Shown piece after piece: positions 1-64,000 of a stretch of DNA of 64,000 nucleotides. The translations under genes were made by a program, and so were the position numbers. The notes under the pieces are model-generated. The model saw nothing but the letters and a program-made list of their open reading frames with translations, was not told the DNA's origin and ran no database searches. Location of the stretch: positions 62,001-126,000 of the forward strand of contig CP038108.1 of assembly GCA_004519485.1 (NCBI GenBank), read 5' to 3'. Positions within the stretch are counted from its first letter, which is position 1. Each line of letters begins with the position of its first letter. This stretch comes from Nannochloropsis oceanica. Its lineage: Eukaryota > Sar > Eustigmatophyceae > Eustigmatales > Monodopsidaceae.

Positions 1-126
1 GAGGAGATGGTCCGGTTTGCGTGTGGGTGTGGGGCGCTGGTGTGCCAGGGGGCGGGGGCAATTGACCCTCAGCCGACGGTGGAGGAGGTGCAGGCGTTCT
101 TGGTGGAGGCGGGCCGGGAGCAATGA
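1..126 (+). CDS. C-terminal end of a PfkB-family sugar kinase (partial)
   Basis: The frame from base 1 is open for 41 codons and ends in TGA at 124-126. The end of the protein reads as a helix (EEMVRFACGCGALV), a short GAGAIDPQPT turn and a TVEEVQAFL helix. That is the usual last piece of PfkB/ribokinase-type fructokinases, where a helix ending in GAL is followed by a G-A-I-P-x-x-P-T turn and a final EEV helix. The active-site region (the DTxGAGD anion hole) lies outside the window, so sugar specificity cannot be told. The family assignment rests on a short tail only. Confidence 0.55.
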   Translation, partial: EEMVRFACGCGALVCQGAGAIDPQPTVEEVQAFLVEAGREQ

Positions 127-471
127 GGAGGATGGACGAGGGGGAGGGAAAGGGGAAAGAGAGGAGATAGTGAGTGCCACGAAATGTTTATTGTGTGGCG
201 TGTGTGTCCTAACCCTGGCCCCAACGGGGCGGGCCGTTAAAGAAATGAATCGAATTTAAAGAGTTAGAATACATAAACAATTAGATCGTGTGAGACCTTG
301 TTGTTACTGCCTTTTTTTACGTGCATTGGTCTGTGTGTCGAGCGTGGGAGCATAGAAAGTGTAATTCTAGCGAGCGCAGCAGCAGAAGCAGCAGCAGCCG
401 GCCCTCCTCTTGCTGCCCCGACAGAACCTCTTACCCCCACAATAAACACTATCACCCTAGCACACAGGGAC
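127..471. other. Intergenic stretch
   Basis: No gene is supported. The region follows the sugar-kinase stop and holds an AT-richer patch around 240-310 that may be 3' UTR. Open frames here are short and overlap on both strands. Confidence 0.4.
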
Positions 472-1469
472 ATGGCAACCTTGCCATCGTCTGCATCTTC
501 TCCTTCCTCATCGGCAACCGCAACAACAACAACAACAACAGCAGCAGGAGCAGCAGAAACCTCCCACCCCCAACCCTCCTCCACATCTACCTCTCACCAC
601 AACGCCCAAGATAGAAAGGTCGCAACGGTGGGGGTCCAGGCCACCTTCTATGTCCAAGCCCCTCACGCCAACCAGCCCATCGAAACACACGCTTTTAGCT
701 GCCTCATGCCCTCGTCGCAAATCGCACCATGTGTACGTTTCCGTGTGTCGTACTTCCCTTGCTCGACCTCCTTTCCCTTTCCTGCCTTGTTGCGTATTCA
801 TGCTGCTTCATCCATCTGACACCGGAACAAAGTACTGCAACCTGCAGGGGAAATTAATGCAAGACAGACCACCAGCTTGGTTTCTCCATCCCCCCCGCAA
901 AATTCCATTGCCTCCCAACACCCGCTTTGGCCGGAAACCACTCTTCCCTTCGGCTCCTCCTTGTCCTCGTCCTCAACCTCCCTACAACTTCCCACAGTAC
1001 CCACCACACACCTCACCACATACCCTTCCATCTCTTCACCCCCACACCATCCCAACAGACCACTGCCTTGCCGCTCAAAGACGCGGACGTCCCTGCCTAC
1101 GAGCCTGGGAGCTCGACCTACTCCGGCCGTCACGATGGCGGCTTACTCCCCCCCCTCAGACAGGGAGGGGTATGGGGGGCAATGATACAGGCAGTAGCAG
1201 GGGCGAAGGCAGACAGCGATGAGTTTTTGACGGGGGTGATTGGCGGAGAGCGGGGAAGGGAGGAGGAGCAGGAAGAGGGGATGGATGTGGTGGAGGGTGA
1301 GGAGGAAGAGGAAGAAGAGGAAGAGGTGAAAGATGGAGGAGATATGGACACGTTACCGCAATCTTTGCCAAAGGAGGAGAAAGACAAGGCGAAGAAAGAT
1401 GAATCCGTGAGTGCCGGGCGGAGAGAAAGCAAGAGGGGCGGGGGGGGGACCAAGAAGCCCAAAATATGA
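472..1469 (+). CDS. Hypothetical protein with acidic C-terminus
   Basis: A two-exon model, 472-732 and 1059-1469, is phase-compatible and would give 223 residues. The first exon ends at a GTACGT donor and the intron ends at CCCAACAG, both like splice sites of the confident genes in this window. The N-terminus is Ser/Thr-rich. The middle has ordinary composition (around VGVQATFYVQAPHANQP and GGVWGAMIQAVAGAKAD), and the last third is a glutamate run followed by a Lys-rich tail, as in nuclear or nucleolar proteins. I recognise no family. The gene is inferred from splice phase and composition only, and both start and intron may be wrong. Confidence 0.35.
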
Positions 1470-1852
1470 GCACAATGCAGTCGATCGACGACAAGAAGCA
1501 ATGAGAAGAAGAGGAGCTGTGAGGATCCATGTGATTACGACTCAATATATGCTTATATTAGGCTACTATCTACTGTATTGTATGTATATCTTCCTCATAG
1601 AGCGAGAGGGAGATTCGCGGCATTTTACAAAAAGTGGAGATATAGTATCGCTGGCCGCCTAGACCGGAGTTCATTGTTACTTCTCTTTTTACCCATATTT
1701 CACTCATCTACTTACAAGCACCACAACCTTTCTAGAAACCTACTTATTTTTTCTCTTTCCCTCCCTCCCTCCCTCCCCTCATTCGTTTCGAGCCACCCGT
1801 AGCTCGTGACTCCTGATTCCCTATACCGCCCTCCGCGACCCCCCCCCCCTTT
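1470..1852. other. Intergenic stretch between convergent genes
   Basis: No gene seen. The stretch separates the stops of a plus-strand candidate and the minus-strand dehydrogenase and probably holds both 3' ends. A short CCCT run lies near 1757-1780. Confidence 0.4.
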
Positions 1853-2963
1853 TTACTTCCTCACCACGGACCTCCCCCCATCCACCCCGAGGATTTGCCC
1901 CGTCACCCAAGACGAGTCATTATTGTCCAACAAGAAGGCAGCGGCTGCTGCAGCGTCATCCCCCTTGCCAAGCCTCGGGATGGGGTGCGCCTTTGCAATC
2001 GCTTCCTTCATGGGCGCCGACCTCGTCAACACCTGCGCAAGTGGTGTATCGGTCAGGGAGGGAGCCACGGCATTGACCCGGATGGCGGGGGCAAGCTCAG
2101 CTGCTAGCGCCCGGGTGAGCCCTTCGATCGCTCCTTTGGAGGTGCTAATGATGGCGTGGTTCGGGAAGCCTTGCTGCACGGCGATGGAGGAGAAGAGGAC
2201 GACGCTCCCTGCCTCTCCTGTTGCCTTGTGCTGGGCCATGAGACCGGGAAGGGCGGCGCGGATTGCGGTGGCGGCCCCAACGGTGTTAAGTTTAAATGCT
2301 TCGATGAAGTCGTTGGTGGTAGTGGCCTTGAGAGGCTTCAAATTTATGCTGCCAACGCAGTAGGCGAGCCCGTTTAGGGGACCCATGCTCTTAATGGCTT
2401 TCTCCAGGGCGATTGTGTCGGTCACGTCCACGTCGGTGAAGCCCACGGTGCCCTCCACCCCGCTATGGGTGGGGGGGTTGGTGTCGGCGGGGGCGTGCAG
2501 TGAGGACGCCAGGTCGGTAAGCTGGTCTTGGTGCCGGGAGATGAGGTGCACCTAGGATTTAGGAGAAAGAAGAATGTGAATCAAAGGGTTATGATCGATT
2601 GAAAATGTGTGGTTCGGTAATGTAGATTGCAGAGGGACAGAGCATCTCCTGTGAGCGCTTGGAGTGAGATCCACTCGTGTCCTCCACCCATTGTTGCTCC
2701 AAATCCTACGTCTTCCGCCATACTCGGACTTACAAGCTCGACAAGTAATCGTCCTTTCAATACTTTCTAGCACCCTATGTGGTATCCCTCCGAGTTTGCT
2801 AATCCATACGTCCGCTAGCACACTCATTACCCCTCTTTCCGTCCTTCCCCTCCTCTCCCCCGCCTCGCCGGCTCACCTTGTGATACTTCATGACCAAGCG
2901 GTTGGCCAGCATCCGTCCTATGCCACCCGTCCCGCCAATGATGAGATACTTCCCCACTGTCAT
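1853..2963 (-). CDS. Short-chain dehydrogenase/reductase (SDR)
   Basis: Two exons, 2877-2963 and 1853-2551, encode about 261 residues. The first exon carries the Rossmann nucleotide-binding motif (IIGGTGGIGRMLA, a TGxxxGxG variant). The second has the D-V-T segment after strand four, an N-T-V helix, the catalytic S of VVLFSSIAVQQG, and the C-terminal VTGQILGVDGG typical of classical SDRs. The usual YxxxK appears as ISTSKGAIEGL: the Tyr position is taken by Ser/Thr while the Lys is kept, so activity is uncertain. The start at 2963 was chosen because the nucleotide-binding strand follows at once; the frame stays open to an ATG at 3116, which would add about 51 basic residues. Substrate unknown. 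The length is normal for the family. Confidence 0.8.
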
Positions 2964-3567
2964 GCCTTTACTAGTTGAGTCTTGCTGGGGCTGTGAGTGA
3001 AGCGGTATGTGGCGGAATGAGGTGACGGGGGGCGTGGGAGGTCTTCGACGCATACGCATGTGTTTTGAAGGGCCCAAGACTTGTTGACGGCTCGCTTCTG
3101 GTGCAATTCCACTCACGCCATCCTAGAACAGACAAGGCCTCCGGGGCATTACTTCACAACAAACAGACAGAGAGTATGCAAGCAGGCAAACTCGAGGAGA
3201 GGATGGCGCGTCAGATAGATTTACTTCATTATTTTTTTTTACGGCCTTTTGGCGAGTCCAACAGCGACGCGATGAGCCGAGCCGCAGCACGAATGTGGCT
3301 GTGAGACGCAACCTGCAAAGCAAAAATGCACGAAAGCTGAATACCAATATTTGCTTGACATAACTTCTGGGAGAAAGGAAAAGAAAATAGAAAAAAAATA
3401 CAGAGAGCGGCAAAGTACACACAAACTCTGTTCTATCCTACCGGTGGCCTTCACGGGGCCGACTTCGTGGTTAGTGCCGCGCTGTTTTCCCAGCATTATT
3501 ATATGTTTACAAATTTATACATGTTTCTTTGGGTCTTCTACCATTTCTGTATGGGAAATTTTATACT
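2964..3567. other. Upstream region of the SDR gene
   Basis: No supported gene. The part next to 2963 may be 5' UTR or an N-terminal extension of the dehydrogenase. The AT-richer part around 3220-3560 probably holds the 3' end of the secreted-protein gene at 3568-3915. Confidence 0.4.
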
Positions 3568-3915
3568 TTACAGCAAGGCATCCTGCGGCATTACTGTCCT
3601 TAAATAGTTGGCATTGTTGCCCATCAGGAGTTCGAAAATGCCATCCCCGAGCTCGAGACGTCTTTCGTACGGGTCAGGCAATTCATCTCCTTCCTCCTTT
3701 GCTCCTGCCACTGCTGCCAATGATGGTGCTGCGACGGGGCGTCTGGGCAGGATCTGCCTTTCCTTGTCAATATCATCACCGTGCCCTGGTGTATGCATCC
3801 AATTTGCACCCCGTTTATCTCCGCCTTCCAATTGCTGTTGCGTAGCTGCAGGAAGCACAAGGCACAGCGCGAGTGTTACGGCCAGCACGGATAAGCGCCC
3901 TTGGCATGTCCACAT
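3568..3915 (-). CDS. Small secreted protein, unknown function
   Basis: This is a single-exon frame of 115 residues with a true ATG at 3915. The first 25 residues form a clear signal peptide: a short polar start, a hydrophobic core rich in Leu/Val/Ala, and a small-residue cleavage region near PAATQ. The mature part is about 90 residues, polar, without cysteines, and includes a motif around PDPYERRLELGDGIFELL that could be an amphipathic helix. I recognise no family. It sits head-to-head with another secreted-protein gene at 4492, so the two may share a 576-base promoter region. Confidence 0.5.
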   Translation of the reverse strand: MWTCQGRLSVLAVTLALCLVLPAATQQQLEGGDKRGANWMHTPGHGDDIDKERQILPRRPVAAPSLAAVAGAKEEGDELPDPYERRLELGDGIFELLMGNNANYLRTVMPQDALL

Positions 3916-4491
3916 GGCTGCGCTATGGGTGGTTGTACGAGAAGCGTGCTGGTGGGGTTGTGGCCTGTGGATCGTGCGTTGCGTTGCATGTGTCGATGAT
4001 GTCGGTGTAAGTGTGTGAGAAAATTGCCTCGCAAGGGCGGATTGATTCTGCTGCCGCGGGCTTTCGCCCCTGAAGCCACACGCGGCCTGCTAGGGTGGCC
4101 CGGTGTGCCTGTGTTGTGCGTACATGTGTGTGGTAGGGCCAGAAATCACAAGTGGCAAGCGCAGGAACAGACACGCGGCACAAGCGGCAGACACACCGTT
4201 CGACTTTGTGTCGTGCCATCGCTGTCGAGTGTCGGTCGAGTGCGTCGTTCGGCTTAAGTCAAAGAAGAATTGCACCAGCAGGTCGGATCGATTGATTTGG
4301 CTTGTTAAAGCACTGTTTGTGTGTCTTGTCCCTTGCTCTTGCACCAAGGGCAAGAAAACGTGTGTGGCATTATTGTAGCTATACTTACGAATCCAATCAA
4401 TTTGATGAACTAACCGTCCCTGTTTCCGCTCTACCCTGCACTCAACGCAGGCGCAGCAGCAAACAACAAAAAAGCCCGCCGGACTGCCAAC
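3916..4491. other. Shared upstream region of two divergent secreted-protein genes
   Basis: No coding sequence is supported. The region lies between the ATG at 3915 (minus) and the ATG at 4492 (plus). It is less repetitive than the introns nearby and is the likely promoter region for both genes. I could not identify a TATA box or factor site with confidence. Confidence 0.4.
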
Positions 4492-6238
4492 ATGCGGCGG
4501 CAGCCACCCTTCTACTGTAGTCACCTCCTCCTCCTCCACGTGCTCCTCCGCCCCGCTGTACTTCTTCTCACCTTCATACCCGTGACTGCCGCAAGAGCCA
4601 TCTACACGACAGAGTCGGAGCCAAGGGCAGCAACAGCTGATATCGCTCCATTCGATGTATATTTCGAGCAAACCACCGTAGGCCTCCTTCGACGCCTTGC
4701 TCCCGCGGATGATCGAGCTGATCGTCTAGTAACAAAAGCCCAAGCTGCCGTAGAGTCAGCGCCTGTCTCTGTCCCTAGTGACGCCACCGGCGAGACTCCG
4801 CCTGCCGGTACCGATCTTACTATTCCTGCAAACCAAGTAGCAGCAACAGCACCAGCGGCACCGATAGCAAAGCCATTACCCATAGGGCGTGCAGCAGAAG
4901 CAATACCATCAGTCGCAATCGAGGGTGCAGAAGCACCAGAAACAGAAGTCCCAGCAGACCATCTTTCCCCAAAACAAGACGTTGCGCTCCCAACCGCCCT
5001 GGAGAAGGACATGATGTGCGACCCTGCCGCGGTGGATGGCATGATGGACGAGATGGACGACATCGAGATCTGTGCGACAGACTGGGCTCGGTTCTATGAC
5101 CGCGCTATGGGAGTATCGTGGAACGGTCGGACCGTACAATCGCAGGGGGAGATGATCGAGCTCTTCTGCGCCACGCCCTGCGGACCCGTGTTCGACGGCA
5201 TGCTCAAGGACTTCCGCGATGCCTGCCAGGAGGGGAAAGGGAGGATGATGGAGGCACTGCAGGAAGGGGTGCAGGCGGGGGAGGAGGAGGGAGAGGAGGG
5301 GGACGCGGGGAGGTGGGTGCACGTGCCGGAATTCAACCGGCTTCTCTATCGCATGCTCGGTGAGGCAATTGGGAGGGAGGGAGGGAAGGGAGGAGAGGTG
5401 TGCACGCATCTGTGCGCACCCCCCGGTGTGCTGCGGGGCCATCTCCTCGCTTGGCCTAGTCATCTCAATCCCTCCTTTCAGCCAACTTTCATCTCCTCAT
5501 CTGCCCTCCCTCCCTCCGTCGCCCCCCACCCAAGGTTTCGTCGGCACATATGGCTGTATGCAGGACAGTGACACAGGCATGCTCTGCGCCGAGCTCACTG
5601 TTCGCTCCCTCTCCTCCTCCGCCAGCGCTCGCAAACCTCCTTCGTATGGTACATATCACATTCCCCTCCCTCCCTCCCTCCCTCCACCCTCCCTCCCTCC
5701 CTCCTTCCTCACGAACTTCATTCGTCTCCTTCGTATACTCACCCACGCGGGCATTGCCTGACCCTGGACACTCATCGCGCCTTCCCTACCCCCCGCCCTC
5801 CTCCCCTCCTCCCACCCTCCTCTCTCACTTTATCCCAGACGCTGCCTCCTCCAGCGGCTCCACGAAAAAGAATGAAAGCAGCCCCGAAACCAAGAAGCCA
5901 ACTGCCGCTGCGGAGGAGGCCCGAGTCAAGCAGCAGAAATGCGCCTACTACACCTCATGTTGCTTTGGGGAGATGATGAAGACCTTGCGGCTGGCCGAGC
6001 AGGTAGGTAGGTGGGGAGAAAGGGAGGAAGGGAGGGAGGGAGGGAGGGGAGGGGTGTGGTTCAAGAAGGCTGTCGAGGATACGTGACGGTTACTCACTCG
6101 GATACATTTCATTTGTTTATCTATCTCTTTTTGTGGGTGTTACAGGATGAGGTAATGGAGGGCCTGGAGAGGGACTGTCCAGGGGCTACGGCTGCTGCGG
6201 CTGCCTCCTGTGAGAGGAGTGCGGCGGGAGGGAGATGA
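4492..6238 (+). CDS. Secreted cysteine-containing protein, unknown family
   Basis: Four exons (4492-5359, 5535-5648, 5839-6002, 6146-6238) keep phase and give 412 residues. The N-terminus is a signal peptide (basic start, long Leu/Val core, TAARA cleavage region). It is followed by an Ala/Pro/Thr-rich, likely disordered segment to about residue 160. A conserved-looking, cysteine-bearing part then starts near MMCDPAAVDGMMDEMDD and includes C-ATDW-ARFYD and LFCATPCGPVFDGM. Exons 2 and 3 add more cysteines (YGCMQD, KCAYYTSCCFGEMMK), and the last exon has a DCP and a single late Cys. About twelve cysteines in the mature part suggest a disulfide-bonded extracellular or vacuolar protein. I recognise no catalytic motif. 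Confidence 0.65.
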
Positions 6239-7007
6239 GGGGAAGGGAGGGAGATGAGGGGAAGGGAGGGAGGGAGGGAAGAAGGGAAGGAGGGAAGGAG
6301 GGAAGGAGGGGGAAGAGAATGTCGCACATCTTGATATGCGTGCATAATTTGCACCGAGGACTTGTAGATAAGAAGGACAAGTAATAAAAACAAATGGAAA
6401 AATAAAGAATCAAGGCAGGGAGTGTCAAGAGACAGAGAAGCAGGCTCGCAGGCATACGCGAGCATAGGGGATACACCCGCAGTTTTTTATTTCTTGAGAC
6501 CATTTATTGCATGTAGTGTTTGGTATGAATGCTTATCTCATTGTATTGACTCTTTCACATTTCTCGCGCTAAATTTTGTACTTCCTCTTCTCCCCTCATT
6601 TCGGTCTTCTCCAGGAGACGCCTCTTGCAAGAGGCGGAGGAGGAGAAGGAGGAGTTGGAGGAGGAGGAGGAAAGGCAGGGTTGGTTGTACGACAGTGATC
6701 TAAGACAAGAGAGTTTGCAGAGGGAGGAGAGCTACGGACGGTTAGGAAATACAAAAAGAAATAAACGCCCCTTTGAAAAACGGTTTTCTTTCCTCTTAAC
6801 GTCATAACGCTCTTTCTTGTTCTTCAACTATTTTTTTTTCTCTCCTTCTTTTCCTTCTCCTTCTTCTTTCTTCAACTGTGGCTTGTCTATTTTTCTTGTA
6901 CTGGAGAGGAGGGAAAAGGGATCGAATCACTTCTATCTTACAACGGGGAATAGGAGTAGAAATAGGAGGAGGAGGAGGAAGGAAGGGAGGAAGGGAGGGA
7001 AGGCTGC
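6239..7007. other. Intergenic region between convergent genes
   Basis: No gene seen. It holds GGGA-rich tracts at 6239-6315 and a GGA-rich tract near 6640-6680. The stops at 6238 (plus) and 7008 (minus) face each other, so both 3' UTRs should lie here. Confidence 0.4.
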
Positions 7008-9405
7008 TTAGACGAGGAGCACTGCGTTGATGCAGCCATCCAATTCCGGATTATTGGTCACCTGAAGGGAGGGAGGGAGGGAAGGAGGGAGGAAAGGAAG
7101 GAGGGAGGAAGTAGCAAAGAGACGAGAGAGTCAATGATGCGTCCAATATGTATCCTCAATTCTTTTCACTCCTTTCCATTCCCTTCCTCCCTCCCTTCCT
7201 CCCTCCCTCGAACCTACTTGAGCGTATTTCCCCCACACAACTTTCCCACTCGTCGTCACCAAGCCCAACTCCGATACGTTCACCTAGACAGGGAGGGAGG
7301 GAGGGAGGGTAAGAAGCATGAGAGGGAGTCCAGATGGCTGAAAGAGAGATGAAGGCAACGATGTCTCGGCCTGCTGGGCCCTGACTTTCCCTTCCCCCCT
7401 CCCTCCCTCCCCCCCTACCTCGATGACGGTGCCCTTCGTGATGACTCCGAGAGTGGTGTACATGGGCGAGGAGGGATTCTTTTTCACGCCCAAGATATCC
7501 AGGCAGAAGGTCGCCTGCAAAGCGGAGGGAGGGAGGGAAGGAGGGAGGGGGGGTAAGACAAGGCAAGGGAGGAATGGCGCGTAGTGTGTCCATTGGAAGG
7601 GAGGGAGGGTGGGAGGGCCTACCTGCAGGTCCGGGTGGGTGACATGGGCCTTCTTGAAGCGCAGGCCGGTAGGGCGAATGAAACGTTCGAACCTAAAGGA
7701 GGGAGGGAGGGAGAAAGGGAGGGAGGGAGGGAGGGGGAGGAGGAGGGGTGTAAGTGGAACCCGCACGGCATCAATGCGGATGCCTCTTCGGCGTGTTCCA
7801 AATATCCATCAACAGGTAGACACCTGTATATTCCGTGCAAGCCCTCCTTCCCTCCCTCCTTCCCTCCTTCCCTCCTTCCCTCCCTCCCTCCCTCCCTGTT
7901 AAACTACCCCTCCTTCTTCCCTCCTTCCCTCCCTCCCTCCCTCCCTCCCTCCCTCCCTCCCTCCCTCCCTCCCTCCCTCCACCTACTTGGGAGCTTTGCG
8001 GGTGAAGTTTTCGCCGACGAAAGTGACCTTGGTCACCATCCGCTTCCATGACTTGGCTGGAGGGAGAGAGGGAGGGAGGGGAGACAGGAGGCGTTTATGA
8101 TGATCCGCGTGACCAAACCGGAGAGGGAGGGAAGGGAGGGCGGGCGGGAGGAAGGGAGGGGGTAACGGACGTACCCTTGCGTTTGCCCGACTGCATGACC
8201 CGGAACATCTCGTCGTCGGCCACCGGCTTCACCTTGGGCAGCGGCACGCTCCACTTCCCTGCCCGCTCCGCCCGCTTTTGCTTGACCGTGTTGGAAAGGA
8301 CCTGGAGGTAGGGGAGAGGGAGGGAGGGAGGGAGGGAGGGAGGGAGGGAGGGATGGGTTAAAGAAGGATAAGTCGTCGTTGCCAGGCATCCCACACATAA
8401 CCCTCAAGCCACTGCTCCCCATCCATCCCCCGCTCCCTCCCCCACTCCCTTACTTTCGCCCGTGAGACGCCCTCTCGGTCGATCAGGTAGGCGGGAACGG
8501 CCCCCTCTGGCGCGCCCTCCTCGTTGGCGTGTTTGTTCGTCTTCTCCTGGTGCATGGCCAGGCTGGAAGGAGAGGGAGGGAGGGAGGGAGGGAGATTGGG
8601 AAGGAGGGAAGGAAAGCGGGATTAAAAGTTGTTGTGGTATGATGAGCAAGCATGGGCGAGCAGTGGGAAGAGGACGAAGAGCAGGGAGGAGAGAGGGAGC
8701 AGGAAGAGGGTGAATGGTGCAGAAGACCAAGGCTGGGGGAAAGGAGAGTGGGATAAGAGGGGCATAAGATACGTACGTCTTGCGCATCTGGGCCTTCTCC
8801 TTATAGCGCTTGGCATTGTACAGCTTGGCCCTCAGCCCGTGTACTTTCTGCGCGAATCTGGAGCGACGGTGCACCTCACGCGCCTCCTTCTTGCGCCTGT
8901 CGGGGTAAAAGGGGAGGAGGGTGGGAGAACGGGAGGAAGGGAAAGGAGGGGGAAGGAAGTGAGGGAAATCGACTTGATGACGATATAGTCAAAGCGTTTA
9001 GAGACCTTTACTAGCTCGTGAGGAACATCAATGAGAGAGGTGCCAGGCATAACTTGGCGTATGCCCGCGGGTGGAAAAAAATCACCTTGAGTGGACACGT
9101 TGACACAGCATCGCCTCCCACCCCATCCCCTCCTTTCTCCCATACTCCCTTCCCCCTTTGCCCCCAGCCCTCTTAACGTACAGTCGCTCCTCCCGGTCGA
9201 GGCGCTCCCCGTGCTTCTTCCGGTGTTGCTCCATGTAGTCATGTTGCGGCTGTGGTCATGCGAGGAAAAGAGGGAGGCAGGGAGGGTGAGGAGGAAGATG
9301 ATAGTGCACAGTAGACTCAACTACTGCGTGGACTTGGAGCATTGACGGTAAGCCTCCCCCCCTAAAAAAGTCATCACAGTCTCCTCCTTCTGGCAGACGT
9401 ACCAT
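7008..9405 (-). CDS. NSA2: Ribosome biogenesis protein NSA2
   Basis: NSA2 acts in the nucleus in late maturation of pre-60S ribosomes. Ten exons in perfect phase encode 260 residues, the usual length of the family: 9403-9405, 9182-9249, 8777-8896, 8454-8562, 8175-8301, 7987-8056, 7623-7692, 7419-7514, 7218-7283 and 7008-7061. Diagnostic blocks are [18 protein letters not shown] at the N-terminus, [82 protein letters not shown], and the invariant tail [17 protein letters not shown]. The initiator ATG is the last codon of its own exon and is followed directly by a GTACGT donor. Nearly every intron has a GGGAGGGA tract and/or a CCCTCCCT tract. This is one of the best-supported genes of the window. 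Confidence 0.97.
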
Positions 9406-10928
9406 GGTTGCTGATCTGTAAGGCTCTGATGCGTAGGGAGTGCGCGCTACTTCTGGACTGGATACGACGACAGTCGCTCCTTGTGTTTTGCTTCTTCCTT
9501 GACCAACCACGAGCTGCCTATTGTTTGCCGGAGGGGAAAGGAAGAGGCAGGGGAGAGATGGGTAAATCGTCAGCAGGTCCTGCATGGGGTCGTATGAAAT
9601 AATGCAAGGGTATGGGTGTCAATGCCCCGCGCACGGCAGAGTGCGATGTAAAAGGCACATGGCCAGCCACGCCACCACCAGTCGCTTTTGCCGTTCTTCT
9701 TCCCATCGCTCGAGATACTACTGGCGCCACTTTTCACGTCCTCATAACCATCATGATCGACCCGCTGTAGTACACATCCCTGTGTAGAGACAGTACATGC
9801 ATCATCATTCATGCTGCCGCACAGATTCTCAGGGCGACAGTTGGCCGCCGCTGAAGGACTCGTCTATCACGGCAAGAGCCACAGCCACACCCTCCTCTGT
9901 CATGGCGGTAAGCTTCGCTTATTTGCTCATAATTAGGACGAAGTGCTGCCGAATAACTTTTCCCATCGCTTGATTGTGGGATGGAAGGCACATTGAGGCT
10001 GTTCCCTCGCTTCACCAGACGGAAGGCTCGACACCCTGTGTGTTGTCTTGCGGTCTTCATGGCAGGAATGGAAAGGCCCCGCGACTTTTCGTCTCCTTCG
10101 CTTCCGGAGGCAAGCAACCACACAACACATAAACAAGAAAGCCGCATAGACAAGAAAGCCGCATAAACAAGAAAGCCGCTCTGGCGTGTGTGTGGTTTCT
10201 TTGTGTAGATCTATATATTCTTTTCGTTCCGTTTCCTGTAATAGCCCTCATTATTCTTACATCTTATCATGCTGGTTTCTTGATATAGCTATTTCTAATT
10301 TGAAATTCCCTAAGCGAAGTAGAGGGTAGGTAGCATGCACCGACGAATCCACTCGTACAGCTTGCGCCTGCGAGTTATATCGATTCTGTCGCCCTGTTGA
10401 CTTTCGCCAGTCCTCCCCTTCTCAACACGATTCTTTCCTCTTACCAGCTATCAAGGTCTCCATCCTTGAACAAATACATTACCTCCTTCTCATTTTCCAT
10501 GAACGACACTCCTCCCCCGACTCCTGGGCTTCTCTGCACCGCGTCATCCCCACATTCACCCCCCTCTCCCTTCGCCAACAATTCCTGTGGAATCTGCTCC
10601 CGAAATGCGGGTGAGAGCACCGGGAGAGAGGAGGGTGAGTGGGCAACGTAACCGATACACCCTCCTTCTCCGTCTCTCCCCTCATCCCCGCTTTCTCTCG
10701 GAGGAAAAACAGAAGCTGTGGGCTGGCACGCGTGGTCATGATATTCGAGCTGCTGCGACTGCGGCCACAGGAAGTGCTGGAGCGGAACCTCTCTCATCAG
10801 ACAATTCATGTGGGCCACATTCCCGGGCGTCGGTAGTGGGGCGAGATTCTCCTGCCCGTACGCTTTCATGACGGTCTCCTTGACCTCTTCTTTTCCATTC
10901 TCCTTGCCTCCTTCTTCCTCCCTTTCCC
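9406..10928. other. Intergenic region between two minus-strand genes
   Basis: No convincing gene in 1.5 kb. The part near 9406 is the promoter and 5' UTR of NSA2, and the part near 10928 is the 3' flank of the Zn2Cys6 gene. A minus-strand open frame covers 10441-10980, but it has biased composition and another frame fits the splicing of the upstream gene better. A short three-copy tandem repeat lies at 10128-10178. Confidence 0.4.
10128..10178. repeat. Three-copy 17-bp tandem repeat
   Basis: The unit AAACAAGAAAGCCGCAT occurs three times in a row with one change in the middle copy (ATAGACAAG instead of ATAAACAAG) and a truncated end. It lies in non-coding DNA downstream of the Zn2Cys6 gene. 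Confidence 0.75.
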
Positions 10929-13494
10929 TTACACCCCTTCCATCACTTCCTTCTGGCGCGAATACATCGCACAGGAGCATGCCGTCATTGGAAAGAAGCG
11001 CTGAAAGCGAAAGGTCGGCTGAGGTGACAGATACTGCATCTCGCTCCTCATGCCGTTGGTGTAGCGGCTGATTTTGCCCCTGTAAACCCTGCTCCCTTGG
11101 TGTTGTTGTTGGTGGTGATGGTGTCGGTGGTGGCGATGCTGTCTTCCGTCACCCTTTCTCCAGCACCCTCTTCGTCGTGTACGCCCGTTCCCAATGCCCC
11201 GCCTTCCTCATCACGATATTCCTCTGCGAAAAGATAGCCTCCAGCTCCGCTGCTGGCATGGCCGCCGCGCGGACGAGGAATGAGTTCGGACATGAGCGGG
11301 GGGGATTGGGCGTCAGGTTGCCAGCCGGTGCTGCCTCTCCCTCCTCCCTCCCTCGTGATGCCTGCCCCTCTGTCGCATCCAGGTGTGAATCCAAGGGAAG
11401 GGGAGGATGGATCGAAGCAGCCCCAGCGAATGGCACTGTGGCAATGCCCGGCAGACGAAACTGGATGCTGCCGCTGTTGTTGCTGTTGTTTCTGCTGCTG
11501 CTGCCCACACGGCCGACCCCCGGCTCCGACCAGCCCGTGACGTTATTCTCCCAGCGGGAGACCGACCTGTCCTTCCCCCTGCCCATAACCTCCTCGCCCT
11601 TGCAGAATATTCCCTCCCACACCATTTTCTGGTTTCGATCTTTCGCCCACGTCGACCGCACGCGGCCCGCCACGCGGCTGGAGCCCGTTGCCAGGGTTAA
11701 GTGTCTAGAAGGGGGTGCGACTTGGGGAGATAGAAAAGGAGGGATAGAGAGAAAGAGGATAAAAAAGAAGAGAAAGAGAGCAGTCAGCGTGGATTGGATG
11801 GGACAGGACTAGGGCGGTGCGATTCGAGGCGAATGGACAAAAACAACGTTTGAGAAGGCAGGAGGAAGTGAGCGACACGCGAGATACAACACCCTTTCCC
11901 CCCTTCCCTCGTCGCCTGCCTCGTCGTCTGTCCCCGCACTTACTCTCCACCTTGAAGATGAGGCCCATACGGTTCGGGCCCAGGAGCATACTCTTGGCGG
12001 TGTTGAGACAGAGCTTGGTGGTTCCGTCGATGTCATACATCTTGAAGATCTCGGTCTTCGTCATGACAGTGTGCCCGAACGTCATCTCCACCAGGCTCTC
12101 GAAGTAGGTCTGCCGATCCTCGGGCGCGTAGATTGGCGCCATCAGGTAGGCCCAGGTCAGCTTTCGTTGCAGCGCCTTGTCCCACAGCTCGGTGGCCTCC
12201 TTAAGCCTATTTGCGTGGATGTCATTGCACGCTGCCCACATCGTGGACTCGGTGGTGACAAACATCAGCACCGAAGTATTCGTCACGTCCGAGCCCGCAT
12301 CCGCCCTTTTGAACACCTCCAGCTCTTTCAGCTGCTGCGTGCGGGCCCGTTTGGCCTCGCTGCCTTGGTACTGACGCAGGCGCTGCATGCTGTGTGGGCC
12401 GTTGGGGCGGGGGTAAAGGGGGGTGGGTGGGTGGGGGGGTTTAAGAGAGGGGAAAAGGAAGACCGCGCAGGTGCAAGGGCTTGCTCTTTCGGTCATCCCT
12501 TGCTGATGCACCTTGCTCTTATGTGGCAGCTTATGTGGCAGATTATACAGCTTGTTAAGAGACTTGTGCGGCACAAACGCAATATAGTGGTAAAGGGAGG
12601 GAGTAGAGGACGAGGTACGTACCGGACGTGGGGCGGAGGGTCCTCAAGCATGCGCATGGGCTCCTCCAGCTCGGTGGGGGAGATGTCGAAGCGCCGTCTA
12701 ATGTGCTCGGCCACGCCCAGCGTCACGTCCGCCTCGGCGAGACAGGAGAGGAAGTCCCACATCTTGAGGATTCGGAGGGCGCTGTGTCGACGGATCTTGC
12801 CTGCCAGGAAGAGGCGCTCGAAGGCCACCGTGTACATCTCGGCAAAAGGCTAGTGGATTGAGAAGGTTTTTAATTACTTAGCTTCCATACTTTCCCTCTT
12901 TCATGCGCAACCACATTCTTTACCTTGGGGCTGTGGACTGTGAGAACATATTCTAGGATGGGCTCCTCCCTCCGCCAGTTATTTGGGAGGCAACAGACGG
13001 ATAAGCGGGCGCAGCGGGAGCATGGGAAACCTCCAGTACCTGTGGCATAAATGATGACATATGCAGATTGTAGATTTATACGTGACTGTTATAAGTTGGA
13101 GGGATAGGTAGGGCTTGGAAATCTGACCAGTACGTCGAGGGGAAAGAGCCGCGTTTTATTTTCCCATCCGGCCTCAAGGAGATGCAGCCTTAGTCAACGG
13201 TCCCTTTAACTATATTGGGATACGAGCACCCACATCCAGGTCGCCAATTAACGTACATTTTGTCCGAGAGGCGCGGCAGGCATAGCAAGGCCACATCGGA
13301 TCAACTTTGACAAGGGCAGACGGGTGAAGAAGTGAAGGGCAACGCGCGAGATGTGACCCCGAGGAAGAAGTCTTGCTTGTCGTGGTAGAGGTGGAGGCGA
13401 CGTACTTTGTTCTCATGTGGCTGCTAGCTTTTCGTGCCCGGTGCTTGGACTTACCCATGACCGTGCTGGTGCTGCTGCTGCTTGCTCTATCCAT
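10929..13494 (-). CDS. Zn(II)2Cys6 binuclear-cluster transcription regulator
   Basis: Six exons (13257-13494, 12924-13039, 12623-12849, 11940-12389, 11153-11704, 10929-11079) encode about 577 residues. Cys 70, 73, 80, 86, 89 and 96 make C-x2-C-x6-C-x5-C-x2-C-x6-C, the fungal-type zinc cluster that binds DNA; the domain is split by the first intron inside a Cys codon. A helical region follows (KPFAEMYTVAFERLFLAGKI and on), then a long central domain. The part around GTTKLCLNTAKSMLLGPNRMG and MVWEGIF resembles PAS-like folds seen in such regulators (inference). The C-terminal half has Ser/Asn/Gly-rich linkers. Two splice sites (donors at 11939 and 11152) were chosen by phase, so the last exon is least certain. 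A Zn2Cys6 protein is known as a negative regulator of lipid accumulation in Nannochloropsis gaditana; whether this is that locus cannot be told here. Confidence 0.8.
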
Positions 13495-14736
13495 TGGCTC
13501 GGCAAAATTCCCCGCACGCCGCACGCCGACAGGTTGCTTGACAGAAGGCCACACCAGTGGCACGCCGGGCCGTGCAGGGCTACCCCAGGTGCCGGAAATA
13601 CGGCGTGGAGAGAGGAGAAAAGCGCCTGCGCGGACTGGTGTGTGCCCTGGTATCGGAAGGTGTTGTTAGAACGGGGTGCAGTCTCACCCAACGTGAGCCG
13701 AATTGGTATTTTTCGGGGAACCAACACGGACTGATACGCCTCGAGAGTATCGAAGTATCCCTACATATCATCACCGTACATGACCATGGCCATCGACGTC
13801 TAGCGGGGGAGTGTGAATGTTGTAACGTGGGGACGGACTCTGTCCGATACTCGCTAGATTTGGTGGCAGTGTGGACCCACGTGCTGGCTGGCGGTGCCCG
13901 GCCGACGGGAATGTCGGATCCAAGGGGCCACGGATCTGGTCATTCGGAACTGGAAGACTCCCCGCCGGCCTCCACTTCCCAATTTTGTTTCGAGGCAGGC
14001 ACGTTCCGTGCTTTGGTTTTCACGCCTGGTACGGGGGCCAGTCATGAAGAGCGCACAACACACGATGACTTAAACACACTGTACTCTGAACTGTAAACTC
14101 TTCGAGTTGCTGCGATGCGCAGTATTGGCCGTGATATGATGGCTCATAGCAAGTCCTTACGTGCCGTACAGATTCCAATCTCTCCGAATCAACATTTTTG
14201 ATGCACTTGTCGCACATATTATTCAGATGTGCCAAAAGGTTGCTTAATATCGGCTACCAAGATATAAGCTGTGAGCAAAGGCTGGAAGACTCTTTTCCCT
14301 GTGTAGTTTCAACCTCGCACAAGCCAAGAACAACCCATTTTATTTGTCACTCGACAAGAATGATTATCCCACGAAGTTGACTGACCGCGAGTGTTTTAAC
14401 AATAGTTAGTAGAGTTTTCATCTCTCATATGCTTTTGTTTTTCTTGGTGTGTGTTCCCATTGTTGACGGAATTTACTTCCATCTCCGTCCAGATGGCGGA
14501 GCATGTGCACGTTACCTAGGAGAGGGTGTGGGCGTCTTTCGTCCGCGCACCCTGACCCCAACTCCCCGAAGCAACACATAACTCAATATGCTTTGCGTGC
14601 CCCTCTCATCTGACATCCGCCTTCTCCTCTTCAATCTTGCCGTCTCGCTTTCCCCCCCTCCTTCCACACCACCCATACAAGGAAATAAGTCGCCACCGCG
14701 CAATCGCAAGAAACCTTCCCCAACTCCTGCACTTCC
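13495..14736. other. Intergenic region
   Basis: About 1.2 kb without a supported gene. The part next to 13494 is the upstream region of the Zn2Cys6 gene and the part near 14736 is the 3' flank of the carrier gene. Base composition is even and free of the GGGA/CCCT tracts that mark introns. An overlapping plus-strand frame at 13557-14096 has no recognisable features. Confidence 0.4.
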
Positions 14737-16718
14737 TCATTCACACACCCCCACCGCGCGTGCCGTCCGACTCTTTCCTGTCCGCGGCCCTACCACGGCG
14801 GCCATCGGCACGAAGCCCCCCTTCTTGGCCAGGCTGCCGCCCACACCCTTTGAGAATTGCCGTTTGCGCATTTCGCCTGCCTTTGCCTTGACCCCGGCCC
14901 ACCACTCGACCAAGTCCAGGTCCTTCTGCACGAGCGCTCGGTCAGCCACCTGTTTGAATGCCTCGTAGGCACCGAAGAAGATGGCGCCGCCCAAAGCGAT
15001 GTTAACTACACGGGGCACAAGCCCACGGTAGAGCGCACTTACACCTTCCTCCTTAGCCACGCGGCATAGACAGTCCAGCAGGCCCGTGTAGGCATGCTGC
15101 CCCGCCCGTTGTGTCATCAGGCGCGTCTTGACTACGTCCAGCGGCGTTGTGAGCCCCGCCGCCAAGCCACCGGCCAGGGACCCGCACACGCTCGCCTCCC
15201 ACGTCTCGAGCGGCCGGCCTTTCTTGGCTGCCCACCGCGCCTTGAGTGCCTCATACAGGGGAAACTCGATGATGTCAAAGGGCAGGTCACGCAACGCCAA
15301 CGCCGACCAGCCGGCGAAGAATCCCCTGGGCCCCGAGGACGCCATGATATTTGTCACGGCTTCGCGCCAGGTTTGCTCCACGCCCGCTTGCATGCGCTGC
15401 TTCACCACCTGCCGTAAGGGTGGAAGGGGGGGGAAAGGAGGAGGCGCAGGAGAGAGGAAGGCGAGGGAGGAGGAGGAGATGAGCTCTCGGTAAACCAAGA
15501 TAGAAAAAAAAAGACGTGAATGCCGCAGGGAATTTGCCGTCAATTACCGTCAGATCGCCGCGAGGCAACGACAGCAACGCAGCCACCCACCACCTTTCTT
15601 TTCACAAAAACATACACAGGGATCCCCCTCTCACCCACCCTCCCTCCCTCCCTCATTCATTCCCCTTCGCGACAGACCTCAAAAGGCACACGGACCACAC
15701 TCTGCGTGAGGTCGCCTCCTGCAGCCGCCAGCATGTTGACGATGGGAGCGAGCTTGGGGTCGGGAAAGCGGGCGGTGAGACTGCGCTTGAAGCTGTCATA
15801 GGCTCCAAAGAAAGCAGCGCAGGCCGGGGCGGAGGCCAAGAGGCCTGGACCCACCCCATCATACATGCCCTTGAGCAGTTCTAGAGAGAACCTGGTGTTG
15901 GCACTTGCTTGCAGCCGGGTCTTGATCGTGTCCAGCGGGAAGAGGGTCAGGTCCACCGTGATACCAGCCACGGCCCCTGACAATAGCCCTGTCAGAAAGG
16001 CCTGGCCTGGCGTGGCGATGATCTTCCCGTCCGGACCGCGAGTGCCGGAGACGCTGGCACTCGGCGTGGGGGCAGATGAACCTCCGCCGCCAGAGATGCG
16101 GCGGAGGCGATCGAGGGCCTGAGGGAGGAGAAAATAGGAGACGGAGGGGAAGGGTGGGAAAGAAAGAAATAGGATAAGACGGAGTGACCAAGAAGAAAAT
16201 TGGTCTTTTGGCTGAGATGCGAGAGAAGATGGTCATAGGATGTAAGTTGAAAATTAATGGTAGCGATTTTTGTAGTAAGCGTGTGCCGTAATCCAAGCAA
16301 GGGCAGGGAACTTTTAAGGGGGTGGGAATGGAGCAGTCCAGAAGTAAGAGGAAAGTAATAAGGAGAAAACAGCATGGCCCGCAAAAACCTCGCCTGGCTT
16401 TCCAAAAATTGGGAAAGACTACAGTTCATCCTTCACAGGCCCCATCAGGCGTGTGACGGGGAAATGAGATGGAGTGACGATACTTGGCGGGGTTGGACTG
16501 TCTCCCCCAGCCTGGTCTGGGATGAGGTGATCTCGACTACGTACCGACTTCTTCTTGTTATCACTGCTAATGCTGCAGCTGCCGCTACTCTTGGTCGTGA
16601 CAGCGGCGACGCTTGACCCGGTAGAGGTGGCGGTGGCCTGGAGAGGGAGGAGGAGGAGGGCCAGGAAGCACAGGCAGGCAAATAGTAGTTGAAGGGGTTG
16701 TGATGATGTTGGCCTCAT
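14737..16718 (-). CDS. SAMC: Mitochondrial-carrier family S-adenosylmethionine transporter
   Basis: Three exons (16545-16718, 15678-16118, 14737-15408) in phase 0 encode 428 residues. The protein has three carrier repeats with signatures FPLDTIKTRLQ, VPFEVVKQRMQ and TPLDVVKTRLM. Blocks such as GAVAGITVDLTLFPLDTIKTR and CGSLAGGLAAGLTTPLDVVK fit the SAM carrier (SLC25A26/SAMC) best. It would exchange S-adenosylmethionine for S-adenosylhomocysteine across an organelle membrane. The first exon is unusual for the family: a signal-peptide-like stretch (LLFACLCFLALLLLPLQA) followed by a Ser/Thr-rich segment, which suggests plastid rather than mitochondrial delivery (inference). A basic C-terminal tail extends beyond the usual end. 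The donor after FE is GTCTGT, weaker than the others. Confidence 0.85.
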
Positions 16719-17583
16719 TTACGACGACTTGTCTTGGCTGACAAAATGGAGGAGACCCCGTCCTGCGCGTGGAGTAGATTTAGAAGTAGATGTGTGAGTA
16801 TGTGCCTGCGGTGGTCCTGGTAGAAACATGGCCGCGCAAACCAGACTTAAAATCTAAAGAGGAAGAGCACACGACGAAGCTGTTTTCAGCGGTGTTAAGC
16901 AGCGAGCGGCTCTCATACAAGCGATGCCTGGAGACAAATAGAAGAGGGCGGCAAACAAGCACAGGTCATCCGCCCGGCACCAGTAGGTCAACATGTGTGA
17001 AATGGATAGAAGTTTTTTTTTAAGCCCGAATATACCCGCCATTTGGTTGGGCACGTTGTGGGGTTGTGGAATGCTTGACGCATTGGAGGGGGAGGGCGGA
17101 GGAGTAGACGTAAAAAGTAACTACACACAAAAGTAACCCAGCGAACGCAAGTGCTGAAGCCAAGACATAACGACCGAGAAATCATGCGGACTATGTGCGT
17201 AACATCGAAGCATCTATTGGTGGTTGTGGTTTCGTTTTTAGGGTCCATTCTTTTTCTTTTCGCAGAGCAAGGCAACTCACTTACCAACACTCCCCCTTCT
17301 CACCCTTCACTGCTTCTCCTACAGATCGCTTCTTCCATACTCCTCGATCTCACCTGGTTATAACCCCAAGCTTACAAGAGACGGGGCAACGACAACAAAA
17401 AGACATAAGGAAAAGTGAGGGGGGAAGTGTGAGAGAAGGGTGCCTCCTTGCCAAAAAAATAAGCCATGCGGAAAGAAGGATGAATGCGACGATGGAGCGT
17501 GACGAGAGTTTTTGTAGACGACGACAACTGCATGTTCACCTGCTGCGGCCAATAAGAACTTGACAATAAGGTTAAAGACTGGC
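16719..17583. other. Intergenic region
   Basis: No supported gene. It separates the start of the carrier gene (minus) from the last exon of the P2 gene (minus) and should hold the carrier promoter and the P2 3' UTR. Confidence 0.4.
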
Positions 17584-18175
17584 TTAGTACCCATCGCCGC
17601 CGCCCTGTTGGTGGTGGAGCGTAGGGGGGAAAGGGGAGAACGAGATGAAAATCCAACGTGCTGTCACATAGAGCAAAGACACAGATGCTTGACAAAAGGA
17701 AGACACACTGATACTTTCAATATCTCCCACTCGCAATTTCACCTGCTTCATCGTAGAACGCAAGATATGTCCCTCGATCTCTCCCTCCCTCGTTCCCCCC
17801 TTCTCTCCCTCTCTTCCCCCTTCAAATCTTTCCGCCCTCACTCACCCCGAACATGTCCATGCCTCCGCCCAAGTCCGCTTCTTCCTCCTTCTCCTCTTTC
17901 TTCTCCTTCTTCTCGGCAGCCCCAGCCGCAGCCGCCTCAGCGGGTGCCGCTGCCGCCGGCCCAGCACCACCACCTCCACCGAAAGTAGCCAGCAACTCGG
18001 AGCCCTCCTTGATGAGGGTGTCCACATCCTTGCCTTCAAGCTCCGTGATCAGCGTAGACAGACGGGCCTCATCAGTCTCCACGCCCACGGCGGAAAGGGC
18101 CGTGCTCACATCGCTGGCAGACGGGCTGTCGTTGCCGCCCAGCTTCAGGAGCAGATAGGTGGCCAAGTGACGCAT
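17584..18175 (-). CDS. RPLP2: 60S acidic ribosomal protein P2
   Basis: Two exons (17846-18175 and 17584-17604) encode 116 residues. P2 forms the flexible stalk of the large ribosomal subunit that recruits elongation factors. The N-terminal dimerisation domain is typical ([20 protein letters not shown]), followed by the Ala/Gly hinge ([18 protein letters not shown]), a Lys/Glu-rich stretch and the stalk tip [16 protein letters not shown]. The last six residues come from a tiny second exon after a GTGAGT donor. The tip ends in GDGY, not the animal/fungal GFGLFD ending, as in many protists. The start is the only ATG before the conserved MRHLA. Confidence 0.95.
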
Positions 18176-19041
18176 GGTTCCAGAAGGGGTGGGGGATGAA
18201 GAAGACTGGCTTTCCTCTCTGTGTGAATGTGAATGGGGAGGAAAGTGATACGAAGGAAAGACGATGAGTGTGTGTCAGGGAGGGCGTGGAGGGAAAGGAG
18301 GAGGGCTATCGGAGCGAGAGCGGCGTCGTTCAATGCTCTCGACAGGGCCATCAGCAGCCGCACCACATTGACCAGCAGCGTCAGCAGCAGTACACCATCT
18401 GGTCACCGTTGCGTTTTGCCCCTCATTGCCTGCGGTACCGTCTCACATCTATCGTGCCGACTCCTGCGCTCATCTGCCTCCTTCACACCCACACCTCTTG
18501 TCCTCTATTCAGTCACACGTACCTTGAATCAAATTAAGGACGACGAGAAAGATCGTGCGTCCGGACCCAAGCTTTTTTGGCAAAAGCACCAAACTGTGGT
18601 AGTGACGGTGGTGGTGGCATAGTGAGAATGTAGGAAAGAGGGACATGAAATGAGGGCGAAGAAGCTGCGATGAATGAGCATGTGGATGGACCAAGGCTTT
18701 TTTTCATGCGCTCCATCGACACGTTCCCGTCTCGACGCACCCGCCCGCTAGTGAGCACATGTGCACATGGAGGCACATTAAGAAGCAAGGTGCGCGGTCG
18801 TCCAAGGACCAAGGTCAGAGAGAAGGGAGAAGGAGGAGGAGGAGGCATCACGCCTAGCCGCACAGCCACCACTACTCGCGCCTGGCCTCAGCGAGCGTTA
18901 AATCCGTCATCCTCCTGTCCTGGCATCTGAGCAGTTGCTTCTTTTACAAAGGGGGTGCCCAAGGCTCTTTTGGAAAGGAGTTTCGAGACAAAAGCTCGTG
19001 GGTGAAGAGACAACGACGACAACAACAGATTAAAGGCTTCG
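18176..19041. other. Upstream region of the P2 gene
   Basis: No supported gene in this part. It contains the promoter and 5' UTR of the P2 gene near 18176-18400 and otherwise only short overlapping frames. Confidence 0.4.
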
Positions 19042-19326
19042 TTCAGGGTGTTACTTTAAGGATTTATCAAGGTATTTTCTTTTTGTTTGTTTCCAAGTTC
19101 GCAACAAAAGTCCAAGCCCCTCCTCAACCCCCCCCCCCTCTCACTGGCTCTTAACCATGACATTTTGCAATCAGGGTATTACTTTCAGGCTCAATCAAGG
19201 TATTTTCTTACTGCTTTTTCCACGCTCGATGCAACAACAGTCCACATCCCTCCTCACGGACGTGTCCCTTCGCCTTTCACACTCCAACCCCCCCGCTCAC
19301 TGGCTTTTGGCCATGACCTTTTGCAA
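19042..19326. repeat. Tandem duplication of the DapL gene 3' end (two diverged copies)
   Basis: Two adjacent direct copies, roughly 19042-19170 and 19171-19326, share GGGT-TTACTTT-AGG, ATCAAGGTATTTTCTT, GTCCA-CCCCTCCTCA, CTCACTGGCT and CCATGAC-TTTTGCAA at matching spacing. The right copy covers the real last codons, stop and 3' flank of the aminotransferase gene. On the minus strand the left copy still reads LQNVMVKSQ and a stop, against LQKVMAKSQ and a stop in the gene. The copies differ at many bases and in length, so the event is not recent. Confidence 0.8.
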
Positions 19327-22300
19327 GCGCTCGCACGCCTCCTCAACGTTTTCTTTGGAGGCAAAGGCACTCAGGCGCAAGAAACCCTCCCCTCCCGGGC
19401 CGAATCCAGCGCCCGGGGTGGTGACGATCTGGGCCTTCTCCAAAATCTCGGAGAACATGTCCCAGCTGCTCTTACCGCCCAAATCCACGTACACGTATGG
19501 GCCGTTGTCACCACCGTATGCCTGGGCACGAAAAGTGGGGAGGGAAGCAGAGGAGAATAATGACACAAGTGAATGACGAGGCCGCATTGGATTTTCTCCC
19601 TTACAAGACCCAGCCTCGCAGCGCCTCTCTCGTGCTTGTGTTTGATGCGAGATTGGCGTCCTTCATTCCTTCCCACTTCTCCTCGCTCCCTCCCTTTAGC
19701 ACATCGACGTACCTTGTAACCCATGGCCTCCACCGTCTGCCGGAGTTTGGCCGCATTTGCCAGGTAGTAGTTGATGAGGGTCTGGAGGGAGGGAGGGAGG
19801 GAGGAAGGGAGGGAGGCATTCATCAGGGGGTGTAGGCGGCACGTTTGAGGGCGGGACTGAGGTTCAGGCGAGCCATTGAGACATGTTGAGGAATATTGAA
19901 ATGTGTCGAGGCGTATTGAAGCACGAGAGAAAGCTGCTTTTCAACTCGTAGTCTCTTACGCTACTCCACCTGCATAGAGGCCTTCTGCTCCCTCCTCCCC
20001 TCCCTTCCTCCTTCCCTCCCTCCCTCCTTCCCTGCCTTTTTCCTTACCTGAATCTCGGCCATCCCTTCGTCGTCGAGGATAGCGAGGCCACCTGGCTGCA
20101 CCACGTTGGAGGCCCCGTTGAAGGCCGTGCCCATAATACGGTTGAAGTCGCTGTGCACCTGGGAGGAAGGAAGGGAGGAAGGAAGGGAGGGAAGGAAGGA
20201 GGCAGGGAGGGAGAGCGAATGAGTGTCAGAGCAGGAGGCCTCAGTGCTGCTACTCCGACTTTCCAATCCCACCTCCCATGCCTTCTAAGTCCACCTCACA
20301 TTCCATTCAAGTCCACCTGACATGCCTTCCCAAGCTCCTTGCCCCGCCAACTCCACATACAAAATCGCTTCCTTCCCTTCTTTCCCATTCGCATTCCTTC
20401 CTTCCTTCCTTCCTTCCCTCACTCCTCTTGTCCCTCCCTCCATCCCTCCCTTCTTCCCCTCGTGCCTAACACGTACCGAGCTCCCGTCCTTGAACTTAAG
20501 CTGCTTAGGCACGACGGTCCAGCCCAAGCGCACTCCCGTAAAGCCCGCGTACTGCAACACGATGGAGGGAGAGAGGAGGGAAGGGAGGGGGGGGGGCGAG
20601 AAAGGAGGGAGAGAAGGCGGAGGTGAGAAAATCACAGGTGAAGCACATGGCATCACCGGAAGGTGAGAAACACTTCCTCCCCTCTCCTTCACTCCCATCT
20701 CCTTCTTCACCCTCCGCCCCTGTCCTTCCCTCCTTCCCCCCCCCTTCACCTTGGAAAAGGAGTTGACCTCTATGGCACACTCCAGCGCGCCCTCAATCTC
20801 GAATATGGACTTGGGGAGGGCCGGGTCGCGGATAAAGGGCGCGTAGGCGGCATCAAAGACGATAATGGACCCCTGCGCTCGTGCATAGGCGACGAGGGAC
20901 TCGAGCTGGGCGCGGGTGGCTGAGACGCCAGTGGGGTTGTTGGGGGAGCAGAAGTAGATCACGTCCGGGCGCTTGGAGAGCTTGGTCAGGTCGGGGAAGA
21001 AGTCATTGGAGGGGGTGCAGGGCATGTAGACGATGCCTGAGAGAGGAGGAGAAGGGGGGGGGAGGAGAAGAGGAGAGTCAGTGAAGGGGGGGGGGGGGGA
21101 GGAGAAAAGGAGAGTCAGTGAAGGGGGGGGGGCTGCGCTGAGACAGGCAGCAATCCTCCTTCCTCTCCCTCCACGACTACTTGTACTACTACTACTCGCC
21201 ATATATACAGAGAGATAATTATAATAGCATCTTGCACTAATCACTACAAATGATCTTAGCCACATGTACGACACAATCATCATAACAATAATAATACAGC
21301 CGCCAACACACGCACCATCGAATTGCCTGCTCTCCTCGTCGATGCCCCCCGTCTGCCCCATAATCACGGCGGTGTCCACATACACCGGATACGACGGGTC
21401 CTGCACGGCCGTCACCACGTTCTGTCCGAACATCATCTGCAGCCGCCCGATGTCGCACTTGGCCCCGTCCGAGACAAACACCTCGTCCGCCGTGATCCGG
21501 TTTCCGTACAGCTTGGCCGCAATCTTCTCACGAAGCATGCCCGCGCCCTTCTCGTCGCCGTACCTGGGTAAGGCACCAAGCGAAGGAGGGAGGGGGGAGA
21601 ATAAAAAGCAAGGGTGAACAGTGACAAAAGCCCTCATCTTGATCTGCAACTTTTCAGCAATGCAATTTTCCAAAAGCCTCTCTGCCCCTTTTCCTCCACT
21701 CGAGAGGACTCGAAAAAGAACCCATGGTGCCCTTCTACCACTCAGTCCCTCTCCTCGTGCAGCTCGCTCTCTCTCTTCTTACCCGGAATAGCCCTCGGGC
21801 GTGCCGAGCCTTGCAGCCCCCTGTACGAGGCCTGACAGGATGTGAGGAGGGATCGGCTGGGTCGTGTCGCCAATGCCCAGAGAGATAATCTTGGCGGTTG
21901 GGTTGGCCTCCAAAAACGCAGTGCGTCGACGGCCGATCTCGGGGAATAAGTAACTGAGGGAAGGGGGTTCACAGGGGGGAGTAGAGGGGGAACGGAGAAA
22001 ATGAGTGGGAAAGGAAGGCGAGCGAGGTACGGCGGAGGGTTATAAGGATGACCACCTTGGAAACATTACAGAAGGACAAAATAAGCAGCGTACGAAAAAC
22101 AAAGAAACATGGACAGGCGAAACATTTCATGCGCACCAAGGCTACGGGATGTCGGAAAAAGGTGAGGAATCAAATCGGTTTTCGAGCGGATGGTTCGAGC
22201 ACAGACATCACACTTTGTAAAGATATACGTACCCGCCGACAAGCTTGTCAAAGTTCGGATTGCGCTCCACGCCGGACATGTGCATGACACCAGCGCTGCG

Positions 22301-22396
22301 GGCGCGGGTGGCAGTAGCAGTAGGTAAGGGCGCCAGGAAGGCATGGGAGGAGGTCGCGAGGAGGGCCAGGGCCAGGAGAAGGGTTTGTCGCATCAT
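19297..22396 (-). CDS. DAPL: LL-diaminopimelate aminotransferase, plastid-targeted
   Basis: DapL makes LL-diaminopimelate from tetrahydrodipicolinate and glutamate in one step of lysine synthesis. Eight exons in phase encode 449 residues: 22233-22396, 21783-21953, 21316-21563, 20750-21036, 20477-20551, 20048-20158, 19713-19781 and 19297-19521. The fold-type I PLP enzyme shows SLGIGDTTQPIP, YSGYGDEKGAG, DGAKCDIGRLQ, QDPSYPVYVD, YFCSPNNPTG, and the Schiff-base lysine (about K290) in EVNSFSK just before YAGFTGVRLGW. The N-terminus is a signal peptide ending in SSHAFLAP, the A-x-A-F-like motif of stramenopile plastid pre-proteins, with a basic, Thr/Ala/Arg-rich transit stretch after it. Introns are rich in GGGA/CCCT. 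The gene lies head-to-head with dihydroorotate dehydrogenase (576 bases between ATGs). Confidence 0.95.
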
Positions 22397-22972
22397 GAAG
22401 ACCGCGGAAAGTATGAAAACAAAAAGATGCTACCTATTCAGATGTGAAGTTATAAGGGGAGTATCAAGGGGCAGGTCAGTTAGCTTTCAGGACAAGGCAT
22501 TGTCCATAAAAAAAAGCGGACGCTGGGACCACGGGAGCACGAGCGGGTGGCCCCAGATTAGCGCGTTAGTGACGCATGCCTTAATGCCATTCAGCCTTGG
22601 CGCGAAGCCCAAGCAACAACGACTGAACGCGTTCCGTGCGCGCGTTCTGGCTAGTGTTGTCAACTCATCTTTCACTCTCACCCAGGTACCCCACCTTGAT
22701 CCCACAAGCACCTGTAGGAACAGTGAAGTCAAGGCGCAAAGCTTGGAATACCAGCCGCTGCGTGCTTACTTCCGTGAGACTGTCGCTTACCATCATCATA
22801 AACCATGCTGCACCGACTTGCCCATGCGACCACCCGCCGGGCTCCATTCGATGCTGCCAGGGCCGTCTCCTCCTCCTCATCGTCCTTAAGGTGCATATGG
22901 AGACCGCGGTTTTTCACTGTCTTTTTCGGCTGATTTTCATCCCCATCATCCCCTCGATCGAGCTCGCCAGTG
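22397..22972. other. Divergent upstream region shared by DAPL and DHODH
   Basis: No coding sequence supported. It lies between the ATG at 22396 (minus) and 22973 (plus) and is the likely bidirectional promoter region. I found no factor site I could name. Confidence 0.4.
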
Positions 22973-24706
22973 ATGTCCCCTCCTAATCACATCACATGCT
23001 GCAACAGGCGCGTACTTAATGCCAAGCTTCTCCTCCCTCCCCGGGGTGCCTCTTTCTCTTCCTCCCCATCTACTGCTTCCACGGCGTCTGCTTCAAAGCT
23101 GTCCCCACCCGATGCCACCCCTCCTCCCCCCGCCTCGATGATCAACCTCCTCTCTACCGCCGCCGCCTTTCTAGGGGCGCTAGTAGCTGTCGACTGGCTT
23201 GGCAATGATGGACAAGTCACCATTCCCACGTTGTACTGGCTGATGGACCATCCGGGTATGGCTTTGCTGCGGAGTCTTGACCCCGAGACAGCGCACGACT
23301 GGGCCATTTGGGCTCTGAGCAAGGAGCTGGTGCCAGCCAACCGCACAGGCCCTTCAGACAGGGATAGTGCCCTGCTGCAGGTGTCGCTGTGGGATGGATT
23401 GTGTGTCTTCCCGAACCCGGTGGGTGTGGCGGCGGGCTTCGACAAGCATGCGGAGGCAATGAAAGGACTGCTGGGTCTGGGGCTGGGGTTTGTGGAGATC
23501 GGGAGCGTCACGCCTCGGCCGCAAGACGGTAATGCCAAGCCACGCATGTTTAGGTTGGAGGAGGACCGGGCCGTCATCAACCGTTATGGCTTTAATTCGC
23601 ACGGCCTGGCGGTGGTGGCGAAGCGCCTTCAGGACTTCTGGGAGGAGCGACTGAGGCGCGAGGAAAAGAATGAGAGGGGAGCCGTAGCAGGAGCAGCAGG
23701 AGGGGTAGTAGGCGTGAATGTCGGCAAGAACAAGACGACGGAGAGGGCGGAGGAGGACTATGTGCAGGGTGCTCGGGAGCTTGGTCCTTATGCCGATTAT
23801 CTGGTCATTAATGTTTCCAGCCCCAACACGCCGGGTCTCAGGTCCTTGCAGCGGAAGGGTGCTTTCGAGTCCCTCATTCGGGCAGTGCAGAAGGAATTGA
23901 AGGAGGGTGGGAAGGCGGGGCCTGTCACCAACGTGCACGGTCGACGCGTGCCTCTGCTCATCAAGGTCGCGCCTGATCTGTCTGGGGAGGAAAAAAAAGA
24001 CATTGCAGCCGTGGCTCTCAAGACAGGTATTGACGGGCTGGTGGTCTCAAACACCACCGTCTCCCGCCCCCCCTCCCTCCAGTCCCGACACGCCACCGAA
24101 ACAGGGGGGTTGAGCGGGCTGCCTCTTAAGGACTTGGCCACGCAGACCATCCACGATCTTTACCTACTTACGGGGCGGGGCAAAGTACCCATAATAGGTG
24201 TGGGTGGAGTCGGCTCGGGCCAGGATGCGTACGATAAGATACGGGCGGGTGCCTCGTTGGTGCAGGTGATAGGACGGGAGGGAGGGAAGGAGGACGAGGA
24301 GAAGGGGGGTTTTCAGGCTGGATGAAGCGCTTCCCCATGACTTTGTGAGGAATTAGCACTCTGTCCTTTCCTTTCCGCGCACTTTCCATTACTGATCACA
24401 TTTTCATACCTCCTAATCCTTCCTTTTCCTCTTAACTCCCTCCCTTCCTAGGTATACAGCATGTTGGTGTACGAGGGTCCAGGAGCAGTCAAACGGATCA
24501 CGCAAGAGCTGGCGGCCTTGCTGGAACGAGACGAGTACAAGCACGTCAGTGAGGCGGTGGGTGCGATTCATCGAGAGATGCAGCAGCAGCGGCAGCCGCA
24601 CACGCCCAATATCCTCGCCATTGACGTGGTCGGAGAAGGGAGGGAGGAGGGAGAGCTGAAGGGGGGGAAGAGAAAGGGGTGGTGGAGGTGGTTATCACGG
24701 GGTTGA
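22973..24706 (+). CDS. DHODH: Dihydroorotate dehydrogenase (quinone), class 2, mitochondrial
   Basis: This enzyme oxidises dihydroorotate to orotate in pyrimidine synthesis, passing electrons to ubiquinone at the inner mitochondrial membrane. Two exons (22973-24265 and 24452-24706) encode 515 residues. A presequence (about 1-40) is followed by a hydrophobic anchor ([21 protein letters not shown]) and the class-2 core: [54 protein letters not shown] with the catalytic Ser of class 2, [25 protein letters not shown] and [17 protein letters not shown]. The second exon completes the flavin site ([13 protein letters not shown]) and adds a basic, Trp-rich tail beyond the usual end. A polar insert of some 30 residues (around [15 protein letters not shown]) precedes the GKNK motif. 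The start at 22973 is the first in-frame ATG. Confidence 0.95.
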
Positions 24707-25258
24707 GGAGGGAGAGAGGGGGGGAGGGAGGAAGGGAGAGAGGAAACAAGGAGCATGTACACTAGTAGAGGGAATATGATAAAAGACGCACGACATTCAC
24801 AAGGCTGCTCCTTGGTTTTTCCTCATTTTCATTGTTGGTTTATGTTGCTAATTTTATGAAGGCATTTTGGCGAGTGCTGATATGCTGCCATCGCTTTTGC
24901 CGTCGGTCCTGCTCAACGCTGCGATAGCCAACCCCAGCCGATGCTACAATATGCTCCAGCACACAACAAGAATCTACACATGCATGCACGAAGTACGGTT
25001 TTTAAAATATTGATGCGTGTCACACAGTGTGTGGTGGTATACTTATTGACAAACAAAGACGTGGAACCAGGAGGGATGGGTCCTTGAAGGCCCATCGGAG
25101 GGACTGGCGATGCCGCATGCGTATCTTACGATGCATGACAGTAATCGCGACGCAGATACACACAACACACATTTCCATGCATGATTGGACAGGTAACATT
25201 AAAAACTAAGCGACGGACTGCAATAAATAGGAGGGAGTGCAAGCATTGAGTCGAGGAA
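24707..25258. other. Intergenic region
   Basis: No gene supported. The first part is the GGGA-rich 3' end of the dehydrogenase gene; the rest is AT-richer and leads to the start at 25259. Confidence 0.4.
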
Positions 25259-26707
25259 ATGACGCCGCCGCAGCAGCATCAGCATCACTGGCCGTCGTCG
25301 TTGCAGTTGCTTCTTCTCCTTTCAAGTGCCCATGCTTTTATCCCGGCTCATGCTCCCACTGCTCCTGTGACAGCTTTCTTCACATCTACTACGGTCATCT
25401 CCAGCCTTTCTTCCCGATCCCCCCTCTCTCTAACCTCCATCCCCTCTGCCCGCACGCCCCTCCCTTGCCTATGGCAAATTCGCTCCGACCAACAGCACAC
25501 CGAAGACTACTTCCGCTTTATCGAAGGCAAAGAGGTGTGTTCATGTGCTAGAACCGAGCGTAGAGATAAAGAAGGAAGGAGCAAACCCCTTCCACGTGCC
25601 TCTGCTGCCAATTTGCCAATTTGGTCGTCGCTTTTAAAGAGAGCGAGCTATCCATTTAGTGCCCCTCCTGTCTAGACCTCTTTTGTTGTTCATCGTCCGT
25701 TCTCTCCTCCAAGAGACATCTCAGACCACTGCCTTGCAAAATGTTCACTTTCGTCTCTCATTCTCTTCCTTTTTTCTCTCCATCCTTAGGCCCCGGAGAA
25801 GGTTGATCAGCCCAGTGTCATTATCGGCAAGGGCAAGTTGGGTCAAGCACTAGCTGAGTGGAGCACCTTCGGAAAAGATGACGTGCTTGTGGACCGTGGG
25901 GAAACCATTCCACTCACACTTACGGCCGCCAACGGCACTGTTTACGAGAGCTTCCCGATCTATGTGTGTGTGCATGAGTGGCAAGTAGAGGAGGTGATCT
26001 TAGCGTGTCCCAAGGAAAAGAGAAATGACCTGGTGTTCATGCAGTCTGCATGCCTGGAAAATCTCCTGAAGAGGTATGGCCTATGCAACAAAAAGACCAC
26101 ACAATGCGTCCCCTACTTCTCTGTGTCCCCTCTTGGCCTTCCCATAGATGGCCGAGTGCAGTACGACGTGAGCAAGACGGATGGCGAGCCGAAGTACGCG
26201 GGGCAGACGTCTGTGTGTGGCCTATGGCGCGGGGCGGTCGCCGAGCGACTCAAGAAGAAGGGGCTGCATGTGGTCACGATGGATTACATGTACTGGCGGA
26301 AGCAGATGTTGGAGCGCTTATTGTTCGATAGTGTGTTTGGCCTCCTGGCGTGCGTGCATGCGGGCTCGGGGGAGAAGACGTACGGCGAGCTGGCCCAAAA
26401 CCACTGGGAGGAGATCGACGACATACTCTCAGAGCTAAATCGCGCTGTAGCAAACATCATGGCGGTCGTTTTGCTCACACATGTGGACCGACGCCTGCGG
26501 GGACTGGCGGAGGGGCCCAGTTGGCGGGACAAGAGGCCTCGAATGGCCACGGCGCAGGAGTACCCTTATCGAAACGGTGTGCTGCGGTCGTTGAGTAGGA
26601 CCTTTACGTCGCGCGGCTTTCCCTCCCCCATGGCCACCCACGACGAGTACCTGAACTTCGCCAAGGAGCGGAAGCTAGTGTTGTACGATGTGGACATGGA
26701 GCGCTAG
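25259..26707 (+). CDS. Plastid-targeted protein with NAD(P)-binding-like fold
   Basis: Two exons (25259-25534 and 25790-26707) encode 397 residues. The N-terminus is a signal peptide (LQLLLLLSS) followed by AHAFIPAHA, an A-x-A-F-like plastid motif, then a Ser/Thr-rich transit stretch. The mature part opens with VIIGKGKLGQALAEW, a G-x-G-x-x-G Rossmann fingerprint of the kind seen in ketopantoate reductase-like proteins. Later blocks include RNDLVFMQSACLENLLKRYG, YDVSKTDGEPKYAG and a helical C-terminal half (TYGELAQNHWEEIDDILSEL). The length and helical second half fit a 6-phosphogluconate/ketopantoate-type dehydrogenase, but I cannot identify substrate residues, so only the fold is proposed. 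The gene is otherwise isolated. Confidence 0.75.
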
Positions 26708-28404
26708 GATGGGAAGGGAGGCAGTAGGGTGCTTTGTTTTATAGGGGAGGAGAGGGGAGTGAATGGCGAGACGGAAATAGAAATCATTGGGCGCAGAAAG
26801 CACAATCTTTGAATGTTTATGGCAACGCCTTAATTACAAATAGTCACCTTATTGCTTTCCTCGCTTCTCCATAGCTCCCCCCCCTTCCTATTATTTGACT
26901 GTTCAAATGGGAGAAGTGCACCGCAAACAGTGTTCGTTGAAGGACGGCATATCGTAAATTGGCTGAATATAATATTGTGTTGGCGCAAAGAATGTAGTGT
27001 AATATAGTAAACGAGTACAAAAGCCTAACTTCAGCGCTGGATACTGGAGATGTAGCTTAAAGGGCGCAGTCCGATAACAACAAAGAAAGCCTGAAAAGTG
27101 TTCAAGGTCATGGGAGGTGGTATCGGTGGGTAGCGCTTTGTACCGATCGATAGTTTCATAATAAATAAAGAAACAGAGCACATGTAGCATCGTAGCACTG
27201 TCCTGCTATGCAACAAATTATTTTTCGACCGCCTAATTACGAATGGTTCGATGTTATCCCATCCATCCGGGCTCAAACGTACACGACGATCGTATGAGAC
27301 AGTGCATGCATACCGCTTTAGAGTCTCTGCTGGTCTGGCAAAAAAAGACTTCCGGTTGCCACAAGCGGCGAGTGATAGCGCGCACGGGACAAACACTGTC
27401 GCCTGACCATCGACTGGCGACATAACAAAGGAGTGCACTCTTGAATAACGGCCCGAGTTAACATGGAGTGTCTGGGCGTCAAAGTTTCCTCCACCGTGCA
27501 GTCCACGCACCCTTACGGAACATTGCCTCGGGTTGCGCGACCCTCCGTGGAAAAACCATGTACTTTTTATATGGTATGGCACCAAAGCACTCAATGAAAG
27601 GTCTGTGAGAGCCTCAGGCGCCAGCTGCCCTCTCTGCCGGGCCGTCGCAAAATACTCTGGCTCTTGTCGGCTCTCGTTCCTGTTCTTCCTCTTTCCCGAG
27701 CCGTCCAACTTACCCAAGTTGCAGTCATATCATGCGCGGTGTCGAAAAATAGGTTATTCTCGACAAACCAGCATTTCTTCTATCTAAGTCGCACGTACCA
27801 TAGAAAAGGGCTCGTGGGCGTGATGGTGCCCTTTCCCAGAACACTCGATACGTTCACACGGAGAAAAAGACATGACAAGGAACTTGAACCCCACTTGCAG
27901 GTAGCCCACGGTGGGACGAGTTCGAGACTATAACTCGAAAGTTATGGCACGGTAAAAGGCGAGACAAAAAATCTTAACATCGTGAACGTGTAAGCTGTCT
28001 TTATTTGAGCAGCCACAGCGCTCGTCGGATTATGACCGTCGTCTGAGCGCTAGGCAGCCGGAAAGGGAGAAGCCTCTGGCTCGCCTCGACGTCTCTTTGC
28101 GGCCCGCTTCGGAGGTGTCGTTTCCCCGTCTCACCACCATTTTCCACCCTTCCTACCCACCACACAGGTTTCATACATGCATTTTCTTGCATAGCCGCGT
28201 CCACCAGCCGGGCTTTGCCGGTTGCCCGTCGTTACATCGATCCCCTCAAACTTCCCTGAATCCGTCGTAGTTGCCAAGGTCGCCTCCTCCCTCCCCCCCC
28301 TTGAGGGGGCTCTCTCAATAAGAGAGGGAGAGGGGCGGGGCAAGGCGCGGGAAATTTATTGGTTGGACGAAATATAAGGGTACTAGGGCACAGAGGCAAC
28401 AAGG
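26708..28404. other. Gene-poor region
   Basis: About 1.7 kb with no supported gene. A 228-codon minus-strand open frame (27031-27717) has ordinary composition but begins at a non-ATG codon, shows no motif and is overlapped by other frames. The stretch lacks GGGA/CCCT tracts. A few short inverted repeats occur near 27900-27940, but no tRNA or other RNA gene could be built. Confidence 0.4.
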
Positions 28405-31400
28405 ATGGACGGAGAGCAGCAATCACAGCCGTCGGAGGGGGGGCGGCAGCAAGGGCAGAGGGGTCAGGAGCAGCTAGAGGAAGGGGGAGCAGGACGCGGC
28501 CGAGGACGAGAACTTGGATACAGTGGATTTTGGGAAACCTTAGACCAGCCATCATTTAGCATACCAAGCCGGAGTAGCAGCGTGCCTCCTTTAGTGGGTG
28601 GCAGCGGCAGGTATGAAGAAGGAAGGGAAGTGTACGTAGACATTTATTTGAAATGCGTATGGGGAGACTGCAGATGGAGGGAATGACTGTCTGTAGAATC
28701 TTTATCCACCAATTTGTATATATATATATCCCCGGCATAGGGATGGCATGGGAAACGTGAGTGGGCGTTATTCGTCCTCTCGAGGCGGAGATGCCTTTGC
28801 CGGCGGGGGAAGAAAAGGAGGAGGCGAAGGAGGCGAAGGAGGCTTGTACAGTGGTAGCAGTAACAGTAGCAGCAGCGGCAGCGGAAGGCACGCGTTTCAG
28901 GTAAGGAGATGCTTGTCTTCCAGGAGTTAGATGAGAGCCATCTAGGAGCACTCATTGTCCACCACATTTCTTCCCACCTTCCTCTTTCCTTCCTTCCCTC
29001 CCTCCCTCCCTCCCTCTTTTAAAGCTCGGCTGGCATGACGATACCGTACTTCCTCCCTCGCTTCCTCCACCCCACCTTTCCGCTGCCGTCTCATCGTCCT
29101 TTCCTTCCAGCATTTTGAGAGTCGGGCTGGGGGACTGGCCCCAGGGCAACCTCACAGCCACGCACTCGACAAGGGGCAGCAGCACCACGAGCAGCAGCAG
29201 AGGTGGTATACCCTTCCTCCATCCCTCCCTCTCCACATCCTCGATATCTGAGCAGGCATGGCCCTGTCCAGGAGAAGGAGGAGGGGAAGGAGGAGGGGGA
29301 GGAGGGGGTGGGGGGGGCAAGAGATCAGGAGCGGGGACAACACGAGCGGTCTTACCCCACCCGGCTCCCCCCCTCTCGGTCTCTTCCTCCTCCTCGACCT
29401 CCTACTCCCGCCCTTTCCCACTGCCTCCACCACTACCCGCGGGCCCGCACACTGCTGGGGTGGGAAGAGGGAGAGGAGAGGGATGGAGAGGGGGCGAAGG
29501 CGCGCCAAGAGGACACCCTCCCTATATGTCCTCCTCCCCTCCCTCCTCATCGTCCTCCTCAGCCTCAGCCACATCCGCTTCACCTTCGTTCCTATCCACG
29601 GCAGGAGGAGGGGGGAGGGGGGGGAGGCGAAAATGTGGAGGGCCTGTGTCATTGTACGATATTCTAGTGGCGTCCGAAGCGGCTAGAAGGTGAGAGGGGA
29701 TGGAGAGGGGGAGGGAGGAAGGAAGGAAGGAAGGAAGGAAGGAAGGGAGGGATTTTTGTCGTGGGGAAATATGGAGGGAAGATTCATTTCAGCCTAGGCA
29801 ATTCACCCTCTATCCCTCCCTCCTTCCCTTCCTCCCTCCCATCCGACTCGCCGACCCGCTCATGATAGCGGGCAGAACCACCACCATCAGCAGCAGCACC
29901 AGCAGCAGCAGCACCAGCGCCAGCAGCGCCACGGGCCAGGCAGCTCTGCTTGTGGGAAAGGCGGTGGAGGAGGACGGGGGGAAGGAGGAGGAGGAGGAGG
30001 AGGAGGAGGAGCAGGAGGAGGAGGAGGAAGAGGAGGAGGAGGAGGAGGAGGAAGAGGAGGAGGAGGAGGAGGAGGAAGAGGAGGAGGAGGAGGAGGAGGA
30101 AGAGGAGGAGGAGGGACACTGACGACAGGAGGGAGGGACGGAGTGGGGGGTACGATGACTCCTTTATCCCATTACATGAGCATTATAGGTCTGGGCCCTC
30201 CCAAGAGAAAGAAGCTGACGACGCTCAAGAAGAAGATATTGATGGTGAGGCTGTCCCCTCCGTCCCTCCCTCCCCCCCTCCCTCCCTCGCCCTTCTTCAT
30301 CCATTTCCCTCATCATTTTCCTCCGAGCTTTTGGACGGCCAGATCACGCATTCTCCATACTTTCCCTCCCTCCCTCCCTCCCTCCCTCCCTCCCTCCCTA
30401 TTTCCTTCCTTCCATTATTACCTCAGAATCGGCTACAAGACTTTACTCAGCAAATGATGCAACGACAGCAGCAGCAACAACAACAACAACAAAAACAACA
30501 ACAACAACAACAACAACAACAGCAGCAGCAGCAGCAGCAGCAGCAAGGGCACCATTCATCCTCCCTCTCCTCATTTTCTGGCGGAGGAGGGAGAGAGGGA
30601 GAGAGGGAGAGAGGGAGGGAGGGAGGGACGACCGTGATTGTCTTTCACGATGCCGTCTCTGAGGAACAATTAGAGGACAAGGAAGAGCTTGCAGAGCTAC
30701 AGGTGCACAGAAAGAAGGAGGGAGGGAGGGAGGGATGGAGGGAGGAAAGTAGTGGGGGAAGAAGGTTTAAGAGGGAGGGATACGGGAAGTTTGAGTGCAT
30801 GTACTTCGGTGTCGTTGCGCTCAACCCTACCCCCCTCCTTCCTTCCTCCCTTCCTCCCTCCCTCCGTCAGGCCAATATCGCCCATGTCTGTCGCCCATTC
30901 GGTCGTCTCCAGTCTCTCTATATCCCCCCCCACGAGGCCCATGATGCCGGGCTCATTTTCGTCGCCTATTCCACCCCCAACGAAGCGCTCGCGGGTACGT
31001 TTTAACGGCTTGCTTTCCCTCTCCCTCCCCTTTCATCTGTCAATCTATCAATCTATCTCTCCTATCTCCCTCTCTCTCTCTCTTGCTGCTGACATCCTTC
31101 CTTCCTTCCCTCCTTCCCTCCCTCCCTCCCTCCCTCTCTCCCTCCCTCCCTCCTTAGCCGTTGCCGGTCTCGCCGGACGGATGTTGGGAGGGGATCCGCT
31201 GCAGGTGACACTCTGTCCTCAGGCCCAGGAGGGGAGGGAGGGAGCGATGGCGCTTCCAAGTGACATGCTCGAGGAAAGGGAGGAGGACCAGGACGAGAAG
31301 GAGGTAAGGAGGGAGGGAGATGTCCAGGCCCTCTCTCTCGCTCTGTCTCCCGCTTCCTCATTTCACCCACCTCCCTCCCTCCCTCCCTCCCTCCCTCCCT

Positions 31401-34400
31401 CCCTCCACCACCGCAACAGCCCTATCAGCACCAGCACCAGCATCATCATCATCAGCACCCTCCCCAAGCCCTTCCCTCCCTCCCTCCCTCCCTCCCTCCG
31501 TGCTGCGCCGCTTCCGTCGTCCTCCACGCGTTCGCCGGGACCGGTTTCAGCGCCGGAGGAGGAGGAGGAGGAGGAGGAGGGGGAGGGGGAGGAAGCGCAG
31601 GAGGGAGGGGGAGTGGCTTCTCCTCCCCTGCCTCCCTCGCCTACTCATCGGCGTCGGTGCTCCTGGCACAGATGGAGGAGGAGGAGCTGATCGAGATAGG
31701 TCTCAACGTGCAGACACTCGCGGAACTTTTCGGGACGGTGCGTCCTCCCTCCCTCCCTCCCTCCCTCCCTCCTTCGGTCGGTGGGAGATGGAACCATCCT
31801 TCCCATCTCCATGACCGCGGCTCTTTAACTTTCCTTCTTTCCCTCCCTCCCTCCCTCCCTCCCTCCCTATCTCTCTCCCAGGTCCTCTCTGTTCGCGTCG
31901 TCCAAGAGCGGGAGGTTCACAAACATGTCTTCCCGTCCCATCCCTGCCCCAACACTGTACGTCCCTCCCTCACTCCCTCCCTCTCTCCCTCCCTCCCTCC
32001 CTCCCTCCCTCCCTCCACCCACTTCTCCCTCCCTCCCTCCCTCCCTCCCTCCCTCCCTCCCTCCCTCCCTCCCTCCCTCCCTCCCTCCCTCCCTCCCTCC
32101 CTCCCTCCCTCCACCCACTTCTCCCTCCCTCCCTCCCTCCCTCCCTCCCTCCCTCCCTCCCTCCCTCCCTCCCTCCCTCCACCCACTTCTCCCTCCCTCC
32201 CTCCCTCCCTCCCTCCCTCCCTCCCTCCCTCCCTCCCTCCTCCCTCCCTACGCAGGATGAACCACGGATCCCGCCGGATCAAGTGCGTTTGCCAGGGGAC
32301 GTAGTCGTCGTATTCTCCTCCCATCATGAGGCGTGTGCGGCCGTCGCTGGCCTGGGGGGGATGATCGTGCAAGGTACGGCCCTCCCTCCCTCCCTCCTTC
32401 CCTCCTTCCCTCCTTCCCTCCCTCTCTCCCTCACACCCCCTCCCTCTTTCCTTTTGTTCGATTTTTTCTCTGATTTTTCTTTCGTTCAATCTTCTTCTTA
32501 CTCTCTCTCTCTGCCTCTCCCTTCCCCCCTCCCTCCCTCCCTCCCTCCTCCTCCAGGCACGCCTCTCCGTGTCTCTGGGCCCTCCTCCTCCATCGGTCTC
32601 GTCACCCCCCCCTCCCTCCTCCCCCCCCTCCTCTCCTCCTTCCCTTCCTCCTCCCCGCCCTCGCCAGCACCAGCCGAGCCGGGAAGTAAGGGAGAAGGAC
32701 GGCCTCCTCCCTCCTCCTCCTCCTCCGATGCCTCTTCCTTTCCTTCTTTCTCTTCGAGAGAGGGAGGGAGGGAGGGAGGGAGGGAGGGAGGGGGAGGTCG
32801 CCTAGCCCCTCCAGAGGCCTCATGGCCAGGTCGGGCGTTCTCTGATGGAGCAGGGGATACGTTGGTAGGGAGGAAGGGAAGGAGGGAGGGAGGGAATAAG
32901 GGAGGGAGAGAGGGAGGGAGGGAAGGAGGGAGGGAGGGGAGGGGGGTTTGCTTGTGTGTGGGCCAACCGTCCACTCGTCTGATTGTTTTTTCCCCTCTCT
33001 CAGCCTCCTCCTTCCCCTCCCTCCCTCCTCCCTCCCTCCCTCGCTTCCTTCCTTCCTCGGCCGTCTCTCCCCCCCCCTTTCACCCCCCTTCCCTCCCTCT
33101 TCCCTCCCTCCCTCCCTCTCTTCTTCGGCCTTCTTTTTGTCGCAGGTTTGTCTGCCCGGCTTGGTGGACGCAGGCAGTTTAAGCGACCCGGATGAGCGGG
33201 AGGAGATCTTGAGGGACCTCGTGGACCTATGTCAGGTAGATAGGGAGAGTGGGAGGGAGGGAGGGAGGGAGAGAAGGGAGTTCTTGTGTGTTTCTCTACT
33301 GTGATCCCATCCTTGCTCACTGTCTTGTGTGTTTCCATATTGTTTCGGGGTTGATCGTTTATATTTCTCATTCGTTCATTTATCATTTATTCATTACATA
33401 TCATTTATTCCTTATTTATCATTTATTCATAATTTATCATTTATTCACTATTTATCTATTCATCGGGCGATGCCTCGTGTGCAGGCATACGGGCGCGTCG
33501 TGGCCCTGCGTGTCAACACCAGCGGTTGTGCCCCTCCCTCCTTCCCTCCCTCCTCCTCGCCCTCCTTCATGCCCTCCTCCGTCTCCTCTGCTTCCCTTAT
33601 CCTGGAATTAGGCTCGGTACTGGTGAGGTATAGCACGGCAGCAGAGGCTGCGAGGGCAGTGTTGGGCCTCCAGGCACGCACCGTTCAGGGGCAGAGAGTG
33701 AGGGCCTTCCTGGTAAGGAAGGGCCGAGGGAGGAGGGGAGGGAGGGATGGAGGGTGTTTCAAGAATGGAACAACGCATGGTTCCTCGTCCTCATCCGCCT
33801 CACCCTCCCCCCCTTCCTCCCTTCCTCCCTCCCTTCAGTGGCGTCCTCAACAGCTAAATATGGGCCAGGCATCCCTCCCCCCCTCCCTTCATCCCTCCCT
33901 CCCCGCCTCCCTCTCTGCCGCCTCCTCCGTCTCCTCTTCCTCCTCCACCACCACCTTCTCTCACCAGCAGGACCACCAGCATCAGCAGCAGCTGGAGGAG
34001 GAACGGCCGCACTCTTTCCCTCCTTACGGTCACAGCACTTTCCCCCCCTCCCTTCCCTCCCTCCCTGAGCCCCCTCTACCCTCGTCTTCCCCCTCTTCCC
34101 AGCCCTCCTTCCCTCCCTCCTCCTCCTCCTCCTCCTCCTCTACCATCCGTTTCCCGCCAAAATACCGAGAAGCGTCTCACCTGCCCAAGCTGCGCGGAGG
34201 CGGGAGAGAGCAACACGGCGAGGGGGAGGGAGGGAGGGAGGGAGGGGAGGAACCTCCGTCCCGGACGCATATGACCGTGCGAGGAGATGCAGTTCTGTGC
34301 ACGGAGGAATTGGAGGAGGACATCAAGGTGGGGCGGGAGGGAAGGAGGGAGGGAGGAAGGGAGGAAGGGGAGCGGGAGGACGGAATGCACGGCACTTGTA

Positions 34401-35188
34401 AATGGCAGGACACCCTCATATCTTTCCCTCTTTCCATCCCTCCTTCCCTCCTTGTACAGGAGCTCATCCGTTTGCTCATGTCCTTTCAAGAGAGGGCACG
34501 ACTGAAGGATACAGCCAAGGGGAAGAAAGTTCGACGCATGGTCTTTGGGCTCAGAGAGGTACTTCCCTCCTTCCCTCCCTCCCTCCCTCCCTCCCTCCTT
34601 CCCTCCTTCCCCCCCTCCTTCTCTACGGCCCTCTTTTCGTCCCTCGATCGTTCAGACACACACGCTCTATTCCTTCTCTCTTCCTTTCGTCGTGCGTGGC
34701 TTTCTCCCCTTTCATGCCAGCAGCTGCCATGCCCCTGACAGAACAATTTTCTCACCGCGCGCCGCCATCCCTCCCTCCCTCCTTTCCTCGCTTCTCCCTC
34801 CCTTAGGTCATGCGCGGCATCCGCAGCCGCAAGATCCAATTTGTCGTTATTGCCCCGGATATAGAACGCTCTCCCGCCCTCGACCAGGAAATAGCCGAGA
34901 TCAGGTCCCTCCCTCCCTCCCTCCCTCCCTCCCTCCCTTCCAGTCTCTTCGTCTTGTCGGACCACTGATCCTTTTGACCTAATGAACAAACCATCACCGC
35001 CGTAGACTCACCCCTCCCCTCCCTCCCTCCCTTCCTCCCTCCCTCCCTCAGGTCCTCGGCGGCGGAAAAACGACGTTCCGGTCGTCTTCGGTTTGTCGGG
35101 CCGGCGGCTGGGCAAGTGTTTGGGGAAGAGTGTGAGGATCACGGTGGTGGGCGTGCTCTCGGCCGAAGGGGCATTCGAATCGATTTAG
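28405..35188 (+). CDS. SECISBP2: RRM/UHM-like modules joined to an SBP2-type L7Ae domain
   Basis: The 3' exons match SECIS-binding protein 2, which brings the selenocysteine-specific elongation machinery to SECIS RNA. Exons 33839-34327, 34460-34558, 34807-34904 and 35052-35188 carry TEELEEDIKELIRLLMSFQER, KKVRRMVFGLREV, KIQFVVIAPDIER, VPVVFGLSGRRLGK and VRITVVGVLSAEGAF, the L7Ae-like core. Upstream and in the same phase lie three RRM-like modules, two of them resembling the UHM of U2AF65: exons 30427-30702, 30871-30994, 31158-31303; then 31420-31737, 31882-31956, 32256-32373, 32557-32864; then 33146-33235 and 33485-33712. Early exons (28405-28610, 28741-28900, 29111-29202, about 29256-29689, 29869-30244) code Gly/Gln/His-rich sequence; the frame through 29256-29689 is unresolved. 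The last exon needs one extra base near 35066-35070 to keep the conserved frame. Two adjacent genes remain possible, but no stop or intergenic space separates the parts. Confidence 0.6.
29985..30115 (+). repeat. (GGA)n trinucleotide tract inside an exon
   Basis: About 130 bases of GGA/GAG triplets with a few GAA interruptions. The exon phases of the host gene read it as polyglycine with scattered Arg; the other frames would give polyglutamate (ending in a stop) or polyarginine. Confidence 0.8.
31957..32255 (+). repeat. CCCT-array intron with three CACCCACTTCT spacers
   Basis: This whole intron of the RRM-SBP2 gene is a (CCCT)n array interrupted three times (near 32017, 32112 and 32179) by the same spacer, CCACCCACTTCT. 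The array is therefore a higher-order tandem repeat with units of unequal length, as produced by slippage or unequal exchange. Confidence 0.8.
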
Positions 35189-37795
35189 GTTGGGAGGGAG
35201 GGAGGGAGGGAGGGTAGGTAGGAGGGAGGTAGGGAGGGGGAGGGGGAGGGAGGGAGGGAGTTTTGTTAGTGTGTTTTGTCGGTTCGTTTCTTTTGTTCAG
35301 TTGGTTCTTATGTCTGTTTCCTTTCTTTCTTTCGTTCTTTCATTGGTAATTTTCGAGGGGTTGACTTGGACGTTTGGGGACAAGAGCCAGTGAGAGGGTT
35401 TAATCTTAGACAAAGGAATTTCTGCAGCGCCCATTACTTTATTGGCTTTCAAAATGTCTCATATTTTTCAGTCTTTTAAGTCTTCCTTCCTCTCTCCCTC
35501 TCTCCCTTTCTCCCTGGACCTTCAGAGAGGTGAACCGCAAAGCACGCGAGCTCCTTGCTCTACACGCACAGCGACAGGGAAGGCTGGAGGGAGGGAGCGA
35601 TGTTGGGATGCACAATGCCACCCCCGCCCTTCCTTTCTTTCAGTCATCCTCCTCCTCCTCCTCCTCCTCCGCTTCCTCCCCTCCTCCTTCCCGGCCCTTG
35701 ACCGACATCGCGGGACACCCAAATTCCTCCTTTCCCAGGCTCGAGCACCTCCTGGGAGGGCCATCCTCCCTCATAGGCGACAAGGACGAAAAGAGAGGAA
35801 GAGCCACCAAGGGCGACAGGGGCGGCAGCGATGGAGGCAGCGGCAGCATGTGCCTTCTTTCTTCTCTATCGACGTATACCTCCTCTGATCCTCCCATCCC
35901 TCCTTCGTTGCTTTCAGTGCCTTTGCCGTCGACGTTGCTTCAGGACCAACAGCGCCGAGAACTGCCACAGCAGTACTACCACCACCACCACCATCAGCAG
36001 CAGCAGGAGCAGGCGTTGGCCGGGGATTTGGGGTCTCTTGAAGACGGAGGGTCGGGGAGAGAAAAGGGAATGGGAGGGCAAAGAGAAGGAGGAGGGGGAG
36101 GATGGAGAGGAGGAGGAGGAGGAGGAGGAGGATGGGAAGGCTGAGAAGTGGCCTTATAGGTGCGTCGTCTTGTCAGCCCATCTTGCTTAATGCATGCATT
36201 TGTTGAATAAGCACGTAATGGTAGATAAGCTTGAGGGCAGAAAGGATGAGTGGGGATGGGAGCCTCTGGGGAAGAAAAAGTGGAGTGCGGCACTTTTCGT
36301 CGGTTAGAGTATGCTTTAAGTTTCATAATCATGTCTCATCTTGTCAGGGGTGGGGGAATAGTAGAGATCGTGGGCTGGCTCTAGCATTAAATGTACATGT
36401 ATTTTTGATTGTTTTCATTTCATCTCCAGCTCTTTTTTTTTGTATCTTTGAAAAGCCCTCGAAGAGGGGAAAGAGGAGTCAGCGCATGTTCAATTGATTT
36501 GTAGTCATTTTTCCAGTGTTTCCCAAAATTTAGAGAGTAGATTTAAAAAGGTCCATGGCATGATGCATGGCATGGAATCGCAAAGTTTAGATTTTAGCAA
36601 TGTTTTAGCATTTTCAAAGGGAGGGGGGGCGTGGCATGACACGTCAATGATTTTGATTGTTTGGTTGACAAAGATGACTCGGCGCATCACGAATAGGACT
36701 CACTAGTGGACTCTCTTCAAGACAATTCTATGTCCGCTGGAGAAGTGCAAGGGAAAATGAAATCGGGCGTAAATACATGGCCGACATAGACACGGCAGCC
36801 AAAGCAAGCACGCAAGATGGAGCCCTTTCACTTCTTCATTTTTGTCTCCCCCCACGCAGCAGAATATCCTTGTGTAATTCCCCCTTTTTTATACTCCATG
36901 TCCATCTTTCACAAAAACAAGTGCGGTAACAATCGAAATACCGCGTTTTACGAGTCTATTTTTTGGATGTGCGTGCGGGGAGGTGTTATTGTGCCTGTAG
37001 CTGCTTTCCAAATTTAAAGTGCTTCGGATGTTCACGTCAAGTTTTTGGAAGAACCACGAGAAGAATGGGAGCCACATTGCCTTGATACTCGTTTTTGAAT
37101 CCAATGAATGCACGAAAGATCAGTAGACAGGTTTCGCCTAATTGCGACTATACAGGCAGACCCATACACAAGCAGGCAGGCATAAGTCTATATATCCTCC
37201 AAAGCACAAATGATTGGACAAGTAAGGGACGCGGGAAGTGTGAATGGTTAGTGAGAGAGCACAAAAAGGAATGTGTGTGCCTTCAAGACATCAGGCAGAG
37301 CAGAGACATGCACAACTCTTTTAACAAAGTGGCACCACCACCATCTGCGCAGATACTTATAAAAACAACGTGAAACAATTAATGTTGGATTGAGAGCGAT
37401 GAGAAGAGTGAACGCCCAAGGAGAAGGGGATAGACAAGAGAGAAGGGAGAATTATAAGGATATTTCACCGTTCAGTAACTTCGGGAAAGAGAGCAGCATT
37501 ATGAAAGAAGTGTTTCATGCATCGATTGTCTTCCCTTAGTTTGATTTGTCCTGCCCAAAACGACTTTCCGTCTATTCTTGTTCCAAAACATTTCTTGTCC
37601 CCCCCCCCCTATTTCTGCTTTTTGATAACAACTGTAAACTACACACACTACCGTCGCTTTTCATAATTGTTTCGCCTCCTCAGCTGTCTGAGGGAAGAGA
37701 TATTTTATTCCCTGCCCCACTTTTCCCCATGCTATATCTGTCCGAGGCAAGCAATGCATGTAATTCCTTCCACCCCTTATTGCTTCTTCGTCTCT
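35189..37795. other. Gene-poor region with possible extra 3' exon of the SBP2-like gene
   Basis: After a GGGA tract (35190-35262), an open frame at about 35527-36144 begins NRKARELLALHAQRQGRLE, which resembles the helix that follows the L7Ae domain in SBP2, and continues into Ser-, Gln/His- and Gly-rich sequence. No GT-AG junction joins it in frame with the stop at 35186-35188. From 36150 to 37795 the DNA is AT-richer and I see no gene. Confidence 0.4.
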
Positions 37796-40700
37796 CTACA
37801 TGATCCACCCCTGCAGTCCATTCATAGGACGCAAGGAAGTCAAGTCATCGGCCAAAAAGTCCATCGGGTATTGCACGAGATGCCCCTGCAACCGACCCAA
37901 CCACTTGAGATTTTCTTTTTCCATGTCCCGGCGTGCCTGACTGCCCATGCTACGTTCGCCGTCCTCTAATCCACCCGCTTGACTTTCTTCGTCCTCTTCG
38001 TTGAGAAGAGCTTCCATAAGCGCTTCCTCTTCTTCAGCAGCCCGTTCATCCCCGAGCACTGACTCGACAAAATCTCGTGTCGTCTGCAAGGTCACACCAT
38101 CTACCGTCACTTGCTTCAAGGCTCCCAGGCTCCGGATCGTGTTAGCAGGTAGGGCTTGGGGGAAAACATGCGCAAGGATTGCCGTATTCTTGCGTGCCAC
38201 ATTGCGAAGATACTCCCAGGTAGACTGTGACGTGGGGTCGAGGAGGGGCGCGTAGACATCCTCTGGTGCCGGCGCGTCTTCCAGCAATTCTTCTGCCTGG
38301 TCCTCCATCAATGCAGCTTCCACGGCTCGATGCTGTATGTACTCATCGAGGAGCCCAACATGCTCTCCCCACAGACGAAGACGCAGAGAACGCGCAAATG
38401 TCCCTGCCTCATAGTCGCACTTGTTCATAAGACCTGGCTCGCATATTGTGTCTTCCAAAACCACAGCGACTTCGCTGTCCCGAGAACCCAACAGGGAGCG
38501 CTCATTCAAAGCCGCAGATCCGAGAATGGCGTATCGGTCGTCAGAGACGAGCAATCGACTATTGACAAAGATCTGTTCAGTCATAAGAAGCGGGAGCTGC
38601 TGCTTGGTGGCATCGCCATTCAGACGGCTGAAGGTCCGGAGGCCGAAGAACTGAAGGTAGTCTTCGGGGCGTGACACCATTTGTGCCAGGCGTGTCCACA
38701 AGGCCTTGACCGAGGTCAGCTGGTAGTAGAGAGCAGAGGTCAGCATGGTGCTGGTAGCGCCGTGCAGACTACTATCGTACACAGGAAGGAGGGGCAGCAA
38801 GATTATGACGCGAAAAGCCTCGTGGCGGTCATGCGCCTGGACGATACGGTTCAAGAGGGCTTCGGCCAGCCGGTTCGTCACGTCCGTGTCCCCGCGCAGG
38901 CCACTGATGAAGCTGGGATTTTCGAAATACAAGAAGTGCTCTGCTGTCGAAATCACTTGCTCGTACGCCTCCAGTATGCTGCTTTGAGGCTCGCGCAGAC
39001 CACCGCTCCAACCGCCCATACTTCGGACCACGCGACAGTGACAGCTTGTTAGCGGCCCCATGGACACCTCCTCTTCCTCTTCTTCCTCGAGCTCTCGAAT
39101 GTAAAGCGCCCGACGCAGGCGCAAATACTGGTACACACGCTGCTGTTGCTCTCGATGCTGCCGATGAGCAGCGGCGCGCTGTTGTGCTGCTTCTGCCATT
39201 AAAAGGACCTGCTGCTTGGACGGAGAGAACGGCACTGTGGACGAAGACGACGACTGCACCCCCCAACCACCTTTGACATCCTTAATGTCGTTGTGCAGAA
39301 AAGATGCTTGGGTGCTGGTGTTACTGCTCTTACGGTCTTGGCTCGCATGCGAAACGTCTTCATATAGTTCTTCGTTCATTGGCGCCTGGGGCATCGGGGA
39401 GAGGGCCGAGGGCTGATGTTTATGTTGCCGTTCACGCCCACCGGTACGCCGCCGAGAGATGGGGGCAAGAGGCGTCTCGATCAGATTTTGGAACTGGAGG
39501 AGCTCTGATTGTGTCACAATGTTGGCATCATGCTGCAACTCCATTAACCGTCGTCGCACACGCTCCTCGCGCGGCCGCAACCATTCCATCACCTTTCTGG
39601 ATGTATCCGCTTCCACGGCATCAAAGACATCCGTCGGAGGTGGCCCAATTTCGTCGTCGGTGGATGGCAAAGGAAGGGCCACGGAAGAGCCGGCGCCAAA
39701 CACGAGGCGGGCGACAGTCTTGCGGGTCATAATGTCACTCACACCCGTGTGTACCCGTCCCTGTCCTTGTGTTGGCCCTGCCGATGTTGAGTATCGCAGG
39801 TCGCCTGCCTCCGGATCCACCCGCCACATGTGCTGCGGAAACAAGGCGGGCGGTACGGCATAAGGGTACTCTTCCTCTCGAAGCTGTTTGTTGGGGATTG
39901 CTTGACGTGCCATTTGCTCCCGAGCCCGCCCCAGATTCCACCGATTCACAAAGTGCCAACAAACATCGCGGCAACCGCCCCCTGTTAGTGCAACAGTGGC
40001 TGTGTGCTGCGGCAGGCGGGGCACACAGCCGCGGTCGTGACCCGGGAGGTCTGCCGATGTGTGGGCAAGCTCAACTTGGCACATGTCCTTGATCGCCGGG
40101 TTGTGGTAGTCCCGCCCACACCAGACGGGATGCCGGGCCCTTGTCTCTGCTCTATTCGGCAATCCGCTGTCGGTACAAGCGGCCCCGAGACCTCGCTCTC
40201 GAGTCCGTCGCCTCAGTGCGACGGTCACGTCATCCTTGAGCACATGGTGTGGTGTGTCGTATTTGCCCAAGCCAAAAGACAAGCCCGAACCGACGAAAAC
40301 CAGGTTTTGGTCTACGCACAAGAGGCTCTCATTGTGGGTCCAGGCCTGAGGGAACGTTGGATTGCCGGCCAACAAAACGTGCAGCCGGCCCTCGTGTGCC
40401 AAGTTCATGAGCCGTGCCTGGGTCTGCCGACTGTTCCAGCGCATGTTCCCACCCCAAGGCTCCTGAAAGATGAGGACGTAGACTTGAACCCCTTCTTGTG
40501 CCTTGGCTTCCAAAACACGATCCAGGCGGGAGTGAGGGTAACGGTGTGGCGGACGCAACAGATACAAATCTGGGCAAAGCCACTGGGCGGCCAAGAAAAT
40601 GGAATGTTTGGCACCACGCATAGCGGCCTCGCAGCTGCGATAGGCCGCGTCCCCGTCCACGAACCACTGCGCGGCGCTCTGTGAGCTCTCGTCCAGGTAC

Positions 40701-42253
40701 GACATGGGCAAGGACCGAGAAAACTCGAAACGATTTTGTTCCACCCAGGCAGATTGCGCCAGAACAGTGGTCAAGGCGGCGGCCCATTGTCGGTGGTCGA
40801 GAATTGACGCGAAGGCGAGCTCAAAGTGCCAGAGAGCGTTGCGGAGGACGAGACGCATGGGCTCTTCAAAAACGGAGGCTTGCAACATGGTGCCCGTATC
40901 GAACAGGAGAACGGCCTCGGGCAGTGGAGTCCTCGTGGTGGCAATGGTAGATTTATTGCCACTGCTGCTACGGTGGCTACTGCTACTCTTGGTGGTGGTG
41001 GTGTAGTGCGCATCCATGCTCCCGTCCTTGTAAAAGGCCAAGAAGGAGTGTTTGAGGACAGCCCATCCATGATTCAGCTTGGTAGCAGAGGAAGGAAGGC
41101 GCCGCCTCTCCTGTTCCCAGCCTAAGCCGAGGGCGGATGCTAAGAGCCCACCTGTCCCACCCTTATACGACCGCAAGCCCTCCAAATCAAGCCCCCTTTC
41201 GTCCTCATGCCATGCCTCCCCCGCGGGCTCATCCTCTCTCGACCACCATACGCAGCTGAGTACCCGTCCTTCTCGGTGCGACGGGCCTTGGGCCATATCA
41301 AAGGTATGCGGGGAGACCTCTAGAAACTCCAGTAGCTTGGGACAGTGGCGATTGACCACGTCATCGAGCACAGCCCGGAGGTAATGCTCATATACAGTGC
41401 GTTGGTGGGCCACCGAGGCCGCATCCGTTTTTTCGGCCTGTTCCTTGGTCAGAGGGCAACCGATGTCCTTCATGTGTGGGATGGGCATGGCCTTGGAGGA
41501 ACAGGAGAGGGAAGTCCGATGCGAGAGGTAGGCCCATCGATGCCTAGGATCTCCCTCTGCATCCTCTCGTCGTCGCTGGAGGCGGCTGTTTCGCCGACGC
41601 CAACGTGCCCGCTCTCGGTCCATCTCCCTGACTGTAGCATCATCGTACTCGAGCGAGAGAGGAGGGACCGACTCCTTTGCATACTCATCATCTGTTTCTC
41701 CATCCGCCTCCTTGGCCGACGAAAGCGGAGCCGAAGTTGCTCGTCGCTGAACGTGTCTGTCGGACGGAGACCGCTCCTGTCCACGGCCCCTCCGACGGCT
41801 GGGTCGAGCTGCATTCGCCGCAACGCCATCCTCTTCCTGCTCCACTTCTTCCTCTTCGGCCTCTTCCTCCGTGAAATCGTGGGAGTGGGACCACCCATCC
41901 ACGTAGTCGTCATCCTTAGAACACGTCCGCCATCGATACCCCCGTCGCACGCACCGCGCGCCGTTCCTCCTAGCGGGTGTCAACGGTGGGATGAGTTTCC
42001 GGAAGAAAAAGGCCTTCCAGCGCCATTTTTTGAGGGCCTTAGCTAGGTCTTTGAGCTGGGCGTAGTGCACATGCACATGCCATGTCCATTCGTTGTGCTG
42101 GAGACGGATGGTATGGAGGACAGTCTCTTCTCTGCTGTTGCCACTGAGGATGTCTTTAGCGCTTCTGCCGCTGCCACCTCGCACAGGAACCACGGTGGAC
42201 TTGATGACGTGGAGCAGCGGTGGGGTATCATGCAGGGGGTTGTTGGCCTTCAT
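37796..42253 (-). CDS. PX/PH-type phospholipase D homologue lacking HKD catalytic residues
   Basis: A single exon of 1,485 residues, intronless among intron-rich neighbours. The start at 42253 was chosen because a PX-like segment (HNEWTWHVHVHYAQLKDLAKAL) follows soon after; the frame is open to an ATG at 42685. A degenerate PH-like region (LNHGWAVLKHSFLAFYKDG ... HFELAFASILDHRQWAAAL) precedes the PLD core. Core landmarks are present: WFVDGDAAYRSCEAAMRGAK, FLAAQWLCPDLYLLRP, EPWGGNMRWNSRQTQARL, YFENPSFISG, LGSAALNERSLLGSRDSEVA. In both HKD motifs the nucleophile region is changed: motif 1 is WTHNESLLCVD (family WSHHEKLxVxD; His to Asn near residue 641, Lys to Ser) and motif 2 is VNSRLLVSD (family VHSKLxIxD; His to Asn near residue 1231, Lys to Arg). 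The fold is kept but phosphodiesterase activity is not expected. Possible roles are lipid binding or scaffolding (inference). Confidence 0.9.
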   Translation of the reverse strand: MKANNPLHDTPPLLHVIKSTVVPVRGGSGRSAKDILSGNSREETVLHTIRLQHNEWTWHVHVHYAQLKDLAKALKKWRWKAFFFRKLIPPLTPARRNGARCVRRGYRWRTCSKDDDYVDGWSHSHDFTEEEAEEEEVEQEEDGVAANAARPSRRRGRGQERSPSDRHVQRRATSAPLSSAKEADGETDDEYAKESVPPLSLEYDDATVREMDRERARWRRRNSRLQRRREDAEGDPRHRWAYLSHRTSLSCSSKAMPIPHMKDIGCPLTKEQAEKTDAASVAHQRTVYEHYLRAVLDDVVNRHCPKLLEFLEVSPHTFDMAQGPSHREGRVLSCVWWSREDEPAGEAWHEDERGLDLEGLRSYKGGTGGLLASALGLGWEQERRRLPSSATKLNHGWAVLKHSFLAFYKDGSMDAHYTTTTKSSSSHRSSSGNKSTIATTRTPLPEAVLLFDTGTMLQASVFEEPMRLVLRNALWHFELAFASILDHRQWAAALTTVLAQSAWVEQNRFEFSRSLPMSYLDESSQSAAQWFVDGDAAYRSCEAAMRGAKHSIFLAAQWLCPDLYLLRPPHRYPHSRLDRVLEAKAQEGVQVYVLIFQEPWGGNMRWNSRQTQARLMNLAHEGRLHVLLAGNPTFPQAWTHNESLLCVDQNLVFVGSGLSFGLGKYDTPHHVLKDDVTVALRRRTRERGLGAACTDSGLPNRAETRARHPVWCGRDYHNPAIKDMCQVELAHTSADLPGHDRGCVPRLPQHTATVALTGGGCRDVCWHFVNRWNLGRAREQMARQAIPNKQLREEEYPYAVPPALFPQHMWRVDPEAGDLRYSTSAGPTQGQGRVHTGVSDIMTRKTVARLVFGAGSSVALPLPSTDDEIGPPPTDVFDAVEADTSRKVMEWLRPREERVRRRLMELQHDANIVTQSELLQFQNLIETPLAPISRRRTGGRERQHKHQPSALSPMPQAPMNEELYEDVSHASQDRKSSNTSTQASFLHNDIKDVKGGWGVQSSSSSTVPFSPSKQQVLLMAEAAQQRAAAHRQHREQQQRVYQYLRLRRALYIRELEEEEEEEVSMGPLTSCHCRVVRSMGGWSGGLREPQSSILEAYEQVISTAEHFLYFENPSFISGLRGDTDVTNRLAEALLNRIVQAHDRHEAFRVIILLPLLPVYDSSLHGATSTMLTSALYYQLTSVKALWTRLAQMVSRPEDYLQFFGLRTFSRLNGDATKQQLPLLMTEQIFVNSRLLVSDDRYAILGSAALNERSLLGSRDSEVAVVLEDTICEPGLMNKCDYEAGTFARSLRLRLWGEHVGLLDEYIQHRAVEAALMEDQAEELLEDAPAPEDVYAPLLDPTSQSTWEYLRNVARKNTAILAHVFPQALPANTIRSLGALKQVTVDGVTLQTTRDFVESVLGDERAAEEEEALMEALLNEEDEESQAGGLEDGERSMGSQARRDMEKENLKWLGRLQGHLVQYPMDFLADDLTSLRPMNGLQGWIM

Positions 42254-42875
42254 AGCTTCCCGCCTGTGAGTGAGTGTGTAATTGACGATGATGATGAGTA
42301 TGGGTGTTGTTTGAAAAGAGAAAGTGATAGCTTTCAGGATTGGGAAGAAGCGGGTGAAGATCGCACAGATTAGTGAAGAAGGAGACGAGCGAATGGCAGT
42401 GATATGTGTAGAACAGATAAAATCGCATGACCGAAAGGGTGATATCGGCGCAGATGGGGAGCAAGTCCCTTTTGGGGAATAACGAGGGTGCCTCCCCAGT
42501 GAGATGGGCCCCTGCAAGCAACGGCTCGTCAACGGTTTTCTGGGAGGTTGCATGCATACTCCGCGCTGGGCGCGTGCTCTCTCGTAAGGCCAAGCACGTT
42601 CCCTTTTGGACGGAGATTTGGAGTTTGTGTTCCTTTCTCCAACCAACCTATTCAGCTTGAATGTCTGCGCTGGGTTACTCACCATTCACTACCATTCCAG
42701 AAGCACGGATGGTCCAAACACCATCACTGCCAACGCTGTCGTCGGCCCGCCTGCCGCCCTTGCCGCAAGTTATAGAGGAGGGAGAAGAAAATCAATACAG
42801 AAAATGACAACAGACAAATGTACCAGAGTGGCGGCATCATGTAATCTTTCCAAGGCCAGCATCGCCTCTTTCGCA
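42254..42875. other. Upstream region of the PLD-like gene
   Basis: No gene supported. The minus-strand frame continues open to 42685, so part of this may be 5' UTR or an N-terminal extension of the PLD-like protein. The ATG at 42685 is followed at once by GTGAGT, a donor-like sequence. Confidence 0.35.
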
Positions 42876-43317
42876 GCAAGGACGCCGACGCCCTTTCTTT
42901 CGTTTTCTCCCGCCAATTTTTCGAGGCGCCTTCAAATTGCGTCGCCAATTGAGATGGCAGCTTTCTCTTGAATGGGCTCTGTTACAACATGAGTGGCCAT
43001 GGATCCTGGGCATTGTAGTAGTGGTATATCTTCTTGCTGCCGCGTGCAACCTCGTATACTATGTACTCACGCTAGTGATTTCCCGCTATTTTTCGTACCA
43101 CCGCTTCCTACTCGCATTGGCCAGCGTAATCCTGGCCCTTCTCGTATTCTCGCTCATCATCTTTCGCTTTCATTACACTGCAGACGTCGTGACAGCCTTG
43201 TACGTGACAATGGGTGGATGGTTTCTCATGCCGCAAGAGCCGGTGACGCTGAACAAATATTGGGTTACATGCCAATGTTTCGATGCTTTCGACCGGCTAT
43301 ATGGCCACAGATACTGA
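42876..43317 (+). CDS. Sphingomyelin-synthase-like PAP2 C-terminal fragment
   Basis: From a possible acceptor (TTTCGCAG, 42868-42875), an open frame of about 146 codons runs to TGA. It has a basic cytosolic segment, three hydrophobic helices (LGIVVVVYLLAAACNLVYYV, FLLALASVILALLVFSLIIF, and the last near VTALYVTMGGWFLM) and the motif HYTADVVTALYVT. This is the final active-site block (H-Y-x-x-D-V) of sphingomyelin/ceramide-phosphotransferase-type PAP2 enzymes. The preceding C-G-D-x-x-F-S-G-H-T block is absent and no in-frame ATG precedes the helices. It is therefore either the 3' exon of a gene whose 5' exons I cannot see or a truncated copy. Confidence 0.45.
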
Positions 43318-44246
43318 TCCTCACGGGGCGTATGACGTTGTGCAATACTTAGAAACCGATGAAGAGCTGCAAGGAGAGACCTTGTGGAAAAAAAAAGAAG
43401 AGTTGGCTGAAGAGGAAGGTGAACGAGAGGGAATAGCGTCTAGACGTCGGACCTGTGGGCAACGACGACACAGAGGAGGTCCAAAAGTAAGGTATGTCTC
43501 TCGTTTGCCTTCTACAGGGGTATCTTTGGTAGAAGAGGAGGATCGCTCAGCAATTGAGCGGACTCTCGAACGTCTTCCATATTACAGAGTGAAATGAAAC
43601 GAAAACGATTTATGATCACCCCGATTATTGTGTACTGTCATTTCCTCCTTCTGTATCTCTCTCTTTAGTCTTAACCATGTGTCTCATGTCATACCCTGTC
43701 GAACATTTATTCCTGGTACCCCCGTTCATTTTTTCGGCTATCAAAAAAAGAATATTGATGCACAAATGGGAGATTCTACGCAATTGAGAGCACATCGATA
43801 CTTCTCTCATCCACACTCTATGCGATCGGCACCGCTTTCGGTAAATAACATGTTTACCAGTTTTGAATGTGGACATACGATTAAGTTTCATAAGTATAGT
43901 TGCATTAGCTGCAACGCCAATTCACTTTTGGGAAATAGCTCCAGAGAAGGTAATTGCAAGGGTATGCGAGCGAAGCTGTTATTTGAAAGAAAGAGTATGG
44001 ATACGACTAATCAAGCCCGAGTACGCTCAAACACATAGTAAGGTACCTTTTGAAGGCCAAGCATCACAGATAGGTTACTGCAATACCAGCTCTAAGTCAG
44101 ACAAGCACATCGCGGAGCAGGTCCACGCTAAGCGTTGGGGCGTGAGTGAGGATGCACGAAAGGATGAACGCGATTTACCCCCCCGCGAAAGACGTTGCTG
44201 AGCCGTATCGTCCATTTCTGCGCACGTCAAGCAATTACTTCCCTCA
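43318..44246. other. Intergenic region
   Basis: No convincing gene. A plus-strand frame at about 43283-43597 (a Glu/Arg-rich stretch ending ERLPYYRVK) is open after the PAP2 fragment stop but in another phase. It could be a continuation by an unseen splice. The rest is AT-richer and leads to the RAD51D start. Confidence 0.35.
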
Positions 44247-47195
44247 ATGTTTCTACTCCCATGCCTCCCTGCAGACGCGCACGAAGAACACATCCTCATA
44301 ATGCCGCGCCTAGATGCGCTGGGGGTCACACCCCAGGTGCGCGCGGCATTAGGATCCGACGTCGAGACCGCCGAGGAGCTTTTCATGATGGCGCCCGGCG
44401 GCAGGGGAGGAGGAGGAGGAATGCGAGGCACAGGGCTTGGCAAGCAGGTACGTATGGAGAATGGAAGGGGACAGATGGGAATAAGGACGTGAGGAATGTT
44501 TCTAGGTGGATTGTGGTTGTGTTCAGTGGCCTAGGAGGATGATGGACCAGCTCGCTTGATCGGCGGGAGGTAAGGAGGAGGCGGCTGCTCAGCATACGTG
44601 GAGGAGGAGAAGGGAATGCCTGTATTCATATTTCGACACACTACCTACTCTGTCATCATCCCTCCTTCTCCCGATCCCTCCCTCCAACACCCACACCATT
44701 ACCCTCCCTCCCTGCCCCCCCCCCTCCCTCTCTTGCGTCCAGGAGCTACAACTCCTGCAAGTTGCCGTGGCAGAAAAAACCGGCCCCGACACCTACCTCC
44801 ACGCCTCTCTCTCTTCGTCCTCCATTTGTTCCACGGAAGCGATTCAATCCGAAGGAAAGGAAGAGGGAGGAGGGAGGAAACGAAGGGCGGTTTTGCCTGG
44901 GTTGGACTGCGCGTGTGCTCACTGGAAGCACCAGCTTGAGGGGGTGGGGGAAGGAGGTGCAATGAGCACGGGGATCAAGAGGTAAGCTTCGCAAAAGAAG
45001 GGAGGGAAGGAGGGAAGGAAGGAGGGAAGGAAGGGGGGTGCTTTTAATTGATGTCCACGCACTCTTTTTGCCGACCTCATCTCCACCCTCCCCTGTCCTC
45101 TCCCCCTCCTTCCTTCCTCCCCTCCCTCTCTCCCTCCACCCTTCCTTCCTCCCTTCTCAATTTCCCTATCCAGTCTTGACCAGCTGCTGTCTGACAGCGG
45201 TGGGGGCGTGCCTCTGTCGCAAGTAACCGAGCTGGTGGGGCCATCCCCCTCAGGCAAGACGCAGGTGAAGACGGGAGGGAGGGAGGGAGGGAGGGAGGGA
45301 GGGAGGGAGGGAGGGAGGGGAGAAAGGCCTTCTTACGACTCTGTCCGATTCATCTCGAGTTTTGCCTACCTTCCTTCCCATCCCTCCCCCCCCCCTCTTC
45401 CCCTCCCGCCTGCAGCTCTGCCTCACCCTCGCGGCTGAGGTGGCGCTCACTCTGTCGGCCAGCGTGCTCTACCTTGACACCAACGGCTGCTTCTGCCCCC
45501 GACGACTGCGTCAGATCGTAGGAGAAAAGGTGAGGAAGGGAGGGAGGGAGGGAGGGAGGGAGGGAGGAGGCATAGGAGGAAGGGAGGGCACATATGCTCA
45601 GCTGCGCGTCTGTTTGTGTAAGTCACTTTCCACCCTTTGCCTCCCTCCCTCCTTCCCTCCCTCCCTCCTTCCCTCCCTCCCTCCTTCCCTCCCTCCCTCC
45701 CTTCCTCCCTCACAGTACCAGCGTCAACAACGACAACTCCAAGAAGCATCCTCTTCCTCCTCCCTCCCTTCCCCCCTCCCTCCCGACCTCCCTCCTCCTC
45801 CCCCCTCTCTGCTGGACGCCTGCCTGTCACGGGTATCGGTGCTGCGAGTGAGTAACGAAAAGGGGCTATTCGCGGCCTTGGACAGCCTTGACCAGCATCT
45901 GAGCTGCGGGGTAGGTAGGGAGGGAGGGAGGGAGAGAGGGAGGGAGGGAGGGAGGGAGGGAGGGAGGGAGGGCAGAAGGCACAAACACATCTGAACCACT
46001 CTATCAATCCACAGCACCCCCTGCACCGGAATCTCCGCCTCCTCGTCCTCGACTCCCTTCGCGCCCTCCTTGCTCCGCTTCTTGGCCAGACCATGCCCAA
46101 CGGTAGGCCTCCCTCCCTCCCTCCCTCCCTCCCTCCCTCCCTCCCTCCCTCCCTCCCTCTCTCCCTCCCCTCCATTCCACCATCTGTTCTCACCCATCCA
46201 CCAGCCCACCTCCCTCCCGCCCGCTCTCCCTCTCTCCCTCCCTCGCTTTCATAGGCCACTACTTGTTGGGAGCGGTGGGGAAGATGTTAAACTACCTCGC
46301 ATTGCGCTACGGCCTCGCCGTGGTGGTAAGCCCCCTCCCTCCCTCCCTCCCTCCCTCCATTCCTTTCTCCCTCCCTTTTCCCCTCCATTCCTTCCTCACC
46401 TCCCACAGCCCTCTCTGCGCTCCTTCTTGAAATGTCCTCGTCATTCACCGTAGACCTCCCCCTCCTCCCCCCCTCCCTCCCTCCATCCCAGGTGACCAAC
46501 GGTGTCGTCCTCGAACACAGCTCGCCCTCCTCTATCCCCACCCTCTGGGGCCGCCGACCCGCGCTAGGTACGTCAATTAGGAGGGAGAGAGGGAGGGAGG
46601 GAGGTAGAGAGGGAGAGAGGGAGGGAGGGAAACTGAATGAAGTCAAAGATGTGGCTTATACGTCTTCACATGCTGACCCGCATTCAAGTCCCTCCCTCCC
46701 TCCCTCCCTCCCTCCCTCCCTCCCTCGCCAGGCGCCTATTGGTCCCTTTTCCCTTCCCTTCGTCTGATGCTTCGTTTGGGTGGAGGGGGAGGAAGGGGGG
46801 GAAGGAGGGAGGGGGGAGGGGATGAAGCGGAGGAGGACTTCGTGTTGGGGGAGGTGGCGGTGTATAGTGCCACGTCTCAGGTAGGAAGAGAGGGAGGGAG
46901 GGAGGGAGGGAGGAAGGGAGGGAGGGGAGACTAGATAGACGAATCAAATGTATTGTTTGATCCGCTGAGGCCGACAACCCCCCTCCCTTCCTCCCTCCCT
47001 CCCTCCCTCCCTCCCTCCCTCCCTCCCTCCCTCCCTCCCTTCCTCCCTCCCAATCACTTGCAGGACACTGCTCCTCCTCCCCCCTCTCCTCCCCTTCCTG
47101 GACAGTCCCACCAGGCCCTCCGTCCGTCTCTTCCTCCCTCCCTCCCCCGCACCTTCTTCCGGATCGACGCCAGCGGTGTGCGTGATGTCCTCTGA
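44247..47195 (+). CDS. RAD51D: DNA repair ATPase RAD51D (RAD51 paralogue)
   Basis: RAD51D is a RecA-like ATPase that supports RAD51 loading in homologous recombination. Ten exons in phase give 451 residues: 44247-44447, 44743-44981, 45174-45264, 45416-45529, 45716-45910, 46015-46102, 46255-46325, 46492-46567, 46732-46880 and 47064-47195. Key parts are MSTGIKSLDQLL, Walker A (GPSPSGKTQ, about residues 169-177; written in family form GPxxxGKT), LCLTLAAEVALTLSASVLYLD, Walker B (LRLLVLDSLRALLAPLLG, from about 287), LRYGLAVVVTNGVV, RPALGAYWSLFPSLRLML, and the C-terminal FFRIDASGVRDVL. The switch block reads VVTNGV where relatives have VVTNHI. An in-frame ATG at 44301 (MPRLDALG) is an alternative start. 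Introns show GGGA tracts after donors and CCCT tracts before acceptors. Confidence 0.92.
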
Positions 47196-47990
47196 GACCG
47201 AGGGAGGGAGGGAGGGAGGGAGAGAAGGAGAGAGGGAGAGAGGGAGAGAGGGAGGGGTGCATGTGTAAATCATAGAGAGCTGCTGCTGCTGCTGCTGCTG
47301 CTATCGTTCCGGGTATGCAGCAAAGGGAAAAGGACGAGAGAAAAGCATAAATACTGTATACAGAAATCGCTGGCTGTCACCTCCGCGGGCCGGAGACGCC
47401 TCGGAATAGTCTTAATCCATTTTTCCTCCGCTCGGGTGGGTGCGCGGAGTACAATGTTAATCAAATCAAATTAGCTTTCTAGGATGCATTCTTCACTTTG
47501 GGATGTGTTCCTCTTCTCTGATCGTGTTCTGTTGATTTGCTTCTCGTGGCTTTAAAGCACCATTATTCCACACACTCTCCTTAAACCGGCGTGACAAGAA
47601 TGTGTATCCCTCACCATCGCTGGCCTCCCTCCCTCCCGCCCTCCCTCTCTCCCGCTCTGCTTCTCTCCTTCGAGCTCGACCGCCTCCTCCTCTCCTCCCC
47701 TCTCCCTCTCCCTCCCTCCCTCCCTTCACCCCTCCCTCCCTCCTCTCCCTCCTCCCTCTCCCCCCTCCTCGGTCCATAATGCCCCTCCTCCCCTCCCTCC
47801 CTCCCTCTCTCCCTCCCTCCCTCCCTCCCTTCCCGACCTCCCCCATACCCCACGCCCTCCTTCTTCCTCCTTTTATAGGGCTCCGGCGGCGGGGGTGGGG
47901 CTGTCAGCCCCAGCTCACATATCGCCCGCTCTATCTTCTCCTCCTGTGTTGAATAAATATATGGAATTGATTGAAGAAATGCATTCCTTC
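47196..47990. other. Intergenic region between convergent genes
   Basis: No gene supported. It holds a GGGAGAGA tract at 47200-47256, a seven-copy CTG microsatellite at about 47280-47301, an AT-richer stretch, and CCCT-rich DNA from 47625 to 47840. It must contain the 3' ends of RAD51D (plus) and CLASRP (minus). Confidence 0.4.
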
Positions 47991-50900
47991 CTACTCTTCC
48001 TCCCTCCCCCCCCTCCCCCCCTCCTCCCCTTCCTCCCTCCCTGCCTGCTTCTTCTTCGCGGCCTTCTTCTGCTCCTCTTGCTGATCCTGCCGAATGGTCG
48101 ACGCCAGCTGCTGCCGCATTTTCTCACGCAGCCTCTCCGCTGTTAGTTCGGCCATATTTAGAAGTCTGTGTGAGCACGAGTAGCCCTTGTGTCCCCCCCT
48201 CCCTCCCTCCCTCCCTCCCTCCCTCCCTCCTGTGTGTAGGCGTAAGGGCGAGCGAATCGTCCTCCCTCCCTCCTTCCCTCCCTCCCTCCCTCCCTCCTCC
48301 CTCCCTCCCCTAATCCCCTCTTACCGGGCGTCATAAATCTCTTGGCTGCTGCTGCTTCTGCCGCCGCCGACTTTTTCTCCTCGGCACTAACTGAAGGAGG
48401 AGGAGGAGGAGGAGGAGGAGGAGGAGGAGGAGGAGGAGGAGGAGGAGGAGGAGGAGGAGGGCGGGAGGCAGGAGGGGTTTGCTGCCGTTTTCCGTCCCTA
48501 TCTCGACCTCTCCCGACCGACTCCCTCTTCTCGTGCTCGCTGCTTTTCCCCCTGCTCCTCCTCTTCCTCCTCCTTCGATCTTCACCCTCCTCCTCCCCAT
48601 CCTCCTCAATGCCCTTCCCGTCTATTCCTGTCTCCCGCCTCCTCCCTTCCCTCCTCCTCTGCCAGTCTTTTCGCTCTTTCTCCGCTCTTTCCCTCTCCTC
48701 CCTCTTCCTCCTCCTCTTCTCCCTCCATGCCCTCCTCGCCTGCCGCTTCTCCTCCTCTTTTCTCTCCTTCTCCGCCCTTCGCTCCCTCCTTTCCTTCTCC
48801 TTCCTCTTCTCCTCCTCCTTCTTCTTCAACGACGCCGCATGCAGCCTTGGGAAGAACAATGCGAGCACCTCCATGTATCCTTCCCTTCCCTCCTTCCCTC
48901 CCTCCCCCTCATCCTCCCACCTTTCCTCCTCCATGGGCGAGGGTGCTGAAGGAGCAAGAGAAAATTCAGTGATATACACCCTCTTCTCCTTCTCCTTCTC
49001 TTTCTCCTTCTCTTTCACTTTCTCCATCTTCTTCTTGGCTGCTGTTGCTACTGCTGCCGCGTCTGGCCGCCTCCCACCACGACGACGATCGAGAGAAGAA
49101 GAAGAGGAGGAGGAGGAGGAGGAGGAAGAGGAGGAGGAGGAGGAGGAAGGGGAACGTGATCTGTCAATGTTTGAGAAAAAATTATGAGGACACTGACCAT
49201 TTCCTCCCTCCCTCCCTTCCTCCCTCCCTCCCTCCCTCCCTCCCTCCCTTCCTCCCTCCCTCCCTCCGTCCCTCCGTCCCTCCCTCCCCCCCTCCCTTCC
49301 TCCCTCCCACCCTTTACCTCTCGCGTCTCCTCCGGGGATCCTCATCCCGGCCGCCTTTGGTGTAGTCGGGCGACTCGCGTCGGCCATACGCCCTAGGGAG
49401 GGAGGAAGGGAGAGAGGGAGGGAAGGAGGGAGGGAATGGACGGTTGAGACGTGGAACATTTTGGAAAGCAACAGGACACAGAAACGAAAGGAGAGAGGGA
49501 GGGAGGGAGGAGGGAGGGAAGGCTGATATACCTGGAGGGGGAGGGCGAGGAGGAGGAGGAGGAGGAGGGCGGCCTCCTGTTCCGTCGTTCTCGTCGGTGG
49601 CGGTACTGACCCTCAGCCAACGCCTCCTGCACTTTGAGCCGCCGGGCCTCCTTCTTTTCCTCCTTCTCCTTCTCCTTCTGGGCTTTGCGACGGGCGGCGG
49701 CCGAGCCCTGGGCACCAGCCCCACGCCGGGCGTCTGATTGATTTGATTGTGTGCGCGGGTGGGTGGGTGTGCGTAAGCGTGGCCCTTCCAATCGGGCCTT
49801 CCCTCCCTCCCTCCCTCCCTCCCTCCCTTTCTCTCCCTCCCTCCCTCCCTCTTTCCCGTGTCCTCACCTCGTGCCGCCACCCTCTCCACCCGCACGGCCT
49901 CCCGCTCTCGCCTCTCCAACTGCAACAAGGAGGTGTAGTCGAACGGACACTCCCTCCTTTCTCCCTCTCTCTCTCCCTCCCTCCCTCCCTCCCTCCCTCC
50001 CCCCCTCCCCCCAATTCCATAGAGGGAAGCGAAGCGATCGAGAGCTTGAGCGTCGCCTTCCTCCCCTCCCTCCTTCTCCTCCAATATATCAAGGTCACTG
50101 TTTTGTTTTGTTTTTAAATTTAAATTTGAAAAGAAAAAGAAAAAAAGGAACAAACATTCATTACATTTGATGAGCCGTTGAAGATACCTAGTCTCCCTCC
50201 CTCCCTCCCTCCCTCCCTCCCTCCCTCCCTCCCTCCCTTGCTTGGTCCCCACCTTTCTTCCTCCTCCTCGTTCTCCTCCTCCTCATCCTCTCGCTCGCTT
50301 CCACTCCCCAGCAAGGCCAGAAGACGATGATCCAGCTTTTCGTTCCCTTCCCCCTTCCCTCCCTCCCTCCCTCCCTCCTTCCCTCCCTCCCTCCCTCCCT
50401 TCCCATGTCTCGCATTTGACGAGGGTCCGTAATGCCCCTCCACCCCCGCAGGCTTGAAGGGAGGGTGGGAGGGAGGGCGGGAGGGAGGGAGGGAGGGAGG
50501 ACCGCCGCTCCCTCCTCCCTCGCTTGAGGGAGCGTAGGAAGAGGGGGAGGATACAAGCTTTTGCTTGATTTCCGTGGAGACCCTTTGGCAAGAGGAAGGA
50601 AGGGAGGGAGAGGTAGGGAGGTAGGTAGGTAGGTAGCGAAGGCGATAAGAAGAAGAGGAGTCAGTCGAGGAAGGGAAGAAGGGAGGAAGGGAGGAGGGGA
50701 GGGAGTAGGAAGGGAGGGAGGAAGGGAGGAGGGGAGGTAGGTAGGGAGGGAGGGAGGAAGGGAATGAAGGAAGGAGCTTGCGGCTCCAATACCTGTCGAG
50801 GAGGGTGGAGGGAGGAAGGGCGTGCCGTAGAGCGTCAACAAGGGGCCGGTATCGCTCGTAGTTTAAGAGAGCACGCACATCGTGTGAAGAAATGTCGGCG

Positions 50901-51707
50901 TCGCTTCCGGGTGGGGGCAAGGGGAAGGGGGAGGGAGGGCGGGGGAAGAAGAGGTGAATGATGGTGGTGTGTAGTGAGGCGTTAAAACGGAACAAGGAAG
51001 CAGAAAGAAGACTGCGAAAGAGAGAGGAAGAGTGCATCGTTACATTTCTGACAATCGCACCTGCTAGATGAGGCGGAGGGACGGTCAGAAAAGGAAGAGG
51101 AGGAGGAGGAGGAGGGCGGGGAGGAAGGCAGGAAGTCCATAATAGCCCGCACGTCAAAGCGATCGATCATCGAGTCCTGGGACACGTTTATATGTATGGG
51201 TATATGACATAGATACTTAAATATTTACTTCTGTAGACGCCAGCATTCCATCTCGTTTCACTTCTTTTCCTTTCCTTTCTCACTCACCATCCTCCCCTGC
51301 CAGGGCATTAGGGAGCTCTCCAACTGCTGTTGTTGTGGCCCCTGACGCAGGATCTTACAGGCCCTCCCCTCCACTAAAAGTAAATGGTGTGGGTCACGCA
51401 TGGCCTCCACGCGGCGGCGTCGCTCTTGGGCTTGTTGGAAGTTTTTCTGTCGTGGGGAGGTAGGGGAGGTAGGGGAGGGAGGGGAGAGGATTGGAGGGAG
51501 CCAGGGTGAGATGGGAAGCTGGCCTTGAAATGGCAAGGGAACGGTGGGGCGTAGATGTGAGGTTAGGGTTGCGTGTAGCCTATCAGTATAAAGAAGGGAG
51601 GGCGAGGGAACGATAGAAAGGATAAGAGGAGCTATTTAACTTACCCTGTGTGTCTGCATCGTTTTCCTGATGGACTGCTCATGTCTGCGTGCCTCATGAT
51701 AATACAT
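47991..51707 (-). CDS. CLASRP: Splicing factor CLASRP/SWAP2 (DRY_EERY domain, SR-like)
   Basis: CLASRP is a nuclear SR-like protein that binds CLK kinases and affects splice-site choice. Ten exons in phase give 756 residues: 51645-51707, 51288-51446, 51061-51176, 50793-50903, 50253-50582, 49868-50097, 49532-49733, 49318-49392, 48325-49160 and 47991-48139. The N-terminus MYYHEARRHEQSIRKTMQ matches the family's MWHEARKHE start. Then come LVEGRACKI, LMPWQG, DSMIDRFDVRA and the LLNYERYRPLVD block, FASLYGIGG with DYTSLLQLERREREA, the basic RRERRNRRPP segment, AYGRRESPDYTKGG, RVYITEFSL and a long Arg/Glu/Lys helix. A polyproline run of about 22 precedes the final TAERL-type helix (AERLREKMRQQLAS). 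A true RS-dipeptide domain is reduced; Arg/Glu repeats replace it. Confidence 0.92.
48395..48462 (-). repeat. Trinucleotide tract encoding polyproline in CLASRP
   Basis: On the plus strand this is about 68 bases of (GGA)n; the minus-strand gene reads (TCC)n in the CCT phase, giving roughly 22 prolines in a row. It is an uninterrupted microsatellite, so length variation between strains is likely. Confidence 0.8.
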
Positions 51708-52106
51708 CGCTGCCTGTGTGCCGTGCGATGGAGCTCTACAGAGCGACGACTGCTGCTGCTGTTGCTGCTGCTGTTGAGACTGCTACTGCTCCTCCTCCTC
51801 CCCTGGCTGCTTCTACTGCTGCTGACCTTTCTGCAGGCGCTGTGATTCAGGTTAGGAGGGGGTTAGAAGGAAGGAATGGCGCAACTCGCCACTTGTTGGA
51901 TAAGCGATTTCGAGACTGCGATGGACACGCTTACAAGACACACCCGACGACTACATGCACACAAACACCACCGAGACCGCACATTTAGCATGCCACGAAC
52001 CTAGACGCCGTTTATTCGGCGGCTGAAAGTCCTCCTTTAATTACCCCGTGCCCCACTCAATACCCCATCCCCAAACCATACCCCACACAGCCAACCTGCA
52101 CCCACC
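51708..52106. other. Divergent upstream region shared by CLASRP and RRP46
   Basis: No coding sequence supported. The 399 bases between the two ATGs include a CTG-rich patch (51745-51840) and are the probable bidirectional promoter and 5' UTRs. Both neighbours act in RNA processing. Confidence 0.4.
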
Positions 52107-52895
52107 ATGGAGATCGACACCACGCCCACCCAACCTCTCCCACCCTCATCCCTCTCCCTCTCCCTGCCCCCACGGCCCGACCGTCGTCTCGCGAATCAAC
52201 TTCGCCCGCCGCTGTGCGAGCTGGGGCCTCTCAATCGTGCCGATGGCTCCGCTCGCTTTGCGCACGGCCGCACAAGTGTCTTGGCCGCTGTCTACGGCCC
52301 GGGCGCCCCGCGTTTCTCGCGAAAGGAGCGCATCGAAGGGGCAGCGATCGAAGTGACCATACATCCGCACAAGGGTGCAGGGACATCGAGCGACAAGGAG
52401 AAGGAAGGAGTAGTCAAAGCGCTGTTGGAAGCTGCAATACTCCTGGACCGGTTCCCGCGCACGATGATCCACGTTATTTGCCAAGTTTGTGAGGACGACG
52501 GCGGCCTACTGGCCTGTTTAATGAATGCATCAGTTCTTGCGGTCATCAATGCCGGGATTGACATGAAGTACGTCCCGCTGGCCGTCTCGATGGTCTTTGC
52601 CTCCCCCCCTTCTTCCGCCGTCGGTGCTCCTTCCTCTACCCCACTCCCTAGCACCAGCACAACCTACCTCCTCCTCGACCCCCTCCAGGAAGAGGAGACA
52701 CAGAGCACGGCGATTGTGACTGTGGCCATTAGCAGCGTGGATACTAATGTGTTGTCGTACCAGAGCATGGGGATGATGATGCCCGTGCAGCTTTTTGAGG
52801 CGATCGATGTGGCCAAAAGCGCAACCAAGGCACTGTTGACTTTCATGCGCATGACGATTGAAGAGCACAGTAGGCAGACACTAAAACTTAGGTAG
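52107..52895 (+). CDS. EXOSC5: Exosome RNase PH-like subunit RRP46 (EXOSC5)
   Basis: RRP46 is one of six RNase PH-like subunits of the RNA exosome ring in nucleus and cytoplasm. A single exon encodes 262 residues, near the family's usual length. The diagnostic entry block is RPPLCELGPLNRADGSARF followed by GRTSVLAAVYGPGAP. Later come the GAAIEVTIHP strand, a KEKEGVVKALLEAAILLDRFPRT helix-turn, VICQVCEDDGGLLACLMNA and the conserved AGIDMKYVPLAVS. A polar insert (around SSAVGAPSSTPLPSTS) interrupts the second half. As in other eukaryotic ring subunits, catalytic and phosphate-binding residues are not expected to be intact. It is divergent from CLASRP. Confidence 0.93.
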   Translation: MEIDTTPTQPLPPSSLSLSLPPRPDRRLANQLRPPLCELGPLNRADGSARFAHGRTSVLAAVYGPGAPRFSRKERIEGAAIEVTIHPHKGAGTSSDKEKEGVVKALLEAAILLDRFPRTMIHVICQVCEDDGGLLACLMNASVLAVINAGIDMKYVPLAVSMVFASPPSSAVGAPSSTPLPSTSTTYLLLDPLQEEETQSTAIVTVAISSVDTNVLSYQSMGMMMPVQLFEAIDVAKSATKALLTFMRMTIEEHSRQTLKLR

Positions 52896-53558
52896 AATGC
52901 ATGCCGATTGACTTGTAGATATTGATAACGAAAAAATGAAGAAATTCTACACGAATTGTTTTTGCTTGAAAGTTCTGAGAAGGCGAGGCGGATGTGTGGA
53001 GGGCTGATTGTGGCTCTTCTGATTCCTTTCAATTATCCTGCGTGCAGCCAATCCTTCCAAAAGGAAACACATTCTACCACAATTCGATCCAACAAAGGCT
53101 TGGAGCCCGCATCAGCATCGACAATAAGAAAGAACACACTTAACTTGACGGGGAAAAAGGGCTTTGTCGCAATCTAACATAACGCACATTTATTGCTTGT
53201 CTTTTCATCTTTCTGGTCTGAGTGTCCCAACGAAATAAATATACATTGTCATACATACATAGGGGGGTAGGAGGTTGACCTGCTCGCCTACGCTCCCCCT
53301 CTGGAGATGGGCATGCACACTCATTCGACCGAACTCCACCATATTTCTATGAATCGGAAACGCTCAATCGGCTCGTATCGATCTCACGAAATCAACCAAT
53401 GGTCTTTCGACCAGACTCGATGTCGTTCTAACAGAATTAGGAAACAACTGAAACATAAACGGCTTCGTGCGACCACTTCTACTTTGTCGCACTCTCGTAC
53501 CTGCACTCTCGTACCCCTGTTATCTATACCTCATACATTTGCACATTACAGGCTTACA
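52896..53558. other. Intergenic region
   Basis: No gene supported. It probably contains the RRP46 3' UTR (AT-rich, 52896-53250) and the upstream region of the methyltransferase gene. Confidence 0.4.
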
Positions 53559-54975
53559 ATGATGCCTTCGCTTCTGCGGCCCTTCTCCCGCTTTAGACGG
53601 AGACCGCTTTTTTTCCTCCGTACATCATCTCCGGCCCCCCAGCAGCCCCATCTCCTCGCCTGCTGCCTGCCCCCGCCACTCCTCCTCCTCCTCCTACCTA
53701 TTCTCGTCTCAGCCCACTGCCTCGTCACCACCTCCACTGCGATAAATAGCAGCACCGAATCACCAACCCCCTCTTGTGCAAGAGCAGCACTCAGTTGCTT
53801 TGCCTTCTCCATCACCCGTCACCCTCCGTCCCCACGGCCTCCTTCCATGTTATCCAGGTCTTCCTTGCCCTTATTCCCCCTCTCCTTCCAACGACGCTCA
53901 AATTTGGTTCGTGCATATGGAGAAAGCAAGGGATCGCGAAACGACGGCAGCGATGGTGGATCAGCTGCACTGCAGGTATGCAGCACTGTATGTGGGTCTG
54001 TGTGCGTTCCCTTCACTTTTCCAATTTAATTCAAGTGACGACCCAACCATTTCCACGGCCCTCGTCCCCTCTCTTTCCAACACACAGCGTGCTCCTCGTC
54101 TCTATGTTCCTGATGCACTCCTTCGTCCTGGCGCGCCTATCAGCCTTTCTTCGGACCAGCTTCATTATTTGCGTAATGTCATGCGCCTGCGCGCAGGGGC
54201 CGCCGTGCGTGCGTTTAATGAAATGGATGGGGAGTGGGCATGTGCCCTTGTGAGCAGTAGTGACGGGATAGGTGGAGAGGGAGGAAAGGGTGGAAGGGTA
54301 AAGAAAAATCGTAGTGGAGGAGGGGGAGGAACGTTGTCGGTTGTGGCTCAAGAGAGGATGAGGAAGGGAGGGGAGGAGGGACGGGAACCGCCGTTGCGCC
54401 TATGTTTCGCGCCTCTAAAGAAGGCGAGGATGAAGACATTATTTGAGAAGGCGACGGAGTTGGGCGTTACCCACCTGCAGCCTGTCCTGACTGAGTACAC
54501 TGACGTGGTGGAGACACACACAGAGGGGGTGTTGGGTAAGATGGAGGGAGGCCTGGTGGAGGCTGCGGAGCAATGTGAAAGGATGAGCATCCCTCAAATT
54601 CTTCCGCCGGTGACATTTGCGGCATTGATTGAGGAAGAAGAGGAGAAGATAGGGGGAAGGTTGTATATTTGTAGAGAACGAGCGGGGGCACGGCCTATCT
54701 GGGAGGTACTGGAAGAGGAGAAGGAGGAGGAGGAGGAGGAGGGAAATGGAGGAGAGGGAATGAACGGCGTGCCTTCCTTTCTAATTGGCCCGGAAGGAGG
54801 CTTTTCACCGAAAGAGTTAAAGGCGATGGAAGGGAGGATGAGATTGGTGTCCTTGGGGCCCTCGGTCTTGCGGGCGGAGACGGCAGGGGTGGTTGCCTTG
54901 GGAGTGTATGTGGCATGGCGCGAAGGGAAGAGGGCAAAGAAGGAAGGAAAGGGAGGAACGATTCCAGTAGAATGA
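53559..54975 (+). CDS. RSME: RsmE-type 16S rRNA (uracil-N3) methyltransferase, organellar
   Basis: RsmE methylates a conserved uridine near the decoding site of small-subunit rRNA (U1498 in E. coli) using S-adenosylmethionine. Two exons (53559-53975 and 54088-54975) give 434 residues, longer than bacterial RsmE because of an N-terminal leader and acidic/basic inserts. The leader has a hydrophobic core (LLLLLLPILVSAHCLV), suggesting a plastid pre-protein, though the usual Phe of the plastid motif is missing. The enzyme part shows HYLRNVMRLRAGAAVRAFNE, PLKKARMKTLFEKATELGVT, EAAEQCERMSIPQILP, and the knot motifs FLIGPEGGFSPKEL and VSLGPSVLRAETAGVVAL. These SPOUT-class motifs are complete, so activity is expected. 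Inserts are Gly/Lys- and Glu-rich (around 54280-54340 and 54715-54760). Confidence 0.92.
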
Positions 54976-56010
54976 TGGCGATGTGGAGTAAAAACAGGAA
55001 AGAGAAAAGTACAAACTGGTATATTCACCAAAATGCCTCATTCTGTTCTACGTTTGGTTTGCCTTCCCTTCCTGTTTTCTGGGAGTTGAAATGAGCAGGA
55101 GGGTGAGGGATGCAATGCCGCCTCCTTAATTTCTGATTTATGTAATCGTGCGGCAACCCCTCATTATTTCTTGTGTAGGAGTTGTCCTTGTCCGCCCTTG
55201 GTGCTTCTTGCACACAAATTAAATCCTTTCTGTATTCGAGTTTGTCGTCAGCTGTGACGTTTGCAGCGCGAGGTGTGTGTGTGTGCAGGGCAATCCAAAC
55301 GAATTCTTTGCTACCTTGCTTTTAATGTTCTAAGGTACGAGTGTTGTAGTGCTGCTCAACACTTATAAAGTGGGACAAGGGGCACCACAATAACTACTGT
55401 GACTACATGTGCACAAGGCGCGACAGCGCTTTCGCTTTCTTTCCCCACCTTCCTCACGTTAAACACAATTACCATTACAGTCCGCCTAGTGCTCTTTATG
55501 TCGGCTGCGGCAAAGCTGCCTAGTATTAGGGAGCCGCTCTCGCCTCTGTTGCCTCGCTAGCTCCCATCCCAAGCGTCCATGCCTAGACCCTTTTGCGCGG
55601 TCCTAATCTTTGAATGCGCATGGTGTCGGTTTCGCCTTCACTTCTCCTCTGCTCTCCTAAAAAATATGTCGATATATCTGCACTGGCGTCCATTTTTCGA
55701 GAACGCAAACAACCGGCAGTAAGGACACAAGGAGTGCTTGTCGTCGTAAGGAGATGGGCCGTGGCCCATACTCCACTAATGCCGAAAGAGGGCAACCGAT
55801 GGCTCATTGCCCGCAGTTGCGCATTACTACCTCCTCCATCCATCCTGTGGACACACTAGTAATCCAAAATGAAGTCTTTGTTGTCTAAAGCCGTCACGGA
55901 TGACAAGGAAGCACCCCTGCAAAAGTAAGTCCAATTAGCACCCAAATCCTAGATCACACTCTCATTTTGCCAGCTTCGGTTCCTATACTCAACCCTCTGC
56001 TCTGCTTCCA
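54976..56010. other. Intergenic region upstream of U2 snRNA
   Basis: No gene supported. An exon-like start at 55869-55925 (MKSLLSKAVTDDKEAPLQ followed by a GTAAGT donor) has no partner exon that I can see. The last 100 bases before 56011 should contain the snRNA promoter; I could not identify a proximal element with confidence. Confidence 0.4.
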
Positions 56011-56192
56011 GTACTCTTCTTGGCCTTTTGGCTTAGATCAAGTGTAGTATCTGTTCTGTAACCAGGAAGACTGGTTACCTTCGCCTACTGGGCGAAGTTT
56101 TGTCTTCCGATTATTTCTGGACCTGCCAGTGGTTAGGAGCTTGCTCCGCCCGGCTAGGTGTCCTTGGGCTTACACTACCCTCAAGCGATGCC
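56011..56192 (+). ncRNA. U2: U2 spliceosomal snRNA
   Basis: The 5' half is unmistakable U2: CTTCTTGGCCTTTTGGCT, then TAGATCAAGTGTAGTATCTG with the branch-point recognition sequence GTAGTA at 56044-56049. Two perfect hairpins follow in place of stem-loops IIa/IIb: GTAACCAG-GAAGA-CTGGTTAC and CTTCGCC-TACTG-GGCGAAG. A probable Sm site (GATTATTTCTGG) comes next, then AGGAGCTTGCTCCGCC, which matches the A-G-G-A-G-C-U-U-G-C-U-C-C hairpin of stem-loop III, and a final CTTGGGC...CCCTCAAG stem. The RNA base-pairs with the intron branch point in the spliceosome. Both ends are set by homology and may be off by several bases. Confidence 0.95.
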
Positions 56193-57223
56193 GAAACCTT
56201 CCCCACCCCCACACCCCACCCCCCCTTTCCACATCTGTTTGTGTCGTGTGGCTCAGACGCGTCATTCCCGTGGGATGGTGGATTTTAATTACATTTGGAT
56301 TTGATGATTTTATTTCGATTGATCACTTGGTTGTTTCCAGGCACATTTTTTTCCTCTTGGCAAATAAAAGGAAGAGGTGATACTAGACCATGTTAAATGC
56401 AATCTCGATTCAATTTATGTCATCTCTTTCCCATGCCCCTATGGCATCTTTGATTTCCGCAAACGCGATTATTTACGACGCGTAAGCTTTGGAGCACAGA
56501 CGTCCTTACTAAGCCGCAACTCAGTCGTCGTCCCTCGATAACAAATTGGCGTGAATTCTATGAACCTCAGCTAGGGACAGGAAAACATGAATAGGAAAGA
56601 CGCATAACGTCTACATGTAATTTCCATTGAACGTAATCCTAGACCATCACTACCCCTGGGAAAGTAAATAAAGAAAAATAATCTGAACAAGTGGGAAAAA
56701 TATACGAAGCGACAGACCACACACATCCACATTTTTTTAAAGGCATTTATCTCAATCATTTTGCGTATACGTCTTGCTTTCGCCTTTTGGTACACGCTTC
56801 CCACCTTGTATTCAATCGACCTCCCCCGTCCCCTTGTGCCCAGTACCACCCAAAGACACCGCGGCAACCCACTCTTGGCCACCCCTGCGACTCAGATGAG
56901 TAAACAATATTACCGAACACCTATCACCACTTTCCCCATATTTTCAACTGCGTCTATATGTCATGAAGGACCATCAACACTCGAACCATGTGGCCCATGG
57001 TATGCTCAATGTATCCTGACTTTCTCGTGCCGCCGAGCCTTTCTTCTTTTCGTCATGGTGGTGGGCCTTGCCATAACCCTGATTCATTGCCATCCCACCC
57101 CACTCAACGACCCCTTTACATGCACACGCCACAGCCATGACTATACCATGCCAAGTCCCGGCGACCCCGAAGAGAAGAAGAGACCTGCACACGTCTCCGC
57201 CGCTCGCCGTCACCACCACGTGC
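56193..57223. other. Intergenic region
   Basis: No gene supported between U2 and the RsfS gene. The stretch is mostly AT-richer DNA with short frames. The last 250 bases are the upstream region of RsfS. Confidence 0.4.
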
Positions 57224-58957
57224 ATGTCTCTCATCGTGCTCGGCCTGGTACTACCCATGGCCCCAGCTTTCGTCCTTCCCTTCTCTTCCAGCATTGTTCC
57301 TAGCGCCAACTCGCACCAGCTATATTCCTCACCGTTGTTTCTGCCGTCTAGAACACAGGTAAGTCTTTTCACCCTCGCCATTTCTTGCCTGGACACAACA
57401 TATCTTACTCTGCCTCTCTCCCTCTCTCTCTCCCTCCCTCCCTCTCCATCCAGACCACCCTCTACGCCACCGGCAGCGAGCTTCCCCCGCAAAGACAGAA
57501 GCAAAAGAAGGGAGGACGGGAAGGATACAACAAAAGTCGGCGGCGTGAGGATGCCTTAAGTGGCATGAATGTCGGGCAGAGGTTTGAGATGGGTGAGTGA
57601 CGCAAGGGCGGATAGGAGGAAGGGTTGAGGGTTGATAGTCAAGTCATAGTTCGGATAGCCTCTCGTTTATAGGGACAGGGAATGAATGCGTCTTTATTTC
57701 TCATCACCTCTCTCCTTACTCCTGCCCTTCCTCTCTCATATCCCTCTATCTTGCTCGAAAGGCTATGACATCGAGGACGAGACCGTTCCCCTCGAGCAAG
57801 ACGACGCCCTCCCCCTCATAGAAACCATTGCCAATGCCGCCGACATGCGGAAAGGCGAGGACGTGTACGCTATCCGCGTGTCTTCCTTGACGACCGTATC
57901 GTCCTTTTTTGTGCTCGTCTCGGGGAACAGCCGGCCGCAGATCCAGGCCATAGCCGGTACGTCGCGAACGTCATCAATCCTCCTCCTTCATCACTACTTC
58001 TGCCTCGTCACTACTCCTCTCACCACTGCCTTCTCATCACCCCTCCTGCCTCATCATTGATCCTCTCTCATCACCACTCCTCCCTAATCACTACTCCTCT
58101 CACCACACCTCTCTCATCATCACTGCACTTTCATCACCCCTCCTCCCTCATCACTACTCCTCTCTCATCATCACACCTCTCTCATCACTACTTTCTCATC
58201 ACTACTCCTCTCACCACTGCATTCTCGTCACTACTTTCACATCATCACTCCTCTCTCGTCACTACTCCTCCTTCATCGCCTCATCCTGCGCTTGTTTCCT
58301 CTTCCTCCTTTGTCAAGGCTTTTGCTTTCTTCGATTCTTTACTTGGATCTCCCCGAGATCAGGAGATGACGGTTTGGGGCTTGCTCCCCATAACTTTCAC
58401 TTATGTTCTCTTCCGCCCTCCCTCATTCCCTCCTTCCACTCCTCCTCTCCCAGGCGCCATCGAGGATGACATGATGGAGAAGCACGGGATGGAAGCTCGG
58501 AACGGCGGGGAGGGCACAGCAGACAGCGGGTGGATCCTGCTGGACTTCGGGAGCGTGGTAGTGAATGTGATGACGTCCGTGGCGAGGAAATACTACGCGC
58601 TGGAAAAGCTGTGGAAAAAGGTAGGTGTAGGTGCATGTGTGCGTGCTCCCTCCCTCCCTCCCTCCCTTCCTTCCTCCCTCCCTTCCTCCCTCCCTCCTTC
58701 CCATTTCAATCCCCGTGGAGATTGGTGGGATGCATACATTGACACTTGTCTTATCCCTCCCTCCCTCCCTCCTTCCCTCCCTCCCTCCCTCCTTCCCTCC
58801 CGCCCTCCTCCTGCAGGGCGAGGAGGTGGACTTGTCCCACATACTGAAGCCAAACGCGCCTCCGGGGTCTGAGAATGGGATGGAGGAAGGGAGGGAGGGA
58901 GGGAGGGAAGGGCCGTCCTCGGATCCTTCCTTAATCGAGGATGCGTTCTGGTCCTAG
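57224..58957 (+). CDS. RSFS: Ribosome silencing factor RsfS/Iojap, plastid-targeted
   Basis: RsfS binds large-subunit protein uL14 and blocks subunit joining. Five exons in phase give 258 residues: 57224-57358, 57454-57592, 57762-57956, 58454-58620 and 58817-58957. The start at 57224 gives a short signal peptide (MSLIVLGLVLP) ending in MAPAFVLPF, an A-x-A-F-like plastid motif. The core shows LPLIETIANAADMRKGEDVYAI, VSSFFVLVSGNSRPQIQAIA, SGWILLDFGSVVVNVMTSVARKYYALEKLW, the standard DUF143 fold with its W-x-x-x-D-x-G-x-V-V-V signature. An acidic Gly/Glu-rich tail extends past the family's usual end. The third intron (57957-58453) is filled by a CATCACTACTCCTC-type repeat. In the plastid it would act on 70S ribosomes, like the RsmE-type enzyme encoded upstream. 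Confidence 0.92.
57990..58290 (+). repeat. Intronic minisatellite, CTCATCACTACTCCTC type
   Basis: Within the third RsfS intron, imperfect copies of a 13- to 25-base unit built from TCATCACTACTCCTC and TCACCAC repeat more than ten times over about 300 bases. Copies differ by small insertions and substitutions, and one strand is strongly pyrimidine-rich. Confidence 0.7.
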
Positions 58958-59864
58958 AGAGGACGAAATGATGAGATGAGAAAGGAAGGGAGGGAGGGGG
59001 GGAGGGAGGACGGTGTTGGTGATATGTGCATGCGAGTTTATGGTTCTTCCCTTTTGACGGAAGGTGAAGATAGAGAAAGAAGGGAAGCGAGAAAATGAAG
59101 TAGAAAGAGAGGAGGAGGAGGAGGAGGAAGAGGAGGAGGAGGAGGAGGAAGGCACACGGCTGAGAGCAGCCACGTAAAGAGACCAACAAGAATATGAAGC
59201 AAAATTATTATCGAAAGGCTGGAAAGGAAGAAAAAGAAGAAGAAGAAAGAGGAACAAATCCGAAGCCTAAAGAAAGAGAGGAGGAGGAGGAGAAAGCTAA
59301 AGGACGGAGGAGGAGGAGGAGGAGGAGGAGGAGGAGGAGGAGGAGGAGGAGGAGGAGGAGGAGGAGGAGGAGGAGGAGGAGTTTGGTGACTGCTTAAGAG
59401 AAATGTGTTTGCCCTTCACGAGGAAAAGGGCTCTACGGTCAAGCAATTCGATGCAATGCGATGCAATGCGATGCAATGCGATGCAATATTATATCACCTT
59501 TTTCATTTTCTTTCCACTCTCCCTTCACCGCCGCCTTCGTTCTCTTCGTTTCGTCTTTTCCTTCGACTCTCTCGTCACAGATGAAGTCTTCAATCAAAAT
59601 TTATGTGTTGTCACATTCTTTTCTCTTCCTTGAAGCTTATAACAGCCCCACACTTCATTTTCCCTTTATTTCCTCTCCTGCTTCTCCTCCTCCTCCTCCT
59701 CCTCCTCCTCCTCCTCCTCCTCCTCCTCCTCCTCCTCCTCCTCTTCCTCCTCCTCCTCCTCTTCAGCCTCACTTCTCTTCACCCCTTCTTCCAAGGAGGT
59801 GCATCAGTCCTACATATACATATATACCATATCATCTCAAACCCTGATACCCTAGTCACCGGCC
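58958..59864. other. Repeat-rich region between convergent genes
   Basis: No gene supported. It holds GGA-type tracts at 59110-59150 and 59278-59382, a four-copy 10-bp repeat (59449-59488), and a (TCC)n tract at about 59684-59763. The stops of RsfS (plus) and ATPAF1 (minus) face each other across it. Confidence 0.5.
59449..59488. repeat. Four-copy 10-bp tandem repeat
   Basis: The unit CGATGCAATG repeats four times without change in non-coding DNA between the convergent RsfS and ATPAF1 genes. Confidence 0.85.
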
Positions 59865-61350
59865 TCAGGTGATGATGGGCGACGGAGCCTTCTTGGGCGG
59901 GTCGGGCTTGCGGACACCGCGGACATACTTCTCGAACGAGAAACTTTTGGGCTCGTGGTTGAAGGTCCACAAGGTCTTATAAAGCTCCGCGTGTGTGTAG
60001 TGCTCCACCAGCTGTGTGATGAGGTACTCTCCCTCCTGGGGCAAGAAAGGAGGGAGGGAGGGCGGGGGTGCGGGGGGGAAGGAGGGCGGGGCGATTGAGA
60101 AAAAGACTTCCTACGTCGTACCACAGGTAAACAGGTAAACAACTAAAACACCTCATCATGTCGCAACCCTCCTTCCCTCCCTCCCTTCCTCTTTCCCTAC
60201 CTCCCGTGTGAGGTGGTGACCCACGTCGCCTCGCAGTAATCCCAGGCACTTGTCGGCCATGAACTCGTCGTACAGAGTCAGGCACAGCCAGGGCGTCGCG
60301 CCGCTTGGATTCTTACGGAAGTCCTCTAAGGAAGGAAGGGAGGGAAGGAGGGAAGGGGAGAGGGAAGTGTGAGAATTGTGTGGAACTCTGGAAAGTCTAC
60401 GACTGCCCCCCTTTCCCCTCCCGCCCTCCCATCCTCCCTCCCTCCCTATTTTCAAATGACCTAAGAAGGTGAAGAGGAAGCATGAATCTTGGAACTGAGA
60501 GATGAGGGTCATGTAGCCTGACTCCCGGAATACGGGGTAGAGGAAAACCCGGCTGGAGGGAGGGAGAGGGAGGGAGGGAGGGACGTGTGGTGTGAACGGT
60601 CGAGTGTCGCAGACGTGACATCAAAGCAGAGGGGGTGTGAGTAAACGTCATTTGATAACGTTCTCGTGGCAACTTGCCCAGGGAAATCGACACAGAAAAA
60701 CGTGAATTTAAACCGACGGTTGTTCCTGAAGCTTCGCCTCCGTTCCCCCCCCCTCCCTTCCTCCATTCACACACACCTGGCCTTGGCTCGGTCCTTCAGG
60801 ATCTTAAATTGCTGCGCGGGAATGGTACTTGCCAACGCATCTCTTCGCTCCTTGTGGTATTCCTGCCACATTTCCTACGGAGTGGATGAAAAGGGAAGGA
60901 GGGGAGGGAAGGAGGGGAGGGAAGGAGGGAAGGAAGGAGGGCGGAAGGGCGATGAGCACGGAGGACGAATAACTCAGGGGGCAGAATGAAGGAGAATAGA
61001 TTCGTGCTCTTCAGAAGTTCGTCCCTTTCTTCCACCCTTCACTCCTACGCGCCCCCCTCCTCCCTCCTTACCTTGATCTCCACCGGCTCGCACTTCCGGA
61101 CTAGAGGCACTTTCATGATATCGGTCAGCTTCCGCGGCGCGGGATAGGTGAAGACCGATCGATGCTGAAAGGAGAATGGAGAGGAGGAGGGAGCATGGAC
61201 GAGGGGAAAAGAGCGGGCGTGGATGGGGAGGTGCGCTGCTGATGCTGCCGATGCTGCTGGGAGAGAGGAGGCTAAAGCGCAGGAAACACGTTTGCGGGCG
61301 GCAGGAAAGGCGATGGCCCCTCGACGGAGCAAGACCGAGGCCGTCGTCAT
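59865..61350 (-). CDS. ATPAF1: ATP synthase F1 assembly factor 1 (ATPAF1/Atp11)
   Basis: Atp11 is a mitochondrial matrix chaperone that holds the F1 beta subunit before assembly with alpha. Five exons in phase give 254 residues: 61072-61350, 60777-60874, 60461-60552, 60201-60325 and 59865-60035. A basic mitochondrial presequence (MTTASVLLRRGAIAFPAARK) leads to the family's LTDIMKVPLVRKCEPVEIK / EMWQEYHKERRDALASTIP junction, typical of Atp11 (L-D-D-I-M-K, then I-x-x-x-W-x-x-Y). Then come FLYPVFRESGYMTLISQFQ, GATPWLCLTLYDEFMADK, the GDVGHHLTREGEYLITQLVEHY block and the C-terminal YKTLWTFNHEPKSFSFEKYV. Length is close to fungal and animal relatives. It is divergent from the tail-anchored protein gene at 61772. 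Confidence 0.9.
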
Positions 61351-61771
61351 CCGGTCGTGTCGTTGCTTTCCTTCCGGCGCCTGTGTGAGTGGGGAGTTGT
61401 GCATGTGTTCGTATTCAAAAATCGTGGCGGCGCAGATCTCTACAGGAGGGAGGGAGGCGAGGGAGGGCAGAGGGCGAGGGAGACGCAGCAAGCAACGTCT
61501 CGCTGCCCTCCTCCTTCCCCTCTCATTCAAACACGACCCAAATGTATAAGAAGAAAGCGTCACGACGACGACGATTTCGACATCAACACGGACGTAATTT
61601 CTGTCATATCGTCACAGCTCCTCTCCTCGCTCCCCCAGTCGCCGTGGTACCAAAGCATGCATCAGGGGCAGCGGCAGCATCATCAGTCCGCCCATGAAAT
61701 ACCACCCCAGTCTAGACACGCTGAACAGTCCCTTATCCCGTCCTTTCCCTCGCGCACACAATCACAGTGCT
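61351..61771. other. Divergent upstream region shared by ATPAF1 and a membrane-protein gene
   Basis: No coding sequence supported in the 421 bases between the two ATGs. Probable bidirectional promoter and 5' UTRs. Confidence 0.4.
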
Positions 61772-63458
61772 ATGTACGGCATCTCCAATCTTCAGGATTT
61801 GGTGGGCTTGGTCAAGGAGAAGGGGAGTGAGTTGGCAGCTGAAGGGAAACTCTTCGCAGACCGCCTCTCCCTGGACCGACTCCAGGAGGAAGGTGGGGGA
61901 CAAGCAGCTAGAGCAGGCGGAGGGAAAAGCAGCGGCACATCGGCAGTCTCTCAAGAGGTAGGGTCACTTACATCTAAGTCTTGCGCTGTTATGCTTCTGC
62001 CTAGACCACAAGACATTCATAATCCTCACACCTCCCTCCCCCCCTTCCTCCCCCCCTCTCTCCCCTCTTGCCTTTCTCAAACAGCAGAACTTTCTCCCTC
62101 CACGACCGGACATCTACTCCGCGGCCGCCGTAGCACGAGCCCGTGAAATGAACGTGATTGCCGCTGCTCCCTCCCGCCCTTCCCCCCTTCCTTCCTCTCT
62201 TCCTCCAGCCCGCCCTGCACCCCTCCCTCCTCCTTCCATCGCGGCGGAGGAGGGGAAGCGAGGGAACGGGAACGCGGGAGGGAGGTCGGGGAGGAGGGAG
62301 GAGGAGGATAATGAGGACGAAAACGATCCCATCATGGCGGCTATTCGAGGAGGGAGGGAGGGAGGGAGGAAGGGAGGGAGGGAGGAGGAGGAGGAGGAGG
62401 AGGTGGACGTCGAGGCGGCAGTGGCCGAATCCCTGGCGTTCCTGAACAAGAAGCAGCCGGCAGCAGGGGCAGGAGTATCACGAGGAGGAGGAGGAGGAGG
62501 AGGAGGAGGAAGAGGAGGAGGAGAAGAAGAAGGAGGGAAATGGGAGGGAGGAAAGGGTGGGGTGGGTGAGTGGGCGGGGAGGGTGAGGAGTGAGTTCTGG
62601 GGCACCGTGGGCAAGGCGATGGGACAGCCATGGGGAGGAGGAGGGGGAGGAGGAGGGGGAGGGGGAGGAGGAGGAGGAGGGGGAGGGAAAGGGAATGAGG
62701 GAGGAGGGAAGTGGGGGCATGTGAATGATGGTGGCGGTGGAGGAGGGAGAGGAGCAGCAGCAGCAGGGGAGGTGGAAGTAGTCAGGATACAGGGACGTGA
62801 GGTTCTCACAGAGGAAGAGGTAAGTGTCATCCTCCCTCCCTCCCTCCCTGCCTTCTCCCCTCCTTCGACACTATCCAATTTGAAACCATCCCTCCTTCCC
62901 TCCTTCCCTCCATCCCTCCCTCCCTCCTTCCCTCCTTCCCTCCTTCCTTCCTTCCCTCCCTCAGCGTCGACACCTTGCCGCCCTCCAAGGAGGGCACCAC
63001 GGCGGCTTCTTTACTTCCCTCTTCGGTTTCACAGGGGCAGGAGGAGGAGGAGGTGGAGGAGGAGGGAGCTCGGCGGCTTTTTTCGTTCTTCCCACCTCGT
63101 CCTCGTCCTCGACCTCGGGTAGGCAAGTGATGCGGCCGGTGCCGATGCGAGGGACTGTGGGAGCTGGAGCAGGGAGTCGCCTTCGATTGGGCTGGAAAAT
63201 GCGAGGTAGGGAAGGAGGGAGAATGGAGGGTCGAAGGGAGGGAGGAGGGAAGTGGGAAGGGGGGGAGGGAGGAAAGACATATGTTATCTTTACACATAAT
63301 TGCTTTACTGAGTCATTTTTCCTCGCTCCCGCTCCCCCCTTTTTAATCCCTCTACCCCTCCTTTCTCCTTTAATCCCTTTTTCTCATCGTCGGTAGTGGT
63401 CATGCTGGTGATGGGTGCGCTCATTATCTGGTGGGTAGCTTTCAAGAAGGAGGAATAG
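61772..63458 (+). CDS. Predicted tail-anchored membrane protein, unknown family
   Basis: Four exons in phase (61772-61957, 62085-62819, 62965-63118, 63397-63458) give 378 residues. The N-terminus MYGISNLQDLVGLVKEKGSE is amphipathic and likely helical. A short conserved-looking piece (QNFLPPRPDIYSAAAVARARE) follows, then long Gly/Glu-rich low-complexity segments with acidic clusters (EEDNEDENDPIMAAI, DVEAAVAESLAFLNKK). The C-terminus is a single hydrophobic helix (VVMLVMGALIIWWVAF) ending in KKEE, so the protein is probably tail-anchored in the ER or Golgi with the bulk in the cytosol. The KKEE tail does not place the lysines at -3 and -4 from the end in the classical way. I recognise no family; golgin- or SNARE-like roles are possible but unsupported. 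Confidence 0.65.
62635..62695 (+). repeat. (GGA)n tract coding polyglycine
   Basis: About 60 bases of GGA/GGG triplets within the second exon of the tail-anchored protein gene, read as polyglycine. Confidence 0.7.
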
Positions 63459-63952
63459 GAGAATGCAGGAGGAAGTAGAGGAGAAGGAGGAGGAGGAGGA
63501 GGAGGAGATGGTGGGAGGAGGAGGAGGAAGAGGAGGAGAGAAACGCGTTGGTGACTTCCCTTCCTCGATCATGCTCTCCCTCCCCTCTCGTACGTAGTCC
63601 GTATTCTCTCTCTTTCTGCTTGTGTGTATGTGTGTATGTGCGTATGTGCGTACGCGCCTCTCTTTGTGTACGTGTGCATATGTGTATGTATGTATGTCGG
63701 ACGAGATGGCGAGGGTCCGAGAGCCTACAGCACCACCGACGGCGACTGGAAACAACTTCGACTTGTCAATGTCGGTACTGCCCCTGGATTGCAAGGAGCA
63801 GTACACACGTCAATGCTATCAGAGATTTTTTCGGGCTTTAGCGCCAGATGGAGCTTTCCGAACGGCAGATCTGACACGGTCAAGCTAACGGTCAAGACCG
63901 TGGACCATCGGTCTTTAGCCATCCCGCCACGCCGCCCGCATCCTCCACGCGC
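63459..63952. other. Intergenic region at the right edge
   Basis: A GGA-rich patch (63470-63540) and a GTATGT-rich patch (63625-63690) are visible. An ATG at 63706 opens a 60-codon frame (MARVREPTAPPTATG and on) without known motifs; it may be a first exon or chance. Confidence 0.35.
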
Positions 63953-64000
63953 ATGACGGGTTCCGAGCAGCAGGAGCTGGTCTCTCTGCAGAAGGCGGTG
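63953..64000 (+). CDS. Possible N-terminus of a gene running off the window
   Basis: An ATG at 63953 opens a frame reading MTGSEQQELVSLQKAV to the window end. Polar, helix-prone composition and plain codon use fit a protein start, but 16 codons are too few to assign anything. It could instead be internal to an exon of a gene beginning at 63706. Confidence 0.3.
   Translation, partial: MTGSEQQELVSLQKAV

Follow-up and report, generated by a model that had tools for sequence, protein, structure and literature searches.

The window (the whole stretch of 64,000 nucleotides of Nannochloropsis oceanica DNA that was analysed) carries what is in all likelihood the only SBP2 gene found in this genome, with three UHM-type RRM modules, closest to the UHM of U2AF65-type proteins, lying after the SID core and ahead of the L7Ae RNA-binding domain (RBD). 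Through SBP2, a UGA codon is read as selenocysteine instead of stop. The first-pass annotation had proposed a plain fusion of upstream modules to SBP2; the modules do share one frame with SBP2, but a match to the SID core lies upstream of them, and they thus seem to be inside one SBP2 gene, in the linker between SID and RBD, rather than an N-terminal fusion. The features of the locus, in window coordinates, are as follows.

28405-28610 and 28741-28900, + strand: possible 5′ exons with an ATG start at 28405, of low complexity, open and mutually in phase
29643-29689, + strand: the end of what may be a third exon, PVSLYDILVASEAAR, whose frame and residual phase fit 29869
29869-30244, 30427-30702, 30871-30994, 31158-31303, 31420-31737, 31882-31956, 32256-32373, 32557-32864, 33146-33235, 33485-33712, 33839-34327, 34460-34558 and 34807-34904, + strand: exons in one frame
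30200-30244, + strand: match to the SID core of SBP2, PKRKKLTTLKKKILM, which lines up with residues 524-547 of the SBP2 in PDB 7zjw
30628-31222, + strand: module 1, UHM-type RRM (exons 30427-30702, 30871-30994 and 31158-31303)
31510-32579, + strand: module 2, UHM-type RRM (exons 31420-31737, 31882-31956, 32256-32373 and 32557-32864)
32856-33859, + strand: module 3, UHM-type RRM (exons 32557-32864, 33146-33235, 33485-33712 and 33839-34327)
33713-33838, + strand: intron of 126 bases, a multiple of three and stop-free, separating the UHM part from the linker to the RBD
34265-34904, + strand: first part of the SBP2 RBD (exons 33839-34327, 34460-34558 and 34807-34904), corresponding to SBP2 of 7zjw, 637-701
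35052-35188, + strand: second part of the SBP2 RBD, in a frame that shifts twice, past an A5 run at 35066 and past a G4 run at 35168
35526-36144, + strand: probable last exon, beginning REVNRKARELLALH, with a stop at 36144; its opening residues carry the alignment on as far as SBP2 762

An open frame of thirteen exons

When spliced, the 13 exons between 29869 and 34904 give 2745 nt with no stop in the gene frame, against 11 and 26 stops in the two others, and neither this frame nor any other stayed open in any of the 2000 Markov sequences drawn for each of four orders. All 12 introns within this segment are of the GT-AG type with a purine at donor position +3. The first-pass annotation was thus correct that the junctions from 29869 to 34904 keep phase without a stop, and that the intron joining the two parts of the gene is only 126 bases long; the frame breaks after 34904, so the end in phase that it placed at 35188 is wrong. 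The donor at 34905 is GTC, in contrast to those of the other 12 introns.

Since the 126-base intron is a multiple of three and stop-free, the ORF 33305-34738 (477 codons), which spans it, is open even when unspliced. Taken alone this is weak evidence for one gene: for the segment 33485-34558 by itself, about 3 % of the Markov sequences of order 2, 3 or 5 leave the given frame open, and 9-11 % leave at least one frame open (0.2 % at order 1). There is also an in-frame ATG near 33860, an internal start that could yield a separate short SBP2. At the 5′ end, 354 frame-keeping splice paths lead from the ATG at 28405 to 29869 under the limits tried, and because the path from 28900 to 29869 is not unique, the exons 28405-28610 and 28741-28900 are provisional members of the gene. 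The stretch PVSLYDILVASEAAR at the end of the possible third exon has a tentative resemblance to the QLDL motif and may be this part of the SID; phmmer over this stretch found nothing, and no FRDY motif was seen by eye ahead of the RBD in the spliced protein. Both accessory motifs are sporadic in unicellular species (PMC2746813).

SID core and UHM-type modules

The SID core is reported to be conserved across eukaryotes, and in human SBP2 the SID lies at 408-545 and the RBD at 623-784 (PMC2746813). The match of the algal motif to the SBP2 of 7zjw scores 1.7 bits with phmmer, which is not significant by itself, and the motif alone gave no phmmer hits. No other position scores better in the 473,178 translated residues, a total in which overlapping loci are counted; none of 5000 segment shuffles equalled it, nor did any of 20,000 made from the 192 residues preceding module 1, figures to be read for a short motif that was picked after being noticed. 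The gene is like SBP2/SECISBP2 in having the SID core motif upstream and the L7Ae RBD downstream, but differs in that 704 residues, with the three UHM-type modules within, separate the SID core match from the start of the RBD piece. The novelty of this architecture was checked against the open-access literature and two prokaryote/virus collections.

Module 1 is recognized by Pfam RRM_1 (E-value 6.4e-8 within the complete protein; 23.8 bits when given by itself, cut-off 20.7), its PDB matches are to poly(A)-binding protein (9e-5) and the U2AF65 UHM (0.00027), and hhalign gives 97 % to the U2AF-type UHMs of the genome. Module 3 matches the U2AF65 UHM with an E-value of 0.005 and at 97 % by hhalign, and in a single BLASTP comparison matches the genome's own U2AF65 at 6e-8. 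The first strand of module 2 (31510) was placed by eye, with the profile match starting at about 31672; hhalign gives 96 % only against a profile containing modules 1 and 3 and 5.9 % against the two U2AF-type UHMs of the genome alone, and in neither test did any of 100 shuffles reach the same level. The RRM_1 cut-off is passed by module 1 but not by modules 2 (12.9 bits) and 3 (14.6 bits). Judged from sequence, all three modules look UHM-like, with module 2 the weakest, so that of the three RRM-like modules first proposed all remain, whereas the restriction of UHM character to two of them does not.

Like the U2AF65 UHM, the modules have an acidic first helix and a G-x-[IV]-x-V-x-[FY] strand; they differ in being three copies in one protein and in the replacement of RxF, the motif of ligand-binding UHMs for ULM binding. 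In the UHM alignment none of the three modules has RxF, the position being occupied by GRML, GGMI and ARTV, whereas the genome's U2AF65 and its paralogue on C6 have NRQF and GRSF. The RNP1-like strands are degenerate in look, by eye. Given these two features, the sequence supports neither reading of SECIS RNA nor canonical splicing-factor binding, and the earlier suggestion that the modules might read SECIS elements or splicing complexes is weakened.

The modules are not the genome's U2AF65, which is encoded separately on C23 (436221-437264) by a gene with an RS-rich start and a match of 302.5 bits over positions 171-510 of 510, just under the curated cut-off of 310.3. The arrangement of U2AF65 (RS domain, two classical RRMs, UHM) is that of the C23 gene and not that of the SBP2 locus. 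With modules 1 and 3 as the query, the best matches outside the gene are on C6 (E-value 0.001) and C23 (0.006), and close-identity repeats of these two modules elsewhere in the genome were rejected (module 2 was not part of the query). A further point of comparison is SECp43/TRNAU1AP, a two-RRM tRNA-Sec-associated protein, which likewise places RRM domains in selenoprotein synthesis but is a protein in its own right, whose RRMs are of the classical kind and which lacks an L7Ae domain.

RNA-binding domain and selenocysteine machinery

As first annotated, the 3′ exons carry an SBP2-type L7Ae core: for the first part of the RBD, SBP2 is the best PDB match (E-value 2e-9, runner-up 0.024). Pfam L7Ae is passed by the exon piece alone (25.0 bits, cut-off 22.1) but not within the 960-residue protein (20.3 bits). 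The second part matches L7Ae positions 56-89 in the frame 35006-35185 with 18.3 bits, under the cut-off, and a Pfam search of the ORF 35410-36141 gave no match. A continuous intact RBD reading frame is absent from the assembly: it is broken by what look like two surplus bases, one within the A5 run at 35066 and one within the G4 run at 35168. With these two bases skipped, SBP2 637-762 is aligned with one 3-residue gap, the E-value falls from 2e-9 to 4.6e-20 (next best 0.0026), and the alignment leads into the exon from 35526. An assembly error is the likeliest cause of the breaks; both, if real, would kill the protein. One RBD locus was found in the genome, and searches with the RBD piece of a virus contig collection (18 pattern matches) and a prokaryote genome contig collection (395 pattern matches) yielded no relatives.

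The same genome contains two tRNA-Sec genes, eEFSec and SepSecS, the first and second of which the first-pass annotation had proposed to look for, and selenoprotein-like genes co-occur with them and with the SBP2 locus. PSTK-like and SPS-like genes are also present, both with matches under their cut-offs. Two other loci considered for eEFSec were rejected; we take them to be EF1A and GTPBP1. A SELENOT-like gene, probably a selenoprotein gene, has a SECIS candidate and an in-frame TGA, which is a single base away from a putative exon-exon junction. The gene for a thioredoxin reductase ends GC-TGA-A. Read at the active site, three genes have Cys and were rejected as selenoproteins: the GPX-type genes C16:386231 and C3:1099235, and a SELENOW-like gene on C13. 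At C10:589369-589657 the reading gave no clear active-site exon, and C16:42329 lay outside it.

Rfam SECIS_1 had no match genome-wide at E-values up to 1, and cmscan of the flanks of the SELENOT-like and thioredoxin reductase genes returned 13 weak matches, none of them SECIS. When the two flanks were scanned with a pattern, the 3′ flank of the SELENOT-like gene gave a good hairpin of form-2-like type, and the thioredoxin reductase flank (1245 nt) gave no SECIS. The hairpin folds only moderately better than its shuffles (z −1.76, with 13 of 200 shuffles doing equally well), and hairpins as good made up 2 of 2432 pattern hits in 128 kb of background taken from the window, or 10 of 147 at a laxer cut-off.

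Alternative readings and the role of the modules

That a single gene is real is very probable. Two neighbouring genes read as one, a UHM-repeat protein and a short SBP2 starting near 33.86 or 34.27 kb, would account for the in-frame ATGs in exon 33839-34327 and would resemble the SBP2 without a long N-terminal extension of green algae, slime moulds and most protostomes (PMC2746813); the two parts are, moreover, linked by low-complexity sequence in which the open frame alone is the roughly 3 % event given above. We consider this unlikely, as there is no stop between the parts even with introns retained, the exon phases agree throughout, and the SID core is on the far side of the modules, so that a short SBP2 would be without it.

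The other alternatives concern the broken RBD. A decaying SBP2 pseudogene with two real frameshifts would be in line with the view that Nannochloropsis has lost its selenoproteins (PMC7539508), and with a C-terminal helix that is readable only by skipping bases near 35066 and 35168. It is quite improbable, since each break is a single extra base in a homopolymer, the sequence remains SBP2-like for about 33 codons past the first break and past the second into the next exon, and the genome has two tRNA-Sec genes, eEFSec, SepSecS and the TGA-containing SELENOT-like gene, with frames that are long and open wherever they were read; a passage of one report also names an SBP2 transcript as up-regulated in a Nannochloropsis mutant (PMC7885382). 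Very unlikely, too, is a reading with neither error nor decay, in which the exon runs to 34942 and its donor at 34943 is spliced in frame to 35052, which adds a short proline-serine loop and lets the protein end at 35188 without the last L7Ae helix. The frame is then open through PVVFGLSGRRLGKCLGKSVRITVVGVLSAEG to the stop, but the splice would replace SSAAE, which aligns gap-free to SBP2, would lose the helix encoded from 35526, and would use a GTC donor.

For one SBP2 gene with embedded modules, we infer the roles of the SBP2 parts on either side from work on animal SBP2, by which the L7Ae domain would hold the SECIS kink-turn and the SID would strengthen SECIS binding and help eEFSec and the ribosome. 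In rat SBP2 the SID and RBD function even when physically separated (PMC2746813), and the linker may thus tolerate an insert. Without RxF and typical RNP residues, the modules would most likely be a protein-binding scaffold that might position the SID or hold a partner such as eEFSec, the ribosome, or a spliceosome or exon-junction protein. It is a doubtful further step that the UHM array lets SBP2 travel with the splicing machinery or the exon-junction complex, whereby selenoprotein mRNAs would receive a mark while still in the nucleus and nonsense-mediated decay would spare their UGA codons.

A natural SBP2 with a scaffold of splicing-factor type between SID and RBD would be a testable system both for SID-RBD cooperation and for how selenoprotein mRNAs escape decay. 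A 2020 survey reported no selenoprotein in Eustigmatophyceae; the genome contradicts the published statement that eustigmatophytes have no selenoprotein gene, which matters for how a farmed alga uses selenium.

Reading frame and RNA-binding domain of the SBP2 gene

The SBP2 gene lies on contig C11 of the genome searched (29.26 Mb in 32 sequences), and its 13 exons between 29869 and 34904 join in phase, as the first-pass annotation had claimed. The spliced reading of 2745 nt has no stop in one frame, against 11 and 26 in the other two, and at each of four Markov orders none of 2000 sequences was as open. All 12 introns are of the GT-AG type, with a purine directly after the GT. The intron said to join the two parts of the gene (33713-33838) is indeed 126 bases long; both it and the 132-base intron at 34328-34459 are multiples of three without a stop, so that an ORF (33305-34738) continues through them and offers no stop at that place for a separate upstream protein. 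By itself, the stop-free stretch of low-complexity DNA from 33485 to 34558 is no proof of one protein; at Markov orders 2, 3 and 5 the given frame is open in 3-3.5 % of sequences and some frame in 9-11 %, the figure at order 1 being 0.2 %. Six of the 12 introns have a length divisible by three, several of them lacking stops, and CCCT-type repeats are abundant on the coding strand of the introns (e.g. 31957-32255). Nearby, the minus strand has one uninterrupted frame 1629 codons long (37799-42685), whose sole match is weak and PLD-like (E-value 0.00012, 22.4 bits against a Pfam cut-off of 27).

The SBP2-type L7Ae domain claimed for the 3' exons is borne out, since exons 34265-34904 align to residues 637-701 of SBP2 in PDB 7zjw (E-value 2e-9; runner-up 0.024), an 854-residue protein taken as human on its numbering. 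When the whole genome was searched with the SBP2 core, this locus was the sole match. The second half of the L7Ae domain lies in another frame (18.3 bits, under the cut-off). With a base left out of AAAAA at 35066 and another out of GGGG at 35168, SBP2 637-762 is aligned (E-value 4.6e-20) and the alignment runs on into the exon at 35526. Both excesses are single bases in homopolymers and thus point to sequence error as the cause of both breaks; we consider a pseudogene very unlikely, and an unusual splice at donor 34943, which would account for the change of frame in place of sequence error, marginally less likely still.

SID core and UHM-type modules

The segment 30200-30244, which precedes the modules, codes for PKRKKLTTLKKKILM. 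This peptide aligns with SBP2 PKAKKPTSLKKIILK and is the top match to that 24-residue SBP2 piece among 473,178 translated residues, overlapping loci being counted more than once. The motif was noticed first and tested afterwards: none of 5000 segment shuffles matched its score, and within the spliced protein the best score is 47 for the 192 residues preceding module 1 versus 24 for the remainder, with 47 reached by none of 20,000 shuffles of those 192 residues. HMMER gave the SID motif a non-significant 1.7 bits, and found no match with the SID piece alone as query. Donovan and Copeland (PMC2746813) locate the conserved core of the SID at residues 517-543 of the human protein, term the SID unique to SBP proteins, and describe the SID and RBD of rat SBP2 as functional when physically separated, and the sequence between them as degenerate. 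The UHM modules therefore appear to lie inside SBP2, between SID and RBD, a place that ought to tolerate an insert.

The RRMs predicted in the upstream exons were recovered in part, module 1 (30628-31222) reaching the Pfam cut-off but modules 2 (31510-32579) and 3 (32856-33859) missing it. In the PDB, module 1 matches poly(A)-binding protein (E-value 9e-5) and the U2AF65 UHM (0.00027), which is also the best match of module 3 (0.005). Aligned by hhalign to a profile built from the U2AF65 of this genome and the paralogue on contig C6, modules 1 and 3 score 97 % and module 2 5.9 %, the last rising to 96 % once modules 1 and 3 are included in the profile; no shuffle of 100 was as good in any of the four tests. 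The UHM likeness claimed for two modules thus holds for 1 and 3, and extends to module 2 only through the profile containing those. In a genome search with modules 1 and 3, five of the eight matches are the SBP2 gene itself, followed by U2AF-type genes on C6 (E-value 0.001) and C23 (0.006) and one on C1 (0.02); the C23 U2AF65 gene, matched along positions 171-510 of the profile, reaches 302.5 bits, slightly under the curated cut-off of 310.3. In alignment, the modules resemble the U2AF65 UHM in having an acidic first helix and a G-x-[IV]-x-V-x-[FY] strand but differ in RxF, which is substituted in all three, and canonical ULM binding is therefore not expected from their sequence.

The analysis shows the architecture and genomic context of the SBP2 gene. 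By analogy with animal SBP2, its RBD would bind SECIS and the SID would act with it on eEFSec and the ribosome; tentatively, the modules, set in the linker between SID and RBD, would act as a scaffold for binding proteins. An SBP2 with RRM or UHM was not found in the open-access papers searched, and such a protein may already be known elsewhere.

Selenocysteine machinery and candidate selenoproteins

Genes and candidates on other contigs of the genome
C18:642369-642628, minus strand, two tandem tRNA-Sec genes (L004/L005), anticodon UCA, both 68.4 bits
C1:328000-334000, minus strand, eEFSec gene (L065)
C9:1079303-1080496 and upstream, SPS-like gene (L062) with MRCGGCGSK
C2, about 1183000-1185500, minus strand, SELENOT-like gene (L060/L043), Pfam Rdx 22.6 bits, at cut-off
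C2:193949-195760, minus strand, thioredoxin reductase of animal type (L061), 524.1 bits

Both tRNA-Sec and EFSec, for which a check of the genome had been proposed, are present: two of nine tRNA-Sec matches exceed the cut-off, and the best PDB match of the eEFSec gene is a solved eEFSec (5.5e-59). Long low-complexity stretches follow the GTPase domain of the latter. A SepSecS gene is present (496.6 bits). Two more candidates score under their cut-offs: the PSTK-like gene, at 92.4 bits, and the SPS-like exons, the best of them at 70.1 bits. The SPS-like gene is a Cys form, with cysteine within CGGCGSK; MRCGGCGSK is a motif typical of fusions between SelD and an NADH dehydrogenase-like domain.

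The SELENOT-like gene, so named on its likeness to the human sequence, reads YCTS-TGA-G, intron, GYRG, its in-frame TGA falling at the SELENOT Sec position (CxxU), one base ahead of the inferred exon junction. The thioredoxin reductase aligns to TrxR1 (1h6v) as far as Cys497 and ends in GGC-TGA-GCG-TAA, comparable to the GC-Sec-G end of the animal enzymes; a penultimate selenocysteine is probable. The search for SECIS elements yielded a SECIS-like hairpin 0.27 kb past the stop of the SELENOT-like gene but none by pattern scan in 1245 nt downstream of the thioredoxin reductase, and no match to Rfam SECIS_1 in the genome (E-values up to 1) or in either flank.

An SBP2 transcript is named, in a Nannochloropsis transcriptome paper (PMC7885382), among those up-regulated in a Nannochloropsis mutant. 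The SELENOT-like gene with its in-frame TGA contradicts the lack of selenoproteins reported for eustigmatophytes in a 2020 survey (PMC7539508), a statement with which the genome disagrees.
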